Below are positions 1 to 42,500 of a DNA stretch of 42,500 bases, piece by piece (position 1 is the first letter of the stretch; each line of letters starts with the position of its first letter). The notes under the pieces are model-generated. The model worked only from the letters and a program-made list of their open reading frames with translations. It was not told the origin of the DNA and made no database searches. The position numbers and the translations under genes were made by a program. The DNA is from Schizochytrium sp. TIO01 (lineage: Eukaryota; Sar; Bigyra; Thraustochytrida; Thraustochytriidae), in assembly GCA_004764695.1 (NCBI GenBank), contig SMSO01000015.1, forward strand, positions 1 to 42,500, written 5' to 3'.

Positions 1-282
1 TTGATGATGTATAGATCTATAGGTATTTCGTATGCTACCAGAGCCTGTACCACGTGCTGAGCGTGAAGCGCCTGCGCCATCACCGCGGGAAGCCCTATCA
101 ATAATCACTCGCTCAGCCAGGCGGCGAAGTTCAGGTGAACGAAAATGCCTTGCAATGAGGTTGTGCAGACCTGCTTCTTGCTCTTCTTTGAGATTCTGCA
201 TAGCTTCGATGCGGCTCAAAGGCGATTCCGTTGAGGCTGCAAGAAGCTGGCCCTGTTGTGAACGTGATCTTCCCCGCATCAT
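1..282 (-). CDS. 5' part of unrecognised protein gene, cut by window start
   Basis: An open frame of 94 codons runs on the minus strand from an ATG at 282 to the window edge without a stop. A second in-frame Met follows at once (279). The protein starts MMRGRSRSQQGQ. Its middle, about residues 24-63, looks helical and charged (for example ELRRLAERVI), followed by a Gly/Ser/Ala/Arg-rich stretch that is probably disordered. I recognise no domain. The overlapping plus-strand frame (32-301) is less protein-like. The 3' end lies outside the window, so family and length cannot be judged. Confidence 0.45.
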   Translation of the reverse strand, partial: MMRGRSRSQQGQLLAASTESPLSRIEAMQNLKEEQEAGLHNLIARHFRSPELRRLAERVIIDRASRGDGAGASRSARGTGSGSIRNTYRSIHHQ

Positions 283-689
283 GAAAGAGATCCCAGGTTG
301 ACCTAACTTAAATTATCAATTCTTGTTGTTTCCTTGATCTCTTCTTATTTTTCTACTGCTTTCCTTCTTGTTGTCGTTGATAGTTGTTTAGAAATGTTCT
401 ATGTCTCGAGATGGTCCAATATGCAGCGAGGAAGAGAGTGTTACCAGCAGACACGGAAAACCACAACCGAAAATACCTATATAAATCACACGGCCTCCAC
501 GCTGCCTAACTTGGAAATTTTCACGGAAATAAACTCGTCAGTTTCACGAAGCTCCGGCCCTAACTTCGCAGGGCACGGAAAGTTATCGACGTGAAAATTG
601 GAACTGCACAGAAATGATGAAGGAAGGAACACTATAGAAATAAGAAAGAAATAAAAGAAGGAAAGAAATAGAGAAACGAGGAATAATTC
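283..689. other. Intergenic, TATA-like site and one hairpin
   Basis: No convincing coding region. A TATA-like TATATAAAT lies at 478-486 (+ strand). At about 541-600 there is a nested hairpin: TTTCACG pairs with CGTGAAA, and inside it CCGGCCCT pairs with AGGGCACGG with one bulged A. These may belong to the same transcript as the structured block that follows. Confidence 0.4.
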
Positions 690-1069
690 TGCGCGATCTT
701 GGTGATGCCAAGAACCCGGCCTCCAAGCGGGCTACGAAGCTGCTCGAGCACAGCGAACGCCCGTAATCGGCCAGTGGAAGCTCCTCCGAGGACCCGGCAG
801 CTCGCAAGGGGTCTAACGGGGGCAGCGGAGGAGGCTTGAGAACAGAAATGTAATGGGAATGTAATGGGTAATTAACCCCAGTGATTCTGGCCCCGTGCAC
901 GCGGCCCGCACACAAGCGAGGGCCTGCCCGGAGGTCGCCGCCCCCCGCGGCGGCCACCACGCCAGTCGAGCTTCTCGCCCGACGGCGTCGAGGAGTGGAC
1001 TCTTGTCGAGTCCACTGTGACGATACTAGTATGGAGAGGGCGAGAGTCGTCCGCCTGGTAGGCCGTTTT
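690..1069 (+). ncRNA. Candidate structured RNA, GC-rich hairpin cluster
   Basis: The block is much richer in G+C than its flanks and dense in self-complementary segments. Examples: CTTGG/CCAAG around TGATG; GCGGGC/GCCCGT enclosing GCTG/CAGC; CCTCCG/CGGAGG enclosing GACCC/GGGTC; GGCCC/GGGCC; TCTCGCCC/GGGCGAGA enclosing AGTGGACTC/GAGTCCACT (loop TTGTC). On the plus strand it ends with TTTTT at about 1065-1069, which would suit RNA polymerase III termination. I looked for tRNA, U1-U6, SRP and RNase P/MRP motifs and recognised none with confidence, so strand, ends and identity are inferred. A 182-residue frame on the opposite strand (583-1131) is Arg-rich and unlike a protein. Confidence 0.35.
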
Positions 1070-2874
1070 TGCTCCCACGGCAAATTATCCATTTTCCTGT
1101 GGACATTTACCCACGTTTCATGCGATTCCATATTTGCGCTTTGCGCCCTCTGTTGCTGCGCTTAAAAGTAATCTTTGACGCTGATATTTTCACAAGCTGT
1201 AGATAGCGATGATTTGAAGATAGTTGTCAAGCTTTGAGGCTCAAAATAGTTTTGGTTATAGCATGGGAGTAGATTTGGTAAATTTGGGGATCCGATTCCA
1301 GCAGTCTTACGGGGAAGATAGGCACTGTCATGTGAAGAGTAGGAGTAGGAACCACTGATATGTCGCATGGTTTTGGGATGGAGAAGCCCGTGCCGCGTGA
1401 ACATAGACAGGTGAGGCCAATGTGATTTGGAGAGATGGCTGTGGTCTTCGTGGGCTGGCTTTCCAGCTTTTTCGAGTTGGTTTGATTCTGGGTTCTGAGG
1501 TTTTCTTCCCAATTAAAAACACAGACACGAGTACAATTGCACCGCTGTCACTACTCGTTAGAGGTCTGGGGAGTGAAGGAGGCACCGGCCAGCGTACTGA
1601 CGCTGCGTCGCAAACCAGGGACTCAGACTGTGCCTCTGTTTTTGCAATGCCAGCCAGATTTCCGTGGTGGTGGTTGTGCGAGAAATGTCCCATATGATGT
1701 GCGAGGTACCGATCTGGGGACAAAAAGCGCCAAAGGGCTGGCTCCCGAACATTCTGAACAAGTTAACTACTTCAAAAAAAAGGAAAGAGACTGGCTGTGG
1801 TTGCTCAAGAGGATCATGAGCAGCAATAGAATCAGTGTTGTTCTGTTTCATGTCTGTTTCACATTTCGTTTATTATAGATTAAACTCTAAAATGCCAAGT
1901 GCAGGAGTGGCGTTCATGATATTAAACCATGGCAAAATTAGTCTTAAGAGGAAGGCATGTTTTGCTAGCGTTCTGATTCCAATCTGATTTTACTACTAGC
2001 ATGCGAGATTATATTTTAAATTAAAAAAACCAAAAAACCCAAGAAACAATAATAATAAGTAAACAACATGTATTGAATAATTATACCCAAAGGTTTGTTT
2101 GCTTTCTTATTCTGCTGATTGATCCTTAAGCTTCCCATACTGATAGTTTTTATAGTAGGTCACCTGCGACCTTCATATATTATCATCAAAGTCCTGAGGC
2201 TTTCCATCTGTAACAGTAGGCTGACGCAAGCCAATTCCCTATTTCCTCACTGCCCATAAGCAAATATCTATTACCAGCCAAGGAGCGAGTAGATGTTTTT
2301 CTCTCTCGAAACAAGACCTACGATGGTTGTTAGCCATCTCTGTTGCATCCTAATTTTTAGGTCTATAAATCCCTTCCTTCACATATGCCTTCCCCTCATT
2401 CATGCCTCACCAAGCTTATAGAATTGTTAAAAGGATCAACAACTCCGCACACCACGAGTATGTGATATATCCTTTGTATCCCAATTATATTCTTTCGTAG
2501 CAAGCCTATTATCTGCCATGCTCTGCAGGTATTCAATCCACTCGATCTTTTGTACACGGTTCTTGCATTACCTGTGTCAAGGTTGGTTCTGCGTGTGATC
2601 CATTTCTGTTCTGTGGCACCTTTTAAATACGATTTAAGTATCTAAATTTAGGTACTGTTTAGGTACCTTACTTTACGATAGCAAAAATGAGATAATGACG
2701 ATCAAAGCAATCAAAAACCTAGATTAAAACCTCGATTGCGTGTGGTGATCTGCGCTGCTGCAGACTTACCCTGGCGGGGCAGCAGCAGAATAATCACCAA
2801 ACGCTACGGATCGAGGTGGGCTCTGCCAGAGGATTGCGAGGCCGGCGCCACAGAAACTGCCTGGAAGAGTCGCG
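1070..2874. other. Intergenic / 5' flank of the NELF-C/D gene
   Basis: Several overlapping short frames at 1160-1880 on both strands show no recognisable domain. 1880-2700 is AT-rich with no gene visible. TAGGTAC-type motifs occur near 2650-2670. The last ~150 bases are GC-richer and probably hold the promoter and 5' UTR of the downstream gene. Confidence 0.4.
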
Positions 2875-5800
2875 ATGAGCGTCGAGGACGACACCTTGAG
2901 CGCCGCCAAGCCCGCTGCTGAGCCCGCTGCGGCTGCAGAAAATGCCTCCAGCGACGACAATAAACTATCAGGCGAGTTATCCTCACAGATTGTCGCCGCT
3001 ACAACAGCTCCTGAGCCGGCCTCTGCCGAGGTTTCTGCGAGTGCTTCGCAGGATACCGCTCAAAACGAAATGGAAGTCGAAAACGTCAAAACGCCAAACT
3101 CACCTAAAATCTTGAATAGCGACGATAGCAACGATGGTGCTGAAGTCAAGGAAAGTTCTGCTACAAAACCTGAGAGTAGCTCTCAAGGTACAGATATCCC
3201 AAAGGGTGAAACTGACTCGAAGAATCCTGAAACCTCGGAGGATGGCGATGTTAAGATCGAAGACACAGCTAGAGATGGAGATATCTCCAAATACGCCAAA
3301 GGTGACGCAGATAATGTTGCGAATGACGAAGATAATGTCAAAATGGAGGATGCTGAGATGGAGTCAAAAAGTACAAAGAAGGAGGATATCGGGCCGCTCG
3401 CGAAGGGTTGGGTACAGCTTGAGACGCCCGAAGGCGAAGCATATTACCATCACAAGGCGTCGGGCGCTATTCGATGGCAGAGGCCAACAGAGGATAAGAA
3501 CGATACATTGGCAAGTTCCAAGGAAGAGACCGCCCAAGATAAAGACTCCAAAAAAGATTTAGATGGCGACGACGTGGTCGACAACGCTGTAGGTGCCGAG
3601 AAAGATACTGCTGGGGACACCATTATGCAGAAGGCTGAAGGTGCTAATGATTTTCACTCTGAACAGTCTGTGGTGGCACCAAGTCCTCGGAAGCGTAAAG
3701 TCGGAGATGATGATGATGTGGAGGTGGCCATTGAGGACATGTCGAAGGAGCGTAGGGAATTGCAAGCGCGGTTGTCTGCAAAAGATGCTATACTGGACCC
3801 TCGTGTAAAGGGCTGGATGGCAGAGTGGCTGCGACGCGACGGGGAGGACCTCAAACGACGCAAGAAACGAGAGCGAAGAGATGTGGATCTCCTTGTAGAG
3901 ATGCTTGCATCAGGGTACGACGGCTACGCGGAGTACACAGCACTCGTGGTGCGCTGGCTTGGCCTCTTGGAGCAGAGGTCTGCTGATGGCACTGAAAATG
4001 GCGATGGTACTGGGGCATTGGCGGCAGCTGCATCCACATCAACAATGGCAGGAGGCGCAGCAGTCGGACACACTAGTGCAGGCAAAAACAGCCATAATGG
4101 CGGCATTAGCAACGAAAGACAGCTACAACCACCACAACAACAAGAAGCATCAGTTATGGGTGCTTTGGACCGCCAACTCTCTGGTACGATGCTGCTTGGG
4201 AAGGACGAGGGCGCTGCTGGAACATTACCACCGCCACCGCCGTCTGTAGTAGACTATTTGAGCAAGCTTGTTGACCAGCAATTTCAGAAGGATAAGCTAA
4301 TGGATATGATGGAAGAGGATCTGCCACCAGCATGGCTCAGAGGCATGCTGCACTCAACGGAGTGGCGCATGACGCTAATCCGTCTCGCTGACAAACACAA
4401 GACGGTTCCTTTACTGGACTTTGCTGTGCGCGCCATGTGCAAAGAGGGCCACCATAACGAGGTAGCTCAGGTCATGAACCCAGCTAACTATTTTGCCGTA
4501 TTCCGGCGCACCTTTACAGATTTATTGCGCGAGATCCTGGACTGTGAAGACGGCCGTGGAAACAGTCCTACAGAACTGAGTAAGCTTGAGGAGCGCTTCC
4601 GAGAGTTGGCGGGTCACTCACAGTTTACTTATTTGTTTGCTATGGAGGCTCTTGAGGCCCTTGAGGGCAGTGACGATGGCCTTGAGGGAGTGGTGGCCGC
4701 CACTGCAGCGAGCGAGGGCCCGACTTCCGACGCCGTGGCTTCTGTGCTGGCGTCGCTCCAACTCAAGTCTACGTTATTGCGAGCAAAGGTCCGAAGGTTG
4801 AGGCAGGGCTTGCTGAATGTTCCGCGCAAACAGGATGCAGTTGAGCAAGGCCGAGCTGAGGCTATCCAGTTATGCAAACCTATCAACCGACGCAATGTAG
4901 GAGGACTGAGCGCAAGTCCAGCCTGTGGTGGTTTCCCTGCACTGGCCAATTTACTACGAACATGCCTGAAAGATCGAATGTTTAAGCCGGAGGCCTTTAT
5001 GCGTCTTCGTGCCATTTATGACCCTGAACGAAACCACCAAGCTAGTTTGGTGCCTCTATGGCCCTTGCGCCGCTTGGAGGTTATTCTCCTCTTAGTGACC
5101 CAGCTTTTTGACCCTTTCAGGAGTATGGAAGCGTCTTGCATTGAAGATGGTGCATACATTACAGCTGTGGCCGCTGCTCGTGTACCTGGCAAAGGCCTAG
5201 AACGCGAAGTTTATGTCGCACTTGTGGATGCCATTAAGGTTTGTAAGGACAGCAAGACTATGTCGATGGAAGCATTACAGGTGGATTCGCAGAGTATTCA
5301 AATGCTGACCAGTCTGGTTGCAGACTTCCCAATTGTATCAAGCGGTGTGATTCGATTCGCACGCAACTGTATGATGTCATCAAATTTTCAAAAGGAGAAA
5401 TATTTTTTCACAGGTATGCGAGTGATGTTGCACCTCATTCGCTGCGCTGTGCGTGCACACCCTCTCCAGCGAATTATGGCATTCTTTGCAATTTGTCAAG
5501 CCTTGCCCATGAATCCTGCACACATATATCAATCTAAGCTTCTGGAAATCAAGAAGCTGATGGTGGATGAATTGATATTCCTTGTTGAGTCAGGCTTCAT
5601 TTTCCAGGTTCTTGAATTCGTTCGTAACCAAGCTTCGCTGGGACGCATGGACGCGCCGCTCGTTTGCCATTTTGTTGTTGAACTGGCCAAGACAGTTGGC
5701 AGCAATTTGTCACCCGAGTTCGCAAAAGCTGTTCTGCAGCTCGTTACACTTGACGCATGTGTACGTGCTGTACGTGCAGCACACAACCGTGAGCACCTTC

Positions 5801-6129
5801 GCCTCGTCAACGAATTGCGGACAAAGTGCCAAAACACGGTCACCTTGGCATCGACGATGCCTAGTTCTGCAGTGTCCTCATCGGTTATGCAATATGCAGC
5901 TACTTCATCACCCACCAACCCTGGGGCACCTTCGGGAGGTTCTGCTGGAGCTGTAGCAGGGGGCTCATCAGCGACAGCTGCGTCTGTCTCCAATGGCAAT
6001 GTTGCAAACCGTATGTCCTCTGTAACCTCGGCGGCCTCTGCTGCTGCAGCTGCTGCTGCGCGGGGAGGTGCTGGAAATCCTGCAAGGCGCCGGGAGAAAA
6101 TCAGCCTTGTTCCCTTTCGGCCCAAATAA
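2875..6129 (+). CDS. NELF-C/D (TH1) homologue with N-terminal WW domain
   Basis: Intronless, 1084 residues. Residues ~1-170 are acidic and disordered. A WW domain follows at ~175-205 (W179, Y190-Y191, W201, P204). A basic PRKRKV segment is a likely nuclear signal. TH1 homology begins near 295 (DPRVKGWMAEWL; later YTALVVRWL, like the metazoan AVAQTVNLLAEWL). After a Gln/Ala/Gly-rich insertion (~375-445) it resumes with PPAWLRGMLHSTEWR and HSQFTYLFAMEAL, matching metazoan PAWLEQMIAHTTWR and HGEHTYLFAQAM. Homology runs to ~residue 1000 and ends in an Ala/Ser-rich tail. In animals NELF-C/D is a core subunit of the negative elongation factor that holds promoter-proximal RNA polymerase II with DSIF; human NELF-C/D is only ~590 residues. 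The WW domain is not part of the animal subunit and might bind proline-rich or phospho-Ser-Pro partners such as the Pol II tail (inference). Confidence 0.8.
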   Translation: MSVEDDTLSAAKPAAEPAAAAENASSDDNKLSGELSSQIVAATTAPEPASAEVSASASQDTAQNEMEVENVKTPNSPKILNSDDSNDGAEVKESSATKPESSSQGTDIPKGETDSKNPETSEDGDVKIEDTARDGDISKYAKGDADNVANDEDNVKMEDAEMESKSTKKEDIGPLAKGWVQLETPEGEAYYHHKASGAIRWQRPTEDKNDTLASSKEETAQDKDSKKDLDGDDVVDNAVGAEKDTAGDTIMQKAEGANDFHSEQSVVAPSPRKRKVGDDDDVEVAIEDMSKERRELQARLSAKDAILDPRVKGWMAEWLRRDGEDLKRRKKRERRDVDLLVEMLASGYDGYAEYTALVVRWLGLLEQRSADGTENGDGTGALAAAASTSTMAGGAAVGHTSAGKNSHNGGISNERQLQPPQQQEASVMGALDRQLSGTMLLGKDEGAAGTLPPPPPSVVDYLSKLVDQQFQKDKLMDMMEEDLPPAWLRGMLHSTEWRMTLIRLADKHKTVPLLDFAVRAMCKEGHHNEVAQVMNPANYFAVFRRTFTDLLREILDCEDGRGNSPTELSKLEERFRELAGHSQFTYLFAMEALEALEGSDDGLEGVVAATAASEGPTSDAVASVLASLQLKSTLLRAKVRRLRQGLLNVPRKQDAVEQGRAEAIQLCKPINRRNVGGLSASPACGGFPALANLLRTCLKDRMFKPEAFMRLRAIYDPERNHQASLVPLWPLRRLEVILLLVTQLFDPFRSMEASCIEDGAYITAVAAARVPGKGLEREVYVALVDAIKVCKDSKTMSMEALQVDSQSIQMLTSLVADFPIVSSGVIRFARNCMMSSNFQKEKYFFTGMRVMLHLIRCAVRAHPLQRIMAFFAICQALPMNPAHIYQSKLLEIKKLMVDELIFLVESGFIFQVLEFVRNQASLGRMDAPLVCHFVVELAKTVGSNLSPEFAKAVLQLVTLDACVRAVRAAHNREHLRLVNELRTKCQNTVTLASTMPSSAVSSSVMQYAATSSPTNPGAPSGGSAGAVAGGSSATAASVSNGNVANRMSSVTSAASAAAAAAARGGAGNPARRREKISLVPFRPK

Positions 6130-6878
6130 AATATGATCTTTGATGATCCCCCTCTTTTTTTAATACTCTCTTCCTTTCCATCTTCTATTTTGCCTCTTTC
6201 CATCATGTTCTTTTGATTTCTCTTTCCCGTGTGTTGCTGCTGTTTCTCCTGTTTCGCTGAAGAAGTCGCACTCAGAGGTGTTTGAAGGGTTCTAGGGACT
6301 TCTTCTGGAGTTTGCATAGTAAAATAGAGACTAACTCAAGCGAGTGTAAAGCTCAAATCTATTATTGCACGGAGGTACACGTGGAGCAATATAAGTATCG
6401 AGTGGTTCGTGCTGACCCCATCGGTCACCCACAAAGAGGTCTCTATGATGGCGCAGGATTAGCGAGTGCCAAGACTAGAAGTTCCTGCTAGGCAGGCAAC
6501 ACAACGTTTTATATTTTTTTTTGGACCTTGACTACACCAAAACGGTTTCTTATTTTAAAAAAGATCACAACAATATTTGTTTTGGGAATATAGGAATCTG
6601 TTAATAAACTCCACATGGCTTGGTGAGAAGACGCGACCAAGGCAATTCATGGTATTCTAATACGTTTGTATAATGTTGGGAAGAAGAACCAAAGGGTCTG
6701 AATGCTAAATTTCAGGTCCCTGATAAGAAGAAGTAGCGGTATTCTGAACGATAGGTCTTCATCCTTTGAGGCCCTTCCACATCAAGCAATAAGTTTGCTT
6801 CAATCACTGGTGCAGGATGCAGCGCAGAGCAAAGCTTGACTGGAGCCTGAGAGCAATCATATCGAAGATGATGCAAAC
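6130..6878. other. Intergenic between convergent genes
   Basis: The 3' ends of the NELF-C/D gene (+) and the ZZ/SEC-C gene (-) face each other here. The segment is T-rich after 6150 and holds only short frames without recognisable content. It presumably contains both 3' UTRs. Confidence 0.5.
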
Positions 6879-7509
6879 TTACTGGCCAGGCTTGTAGCAG
6901 CACTTCTTGAACTTCTTGCCAGAGCCACAAGTGCAGGGCTCGTTAGGCTTGACCTTCTTGACAGCCTGAACGGGGGCCTTGACCTCCTTCTTGGCACCAC
7001 CAAGGGGCACAAAGGAGGTGTCAGTCTCGGCGTGCTGGTAGAACTCGTGGTCCTCGGCCTTGGTGCTAACCTTGTTCACACGTGCCATGGAAGCATCCTG
7101 CTTGTGCTCACCCTCCTGGAACTTGCTGTAGCACTGCTCACAGAGGTCGTGGTTCGGGCAGTTCTTGCACTTGTAGCGGAAACCCTGGATGGGGCGGGCA
7201 GTGCACATATCGCACTGTTAAGAGAAGAATATGCAGCCATCATTGTTATGGCCATGTGTGGAAATGTCATCGAAGCAATATCATTGGAGCGTCAAAAAGG
7301 AGAGCATAATAAAAAAAATTCCGCGTTAGCCTCACTGTCGCAAATCTTAGATCCACTCATGTACTACTACGCAGCCAGGCACTCATAGCCCGGGCCACCT
7401 TACTTTGCAAGAGCCCGTGCTGGCTGCCATGTCTTTTTAAGTTCATTCACACCACGCCCGTACTGTCTCCACTCACCGTGATGCCGTTGTGGGTGCCGTA
7501 TTTATCCAT
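6879..7509 (-). CDS. Small zinc protein: ZZ finger plus SEC-C motif
   Basis: Two exons, 7509-7477 (ATG, 11 codons) and 7214-6879, joined across a 262-base GT-AG intron (donor GTGAGT, acceptor TTAACAG) in phase 0. The product is 122 residues. The join completes a ZZ-type zinc finger: exon 1 gives MDKYGTHNGIT and exon 2 opens with CDMC, then PIQGFRYKCKNC and HDLCEQCY. The C-terminus carries a SEC-C motif, PCTCGSGKKFKKCC, the short zinc site known from SecA and many otherwise unrelated proteins. ZZ fingers usually bind protein partners. A role as a small adaptor is inference; I know no named gene with this pairing. Without exon 1 the ZZ domain would lack its start, which supports the model. Confidence 0.8.
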
Positions 7510-8632
7510 GGTTACTATTGAAAAGTTCGAACGGTTCGAGAGCTTTCTTGGTCTACTCTACGAGGCAGAGTGCGATGGAAAAGACTCCTTGTGGTTTGTT
7601 TGCGGTTTGCTCGCCTCCGCCACTCGTAGGATTCGACTAGGCATTGGTAAAGGGATACTCTAGGGCTACCCTTGGTGATCTATTACCTACCTACCTACCT
7701 AATAGAATGCGCTCAGTAGTAGGTACCTATCAGAACTAGTGAATTCTCTGTGAAAGTTGGGAGCTTCAGAAGCCTCAAAAAAACATGTCTTGCGATAATT
7801 TTGTGCAAGAAGAGCTAGGTCTGGCTATAATGAAAGCAAACACCTTTCGAATATTTACATATTCAATGAAGAGAAGTAAGTGTGTAGCGGACTAAAGCGA
7901 AGCTTTCTGCGAATCCGGGCTGCAAACAAAACTAATGTTTCAGTTTTGATAAAAAGATTGAAGTACTATACGTACTGCGTATTCGATTGCATGTGGCTGA
8001 AGTGGGCTCTTCGAATTGTTTTATGTTTGATGCATGTGTTACTCTATAATTAATGGCATAGAATCCCTCAACGCATTCTGAAGGATAAATTCTCAAAGTG
8101 CAACTTTTAGATAGAATGTAGCATCGCTTAATTAATTCGCGTCCTAGCATGATGTCAAGTTGCGCTTGGAGTGCATTTTCTCAGCGAAAGGTCCTCATTC
8201 GATTTCTTCTCTATCAACGAGAATAGAGGAAGCAACCTTTGTTCCTCAGTTCAAAACGAAATTGAACTAGCTCTAAGTAATGTTAGTTTGCTGTGTTAGC
8301 CGTTACCCGATTCTCAAACGAAAACTAAAACGATATCTAATTCCCTCGCGTGAGAATTCTGTTTGCCATGGCAGTAAATTGATGGCCATCTCAACAGGGG
8401 ATCGATCCTCCTTGGTGCATAATTAGCTCGAAAACCTAATCTTGCTAGAGTTCTTGGAACGTTCTCTTCAATCTGTGTTACAATAAAACCGTTCTTCTCG
8501 TTATAATTGCTGTCTGTCAATGACCAAAAGACTTCAAAGCTCAGTCAGAAGTTGAAAGCAAGGGGCGGGTCGCGTCTTGCTTGATAACTTAGAGCCGCCT
8601 ACTCGCGTGGGTCGGCGACATCAGCGCCAGCC
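7510..8632. other. Intergenic between divergent genes
   Basis: This is the shared upstream region of the ZZ/SEC-C gene (-) and the APC15-like gene (+). It contains an (ACCT)n tract at 7684-7700 and a TAGGTACCTA motif near 7722. No coding region can be supported. Confidence 0.5.
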
Positions 8633-9237
8633 ATGTTTCCTTCCTTGTTGCCAGCGACAATTGAACCGGTATGGTGTCCGGTCCTCGGCATGGACGAAGA
8701 AGATGCGCTTGCACAGGTATGTTGAAACGCTGTAGTGAAAAAGTAAAGAATACAGAACATGATGATTCTTGAAGAAACGCAGCTCTATGACTATGGTAGT
8801 GGCAACTGCATGTGAAATTCAGAAACTGACTGAAAGTGGCTACATGTGGCGATTCGATTGGTTGCTGTATTCAATGCGTATATTGAATTCTGACAACCAT
8901 GATTTATCCTGAACTTCGGGCTCAATTGTTGTAGGAGGAGCAAGCATTTGAGCAAAAGCTTGCAGCAATTCGAGGTCAGCGCGGGCCTCGACCGATTGGC
9001 GTACAGAAGAAGAACCTGGGTGAGGACGAGGACGAGGACGATCATGAAATGGTTGAAGATGAAGAAGAGGAGGAGGAGGAGGAGGAAGAAGATGAGGCAG
9101 AGATGTCCGAAATGGCCCTTGAGGAGTCTGATATGTCAGAGGGGAGACTTGATGAAGAGGCATCTGGACTTGGCGGCATGTACGATGACGAGGATGATGA
9201 AGAGGAAGATGAAGATTATGACTCAGATGCCTGGTAA
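8633..9237 (+). CDS. APC15-like anaphase-promoting complex subunit
   Basis: Two exons, 8633-8716 and 8935-9237, joined in phase 0 across a 218-base GT-AG intron (GTATGT ... TTGTAG). They give 128 residues. The N-terminus MFPSLLPATIEPVW resembles the LFPSLFPRVTETLW start of animal APC15. A Glu/Gln-rich helix (EEQAFEQKLAAI) and a PIGV segment follow, matching the EEQ/QQ helix and PIGK of APC15. The rest is a long Asp/Glu tail, as in the family (human APC15 is ~120 residues). APC15 is a small subunit of the APC/C ubiquitin ligase that promotes turnover of the mitotic checkpoint complex. Similarity lies mainly in the first ~55 residues, since acidic tails are not diagnostic. Confidence 0.72.
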
Positions 9238-9756
9238 ATGCTTTCTCCTCCTTTACTTTGTAACCATATTAAAACAAACACTCCGAATTTATGCTTTGCT
9301 TGTTGTTTGTTGTTGCGAAACAATAGAGGAAAAATTATTATATCGTTTCATGAAAACTATCCATATCTAAAGTTTTCCTTAGGTAGGAGAGTATCACCTG
9401 GTGGTTTGAAATAATCCCGTTGAGCTGTGTAAACCTGGGCAAGTTTCTGTGCTTCTTTACACACAAAATAGCTGAAGTGTTAGACACCACCTTAAAACTA
9501 AAGCAAGCTACTATTGAAGAGAAGATATACTACCCTCTATGCATGAGAGCTTGTTTAAAGACGAAATAATTAAACATTAAAGACTGTACACTTTGACACC
9601 TAGCCGTGTGGTTTTGGGTATTTGAACACCGAAAGTATTAGATAAGATATCATCTCAAGCTTTGGTGTAATGCACAAAAGAAACGCTATCAATGACTGCT
9701 GCAGGATCTGCGCGGTGGGGAGCTTTGAAACCAAATATTATGTCTGAATAATTAAA
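9238..9756. other. Intergenic between convergent genes
   Basis: AT-rich spacer between the 3' ends of the APC15-like gene and the methyltransferase gene. No gene or RNA is recognised. Confidence 0.5.
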
Positions 9757-10506
9757 CTATCGAACAAACTTATACGCCCAGAGTTCTTCATATGCAGGCG
9801 ACCAGCTCTTACGAGCCCATGGGATATCAGCAAGTGTGACGGCATCGCGCACGCCAGGATCGATGGTGGAGATTTGCAGATACATGCCACCAGGTTTGAG
9901 CATACGATGCACCTGGCGCAAGAAGTCGTGAGTCATGTCATCACCTCCAAATTCTACTGCGTCAAGTGTGCCCTTGTCAATGCACAAGTCCACTGAAGAA
10001 TCTTCGATTTTTGATGCAAATATATCGTCTTGCATGAAAACACTTCGAGCAAGGACATTCTGCTCGTACTTCGTCTTGGCCACTTTTTCAAGCTGATGCA
10101 CCGCAGCCTCGCTAACATCAACATTAGTCACATGCACATGGTCGAAGGCCTTAGCAACGCGGAGTCCGAGCTCACTTAAACCGCAGCCAATGTGAAGACA
10201 CTTTAGCTCAGACAGTCTCGCCAGATTGTCGTTGTGGCGCACCTCGCGTTCGATGGTGTCCAATACCTCGTCAACCTCCGCGAACCATTCGCTAGGAGCG
10301 CGACCTGCGCGATACTTGTCGTCCCAAAAGGAAGGCTCCGCAAACTTGCTTGGGTCGCTGCTACTGCTAAAGTTGCTGATTTGGCATCGTAAGGGCCCGG
10401 ACTTGACGTTGCGCAAGTGGTGTAGCTCGCGGCTTGCGAGCCGTGTAAGTGCCATCATTTCTGCGATAGCGATTTGTAAATTGAATTCTTTTATTTTTAA
10501 GATCAC
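9757..10506 (-). CDS. Class I SAM methyltransferase, METTL12/13-like (probably mitochondrial)
   Basis: Single exon, 249 residues. The core opens with FWDDKYRAGRAPSEWF, typical of the METTL13/EEF1AKMT4/CSKMT group. SAM motif I is LHIGCGLSELG (~104-114), an acidic residue follows at ~130 (VTNVDVS), and then DLCIDKGTLDAV (~173-184), the D-K-G-T-x-D motif of this group. MLKPGGMYLQIS is the usual post-core strand. Met17 or Met18 opens a stretch rich in Arg, Leu and Ser with few acids (MMALTRLASRELHHLR), which looks like a mitochondrial leader. It would make this a candidate for citrate-synthase-type lysine methylation (CSKMT). The substrate cannot be told from sequence; elongation factor 1A lysine methylation is the main alternative. 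Translation may start at 10458 rather than 10506. Confidence 0.72.
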   Translation of the reverse strand: MILKIKEFNLQIAIAEMMALTRLASRELHHLRNVKSGPLRCQISNFSSSSDPSKFAEPSFWDDKYRAGRAPSEWFAEVDEVLDTIEREVRHNDNLARLSELKCLHIGCGLSELGLRVAKAFDHVHVTNVDVSEAAVHQLEKVAKTKYEQNVLARSVFMQDDIFASKIEDSSVDLCIDKGTLDAVEFGGDDMTHDFLRQVHRMLKPGGMYLQISTIDPGVRDAVTLADIPWARKSWSPAYEELWAYKFVR

Positions 10507-11890
10507 TTTATTTCGTGTTTTGTTATTTACTACCGGGAAATGCAGTACACAGCTTTTCTCACCACATTGAATTTGTCAGAAGCTTGTTGCTTGCGCCGTC
10601 ATTCTCATTGGTGGTACAAAATAAAAACCAACGTTCTTTGATCAAACAGCATAGTGATACGATCGCATACACCTCGACAATTGTTTTCAGGATTCACTCT
10701 CTTTTTCGTGAAAACCTTCTTTAGTATGTTCTGACTATCATTGCCTATGAGACAGCAAAAACATCACTACTATCATATAACAGTGCGCCTTAAGGAGCGA
10801 AGAAGTGTAAGATATCGCTTTCAGACACTCATTATTATCTCTAACCCCAAATATGGTATCAGTGATAAGCACTATTGCGAACGAGTGTGTACCAACCATT
10901 CCTATCAAATGTAGGTGCTTACTTAAATTTTTATCTCACTGCTTGTACTTGAACAATTTAAGTATTGCCTTCCGACTTCAAGTTGAGTTTTCTCCCGAGT
11001 GAAACAATCTTGGCTCCTACTTGGCCCCCGTGGGCACTTTTGATGCCCGCAATATTTCTGTAGTGCTGTTGCTATGTGCAGCACTCAAAATGGATAATGT
11101 GAACCCTGTAGAATATAAACGCATAACTGTAGCACTCAATGCCTGCATGATTCTGCGTGCCCCAGGATCATAAAGCTCCAGCACCAGTTCTCGATATGGA
11201 ATCTCTCTCCCTCTCCGGCAAGTTCTTGAACTGCTCCAAAACTACCTTCGAATATTTCTACAGCTAGGTATCTAATCTACCTAGTAAGTAGCTACATAGC
11301 TTTCCGACAACTTCTGATTTCTCCACTCCGTTCCCAGGACCAACGCCACGACAGCAGAAAACATTCCATTACAGAGTTGGCGGCAGCTTTCTCTCTCTTC
11401 GCTTCTCTTCCGTCACTCTCAGCTGTGCCCAAAGTAATCATATCCAAGATGGCACAATCGTTTGATTGCACAATCAATTCCACTTCAAGTTCCTCTTCAA
11501 TCTATCTGATCATCTGATCATCTGATCATCTGATCATCTAATCTTCCATCCAAGCAAACTCTTATCAGCATCGTCGATGCTACGAACTGGGGTCCTCTCG
11601 CTCAGCCATCCACGATAAAGTTTTCATGGTTAGTTCGTGGACTTGTTTGCTTAAAGGCTGAATTCCAACGATTGATTTCAATAACTGATCTAAACTGCAA
11701 TTGCATTCTCTCATTGATCGCCGTCATCGCACCGTGCGAGAACGTGCTCTCGGCGGGTTCTCGAAACCTTCGTATTTCCACCCATTCTTCGTGGCTGCTA
11801 GTTTGCGCGACCTTTGCGGACTCCAAACAGACGAAGAAAAGCTCAGTGTCTCTGACGTAGGACTGGCGTTAGTCGAGGTAGGACTGCAGC
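10507..11890. other. Intergenic, between divergent genes
   Basis: Upstream region of the methyltransferase (-) and the Nudix gene (+). Short frames only. A clean octanucleotide repeat lies at 11504-11543. The final ~250 bases probably hold the 5' UTR of the Nudix gene, or part of its N-terminus if an intron has been missed. Confidence 0.45.
11504..11543. repeat. ATCTGATC octanucleotide tandem repeat
   Basis: Four perfect copies of ATCTGATC followed by one copy with a single change (ATCTAATC). Each junction contains the palindrome TGATCA. Confidence 0.9.
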
Positions 11891-13360
11891 ATGAAGCTCA
11901 TGCAGTCCAGCATGAGGTGTTTCATGGTGTTCTCTAGGTCAGCAGTTCCGCTTTGCGAGGGAGGTCGAGGCGCCGTACATCGAGGAAGCGCTGGAGTTGG
12001 TACTAGTGAACTTCACGTTACAGGGTTCGGGTCTTATCGAGGTGTACAGGGTTCTCTGCGAGGAGGAATGTTCGCCATGGAGCGTAGAAACTACAGGATG
12101 GAGCGGCAGTTCTGGTCAGATCTCCCGCTCGACAGGCACCCGCTGCCAGAGCTACACGACGACGAGCTGTCTCACCAGGAGACCACAAAGGTTGTTAAGG
12201 ATGCTTTTGAGCACCCTGAATCCCGGTTCCTGCTCTTCCGTGACGGTAAGATTGCGCTTGCGAACCAGATTAAGGATATCGATTCCAAAGGCGAGACTTC
12301 TGCATCCGAAAGCAGCGGAAAATCTCTTGCGTGGTGGACATGGGCCCAAGTGTCTGCGTTGCCTTCGTGGAGGGCTCGCGAGCTCGAGCCAGAACCTGAG
12401 AAGTTCGTTGGTGAGATGGATGGCGATTCCGCGGGGCGTACTGTGATTCTGTTGGGTCGCAAGAAGAAGGTTGGAGATGTAGAACATGATAACTGCGGTG
12501 AAAGTCACGATGAAGTGATTCTTGGTAGCGGATGGCGTTTCGTATGCGATGTTAGCGGCGTGGAGGACCCTGCTCTCGAGAAGCTCACCTTCATTCATCC
12601 TCGAAGCATGCTTAACAAGCTTCCCAGTGGAGACATGGCTGTCGTGGGCCAGGCTGTGTCACGCATGAATTGGCACTTGGAGATGGCACACTCACCTCGG
12701 ACGGGCGCAGCTACTGCACCCATCGGATGTGGTCATCGCCGCCGAGACTGGTCCCAGGAGGACCGCCGAAATGCAGTTTTTTACCCTCGTACAGACCCGG
12801 TGGCAATCATGCTGGTCCAATCCAAGGACGGAGAGCGTTGCCTTCTTGGTAAGACTCGCCGCCGTGGAGGTGGCAACATGTACTCTTGTTTGGCAGGCTT
12901 TGTAGAGCAGGCTGAGTCCGTGGAGGCTGCCTGTCGCCGCGAGGTTTTTGAAGAGAGCGGTGTGCTTGTTGGGGATGAAGTCCAAATTGTAGGTACACAG
13001 CCGTGGCCCATCGGAGCTGCAGGTCACTGCGAGCTTATGGTCGGTTGCATCGCTCGTGCTTCTTGTGAAGACATCAACATGGATGAAAAGGAGATGGCCG
13101 ATGTTCGCTGGTTCACGCGAGCTGAAGCTCTCGAGCTTTTGCGCCTTTCACACGTACCCGGCGCCATGGGCAACCCGGAATATAAGGCCGTAGTACCACC
13201 GGACTGGGCAATTGCACATCACTTGATCAAGTCTTGGGCAGAGAATGATGTTTGGGATACTGCGCCAGTCTCCCCAAGTAAGGATCCGTCCTGGCTTATG
13301 GTGGCTGCTTCTAGCCTTGCTGTTGGCATGATCGCAGGTGTCTTCATTGGACGTTTGTAA
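11891..13360 (+). CDS. NUDT12/NudC-like NAD(H) pyrophosphatase, tail-anchored
   Basis: Single exon of up to 489 residues. The N-terminal part has FWSDLPLDRHPLPELH, like the F-x-x-x-PLDR segment of NADH pyrophosphatases. PRTDPVAIMLV leads into the Nudix domain, whose box is complete at ~336-358: G, x5, E, x7, REVFEESGV. It is followed by a version of the family's PWPF motif (GTQPWPIGAAG). In this family NAD(H) or decapping substrates are cut to NMN(H) and AMP. Two oddities: the four-Cys zinc ribbon normally placed just before the Nudix domain is absent (a single Cys in IGCGHRR), and the C-terminus is a lone membrane segment (~466-486, LAVGMIAGVFI) ending GRL. This suggests a tail-anchored enzyme facing the cytosol. 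The first 59 residues are unconvincing, and Met60 (12068) may be the true start. Confidence 0.75.
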   Translation: MKLMQSSMRCFMVFSRSAVPLCEGGRGAVHRGSAGVGTSELHVTGFGSYRGVQGSLRGGMFAMERRNYRMERQFWSDLPLDRHPLPELHDDELSHQETTKVVKDAFEHPESRFLLFRDGKIALANQIKDIDSKGETSASESSGKSLAWWTWAQVSALPSWRARELEPEPEKFVGEMDGDSAGRTVILLGRKKKVGDVEHDNCGESHDEVILGSGWRFVCDVSGVEDPALEKLTFIHPRSMLNKLPSGDMAVVGQAVSRMNWHLEMAHSPRTGAATAPIGCGHRRRDWSQEDRRNAVFYPRTDPVAIMLVQSKDGERCLLGKTRRRGGGNMYSCLAGFVEQAESVEAACRREVFEESGVLVGDEVQIVGTQPWPIGAAGHCELMVGCIARASCEDINMDEKEMADVRWFTRAEALELLRLSHVPGAMGNPEYKAVVPPDWAIAHHLIKSWAENDVWDTAPVSPSKDPSWLMVAASSLAVGMIAGVFIGRL

Positions 13361-13833
13361 AACTTGCGTCTGTCCGTACTGAGGGACCGTAGTATTCTAT
13401 GTCAAATTCGAGTATATTTCATCTTTGCTTTAGATTTGGTTCGGTTGTCAAAGATGCTTGGCCGCTACATGCTGCTCTACTTTCCTGTGGGTTCTTATGA
13501 TATGAGTAACATAGCAAACTTCGAGCCGAATTTAACGATGTTTATTTTGCGATTTCTAGCAAGTCAGCATTTATCCCTATCAAGCAACGCAAGTCCAAGG
13601 TTTCTTATCAACATGCATATTTCGCTTACAATATGTACACAATGAAGTCATTTTCTTGATATTTTTTTATTATTTTTTTATAACCCCTGCAGCAAAGCCT
13701 TGCAGAATAAATAATCAAACCAAACACGCTGCTGCAAAACGCTCTGACGTCTGTTTCATGTCCAGTCTGTCCTTCAAATTAGTAATCTTTGTGGTTTATA
13801 TACTTGCGTAGCTACTCTATAATCATCTCATGT
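13361..13833. other. Intergenic upstream of tRNA cluster
   Basis: 3' UTR of the Nudix gene followed by AT-rich spacer. One short frame (13364-13645) has no recognisable content. Confidence 0.5.
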
Positions 13834-13906
13834 GCTTCGATAACTCAGTTGGTAGAGTGGTAGGTTTACACCCTGCAAGTCTTGGGATCGACGCCCGATC
13901 GAAGTA
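13834..13906 (+). tRNA. tRNA-Val (anticodon UAC), copy 1
   Basis: A full 73-base cloverleaf. Acceptor GCTTCGA pairs with TCGAAGT (one G-T). The D arm is ACTC/GAGT with AGTTGGTA. The anticodon arm is GTAGG/CCTGC with loop TTTACAC, so the anticodon is UAC, reading GUA. The variable loop is AAGTC. The T arm is TTGGG/CCCGA. The discriminator is A73, as usual for valine tRNAs, and CCA is not encoded. Position 54 is A rather than the near-universal U. A T-run at 13920-13926 is a likely RNA polymerase III terminator. Confidence 0.93.
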
Positions 13907-14022
13907 AATGACAGGATTATTTTTTTCTCCTTTCTTTTTGCTCAATTTTTTCCCTCTTTTTTTTCTTTCTTCCTATGAAAAAAGAGAAAAGAAATGAAGT
14001 TACTGCCCCAAACATCTCAAGT

Positions 14023-14095
14023 GCTTCGATAACTCAGTTGGTAGAGTGGTAGGTTTACACCCTGCAAGTCTTGGGATCGACGCCCGATCGAAGTA
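14023..14095 (+). tRNA. tRNA-Val (anticodon UAC), copy 2
   Basis: Identical over all 73 bases to the copy at 13834. About 10 bases of 5' flank (CATCTCA-GT) and ~20 bases of 3' flank are also shared, which points to local tandem duplication. A T-run at 14109-14115 serves as terminator, and a second longer T-tract lies near 14170-14194. Confidence 0.93.
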
Positions 14096-14337
14096 AATGA
14101 TAGGTTTATTTTTTTCTTTTTCCCTTTCTTTTTTTGGTGCAGATACTTCAATTTTTTCCCTTTTCGCTCTTTTTTTTTTTTTTTTTTTTTTTTTCTATGA
14201 AAAAGACAAATGAAGTGAGGCTTCCACTACACTACCAAAATTATGCTACTCTCTGAGTGACTTTGTTTTTGGCATTGAGATCTTGAGACCTGAAATGTAT
14301 TAACCAGTGGAGCCAGACGCAATAACATCTGTCAGAT

Positions 14338-14410
14338 GCTTCGATAACTCAGTTGGTAGAGTGGTAGGTTTACACCCTGCAAGTCTTGGGATCGACGCCC
14401 GATCGAAGTA
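14338..14410 (+). tRNA. tRNA-Val (anticodon UAC), copy 3
   Basis: Third identical copy. Its 5' flank (CATCTGTCAGAT) is more diverged than that of copies 1 and 2, so it separated first or was inserted separately. T-run terminator at 14423-14428. Confidence 0.93.
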
Positions 14411-15647
14411 ATTGAGGATTTATTTTTTCCCTTTATTTTTTTCTTTTCTTTTGCTCCTTCGACTTTCTGTAACATTCCATTAAGATTAAATATATAGAGC
14501 ATTGGAGAGCTTTGCTATCAAAGACCATAACCAGTTATATAGATATTATTTGCACGGCAGATGAATGGACTTGTCTATTTCTTTACTAAAAACATTCAAA
14601 GCTATGTAGTAGTAGCATAGTATTGTTTTTCTTTTTCCTTACTATATGCTCAAGTATCTTAATAGTTCTATAAATGCAGTTCTCATTTTCTGAACTCATT
14701 ACTTACATAGAACAGGAACAGGGTCAAACGCGACCTCTTTATTTTAGAGCTACTGCTCAACGTTCACATTTTACTTAGATAATCATCCCGCCAGGATTTA
14801 GATAACGTTATGAAGCAGTCAACAAATCCAATTTCTGTCGTGTAACTGAGTCAATGAAGGTATCGTCCTACGATGTATGTAAAAGAGCAACTAGAAAATG
14901 CCTAATACCTCCGTTTAATCTTGGGAGCAGCATAAGGACGTCGACAAGGAAACAACAAATACGCATGGACTCCTCATGACACCATTATGGCGATTGACTA
15001 CTTTTGGCTCTATAAGTGGGCTACTTTGACCAGTCAAAAGCTTTCCTCGGCAGCTTTACTCTGAGCGAAAGCTCAAGTCAAAGCATTGCGTTTTTGCGCA
15101 ATTCGCAAGGCTGAAACCTGCAGTGTACCTATAAAATACTCTGTAAATTATCTTTCGTATTACCAGTTTGGGCAGATGTTATCCAGCCTCAGGTTGAGGA
15201 TTGCAAAAATGCTATGCTTTAGACACAAGTGTTGATTGCTATGCAAGGTGAGAATAACGATTTGTAAACTTGAACAAGTTAAGGAACTTTCAACTGACTA
15301 CGAATTCAAGCAAAACGCAGACACCAAGTAAAGGGATGCTATTGTAGAACCAAGCAAAAGTAGATAAATCTGGATATTTTTGATGAGACGGACCGAAAAA
15401 AGAAAAAGAAAAAGAAAAAAAGAGAATGAACAACTACAACAACAACGATCATCGACAACATCAAAAATGTGCCAAAGTCATGGGCGTGGTGGGAAGTGGA
15501 AGGGGATGAGAGGGTGAAGAGAAGTCAGGGTCGAAGTCAGTGTAAGGAATGCATATACCAAAGAGTAGTGTAAGGGACAATTTAGCATCTAACCGAGAGT
15601 ACAGGACATGAGAAGCGCATACTTGCGTGAGAAAGAAAAGACGAGAT
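14411..15647. other. Intergenic with a small hairpin cluster
   Basis: No gene supported. At 15008-15115 there is a TATA-like CTATAAG followed by TTTGAC/GTCAAA, TGAGC-GAAA-GCTCA and TTGCG/CGCAA hairpins. The last ~250 bases are the 3' flank of the serine dehydratase gene. Confidence 0.4.
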
Positions 15648-17219
15648 TCAGCAGGCCGGGGAGGAGCGCGTAATCTTGTTGGCCAGCGCAAGACCACCAA
15701 GCGCTGTCTCCTTGTACTCCTCCTTCATGTCATTGCCGATCTGGCGCATGACCTCGACTACGGTATCAAAAGAAATGTGGTGGCTCTCCTCGGCAGAGAC
15801 GATGGCGAGGGCAGCAGCGTTCATGGCCTTGGTGGCACCCATGGCGTTACGCTCAATGCAGGGGATCTGGACGAGACCATCGATGGGGTCGCAGGTGAGA
15901 CCAAGAGAGTGCTCCATGGCAATCTCAGCAGCGTTCTCGACCTGACCGGGAGATCCGCCAAGGCAAGCAGCAAGACCAGCAGCAGCCATGGAGCTAGCGA
16001 CACCAACCTCACCCTGGCAGCCAGCCTCAGCTCCGGAGATGGAGGCGTTTTGCTTGAAGAGGGCGCCAATGGCAGCTGCGGTCAGAAGGAAGCGACGAGG
16101 GGCAAGGACGACAGCTTCCTCGTAAGACGGGTAGAGGTGCTTGAGCTGGCGCACAGTGCGCGGGTTGAGGAGGTCAGTAATGAGGTGCTTGATGCAAGCG
16201 GGGATGATACCACTGGCACCGTTGGTGGGTGCAGTGACGATCTGCGACCATCCACCAGCGTTCTCCTCGTTGACGGCGATGGCATACATGGAGAGCTTGG
16301 ACATGCCGTTGAGCAGAGGGAGGAAGGAGTCCTCGTGGGATGGAAGGGAGTTGCTGCGAGCAAAGTGCTTCTCCTTCTGGTAGAGCTTGGGAGCACGGCG
16401 CTTGACTTCAAGGCGACCGGGGAGCATGGGCTCGGTGGAGGTGAGTCCGCGCTCAATGCAGCCGTTCATGACACCCCAGATGCGGTCGAGCTTGGCATTG
16501 ACCTCGTCCTCGGTGAATCCCTTGTGGAGCTCGTTGTGGCGCATGACCTCGGCAATGTCCATCTGCTTGTTGGCGCAGATTACGAGGAGTTCCTTCATGT
16601 TCTTGAAGTGAAGGTCGAGGAGGTGAGCCTCCTTCTCCTGAGCGAGCTCAGCCTTTGTGGCATGCATCTCGTGCAGAGTACGGATGAAACCACCTCCGAT
16701 GCTGAAGTAAGTCTCCTCGAAGAGAAGAGTTTTGCCAGAGTCACCGAAGGCCTTGACAGTCATGGCGTTGGAGTGCTCCTTCTTGCGGTCAAAGCTCCAG
16801 GTGAGCTCCTCGCGCTCCTCAAAGGAGATGAACTTCTCACCTCCGAGGTGGAGCATACGATCGCGGGAGATCGAGTGCAAGATCTCAACAGCGTTCTCGA
16901 CTCTGTCGGGGGCTACGCCGGAAAGACCAAGGAGGCAGGCCTGGTCGGTGGCGTGGCCCTTTCCGGTGAGAGAGAGGGAACCGAAGAGGTCAACCTGGAC
17001 GCGGTCAACCTTGTCCATGAGGTCCTTCTTGCGGAGCTCATCCACGAAGTCGTTACAGGCCTTCATGGGGCCAACGGTGTGCGAAGAAGAGGGGCCCACA
17101 CCAATCTTGAAGAGCTCAAAGGTCGAGGTGGTCACGCTGCGGGTCGCCAGCTTGAAGGCGACGGGTCCCGCCATGGCGCCACGGCGAGACAGGTTCGCAC
17201 TCATCTTGAAGGCCATCAT
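15648..17219 (-). CDS. L-serine dehydratase, [4Fe-4S] single-chain type, probably mitochondrial
   Basis: Single exon, 523 residues. It deaminates L-serine to pyruvate and ammonia with an oxygen-sensitive iron-sulfur cluster rather than PLP. After a leader rich in Arg, Ser and Ala (residues 1-31, likely mitochondrial) comes the family signature FKIGVGPSSSHTVGPMKA. Later blocks are PTNGASGIIPA, AGCQGEVG and CDPIDGLVQIPC. The cluster ligands appear to be Cys401, Cys443 and Cys454. Their spacing of 42 and 11 is the same as I recall for the Legionella enzyme, and the last residue of the protein is Cys523, matching the C-terminal fourth ligand of the bacterial tail-in-mouth fold. The enzyme is bacterial in type, so transfer or organelle origin is possible. 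The long plus-strand frame opposite (15627-17330) is a shadow. Confidence 0.9.
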   Translation of the reverse strand: MMAFKMSANLSRRGAMAGPVAFKLATRSVTTSTFELFKIGVGPSSSHTVGPMKACNDFVDELRKKDLMDKVDRVQVDLFGSLSLTGKGHATDQACLLGLSGVAPDRVENAVEILHSISRDRMLHLGGEKFISFEEREELTWSFDRKKEHSNAMTVKAFGDSGKTLLFEETYFSIGGGFIRTLHEMHATKAELAQEKEAHLLDLHFKNMKELLVICANKQMDIAEVMRHNELHKGFTEDEVNAKLDRIWGVMNGCIERGLTSTEPMLPGRLEVKRRAPKLYQKEKHFARSNSLPSHEDSFLPLLNGMSKLSMYAIAVNEENAGGWSQIVTAPTNGASGIIPACIKHLITDLLNPRTVRQLKHLYPSYEEAVVLAPRRFLLTAAAIGALFKQNASISGAEAGCQGEVGVASSMAAAGLAACLGGSPGQVENAAEIAMEHSLGLTCDPIDGLVQIPCIERNAMGATKAMNAAALAIVSAEESHHISFDTVVEVMRQIGNDMKEEYKETALGGLALANKITRSSPAC

Positions 17220-17453
17220 GATTGCCCTCTTGCCTGCTTCAATCCCTGCTTCCCTGTTTGCTTGCCTGATTGCTTGCTCACAGCAAACACCTCAGCCTGC
17301 AAGGAAACTGGCTGCGTTCGAGTTCTGTAATTCGGATTTGCTTCTGCAATTCTCCTCCTCTGCGCCCTCCTCCTCCTTCTCCCTCCTCCTCTTCTTCCTT
17401 TTCTTCCACTCAAGTGAAAGCATTTCTTTTTAATGCTTTCTTTTAATTTAATT

Positions 17454-17455
<2 letters not shown>

Positions 17456-17498
<43 letters not shown>

Positions 17499-17505
17499 AA
17501 ATAAA
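17456..17505. repeat. (AAAT)n microsatellite
   Basis: About twelve tetranucleotide copies with one interruption near the end. It lies ~240 bases upstream of the serine dehydratase start. Confidence 0.9.
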
Positions 17506-18676
17506 AAGAAGTTAGTTTTTTGTAGTGCTGATAAATGATCAAACAAATCAGACATCGCTACCAGTCTCCTAAGATCTATCTACTGCACATGGTTGACCCC
17601 TTCTCTTTAAACTTTAAACTTTGTGTGGGATTTGATTACAAGAAAACCAGAAGAGAGGTCGCCGTGTTCCTTTGGGGCCCGCCGAAAGATGTGGCGCACT
17701 GTCTTCAAAACGCGTGCCTGCGCAGCTTATGGCGCTTTTCCCGTCTGCTTCCACTATCTCCAGCCTTTTGCCGGCTCCGTGTGAGTTTTGCTACTGCGTT
17801 ATCGCGACACTGTTCGCGCATGGCAACGACCAACTTTTGTTTTTTGTTTCTTTTTGTGATTCCTGCGTTACCTTTAATTTAAAAAAGAAAAGAAAAAAAG
17901 TTAAATAATGTTTTTTGTTTTTTTAAAGTAAGAAGTTCACAGCCGAGGGAAAAAGGGAAACTTGAATGAAATACAGAGTCAGTTTCTTCGCTATGTGCGA
18001 CTTATTTCTTTGGTGGTTTCGCTGGAGCCTCCGCCTTCCTGCATCGACTGTGATTCATGTGCCCTCGTAAGCGCTACACCCGGCACAGTGTTCCGTGGCC
18101 AGGATGCCCCAAAGCTCGCTTGATCTGCAGCGCCACACGCTTCTGCTGTCTTTAGTTCTCTCGAGTTCTAGCTCTTTTGCAATTTTCCTTTTCTCTCTTT
18201 TCTTTCTTCAAGTTCTCATCTTTCTTTTATTTTAACTTCTAAGCCATAGAACAGCACTTTAGCACCGCGTTCTCTCGCCCTCTTTCCCGTTCTTTCCCGC
18301 GTAGACCATCGCCTGTCTTCTGTTCTTTTTCTTTCTTTTCTTTTTCTTTCTTTTCTTTTCTCTGTCCTCCTTTTCTCGTTGCCTGGTCTTCACCTTCGTG
18401 CCAAGCTTCTTCACTGCATTGTTACCGGTAGACGATCCGCATTCCCTCCTGCTTTCACCCCTCGCGAATTAATAAGTCGTGGATGAGACACGCCGCCGCG
18501 CTGTTCTGTCGATGTGCGTATGAATATACACTCCATTCCTTTCCATTCCATTCCATCACTTCTTTCCGCGGCTTTTGGCCTCAAGAAACCCTGCAAAGGC
18601 GGCGCAAACCCGTCGAAGGAAGGCATCGCGCGCAGGCTTTATATGCTATGCTAATCAGTATAAACAGCACTTGATT

Positions 18677-18770
18677 GAAAAGAGAAGAAAAGAAAAGAAA
18701 AGAGAAGAAAAGAAAAGAAAAGAAAAGAAAAGAAAAGAAAAGAAAAGAAAAGAAAAGAAAAAAAGAAAAG
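18677..18770. repeat. (AAAAG)n microsatellite
   Basis: A pentanucleotide purine tract of ~94 bases, with two GAGAAG interruptions near its start and a short slip near its end. Confidence 0.9.
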
Positions 18771-18949
18771 CAGTCCACGCAAAGGAAAGGAGGGATTTAT
18801 GAGCAGAACGAAACTAGGGATTAGAAGAGGAAACAAAAATAGGGGCAAATGTAATTTGCTGTTGAAAGAACTCAATTGCCTACTATACTATATTGAAAAA
18901 AACAAACCCATGAACAATACTGTTCTTTGTTTGCTCATTTGAGACACTT

Positions 18950-18982
18950 GAACGAACGAACGAACAGACAAACAAACAAACA
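18950..18982. repeat. (GAAC)n passing into (AAAC)n
   Basis: Four GAAC copies, then three to four AAAC copies; a compound tetranucleotide tract. Confidence 0.8.
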
Positions 18983-19125
18983 TACAAAAGCGACGTTAAG
19001 GTCCTCTTTGATTGCGGCTCACGCGTGCGCTAGGTTCACGTAGACACAAAAGGCGCTGTCTTATGAAGAATAAGACTTGAGCAGTAGTAGTAGGAGTTGG
19101 CAAAGGGAAAGATATGCTGTTGAAA

Positions 19126-19310
19126 AAATGAATGAATGAATGAATGAATGAATGAGTCAATCGATCAATCAATCAATCAATCAATATAGACATGGATATG
19201 AATATGAATTGAATATGGATATGAATATGGATATGGATGAATACGGATATAATAAATATATAAATGAATGAATGAATATGGATTTGAATATGGATATGGA
19301 TGAATACGGA
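19126..19310. repeat. Compound repeats: (AATG)n, (AATC)n and GGATAT-rich tract
   Basis: (AATG)n to ~19154 and (AATC)n at 19158-19186, followed by ~120 bases of degenerate ATGGATATGAAT-type units. The adjacent tracts look like successive slippage products. Confidence 0.8.
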
Positions 19311-19675
19311 TGAGCGAGTGAGCGAAGATAGTGAATACAATTTTTAGACTTTCTGTGGCCTTGAGTTTGTCAGGCTGGCTTGCTTTGCTTTTCTTTACTC
19401 GCTCGCTCGCTGCTGGCTGTTTGGGATAGGCCCTTCGAGCCGAGTTTATTGCTGGGTCTTGTAGTTACAGGGAGGTTTTCAGAATTTTCATTTGATCTGA
19501 CTGCGTAACACTACAAAAGTTGGTTGAGGGGTTTGTTGGGTCAGGTTGTTTGATGGTGTATTGCAATCTCTTCTTTTGCCCCCCTTCTTTATCTTCATTT
19601 CCTTCTTTCGCCTTGGCCTTCGAAAGATATAAAGCGTCTTTATTTTTGACTCCTTTCTTGAAAACTTGAAGACTC

Positions 19676-19966
<291 letters not shown>

Positions 19967-22491
19967 GTAGTTCAAAAACAAAACTAGCTTTAATTTAGAA
20001 GCCTGAAGGGAATTAGGCAAGCAAAGGAAACCATGCCGATTCTATCATATCGAATGCAAGGTTCATCAATTCATCTACAAGAATAGCCAAACCAGAGAAT
20101 CCTCTGAAGGAACGAAAAAATGAAGGAAGGAAAAGAGTGGATTATTCAATTTGGCTGCCTCTCTTTAGCGCCCATCTTTTCTTTTCTCCTCTCTCTTTTC
20201 CTTCCTTCGCTTTCACATCCAATCTCACCAAAAGGCCCAGAAAAGGCAGAGCTGTCCCCTCTACTCTCCACTGGCCACTCTCTCCACCAGACCAGTGCTC
20301 AGTGTCCCTGTCGGTCTGCACTTCTTTCACCTTTTCTATGAATTGATGACTCACACTACCTATATACATAGGTAGACATTAGCAAGAGCACCTAAACAAA
20401 ACAAAAGCAAATACTACTGCTAGTATCCGCTAGCAGTTTCTTATTATTGCGTAGTGTTTCTCCAAAAAAAGAAAAGATGAGAAAAAGCTTTGTTTGAAGG
20501 GTTATTTGATTATATAACACTACGGAGAACGAAGGGAAAGAGAACGAGGTAATAGAAGAGATGAAAGGAGCGGGCGATCGAGCAGCCTCCTCGATCCATG
20601 GAGGCAAAGAGAAAGGCAGAAAGAGAGAGAGGCCGAGAGAGAGGCCTGAAGAGGTGGTCTCTGTCTGCGACGCAAAGGCGGCTCAGCGACAGCCTCTCAG
20701 CCATTCTCCCGAGCGATTACTGAGAAGCTGCGCACAACGCGGTTCTCTGAGGTGCCTAAGCAGCGTGAAGTTTATCATCGCTGCGCGCGTTTTTCTCTTT
20801 TCTCTTTCTTTTTCCATAGGTATCATGCGCTGTAATTTATATTTTTAAGTTTAAAATTCTCTAAAGAACGTTCAGGTTTCGTCGTCATAGGTTGAAGATT
20901 TAATGAGAAAAAGGTGATTGAAAGAAACCCGCAAAAGCTTGCGCTGCTGCACCTCAATCGCGAGATTGGGAGGGTCCGTGCAGAAAGATCACGACCTCAG
21001 ACGGATTGGGTTCAAGTCCGTCTGCATATTTGCCATTCCCGTTTGCAACTCAGCTTTTACATGCCTGCCTGGGTACCTATAATTTACATGAACCTATAAA
21101 ATCCTATAGTGTGAAACGAAAGTAGCAGTAGAAAAGCTCTCAGCTGCCTTTTCTTACTCTAGTAGTAATTAATTGAGATTAATTTATGAAAAACAAACTG
21201 TGAGAATAAATTTTATTTCAGAAGTAAAGGGAATAAGGGCGTCGAGCAGAACCCAAAAGAACTGCCTCCGCATCTTTAAAGACACCAAACTATGTATGGA
21301 CCGTGCGATTACGAGGGCTATAATCGCGCATCTGATTGCCACTGAGTCCCCTGGCACGCTTGAAATACGATCCTTAAAGCCCGCACCCATTTAAAGCTCG
21401 GTCATCGTCGATTGGTGATCGACGAGCCGTTCTGGGTTAGAAGAAGGAAAGCGGAGAGGCACCTATCGTTTTCATTTGTTTATCAACTAATAATAATAGT
21501 AACAACACCAACGATTAATATTTTTTTATTTTATATTTTAATGATGTAAAAAATCGCAAAGTCTGTTGATGAAATGTGGTGGTTTTCCTGAAAAGACTCA
21601 TTTTCTAAGGTTGGCTCTGATCTGTGCTGGGATCTGTATGAGCGCCTTTAATTGAGTGTACCTACAATTGGTGTGGATGGGTTACTGATCAAATATTTGG
21701 ACCAACGCAGCGCTCGGATTTATTTGCAGAAAAAGACAAAAAAATTAAAAATTAATAGAAAACGAAAAAAACTGACCCGGGAGACTCCAACAAACGCCGC
21801 TTTCCGATTACTAACTGGTGACTGCGCAACGCATTTCCATGTCATATCCTATAAACTCTATATAACATAAATATTAGGAGTGGTGGGGCGACCTCTCCTC
21901 TTTTCTTTTTTTAAAAATTTGTTTTCTTACTTTCAAGCTCTTTCTTTCTTTTTGAGAGTTCTCGTCCCTCATTTCTAAGCAATGATGATATCTACTTTTT
22001 TTAATCAATATTTTAAACTTTAATTAAAAAGAAGTTTAGAAAAGTGTTGGGTACCTCATGTTATTATTAGGATGATGGTTGGGCTTCGAATAAGTAGTTT
22101 TCGGTATTATTAGGTAGTATCTACTGATTCTGCTAAGGGTGTGGAGTAGCAATAGTATGTAGTTAGTTGTGAGAAGTTGTGAGAAAAGAATGAATGATAA
22201 GAATCGCGATTTGACGCGGCGCCAAGAACCATCAAGGGAGGGAAACCAGTCCACAGCAAATACGCGAGAGTGCCGATCTAAAGAAAGGAGGCAGCTGCAA
22301 GGTTCCACTCCAGCCTGCCATGTATCCTGCCACGAGCAGTGAGTTTGTCGGTATTGATTCCCTTTGGATAAAATTGAATGTTAAACGTTCTCCAAAGTAC
22401 ATTTGGCGGCACAGAGATGTTGACGAGATGTAATCAAGCTAGATATTCTGTTTCTCACTATCTCAGGATAATATAATATACCTAGGATTTA

Positions 22492-22556
22492 ATCTTGATC
22501 TTGATCTTGATCTTGATCTTGACCTTGACCTTGACCTTGACCTTGATCTTAATCTT
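22492..22556. repeat. (CTTGAT)n / (CTTGAC)n hexanucleotide tract
   Basis: About ten hexamers. A central run of CTTGAC units is flanked by CTTGAT units, so the variants are ordered in blocks, not mixed. Confidence 0.85.
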
Positions 22557-24180
22557 TCGCAAGCATCTAGTTATATCTCTTGCCCATTCGTGCAGAGCTG
22601 GCCTGACAGAGCTAAGCTACACACAGAAACTCCGATGCACCGCAATCGAACAATCCAAGGTACAGAATAAAAAACGAGTAAATTCTTATCAAAGTACCTT
22701 CAGTTGAAGAAGACAACTCGATAGGTAGGGGTATCAAGCTTAGCCCTCAGCCTGAACTTTCAAACAAGTTAGGCTTAAGGAGAGATGATCAAAAGCCCTC
22801 TTCATGTTCGGACGATAGCACGTGTACGCTGCTCACCTCGCTAGACATTATTGCGTGCATGCATGTCATCATCGACAACCTTATAATTCATGTCATTGAG
22901 AAGGGCCTCTTTGCTTGAATTTTGCTGCACTGATGAAGACAATACAAGAACAAGGTATCAAGTACCTAGGCAGTCGACAAGAACGATCATGTGGATGTCT
23001 TCCGACCTGCTTATTTTGCTATTGGCGGGGCTCTTCTTAGAAAAGGAGCAGATGCCATCAAGAGTAGATTTGCTTTCGCTGTCGCTGCACACACTCAATC
23101 TCACACTTAGCTCTTGCATGTTCAAGTACCTAAGTAGGTACTTACTATGATGGAGCAATCAACCTGAGCATTTTAAAAGTCAGCTTTTACAAAAGTAAAA
23201 AGTCTCGAAACAAGCCAATTCACGGCAACTTAAGCTACTACTAGTAGAGGTATATAGGTAGGTGGTATTTATCTAGCTACGCCCCTACCTTACTTAGTAG
23301 GGACATACAAACCGGAGTTCAACTTGCTCGTGCCGGTTAGGTTGTACTTGTTACCAGGCCACGGAGCCATCATCAGCCAGGATGAAGATGTCTTCAAGCT
23401 GGGGACTTTGCTCTGGAAAGCAGGCGGGTGTCGGGATTCATAGTAGGTTGCTGTATGCAGCATTAATAAGGAGTACAAAAACAGGGTCACAAGATTGAAG
23501 TTTGAGTCGCTCGGCTACGTGAGTAACCACAGAAAATTGATAAAGGGTAGGACCTCTATGGTGAATTGTAAGTCATCGTTGATTGGTGATTGAAGGATGC
23601 GGACAAGGATATTTGGAGGTGACAGAGACACTTCAATGATAATGAGCTGATCAAGAACCTCGAGAGCACCTGGTTGCAAAATTAAACTAGATACCTACTT
23701 TAAGGGATTGTTTTAATTCGAGTTTCTATCCGTGCCCAAAGGATTAGTAGGAGTGTCAGGTATTCTGGTTGTTCGTAAACCAACGGGAAAAGAAATATGT
23801 CCTTTGTACGACCATACGAAAATCACTCAATTGGCAGCTGTGCTACGACTCAATCACCATGTTGGGAAACCTACAGCACGTCCTGATTGTGAAAAATGGA
23901 CAGGTTGAACAGGACAAACTCAAGCAATAATTCCGAGGCTTCACACCAGAAAGTTGTTGCGCCTAAAAGCACGGTCTTTAATGTCTGGAGATGATTCATT
24001 ATTCGACTCTATCTCAGCAGGAACCCACTGGGCTAAAGGAAACCGTCAGCAAACTTGAACGTCAAATGTTTCAACAATTTTTCTATATTGGAACCTTTAG
24101 AACGTTGGTAAACTCGTTCTCGGCAGTTCTTGACCGAGCGCCTTTGTGGCATTCAAGTAATACATCATTCTCGCATTTGG

Positions 24181-24204
24181 TACCTACCTACCTACCCACC
24201 TACC
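24181..24204. repeat. (CCTA)n short tract
   Basis: Six TACC-type units with one C for T change; the longest run of the TACCTA motif common between genes in this window. Confidence 0.75.
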
Positions 24205-25462
24205 GTCGCTAGCGAATCCTGCACATCGATATCATATCCGCAATCCCGGCACGCTTTTTAATTCGTTTAAGGCCATCCCAAACAAAGTATTGTGCCGAGA
24301 AAGAGCTTCGAATTATTGTTCAACCTGATACAAAAAGATGAAAATCTTTCAAGATCGTTGCATTTTCTTTTTTCTTTCTTTTCCTTTCTTGCATTCTCAA
24401 CGCTTTCTTTTCTACCTTTTCTTTCTATTCTTTCTTTCAGTAAGTAGATACTAGGTATCAAAGGCATATCTATGCCTTTGATAGTACATATAGCTTATTC
24501 AATCAAATGATCAGACTTATATTATACTCTTCACGGAAACAAGCTACTACCGTTGTCGCATGATTTTGCATTGATTGGCAAGCGTTACACTTTGGTACTC
24601 TTCATCCTCGAGGCGAACTTCATGTTGAGCTAGATTAGAATTTTTGTTGTTTATGTTATTGTGGAATAGAACTGCTTTCATTTATGGAAGTACCGTGCGT
24701 GAACCATGATTGATCTGCAAAAAATGAACTATTCTAGCAGCTGTGAAGCACATGTGCCGCTTCCTACGAAAGAACACATGGCAGAGCTCTTATGCTCACA
24801 TGTATACAGGTTCCCAAACCCTACACACTCTTTGGCAATCAACTTTGAGGGTCTGTTCGTATTTGAGAGAAGTCCTTTTGAAGTTTGCAATCAATTCTGG
24901 CGAGCTTTTGAGTCCACAGTCGTCAATAATATCAAGCCTTTACGCAATTGTTATGCTACCTTGGATTGAACTGAGCGGCAAAGGATATTAATTTAGCTCT
25001 ACTTTACTGAACTCGCAGCTTGACTAGTATATATAATCTATAAGTACGGAATTACCTACTTTCATACATACTTTTATAAACCAGCAAAGCTTGAATTCGT
25101 GTCTGATCCGTTTGATATTACTTAACAACAGCTTGCTTCGTTCTGAAGGAGATGAGTGAAGACCACCTGAAATCAATCGACACTTGATGTCATGATCACA
25201 TTAGGAAAGAGGGAAGTACGTGGGTAGGTACGTAGGTATTTACTTACCTAGCAGCTTAGACTCCGTACCGGTAAAGAGCCCAGATATTATCAGTAAAACG
25301 AAAGGTTTACGACTAGGTAGCGTCGAGATAGATACCTGCAACTTTGTGTTTTTCAAGTCTATCATAGATGGCTGGGGAGAGATCTCAGACCGTCACTTAC
25401 CCTGGAGTAGCTTTCAGTTGATAAACACTCGGTTCGTTGAACGCAATCTGACGTAGACTCTG

Positions 25463-27280
25463 TTGAGTGATGCCTGCAAAGACCCTTTAGAAAGCAACTG
25501 GGCAGGGGCAGCAAATCATCAATGCGGAGAGAGGCCTTGCAGGAATACAAGAGCGGAAAGGGATTGCACCAGGTACGCTAGAAAGATGACGAAGATGCCA
25601 AGGCGATTGGCAGCCAGAGTGATCCTAGGATGCGCAGGATTTTGGGTTCTGAGCAAAGCCGTTTGTTATCTGATATTTCTGGTTCGTACTCATCGCATGC
25701 TTAAGCGATTGCCATCGTTAGGGTCTGATCCGAACCAGGAAGCTCTAATCTTTGGATGGCCGGCCAGCAAAGAATTCTTGCAGGGCAGTTCGACCATGCG
25801 TGTGTCTCTAGACAGCTTTCGGAGAAATCTACTTGGTGGGTTGCGACGTAGGCTTGAGCGAGACCCAGAACTTCGAGCAAAGGGCGTGTTGAATGTATGG
25901 ATGCTTAATTCGCGCATTGCTACAAAGATACCTAATATGCTTAATTTGGTAGTGGTCCATGGTCCACAAGAAGTCCGTGAACTTCTCTCTGCAAAGAATC
26001 TTGACAAGTGTGTTAAAGGCCAAGCATACGAAGCCAGCGCTCCACTAATTGGTCGCAGCATTCTTGCTACGTCGGGCCAGGAGTGGCACGAACAGAGACT
26101 AATTTTAGAGCACGGATTTAAGGATGAGCTTCTTCGTAATGCACTCGAGGCTGCCACTGAATCGGTGCAACAATTTGTAAATAAACTCTCCCAGGTTGCT
26201 GCCCGAAAAGAAACATTCGAAGCCTCAGAGGAAACTCTCAAGCTTACCATGGATGTACTAGGTAAATTCGCATTTTCCTATGACTTCAACTCTGTTGCAG
26301 CACCAACTACAAACGATGCGCCTCTGTACAACTGCTTCCAGACGATTCTGAGTACACTGAACTACCGTGCAACAATGCCCCCTTTGCAACTTCTTAGTAG
26401 GCTTCCGCTACAAATGAACATTGACTTCGACGAAGCAATGCGCAAGCTCAATCATCATGTGCGAGAAATTGTGAAACTGCGTCAGCTTACTAGAATACAA
26501 GAAGATATTGGATTAGTGGAATCTACCTCACCGCGAGATTTGCTCGATGTTATGCTATCTACAGCTGTACCGGGGACCGATCATAGGCTTTCTGAACAAC
26601 AAGTAGTAGATAATATTCAAACAATGCTCTTTGCGGGGCATGATACTACTGCAAATGTACTAACCATGACACTTTACCAGCTTGCCGTCAATGATCAGAC
26701 GTATGTTGCCCGTCTTCGTGAAGAGTTTGAACAAGTTCTAGGGACCACAAACCCATCTGCAAACCCAGAGTTCGATGATTTGCAAAAACTTACATTCATG
26801 GATGCTGTGCTCATTGAAGTCATGCGGCTACATCCACCAGCAGCATTTACACGCCGTCCCTTGGAAGATATCAATATTGGGGGCTATGAAATTCCCAAGG
26901 GTGTCGAAGTGGTTGTATTTCCTAACCTTACTCAACGTGATCCGGCCATGTATGATCGCGCTAACGAATTTGTTCCAGAAAGATGGATTTCTCGTCTCGA
27001 AAAGGATAACTTGCCACTCAAAACTGAAGTTGCTGTGCTCGGTCGGCACTTTGCATTCTTACCTTTCAGTCTTGGTGCGCGAAATTGCATCGGGCGAAGC
27101 TTAGCAGCCAATCTTGAGCTCAAGCTTGCCCTTGTCAAGCTATTACAGAGTTTCAATTTCGAACACCAGCCTGGTCCAGACTTTCAAGAAGACCCTATAA
27201 TATGGCTTACCCTCAACCCATGTCCAATCCACCTTCTCCCTATTCCGAGAAATTACACTGCGCCAGAGGTGTCCAAATAA
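25463..27280 (+). CDS. Cytochrome P450 monooxygenase, membrane-anchored
   Basis: Single exon of up to 605 residues. It has all P450 landmarks: I-helix oxygen-binding AGHDTT (~391), K-helix E-x-x-R in EVMRLHPP (~452), the PERW segment, and the heme loop FSLGARNCIGRS with the thiolate Cys near 542. An N-terminal membrane helix lies at ~48-75 (VILGCAGFWVLSKAV), followed by a basic and proline turn, as in ER-anchored microsomal P450s. The region before it is hydrophilic and Cys-rich, so Met42 (25586) or Met45 is a more likely start; P450s of this class are usually ~500-560 residues. The sequence style is closest to the CYP4/CYP97 side of the family, but the substrate (fatty acid, sterol, carotenoid or xenobiotic) cannot be told. 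It stands alone, convergent with the next gene. Confidence 0.9.
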   Translation: MSDACKDPLESNWAGAANHQCGERPCRNTRAERDCTRYARKMTKMPRRLAARVILGCAGFWVLSKAVCYLIFLVRTHRMLKRLPSLGSDPNQEALIFGWPASKEFLQGSSTMRVSLDSFRRNLLGGLRRRLERDPELRAKGVLNVWMLNSRIATKIPNMLNLVVVHGPQEVRELLSAKNLDKCVKGQAYEASAPLIGRSILATSGQEWHEQRLILEHGFKDELLRNALEAATESVQQFVNKLSQVAARKETFEASEETLKLTMDVLGKFAFSYDFNSVAAPTTNDAPLYNCFQTILSTLNYRATMPPLQLLSRLPLQMNIDFDEAMRKLNHHVREIVKLRQLTRIQEDIGLVESTSPRDLLDVMLSTAVPGTDHRLSEQQVVDNIQTMLFAGHDTTANVLTMTLYQLAVNDQTYVARLREEFEQVLGTTNPSANPEFDDLQKLTFMDAVLIEVMRLHPPAAFTRRPLEDINIGGYEIPKGVEVVVFPNLTQRDPAMYDRANEFVPERWISRLEKDNLPLKTEVAVLGRHFAFLPFSLGARNCIGRSLAANLELKLALVKLLQSFNFEHQPGPDFQEDPIIWLTLNPCPIHLLPIPRNYTAPEVSK

Positions 27281-28131
27281 TATTTTGACCACAGTCCCCT
27301 CGTGATTTGACGTGTACAAGGCTGCTGGCTCGAGAAAAAATGATTCTTCCTGATGATGAACTACTCTGCTCACCTCCTTGATCTTTATTTACAACATATT
27401 GATAAATTGATCAAATAGAGGAGGAAAATACACCAGAATATCAGGCATTAGGAATGGCGAGTTCTCCCAGCAACTCGAGCTCTAGTTACATCCTCCGCAA
27501 TTTCTTTAAATAAGATTTAGAAAAGAGTTTATTATGATTTCTGAAGATTTGACCGAAGTGGTAGCATCAAATTTAACTCACCACTTCTCGGTCTCTGAGT
27601 GGGAATTCTACTGGCCAAGTCTGAACTCCCTTTATACTAAATAAAGAGCTGGCTTATAGCTCCATGGAATAACTCTCAACATCGAATTCACAAACTCGAT
27701 GATCCGATGTTTGTTTTGGAGAGAGTTATTACGAGGAAGTTAAATTTAAATTTCTAGTAGTAACTCTGAAAGAAACACTATAAGAAAGAACCACGCTTCT
27801 CCAAGTGCCGACCTAGTTTTATAGGGGTTATAGACATGAATTTAGTCTAAATGTTCAACGAATACGGAGGGGGAGGCCAGTGTTTGAATTTGGAGTACCT
27901 TGGTATTTTCGTTTCACTCTATTTTCTGTTCCTGCAGTATATGTAGGTCGTTTTCTTTTCTCATTTCAAGAACTTAAAAGTAGCAAACATAATATGTAAT
28001 CTCTATAAAATCTTATCTAGGTCTACGGTAATACCAATGCATGGATGTCGCCTGTGTTTTAACTTTAGATGGTTACCTCATGACTCAAAGGATTGCCTTG
28101 AATGAAAATAAACGTGACAAATGAGATCACT
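27281..28131. other. Intergenic between convergent genes
   Basis: AT-rich spacer holding the 3' flanks of the P450 gene and the LRR-RING gene. No gene is visible. Confidence 0.5.
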
Positions 28132-30470
28132 TCAAAGTTCTCCACCCTTCCTCTGAGATGAATCATTACTGCTATTGCTATTCTGAAGTCGACGGAGGGC
28201 AGTTAGACGCGCAGATCTACGACGCAGAGCAGCTTCAGCAAAGCGAGAAGAAGTACTGGCGCCAGCTACTGTATCAGTAGCAGATCGAGGTCTATCAGTT
28301 TCAGATTGAGCGCGGGGGAAATTCGGCTGCCTTCTTTTATTTCCAACGCGTCTAACTATAGGCGTCACACGCGTTAAAGTGGTGCGGTTACGAGTTCCTG
28401 CAGAAAAGAGGGATTCAGCTGGTTGTAAATCTTGAGCGCCATCGAGCAAAGACAGTGGTTGCGAAAAGCTGAAATTAGGTCCCACGAGATCTTCTGTGAG
28501 CAGTGGAGTAATCCTTTCTAAGAGGCTGTCCCGAATGCTCTCAGAAACACTTGATTCCCAGTAGTTGCGCAAGCGATTTGCACGAAGCTTCTGCCAAGCA
28601 GCCTTGACCATTTCACGTTCTCCCTGAATGGTATCGAACATACCAAGCATATTATCTCGACGTGTAGAGTGCCGACCGCCGCACATTCCCGTGTGCATAT
28701 GAATAGGACTATCTGGAATTGCGAGACACCAGGCACAAAACTCACAACCGCACACACATGTAATGGCAGGACACCCAGAAAATTCATCGAAAACAAGTCC
28801 GCATCGAGGACAAAATATGCAAAGCATACGATTCTCGATGTAATGGACATGTTCATCCAGAGTGGAGGGTTGTTGATCTTCCAAAGTAATGTTGCGGCGA
28901 TCTTGTTGATATCTGCGATAGTGGTTGTTTGTTCTGTCACGTTCGTTCATATGCATAGGACGTCTTCTGCGCGCTTCTATGCCAAGATGCATGGCAAGTC
29001 CATCCCCATGGTCGTATCTACCGTCACCAAGTCCCGCCAGAAATCCTGTATGAGGTATTATATGCTGACGTAATTGTTCGGCTAATCTGAGGGTAGTCGC
29101 ATGGGATCTTTGAACCTCATCAAAAGTTTGTCTTTGCAAGGCATGCGAGCGCTGCTCTGCATCGTCAACGGCAAGAGATACAGTCAGATCTATGAAAGTC
29201 AACAGATTCTCACGAGGCAACACCATGACAATTCTATTCTTTGGTAGTCTCTCCTGACACATTTCTCCCAAACAGCGCATGCTGCCATGGAAGTCAAACT
29301 CAACATGTGTACCAGGCTGGTTTGCAACACGTAAAGCATGTCCAACGCAGTCCCCGCATGTGCGATGGCCTCGACAACACGTCAGAGAGCAAGAGTCATC
29401 TGATTGTGTAAGACAGATTACGCACGTACGCGTACGTCCCGACGTTTCTCCTGGTTTCGATGCGAGGGCGCACGTTTGTCCTCGCAGCATTTGTCTTATT
29501 TGTAATAGTTTGATGCGTTCCCCAACAACATCTTCGCTGTTGTTCCTGTAACTATTCAACTGAATAATTGATTCTAAACGTTGTTGTAAATCCTGATTGA
29601 CACGATCAAGATCTAGTCTATGACTCGCTCGCAATTCTTGCACAAGTTAGTTTGAGATTCGAATGTTGGATAGGCTAAGCGCTCAACTTACATGACAGTT
29701 CTCAGTGAGATCCCATGTTCCTCAATACTGTCAATCAGCTCTCGGGCTGCGCTTTCAGAGTACTTGTTTCCATTCAGTCTTTTTGAAGCAGATCATTAAT
29801 TACATTTAATATATCCTGGTTAGCTGCAGCTGTTCATATGAGTTTTACGAAGACAATAGAAGGAACGTACTGGAGTTCTGTTAGAAACATCAGTTGCGGA
29901 ATAACAGATCTTATAGATTGCAGACCAGCATCACCAATCATGTTGTTATTAAGGCTATACTCATCCGATCATTATTTGTTGTTAGTTTTTGTAAATGTAG
30001 TAGTCAGTTGGTAGGTACAATAGACTTACTTGATTACCTCAAAGAAAGCCTCTGCGTTCGAACGCAGGGCATTGCAGAGGCTTGCTGCGCCAGCATCAGT
30101 GATGCGATTACCTGACAAGCTAATTAAGACAACAAAGTGTATAATGAGATGTGAGTCAACGCCTCGTAAGAAGATCATTTGCCTTCGTAACAAGTTATTC
30201 ATTGGCAGAAACTTACTTTATGAACTTGATCGCACGACTTGATGTAATCGCAGGAATGATTTTATGAATATCCTCATCCGTGATATCTAAGTTTTGCAAC
30301 CTGCACAGTTAGCTCGAAACAGTCACTAAGTTAGTCATATGTAGTGCACAAATTAGCTTTCAACCTGTTTAAGGCCTAGTTCGCAATAACGCTGGGCCCT
30401 GAACGTACTGGAGCTCGTTGTAACCGTGCTGAAGGCCGTCTATGGCTTGTTGAATACGGGCTTGTGACAT
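28132..30470 (-). CDS. LRR protein with RING1-linker-RING2 (RBR-like ubiquitin ligase)
   Basis: Six exons: 30470-30409, 30300-30217, 30119-30030, 29954-29871, 29778-29692 and 29623-28132. All five introns (68-108 bases) are phase 2, and the total is 1899 bases, exactly 633 codons (632 residues). The short exons of 84, 90, 84 and 87 bases each encode one ribonuclease-inhibitor-type LRR (for example LSGNRITDAGAASL). The long exon encodes a helical stretch and then RING1 (~202, CVIC ... CCRGHRTCGDC ... MRCLGEMC). After a Cys-poor helical linker comes RING2 (~405-436, CPRC ... FSGC ... CEFCAWC), whose Cys in S-G-C sits where RBR ligases have the catalytic thiol. No IBR domain is visible. A WQKLRANRLRNYW ... 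PLLTEDLVG module and a basic Ser-rich tail follow. Function inferred: sensor-coupled ubiquitin ligase. The acceptor at 29623 is chosen by frame and is the weakest join. Confidence 0.78.
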
Positions 30471-31150
30471 TGTTTCTGACGCTGCTTTGGAAACCTTGCA
30501 ATCGCAGATGCGGGCGTTGTTGTTCGTCCTTCGGGAGCCGACTATTTGCAGTGCTTGCGTTCGTGCACAGTCAGTCGTCGTTGGCCGAGACGGTGCGCGT
30601 CTGAGAAAGTCTGCCTGAGGACTCTACCTTCGATTGGTTTCGGATTTGCTGAGCTTTCTTTCCCAGTTCTGCGATCAGCTTTCTCTGATTTTGGGCCTAC
30701 TTATGAGTTTTCCTACTAGTATACTCCTTAGTTTACCTTCCTCTAGATGATACCTATAGAAGTGTTAACATTGGTTATTTTTAATTTCTAAAGAAAAGTA
30801 GTATTTAATGAAGGTACCTAGATACCTACGTATTAGTACTAGCACCTTTATGTCACCTCTGAGCTTTTTTCAAATTTTATTTTTTCAAATTTTATTTTTT
30901 AATATCCTGTATCATACATATTAGTTATATATGAATGTAAAGCAAGAAATAAATGTATATGATTGTTTTTAATCAATGTCAGAAGTAAATTAAAAAGTGT
31001 ATTAATTATGCTACTATATAGGTTTCTTTTCTACTTTAAGAGTGCTAAAAAATTCGTGATCCTTGGCAGAGAATGAGGATCGAGGCAAATCGAAGCGCTT
31101 ATAGTACGTTGACCCTAGGGTTACCGCGGGGATTCTGATGTCGAGTTCGT

Positions 31151-31190
31151 GAATGAATGAAAGAAAGAAAGAAAGAAAGAAAGAGAGAAA
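31151..31190. repeat. (GAAA)n microsatellite
   Basis: About nine tetranucleotide copies, starting as GAAT and ending in GAGA. Confidence 0.85.
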
Positions 31191-31412
31191 GAAGACCTTA
31201 TTAAAGGGCTAATATATACCCTAATATTAATTCGAAGCGGATTGGGGTTTTTGATTTATTTTAATGGATAGATGTCATTCTATAATGCCTTCACCGACGC
31301 TCTGAGGGACACTTTTCTCACTCTCTCTCCTTTTCTCCTTTAAAAAACAAGGGCTCTCAGATGCTGAATACTTTATTTATTATTAAAATTAATGTAGGTC
31401 CTACCAAACTAA

Positions 31413-31564
31413 CCTGCATATAGTTGTGTGTTGCACCTATCCAAGCTTGGATGGGATATTACTATTAAGATAAGCTTTTCAGAAGAGGGGGTACATAAGG
31501 GTCTTGACGCATTATCACCGCAGGTAAAAGAACTCGCCTAGCACTGAGCAACATACATGTCTTG
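31413..31564. repeat. 152-base tandem duplication, copy 1
   Basis: Begins CCTGCATATAGTTGTG and ends ACATACATGTCTTG, directly abutting copy 2. One base differs (TACTATTAAG here, TACTAATAAG in copy 2). It contains the palindrome CCAAGCTTGG at 31441-31450. No coding content. Confidence 0.95.
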
Positions 31565-31716
31565 CCTGCATATAGTTGTGTGTTGCACCTATCCAAGCTT
31601 GGATGGGATATTACTAATAAGATAAGCTTTTCAGAAGAGGGGGTACATAAGGGTCTTGACGCATTATCACCGCAGGTAAAAGAACTCGCCTAGCACTGAG
31701 CAACATACATGTCTTG
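31565..31716. repeat. 152-base tandem duplication, copy 2
   Basis: Same length as copy 1 with a single mismatch, so the duplication is recent. A shorter echo of the CCAAGCTTGG core occurs at 32031-32040, outside the duplication. Confidence 0.95.
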
Positions 31717-33402
31717 GTACAAAATAAAACAAGCACGGGGCAAGGAATATGGAGAAAATAATATGGTGAGCAGCTTTTGGTTAGGTGGCACACTTGTCCT
31801 CAGTCGGTTTTTAATATGCTGCAGCGGGTTTTATCTGAAACCTGCGATCTAGCGAGCTTGCACTACTAGTAGTAGATACCTCTAGAGGTACAGGTAACCA
31901 TATTACTACTATACTCTTAAAGGCGTGAAGTACACCCCTCCAAGTCTGGATGTTCATATAAAGTATAATGTAGGTACACTAGTAATGGGTCAGTATGGAA
32001 ATCTTTGCATTTGGGATAGCACGCAGCCATCCAAGCTTGGAGTAGTATGTTCTTCAAAATAGAAGTTTATACTATGAATCATGTTCCGCCCGCGTTCTCG
32101 GTTGCTTTCACTGAGGGTACATGTCTGGAATGACATATTATATGCAAGGATGGAAATACCATATACTCAGTTGAAGTCATCTGATGTAATTAATTTTTTG
32201 ACGTGTAATAAAAAACGGGACCTAAATAAAATTCCATCTCGAAAATTGGAAAAACTTGCTGAGCATCAGATTAGCTAAACTGGATTGGAATTGGTATCTT
32301 GAGAAACAGCAGTAATCTCATTCTTGTTGCTGCACAACAACTGAGAGCTAAATAAAATAGCTAACATAGCATTCGTGGTAAATGCCGCAATGGGAAACAG
32401 AAATTGTATTTTCCAGAGCTTGAAGTAGCAGTTTGAGAAGTATGGATCCAATTCACTGTGGACTACTACCAATTCAGATTAGAAAACGGTCTCATTAGTT
32501 TGAGATGAGTGTAAGTAACATCCAGTCTTGCAGATTGTGATATTTGTAATCACTCATCGAAATCAAAATCATGCATTCTCGTAATTTCCATCTTCCAAGA
32601 CCTAAAGCATGCAAACGCGAAAGCAAGAAGTATAACATAAGTGTATCTTTCCAACACTGTTGCCTTTACGATCTGAATGTTTTATAGAACAGAATTGTGT
32701 CTATGTCATCGATAAAACAGGTCACTAATCCTACGCATGTTCTGAGAATTAAGTATGTCTTTACTCGAGCCTTGACCTAAGCAAAACTATTCTAAACTCT
32801 TAGCGCTACCTATCAAAAGCAGAGAGGCATCTTAATTTCGCCAACCCTTGACAATTGCTTGGGTGGAGGTGGGAACTCATAAAATAGGTCACATTGCCTT
32901 TGATAGTCTATCATAAGTAGCGACATGTACTCAGCCATGAAATCGTTGATCTTCACATGTAAAAGGAACATGATATGAAAAATACCAGGTAGTAGTCCTA
33001 ATAGCAGCTAACCTAGGCAACTAGTAATAGCAAAGGAGGCACAGAAACGGAGTCAAAACACTTTTGCTAGAGCAGAACAGGCAGTCGACAAAACACTGAG
33101 ATAGCAACGAGCCCTATTCCTGTGTCGTCAACCCCTTCTCCCCCCCCTTGCATATACTGGTGTATGGACTGGTATACGTCTCCCGTAGAAAGAAACCCGA
33201 GAAGGGCTGATAAATCTGCTGGTTTCGTTAAGCTCCGTTCGCGTCATAGAGGAAAGCAAAACTTGTGCGCGCAGATCAGGCAACAACTACAGAGAATCCG
33301 CCTCCAAAAACGTCTAGGGCAACCTTTTGCACGATAGCAACAGATACAACTGCCTCTATAGCGTACAAACAACAAGAGGAACTATATCTAAGACTACTAA
33401 AA

Positions 33403-34793
33403 ATGGTCCGCGTAAATTCGCTTGGAGAGGCCCTCGAGGTTATTCATAACAAAAGTGCTGAAGAGGCAGTGTACGTTTTCCCTTTTTTCTTGTAATTTGG
33501 ATTTTCGGATAGGGAAAGCTTCCTCTAAAATTATGGTAACAGTCTTCAATTTGTGGAACTTGACGTCGAGGAAATGCAAGAACTTGCATCGCTTCTTGAA
33601 AAGGAAAAATTATTGAAAAGCCTATGGTACGTTCTCTTTCTCGCACGTAGATGTCTCATCTAAGCAAACCAAAGCGGGTTCATTGATTTGTATCATCGAG
33701 AATAAGCTAACTTTAAATTTATTGGAATATCACATCATAGCCTCTCCCATATCAGTATGGGTCCAGAAGGTGGGCGTGTGCTTGCAAATGCCCTAAAAGC
33801 GAACGCCTCCCTGGAAACACTAAACCGAGTTCCCTTTTGAGGTGTCTCACTACTGTGCGACAGTTAACCAAGTGTTAATCAACGTGTATTGATATGGTCT
33901 TTTTTAGATTATGGAGCAACGATCTCAGCCTGCGCGGCTTATGCGCAGTTGCTGACGTCTTGCGAGTGAATATTTCATTGAAACCCCTGAGGTAAGCAGA
34001 AGGCGATCGTATATTCAAAGATTCGCATTCCTCAAATTGGCTACTCACTTGCCCTATGAAATATATGCGCTTACTCTACCACTTTCAGCATTGCAGATGA
34101 CCCTGTCTGTGCTGAAAGTGCAGTCGCACTTGCAAATGCATTGCGTGATAATACAACGCTGCAGTCTTTCGCGTAAGTTCAACTCCAGCGTGAAATGTGC
34201 AATAGCCCTTTACTTACTTTTCAAAACAGTGTTTGGAGCAACGAGCTTGGGGCCGAATCAGCAATCAAGATTGCTGAAGTCATTCAGTTCAACTCAGTCC
34301 TAATAGATTTAAAGTAAGTACTTGATGCCCCCTTGTTATTCTACGGATCACTAACAGTAGCCCATGGATGGTCTTTGATGTGTTCATCATGCAGCCTTTC
34401 CCGAGATGAGCCTGGGCCCAGGGACGCAGAAGTTATTGCAGGAGCTTTTAAATTAGATAGATCTCTGCTCAGCCTTGAGTAAGTTTTACCGTGAAGGGAT
34501 TTTGGGTTTTCCACCTGACTAACCCAAGACTAATCTCTATATGTCGCTCTTTATTTACTAGTATATCATGCAACAATATCGGCAACGAAGACACCAATGA
34601 GCTTGCAAAAGCCTTGGCAGAAAACGCCTCGTTGAAGTCTTTACAAGGCGCATAGATGACACTATTAAATTTTTGGCATGGGAAAATGCGCAAACTATTT
34701 GCTAACCTATTTATCGTACAATGGGATTACTTCGAGCGGCGGATGTGCTCTTGCACAGGCATTGCGGATCAATACAGGATCAGAAATCTTGGT
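33403..34793 (+). pseudogene. Decaying LRR-exon gene (no effector domain)
   Basis: A start exon (33403-33470, MVRVNSLGEALEVI) is followed by LRR exons of exactly 84 bases: 33543-33626, 33741-33824, 33908-33991, 34089-34172, 34230-34313, 34395-34478, 34562-34645, and a remnant at 34710-34793. Joined in phase 2 they read as 28-residue LRRs (for example LWSNDLSLRGLCAVADVL). Three splice sites are broken. The exon ending at 33824 is followed by CCGAGT where GTGAGT is expected, and reading on hits a stop. The exon ending at 34645 has AGGCGC instead of a GT donor and runs into TAG at 34653-34655. The remnant has CCTA instead of an AG acceptor. No RING or kinase part follows. A short working gene ending at 34655 would still need a different donor at 33824. 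Confidence 0.68.
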
Positions 34794-35718
34794 GTACGTT
34801 TTGAGCAAGCACATATGCATGGTTGAATTCTCCTCATCACTTTGCGTGTCGTTGCTCTGTTTGATTCTACAAGCACTTTGAATAATAAATTGCAGAGCTG
34901 TAGCCTTTTGCCTTTTGGAGATTGGTTGGGTCAACTTGTGGCAAATATATGGCTCTTTGTATAAAAGTCCGTCGATTAATTGCTAGTAGTAGATCTGAAT
35001 ATATGGCTTAAGAAAGTGAAGGAGGAAACCACTTTGTGAGGGTATAAATAAGCAGAAGAACCTGGCAGACTCATTACAGCGTCCTACAGTGGTGGGAATG
35101 CAAAAGCTTTTGGTCAGAGCTTGCTACTTATATATATGTTCTATTGTGTAATATTACATAGACTAAAACAAAGATTATATCCTATTTCGAAGTAATGTTC
35201 AGCTAGGTGCCTTACCCTACCTCAATTTAAACTAACCTAACTCTACAGCCCGACACTCTTTGCCTCAACATGGTACATTCATCCTAGAACATCAAGAACC
35301 AAGTCTCATCCTTTTTACTTTCACCTTCGTCGACAGGCTTCACTTCATTACTTCATCTGAGTTCGCCATTTTCTTGTCAGACTACCTATGTACACTCTAC
35401 TACACAAGCTAATATGCAATTACCTGTAAAGAGTACGTAACGATTTCGGAGAAAGTGTTGTGTCTGTGATACTACACTGGTCCTACGTTTAATGAAGTCC
35501 TTGTGCAAAATTAGAAAAGCGCAAAACTCCACAACCTTCGTGTCGTAGTGTCCAAAGATTGATGGGAGCGTGTGCGAGGAAGTTGCGTATCCCAGGCTCT
35601 CTGATGGTAGATTGGAGCAGCGATCAGATGCCCCAAAATATAAATTGGTTGCAAGGAGGTGTAAAGAAATGGAAACAAATCGCCAGATTTAGAGTTGCAG
35701 AGATTCGTTTATTTTTAA
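34794..35718. other. Intergenic
   Basis: No domain-bearing frame. The segment separates the LRR pseudogene from the 3' end of the LRR-kinase-RING gene, and may hold further eroded remains of the pseudogene. Confidence 0.45.
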
Positions 35719-38700
35719 TTATTCCAATCTAAAATCTGCGCCAACAATATCTGGTGTTAGCAAAGGTGACAATAAGTCTTTCAGAACGAGTCGAAGATTT
35801 CTATCCTGAATTTGTGCATTCCAGTACTCACGCAGACGTTCTGCGCGGAGCAACTGCCACGCCTCACGAACCTGCTCAAATGAATCAGGGTAAAATATAT
35901 CCTGCCCAAGTCTTCTTGAACAGGTTCTCACATGATCATGACAAACATTTGCATCGTGAGAACTGTAGCCAAGACACCAAGCGCAGAAGTGATGACCGCA
36001 AGCACGATTAATACACTCTACAGCACAGCACCCCTTAAAATCGTTCACATAAGCGTTACAATTCGGACAACATGTGCTCAAGATCTTCTCTTGAATATGA
36101 AGTAAATGATGCTCTGCGTCACTCTTCTGTTCACCTGCACGTAGAGCTCGTGCTATGCGCCTTCGGATCTCTTTCTCCGCCCAAACTGCTGCTTCCATTT
36201 CTGCCTTCATCTTCGCAATCAACAAAAGATGATTCAAAGCAGTTGGTGCAAGACGGGTGATTTCTTGACCTGCTATTCTTCCACCACATTCAGGTTTCAT
36301 GCACGCCATCGTTCCATCAGCATCCACTCTTACGTCAGCAAGTGGTTGCGCCGCCGCTTTCACTGTAGCCTCGATACAGTCTCTGCAAAGGAAGTCTCCC
36401 TCCTCGCAGCTCGTGCCCTCGGAAAGCAGATGCTCCTCCAAACATACAAGACATTCCTTGAGAGGGATTTTAGGAGGTCCAAAAGTTTCATGTTGGAGCG
36501 CTTGACGAGCGGTTGGACGTTGACTAGGGTCTGTTGCTGTAAGATCATCGATAAGTTTCTGCATTGTAGCGGTTCGCTCAGTAGGATACAGCTCCTTTAA
36601 GCTTATGCCTACAGAGTACATGTCCATCGCTGTTTCAAACCTATCTACAGGCCCATTCTGCAACTCGGGGGCAACGTACCGTGGCGTTGCCTGAAGTGAT
36701 GTGTAAGTTGCAGTGTAGTCTGCAACCTTGATGCCGTCAAAGTCGCCGATCAATGGTGTCCCGTTGCTTGTGAGAAAAATGTTTTCTGGTTTGATGTCAC
36801 AATGCACGATCCCGTGGGTATGTAAATCCGCAACACCGATAAGCAGGCCCATAGCAAGTCGGTCGCGCGCTGCTTTGCCTTCGTTAGGATGACTCTCAAT
36901 CCACTTGGCAAGGTCACCTTGCTCGTAGAAAGGCATGACAATACAACCACGCGGTTCTCCATTAGAGGTATCCACAAAAGCGCCAGTGATACGTATCACG
37001 TGCTGAGACACTACGTTTCCCATATTTGCAGCTTGCCTGTAAAATATTTTGTGTTGGCTCGAATGGCCGAGTTGAAATTGTTTCAAAACCATAGTTTTAC
37101 CAACGTTGTCAAGAACCCTTTGTACTCTCTTGCCACCTCTGGAAGCAAGGGGCTCGCCAACAGGCTTGAAGTCCGCGACTGTGACATTCGTCAACCAAAG
37201 GTCAGAACATGCTACTTCAAAAACACCCTCTGCACTTACGTGAAGCCTTTCCAGCCAGGCTCTATCTTGCAGCAACTCTGGGTAATGTTCCTGCGCATGT
37301 TGCAGAGTCTCAGCAAGCTTATGACGAAAAGCTTTGCTAAGCTCCATAGGGTTGCCTTGAGAGAGAATGAGCTCTTGTTTCGTGATTCGATTTCTATAGT
37401 GCTCTCGTTCTTCCTCGTCCAGGTCCTCAGCGTCGACATCTTCTCTAGCTCTTTTTAATCTTTCTGTGGCTTTCCTCGACTTGTCAAGTTTCTGGTATAA
37501 TGCTTCCACATCTGAGATATCCGGTCCTTTCAAACCTAGTGCTGCATAGTCATACAGCTCAGAGAGCTCTTCTGGTGTGTACTTGTTCGCGTCATTCAAC
37601 ACTGTGCTTTCAGAGTATCCTTCAAATCGAGCGAATGTTGAACTTATCGCGCAAAATATTTTGGACAAGTGGGAACGAACTGTATCTCCTTGTAGAGCTT
37701 CGATCTCTTCCTTGAGAGCACTCTCAAGTTCAGACAACTCGGGTCCTAGCTCCATGGCCTGCTCAGGTGATCTCAGAGCAACCGATAATCCATCACCAAG
37801 TTCTAGCTCAGACAATCGAGAGATGACGCGTTTTACAGCTTGTTGGCTTCGTTCACCAATGTTGTTGGGACAACCTTCTCCACTCCTCTTGTACCCTTCC
37901 ACGCATTGGACAGCCTGAACAACGAGTTCTTGGCAGTGTTTGAAGTCATCTGTGCTGGTTTCTTCATCGACTGGTACAAGGTTGATCTTTAGATCGTTTA
38001 CCAAACTTTCGACTCTCACTTTGAATTCTCGCACTGCACTCTCATCACTTTCGCAAAGGTTGGCGCGAACCCATGGGTACACAACCTGCAAAAGTGAATA
38101 CAGGTGCCTCCGTTCGGTGTTCCGCTTTTCGATGAGGCTGGCCAAGCCATTTGCGGAGCTTGCACGAATCTGGCCTTGTACCACGTCAAGACTCTCTTTG
38201 GAGTTCTTGATGTCAGCGAAAACCTGTCGCAACTTCACTTGGCCAAAGTAGCCCTGAATCGCCGGTCGAACGAATTCCTCAAGCAGGGCAATCCCAGTCT
38301 GCAGGGAGTTTCCTCTGACCCCCCCTCGGTCCGCGCGCAAGTCCGAGACTTTCTTCCCAAGCTGCACCACATCAGCGAAACTCACGCTCGCTCCATCCGG
38401 CCGTTCTCTGAGGCGAACAAGAAGACGTAAGCAAACGAGCAAAATGATGTTGAGGCAGCAACAAAAGCAGAAGCAAAAGTTAGGATACCCTCTATCTCAA
38501 TAACACAATCCTCGGAATGAATAATTACACGATCCCAAACAAAGACTGACCGCATGAACTTACCCAGATCCATCCAAAGTAGCAGGCTCGGCGCCATCAA
38601 TGCCGTCTTGCTCGTTCTTGGGCTCTGCAGAAGGCTCGCTTTCTGCCGACTCAATGAAGTCGGTGTCTGACGAGAAATCTGCAATGTCCTCTCCAGGAGA

Positions 38701-41700
38701 ACACACCCTTTCGAACAATTGTTTAGGGGTTCCAGAAGAATTGTCATAGCTGCATTTGATAAATCAATGAACGAAAGAAAGACAGTAAAAGCGCTTGTTA
38801 GAAAAACGATGCACGCAACTAAAGACGGCCTCGGAAGTCCATATGGAGACATGGAGAGAACCAGCGAAGGCAAGGCTTTGCGCAAGCTGGGAACAGCAGC
38901 AGAGGGAACGGAACTTACAAGATAAAAACAGAAGGACATGCTTTGTGCAGTGCCTTTGCGACGGCCTTTGCGCCCTCCGAGCCAATGTTGTTGCTACGAA
39001 GACTGTGAGTATAAATGAATAAGTTTGTTTTGTTCATTCGTTGTCAGGAAAGACAGGTCCAGTCAGTTGATCCTGTTTTGTTTTCTTTTTCCTCACAATA
39101 AAAAGCAATCACCTCTTCTTCTTCTGCTGCTGCTGCTGCCTATCAAATTATATAGATTTCCTTCTTCTCTTTGTAAAAAAGAAAAGACTTCTTTGCCTTT
39201 CTAAAGTACCCAACTACGTAAACTACGTTGGTAGTGTACCAGCAGTACTACAGACACCAAGCACTAAAAAGAAAGAAAGAAAAAGCTTGGTCCTGACTAT
39301 TACGATAGCTTTCCCTCGTGGATGATTCCACAAACGTACTGTAAAGTTTGAAGGTTCTTGCATCCCTCGAGTGCCTTTGCGACGGCCTTTGCGCCCTCTG
39401 AGCCAATGTTGTTCTTCCAAAGACTGTGAGTATAAATGAATAAGTTTGTTTTGTTCATTCGTTGTCAGGAAAGACAGGTCCAGTCAGTTGATCCTGTTTG
39501 TTTTGTTTTTCCTCACAATAAAAAGCAATCACCTCTTCTTCTTCTGCTGCTGCTGCCTATCGAATTATATAGATTTCCTTCTTCTCTTTGAAAAAAAGAA
39601 AAGACTTCTTTGCCTTTCTTTGCGTACCCAACTACGTAAACTACTTAGGTAGTGTACCAGCAGTACTACAAACACCAAGCACTAAAAAGAAAGAAAGAAA
39701 AAGCTTGGTCCTGACTATTACGATAGCTTTCCCTCGTGGATGATTCCACAAACGTACTGTAAAGTTTGAAGGTTCTTGCATCCCTCGAGTGCCTTTGCGA
39801 CGGCCTTTGCGCCCTCCGAGCCAATGTTGTTGTCACCAAGACTGTGAGTATAAATGAATAAGTTTGTTTTGTTCATTCGTTGTCAGGAAAGACAGGTCCA
39901 GTCAGTTGATCCTGTTTTGTTTCGATTTTCCTCACAATAAAAAGCAATCATCTCTTCTTCTGCTCCTGCTGCCTATCAAATTATATAGATTTCCTTCTTC
40001 TCTTTGTAAAAAAGAAAAGACTTCTTTGCCTTTCTTTGCGTACCCAACTACATAAACTACTTAGGTAGTGTACTACAAACACCAAGCACTAAAAAGAAAG
40101 AAAGAAAAAGCTTGGTCCTGACTATTACGATAGCTTTCCCTCGTGGATGATTCCATAAACGTACTCTAAAGTTTGAAGGTTCTTGCATCCCTCGAGTGCC
40201 TTTGCGACGGCCTTTGCTCCCTCATCGCCAATCTTGTTCCAATCAAGACTGTGAGTATAAATGATTAAGTTTGTTTTGTTCATTCGTTGTCAGGAAAGAC
40301 AGGTCCAGTCAGTTGATCCTGTTTTGTTTCGATTTTCCTCACAATAAAAAGCAATCATCTCTTCTTCTGCTGCTGCTGCTGCCTATCAAATTATATAGAT
40401 TTCCTTCTTCTCTTTGTAAAAAAGAAAAGACTTCTTTGCCTTCCTTTGCGTACCCAACTACATAAACTACTTAGGTAGTGTACTACAAACACCAAGCACT
40501 AAAAAGAAAGAAAGAAAAAGCTTGGTCCTGACTATTACGATAGCTTTCCCTCGTGGATGATTCCACAAACGTACGACAAAGTTTGAAGGTTCTTGCATCC
40601 CTCGAGTGCCTTTGCGACGGCCTTTGCGCCCTCATCGCCAATGTTGTTCCTTTCAAGACTGTGAGTATAAATAAATAAGGTTTTTCATTTGTTGTCAGGA
40701 AAGACAGCTCTGGTCAGTTGATCCTGTTTTGTTTTGTTTTTCCTTACAATAAAAAGCAATCAGCTTTTGTTCTGCTACTGCTGTTGCCTATGAAATTATA
40801 TAGATTTCCTTCCTCTCTTTGTAAAAAAGAAAAGACTTCTTTGCCTTTCTTTGCGTACCCAACTACGTAAACTACTTAGGTAGTGTGCCAGCAGTACTAC
40901 AAACACAAGCACTAAGAAGAAAGAAAGAAAAAGCTTGGTCCTGACTATTACGATAGCTTTCCCTCGTGGATGATTCCACAAACGTACTTTAAAGTTTGAA
41001 GGTTCTTGCATCCCTCGAGTGCCTTTGCGACGGCCTTTGCGCCCTCATCGCCAATGTTGTTCCTTTCAAGACTGTGAGTATAAATAAATAAGGTTTTTCA
41101 TTTGTTGTCAGGAAAGACAGCTCTGGTCAGTTGATCCTGTTTTGTTTTGTTTTTCCTTACAATAAAAAGCAATCAGCTTTTGTTCTGCTACTGCTGTTGC
41201 CTATGAAATTATATAGATTTCCTTCCTCTCTTTGTAAAAAAGAAAAGACTTCTTTGCCTTTCTTTGCGTACCCAACTACGTAAACTACTTAGGTAGTGTA
41301 CCAGCAGTACTACAAACACCAAGCACTCAAAACAAAGAAAGAAAAAGCTTGGACCTGACTATTACGATAGCTTTCCCTCGTGGATGATTCCACAAACGTA
41401 CTCTAAAATTTGAAGGTTCTTGCATCCCTCGAGTGCCTTTGCGACGGCCTTTGCGCCCTCTGAGCCAATGTTGTTTTGAGAAAGACTGTGAGTATAAATG
41501 AATAAGTTTGTTTTGTTCATTCGTTGTCAGGAAAGACAGGTCCAGTCAGTTGATCCTGTTTTGTTTTGTTTTTCCTCACAATAAAAAGCAATCACCTCTT
41601 CTTCTTCTGCTGCTGCTGCTGCGTATCAAATTATATAGATTTCCTTCTTCTCTTTGTAAAAAAGAAAAGACTTCTTTGCCTTTCTTTGCGTACCCAACTA

Positions 41701-42136
41701 CGTAAACTACTTAGGTAGTGTACCAGCAGTACTACAAACACCAAGCACTAAAAAGAAAGAAAGAAAAAGCTTGGTCCTGACTATTACGATAGCTTTCCCT
41801 CGTGGATGATTCCACAAACGTACCCAAGACGAGTCAGGTTCTTGCATCCCTCGAGTGCCTTTGCGACGGCCTTTGCGCCCTCACGACCAATTCTTTTCCC
41901 ACCAAGACTGTGTTTGTTTGTTTGTTTGTGAACAAGTGAGAGTAAGTATATGCCATTTCCAACTTCTTCATTAGTGCCACTACTAGTTCAATTCTATTCT
42001 TCTTCTACAAAGCTGACTACTACAACACATCGACGACACGATGCCTCCTCTTCTGTCTCCTCCCTTCTGCATCGTGCACCTACCAAATCTCCGTCGTATC
42101 TTCTGTGATGTCCTCAATTCTCTCTGCTTTGGTCAT
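35719..42136 (-). CDS. LRR-kinase-RING1-RING2 protein (receptor-like ubiquitin ligase)
   Basis: Eleven exons: 42136-42084, then eight LRR exons of 84 bases (41907-41824, 41485-41402, 41071-40988, 40658-40575, 40248-40165, 39841-39758, 39423-39340, 39002-38919), then 38749-38564 and 38407-35719. All introns are GT-AG and phase 2. The sum is 3600 bases, 1199 residues plus stop. Order: short N-terminus (MTKAERIEDI), eight 28-residue LRRs, acidic linker, long helical region (~305-705), and protein kinase (~709-942). Kinase motifs are VLK, HCDIKPENIFL, GDFDG in place of DFG, and APEL. RING1 follows (~955, CLVC ... SCEEGDFLCRDC, Asp in place of the usual His), then a helical linker without IBR, RING2 (~1082-1116, CPNC ... 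FKGCC ... CGHHFCAWC) and the WQLLRAERLREYW ... PLLTPDIVG tail shared with the gene at 28132. No signal peptide or membrane helix, so it is probably cytosolic. Sensing by the LRRs with kinase and ubiquitin output is inference. Confidence 0.85.
38919..41907 (-). repeat. Tandem LRR exon + intron array, 8 exons, ~407-422-base period
   Basis: Successive exon starts lie 421, 418, 407, 410, 413, 414 and 422 bases apart. Each unit is an 84-base exon plus an intron of 323-338 bases. Introns share donor GTACGT, a (CTG/CAG)n patch, a GAAAGAAAG patch near the donor and acceptor ACTCACAG. By eye the introns are nearly identical. Units with introns 40659-40987 and 41072-41401 share private variants (TTTTTCATTTG, AGCTCTGGTC) and are the youngest pair. 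The rightmost intron (41908-42083) and the last exon's 3' half are unrelated to the unit and mark its edges. Confidence 0.93.
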
Positions 42137-42244
42137 CGTGTTTTGCAGCAGTGAGTGTCACCTTTGATGGATGGATTGATGGATTGATCAATCGCGTTGA
42201 TATTGACTTTGCTTTGTCTTTGTCTTCGCTTTGCTTTGGCGCTC

Positions 42245-42291
<47 letters not shown>

Positions 42292-42500
42292 TAGTTTGAG
42301 TCTTCGCTCGCGCTGCTGATCAGGAACGGAGACTTCTGCTCTCTCTTCTTCTTCTCCTTCTCCTTCTTCTGAGCTGCAAGGAAGGAGGATCGGGTGGACT
42401 CCTCGCGATGCCTCGCAAGTGCCTCAGTAGACCAAGCCTCGCCCACGAACAGCGGACGCGTGGAGGGGTGTGGCACGCGAGAGGTCGCGGGTGCGTGGAT
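42137..42500. other. 5' flank of the LRR-kinase-RING gene
   Basis: Contains a (GA)n tract and GC-richer sequence near the window end. A 120-residue minus-strand frame here (42114-42476) is largely translated repeat (Ser-Leu run) and overlaps the real start codon in another frame. Confidence 0.5.
42247..42291. repeat. (GA)n dinucleotide tract
   Basis: About 20 GA copies ending in GAAAGAGAG. It lies ~110 bases upstream of the LRR-kinase-RING start codon, a common position for promoter GA tracts. Confidence 0.9.

Follow-up and report, generated by a model that had tools for sequence, protein, structure and literature searches.

The LRR-ROCO genes of brown algae encode leucine-rich repeats (LRRs) of 23 residues in tandem arrays of 72-bp exons, each of which is in phase 2 and specifies one LRR. 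The accessible part of their description reports four positively selected sites on the concave face (14, 16, 18 and 19), all located inside one exon (PMC11378527), and cites Zambounis 2012 on these exon-shuffled genes. The text of PMC11378527 uses neither 'concerted' nor 'gene conversion'. Concerted evolution within and between genes is described, in the available portions of two articles, for the NWD/HNWD genes of Podospora, which carry near-identical WD40 repeats of high internal conservation (HIC); the repeats of the HNWD genes each have four hypervariable codons that are under diversifying selection, and they change in number (PMC12222747, PMC4986451). The RI-type LRR genes of vertebrates including human (e.g. 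NLRs) are built, according to the accessible text, from LRR-sized, frame-preserving exons with a major length peak at 81-87 bp, which is a precondition for exon skipping (PMC6642158).

The locus analysed here lies in the window, by which the whole stretch of 42,500 nucleotides that was analysed is meant (bases 1-42500 of contig C14), and it belongs to a gene family that joins an LRR array to a protein kinase domain and a RING-like module. Like LRR-ROCO, as far as the latter is set out in the accessible part of PMC11378527, the family occurs in what is probably a stramenopile and encodes each LRR in a phase-2 exon of its own within a tandem array, and by our own reading sites 14, 16, 18 and 19 are spaced as are positions x3, x5, x7 and x8 of the present repeat. 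Unlike the 72-nt exons reported there, the exons are 84 nt long and the contact sites are split by an intron between x5 and x7, and instead of the ROC-COR GTPase effector there are a kinase and a RING-like module, with neither ROC nor COR in the Pfam listings. Concerted evolution and a small set of hypervariable codons are shared with the Podospora genes as the available accounts present them; unlike their WD40 and NACHT architecture, LRRs are here combined with a kinase, and neither WD40 nor NACHT appears in the Pfam listings. In contrast to animal and plant NLRs, no nucleotide-binding domain of the NACHT or NB-ARC type is listed either. The vertebrate RI-type genes resemble the family in their RI-type LRRs and in their LRR-sized, frame-preserving exons, whereas the available part of PMC6642158 describes for them no counterpart of the hypervariable contact codons that are found here within a shared, homogenised pool of exons and introns. 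Lacking the domains that define each group, the family belongs to none of ROCO, NWD or NLR. Its closest parallels are the brown-algal LRR-ROCO exon arrays and the HIC-WD40 receptors of Podospora, and it unites known features with another effector and with an intron inside the contact strand. A literature search that lay mostly outside subscription journals found nothing on LRR arrays or immune receptors in thraustochytrids, labyrinthulomycetes or Aurantiochytrium.

Gene structure and genomic relatives

A first-pass annotation of the window had described seven near-identical exon-intron units and a partial last one at 38919-41907. The array is borne out as eight exons, each encoding one LRR, separated by seven introns with GT...AG ends (Table 1), and the residues that had been read before the strand Leu and in the pair after it agree with the translation. 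Tandem Repeats Finder reports 7.1 copies of 413 bp with 93% matches and a score of 4862. The last unit turned out not to be partial: its exon reaches the full length, the 3' third having diverged, in a comparison of the last exons of seven arrays. The start exon, the linker exon and the kinase/RING-like exon had been omitted from that annotation. The complete model of 11 exons on the minus strand gives a single, complete open frame of 1199 residues with phase 2 at every exon junction, and its start exon has an ATG and the donor GTAGGTGC.

Table 1. Features of the LRR-kinase-RING-like gene, in window positions and in order of transcription
Feature	Position	Strand	Description
Exon 0 (start exon)	42084..42136	-	MTKAERIEDITEDTTEI + first two bases of x5 codon
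LRR exon 1	41824..41907	-	84 nt; contact pair GG; tail x5 = G
LRR exon 2	41402..41485	-	84 nt; contact pair SQ; x5 = D
LRR exon 3	40988..41071	-	84 nt; contact pair ER; x5 = N
LRR exon 4	40575..40658	-	84 nt; contact pair ER; x5 = S
LRR exon 5	40165..40248	-	84 nt; contact pair DW; x5 = D
LRR exon 6	39758..39841	-	84 nt; contact pair GD; x5 = H
LRR exon 7	39340..39423	-	84 nt; contact pair WK; x5 = H
LRR exon 8 (last; 3' third diverged)	38919..39002	-	84 nt; contact pair RS; x5 = F
Seven near-identical introns, 323-338 bp each	span 39003..41823	-	between LRR exons 1 and 8; span includes exons 2-7
Exon 9, acidic linker	38564..38749	-	gene model
Exon 10, 2689 nt	35719..38407	-	N-terminal region, protein kinase domain, C-terminal RING1/RING2-like module, stop

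The LRR part matches Pfam LRR_6 (E 9.9e-50) and consists of 28-residue LxxLxLxxN repeats of the RI type; its relatives in the PDB include the leucine-rich repeat protein 4r5d, 5irl, which we take to be NOD2, and the RNase inhibitors 4per and 1dfj. The N-terminal region of exon 10 has no Pfam match and is followed by a protein kinase domain (Pfam Pkinase, E 7.6e-30). Its translation contains HCDIKPEN and APE, presumably kinase motifs that include the catalytic Asp of a putatively active kinase. At the C-terminus two conserved cysteine clusters have RING1-like and RING2-like spacing, and no cysteine-rich middle domain is seen between them. The zinc module was profiled alone, since a profile with the full-length proteins returned kinases, and its best PDB match is Ariadne-1 (E 0.013, RING2-like part) with parkin lower (E 0.31). 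A Cys of the module aligns in the Ariadne-1 match with the GGC Cys, which we take to be the catalytic one. Pfam matches for RING/IBR are weak (IBR_2, E 2.7), and these profiles allow a weak, provisional assignment of the module as RING/RBR-like. No signal peptide or transmembrane helix was seen by eye in the 1199-residue model, and the proteins are probably cytosolic.

The genome searched (64.06 Mb in 37 contigs) holds 169 matches to a one-unit query and 51 to the kinase/RING ORF, and 17 of the latter, on 11 contigs, span at least 861 of 907 residues at an identity of at least 77%. Two of these long matches carry stops and 15 are without an internal stop; since the match on C24 is the end of C32 assembled again (99.94% over 9.5 kb), no more than 16 loci are represented. 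Upstream of the array, 14 of 21 loci examined (the window among them) have a start exon resembling that of the window gene; none of this pattern was found at L018, which is cut at a contig end, nor at L021, L022, L023, L026, L027 and L028. Nine arrays hold 72 exons, of which 65 are 84 nt long, six are 96 or 99 nt and one is 83 nt; the first exon of the array at 2.89 Mb on C32 measures 84 or 96 nt depending on the acceptor chosen. The kinase bodies are under purifying selection, with a mean dS of 0.236 and a mean dN/dS of 0.31 (range 0.23-0.46) over 77 pairs of 13 sequences, a set in which the identical C32 and C35 copies count as two, their own pair is excluded, and the two older genes at 1.79 Mb on C5 and 1.73 Mb on C30 are left aside. 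Beyond this genome, the kinase/RING ORF has matches over much of its length in four unnamed database proteins, and named homologues give partial kinase matches only, both among the 8000 most-word-sharing candidates that were scored. No relatives were confirmed in viral contigs, and four stretches near contig ends contain no telomere-like repeats (TTAGGG or TTTAGGG, at least two in a row).

The expectation that copy number would change easily is weakly borne out by two copies whose arrays differ by one LRR unit and which are identical over 3.6 kb starting at the last LRR exon. A recent unequal crossover is possible, as a lead only, because the shorter copy stops at a contig end and shows homopolymer differences, which may reflect assembly error.

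Homogenised units and variable contact codons

Exon comparisons were made on 47 of the 72 exons, namely the internal 84-nt exons of eight arrays; first and last exons, exons of other lengths and the older array at 7.345 Mb on C13 were set apart. L013 and L018 were omitted as copies of L012, and the older loci L020-L028 were examined and kept out of the tests. A strict acceptor/CTT filter was passed by 55 of 65 units, a set that includes L016 (one unit, body with stops), which is outside the nine arrays.

Each LRR is encoded by one 84-nt phase-2 exon, and scaffold and introns are near-identical across arrays on different contigs. The introns of the window barely vary, as had been remarked, with 3-25 differing bases per pair (21 pairs, 317-337 aligned bases). 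Among the 59 introns compared in eight arrays, those of one array differ on average by 0.0395 (212 pairs) and those of different arrays by 0.0411 (1499 pairs), and linkage disequilibrium (LD, r2) falls with alignment-column distance from 0.142 (0-10) to 0.053 (11-50), 0.031 and finally 0.024 (>150), against a null of 0.017. The low difference between arrays and the decay of linkage within tens of bases indicate that the units behave as one recombining pool, in which local duplication is also evident, since the closest relative of an intron lies in its own array in 27 of 59 cases where 7.3 would be expected at random. The scaffold differs by 0.017 within and 0.016 between arrays (47 internal exons). 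Introns just outside the arrays differ by ~0.07-0.135 in seven genes and are thus less homogenised. A search of the genome with one intron gave 96 matches, each at an array locus or a solitary array unit, and mobile introns were rejected on account of this confinement.

In an LRR domain, the x positions of LxxLxLxxN next to the strand leucines are on the concave face, and the LRR motif together with general knowledge of the fold leads us to expect the variable residues there. For the six internal exons of the window, the fraction of differing sites is 0.50 in contact codons, 0.045 in introns and 0.007 in scaffold, which agrees with the constant scaffold and variable contacts first described. 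The comparison with intron divergence that had been proposed as a check gives, for the family, a pooled p of 0.584 at x3, x5, x7 and x8 versus 0.041 for introns (47 internal exons, eight arrays), a ratio of 14.3 (bootstrap over arrays 12.7-16.4). The positions originally named as variable are so, and to them must be added x10, x13 and x2/x3. Differences within and between arrays, respectively, are 0.64 and 0.66 at x7, 0.57 and 0.62 at x8, 0.56 and 0.60 at x5, 0.49 and 0.55 at x13, 0.48 and 0.48 at x3, 0.35 and 0.31 at x2, 0.30 and 0.28 at L4, and 0.23 and 0.26 at x10. Contact codons are slightly less diverse within an array than between arrays, and because diversity within does not exceed that between, there is no sign of selection for unlike neighbouring repeats.

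These highly diverse codons are unlinked to the adjoining introns. The association between head codons and the adjoining intron is not significant (rho 0.060, p 0.11), head differences are independent of the divergence of that intron (rho 0.001; 1081 pairs), and in the nine pairs with an intron p < 0.006 the heads nevertheless show on average 4.0 differences in 6 bases. One intron on C5 is ~100% identical (rounded) to intron 1 of the window over 326 bases, and the codons flanking it differ on both sides. The intron is positioned between x5 and x7 within the contact strand (x3, x5 / x7, x8), so that splicing assembles every strand from one exon's tail and the following exon's head. To our knowledge, the WD40 repeats of Podospora are not split by introns. 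Tails and heads are not associated across the intron (rho 0.036, p 0.20). Of 50 junction strands, which draw on 27 tails and 35 heads, 49 are distinct. Since the intron bisects the contact strand, intron exchange or a skipped exon would join a new half-strand to an old one and leave the scaffold untouched; skipping of internal exons in the window could, by computation, add 18 strands to the native seven. The junction codon is made of NN and one base from the next exon, which is T in all but one of 55 units; no stop codon has the form NNT. Microsatellite-like slippage was rejected as the main source of variation, the variants being codon substitutions in an invariant frame with the exception of G/T-rich insertions.

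Origin and role of the diversity

The observations are best, and in our judgement probably, explained by an LRR-kinase-RING-like family with a modular and fast-diversifying LRR binding surface, in which diversifying selection acts on a homogenised, shuffled pool. It is proposed that unequal crossing over and gene conversion among units, within and between loci, would homogenise scaffold and introns and reshuffle the units, and that diversifying selection for new binding specificities would keep the concave-face residues variable. Ligand binding may be signalled via the kinase and possibly also via a ubiquitin-ligase module of the RING/RBR type. Near-identical, exchanged exon units which differ almost only at the expected target contacts resemble a system that generates diverse recognition proteins, and we infer receptor function, splicing and population variation of the family from its genomic sequence. 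The targets are likely to be pathogens (viruses, bacteria) or non-self cells. If the proteins instead serve as self/non-self receptors in fusion, mating or allorecognition, as in Podospora HNWD, the mechanism would be shared and the ligand would be other than a pathogen. The accessible parts of PMC12222747 and PMC4986451 attribute a like evolutionary signature to het-d and het-e of Podospora, but neither NACHT nor a HET-type domain appears in the Pfam listings of the present family, and this alternative is possible though on balance doubtful.

Targeted hypermutation, by which a local mutational mechanism would alter the exon ends and selection would only purge broken variants, is unlikely, and less likely than diversifying selection. 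It would account for contact codons that are unlinked to introns 4 bases away and differ even beside almost identical introns; LD, however, decays over short distances within introns too, so recombination alone can unlink the contact sites. G/T-rich in-frame insertions sit exactly at the variable head in 3 of 72 exons (two of 99 nt in the C32 2.89-Mb array, one of 96 nt on C30), as local mutation would have it, but codon use is bound to position: Gly is GGT in 12 of 12 cases at x7 and in none of 12 at x8, and Ser is TCT in 11 of 11 at x7 and AGC in five of five at x8 (55 units), unlike the kinase bodies, where GGT, TCT and AGC have frequencies of 0.25, 0.23 and 0.22. Such usage is expected when amino-acid variants spread by copying and not by blind mutation. 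Counts of one-step synonymous and nonsynonymous changes fail to reject hypermutation, at 3/18 for the head (18% synonymous expected, p 0.46) and 3/10 for the tail (p 0.47), with x5 as the sole deviating position (0/16, p 0.02); they are not decisive. The recent duplicates at 1.79 Mb on C5 and 1.73 Mb on C30 have 18 differences in 2721 positions of the body, and all four of their LRR exons agree in both heads and tails. This is evidence against very fast codon change there, with the caveat that both arrays come from an older subgroup in which homogenisation is weaker.

It is very improbable that concerted evolution was neutral, with exposed positions under relaxed constraint and simply homogenised more slowly. 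Exposed residues do tolerate change and the pool clearly recombines, but such sites should equal the introns (0.041) or reach at most the mean dS of 0.236, and 0.58 is observed. Relaxed constraint or old neutral ancestry is insufficient because the contact codons exceed the mean synonymous divergence of the kinase bodies, which upholds the first-pass view that the pattern is not neutral drift. The fourfold sites of the scaffold are homogenised (p 0.021) although flanked by two variable segments, and only six of 335 intron columns exceed 0.3 (highest 0.52, mean 0.041). Nor is the choice of contact residues random: T at the second codon position is rare (1/47 at x7, 1/47 at x8, 3/47 at x5 and 0/47 at x10, against 0.27 in the body of the window gene), and hydrophobic-type codons are avoided. 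An assembly artefact or a set of dead genes, as might be suspected from arrays at contig ends (C24, C32, C35), the T-run length differences and two out-of-frame exons (97 and 98 nt) of the C35 copy, which resemble sequencing errors, the stops in two of 17 long matches and the single 83-nt exon, is more improbable still, given arrays that are consistent at many loci, 65 of 72 exons of 84 nt with six of the seven others multiples of three, 15 long matches free of internal stops and a dN/dS of 0.31.

Diversifying selection on a recombining pool would provide a route to rapid receptor diversification in which a homogenised scaffold and hypervariable contacts, exchanged via introns, are linked to a kinase/RING-like output, and the host of this diversifying LRR family is probably a unicellular stramenopile and, as judged from a single protein (a cytochrome P450), probably a thraustochytrid. 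A bolder version, which we advance tentatively and think rather unlikely, is that recognition exons form a pool shared across the genome, that recombination in introns and the skipping of exons would both make new combining sites from half-strands, and that some 15 loci could supply each cell with an expressed repertoire of LRR paratopes; this would amount to combinatorial recognition with an adaptive-like repertoire in a single-celled protist. The LRR-kinase-RING-like family may be regarded as a testable candidate for protist immunity or self-recognition, and since a unit of ~413 bp contains contacts, scaffold and introns, and nine arrays supply 72 exons, selection, mutation and gene conversion are separately measurable. 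Elsewhere in the window, an ORF at 25463-27280 encodes a cytochrome P450 whose best named match is from Hondaea fermentalgiana (71% identity).

Lone LRR units and atypical exons

Two loci carry units of the array type, each unit being a one-LRR exon with its array intron: a single unit lies at 1.114 Mb of contig C6 (L021) and two lie at 6.656 Mb of contig C13 (L023). Among the kinase/RING ORF matches in the genome none is near either locus, and these units may represent relics or a reservoir of exons. The array at 1.95 Mb of contig C33 (L011) looks as if it were a fusion of two arrays, because its unit 5, an exon bearing the acceptor flank typical of first exons (aaacaaacacag), is situated mid-array. 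At about 19 kb of C13 (L024) one LRR exon is continued in frame by a Gly-Ala-Ala repeat, which is followed by further unrelated residues and then a GTACG donor.

Position of the kinase-body loci

Eleven of the 19 listed loci matching the kinase body (exon 10) lie 130 kb or less from a contig end, where for C14, the contig of the window, only the distance to the contig start was counted. This only suggests a subtelomeric bias, since the arrays themselves may break contigs. The end of C32 and the start of C24 overlap with 99.94% identity over 9.5 kb and are probably a single locus that was assembled twice.

Other features of the window

The 503-aa ORF shares 31% identity with the RING1/RING2-like C-terminal part encoded by the kinase genes; it has no kinase match, and a Pfam search returned zero matches. 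The short ORF with the diverged LRR motif perhaps belongs to an older LRR gene with several exons that lies on the opposite strand.

Coordinates of further features in the window
Feature	Position	Strand	Description
GATT microsatellite	19676-19966		72.8 copies, 98%
Separate ORF	28132-29643	-	503 aa; cysteine pattern like that of the kinase genes' RING1/RING2-like module
Head-to-tail duplication	31413-31716		152-bp unit, 99% identity
Short ORF	34491-34655	+	contains diverged RI-type LRR motif (NNIGNEDTNELAKALAENASLKSL)
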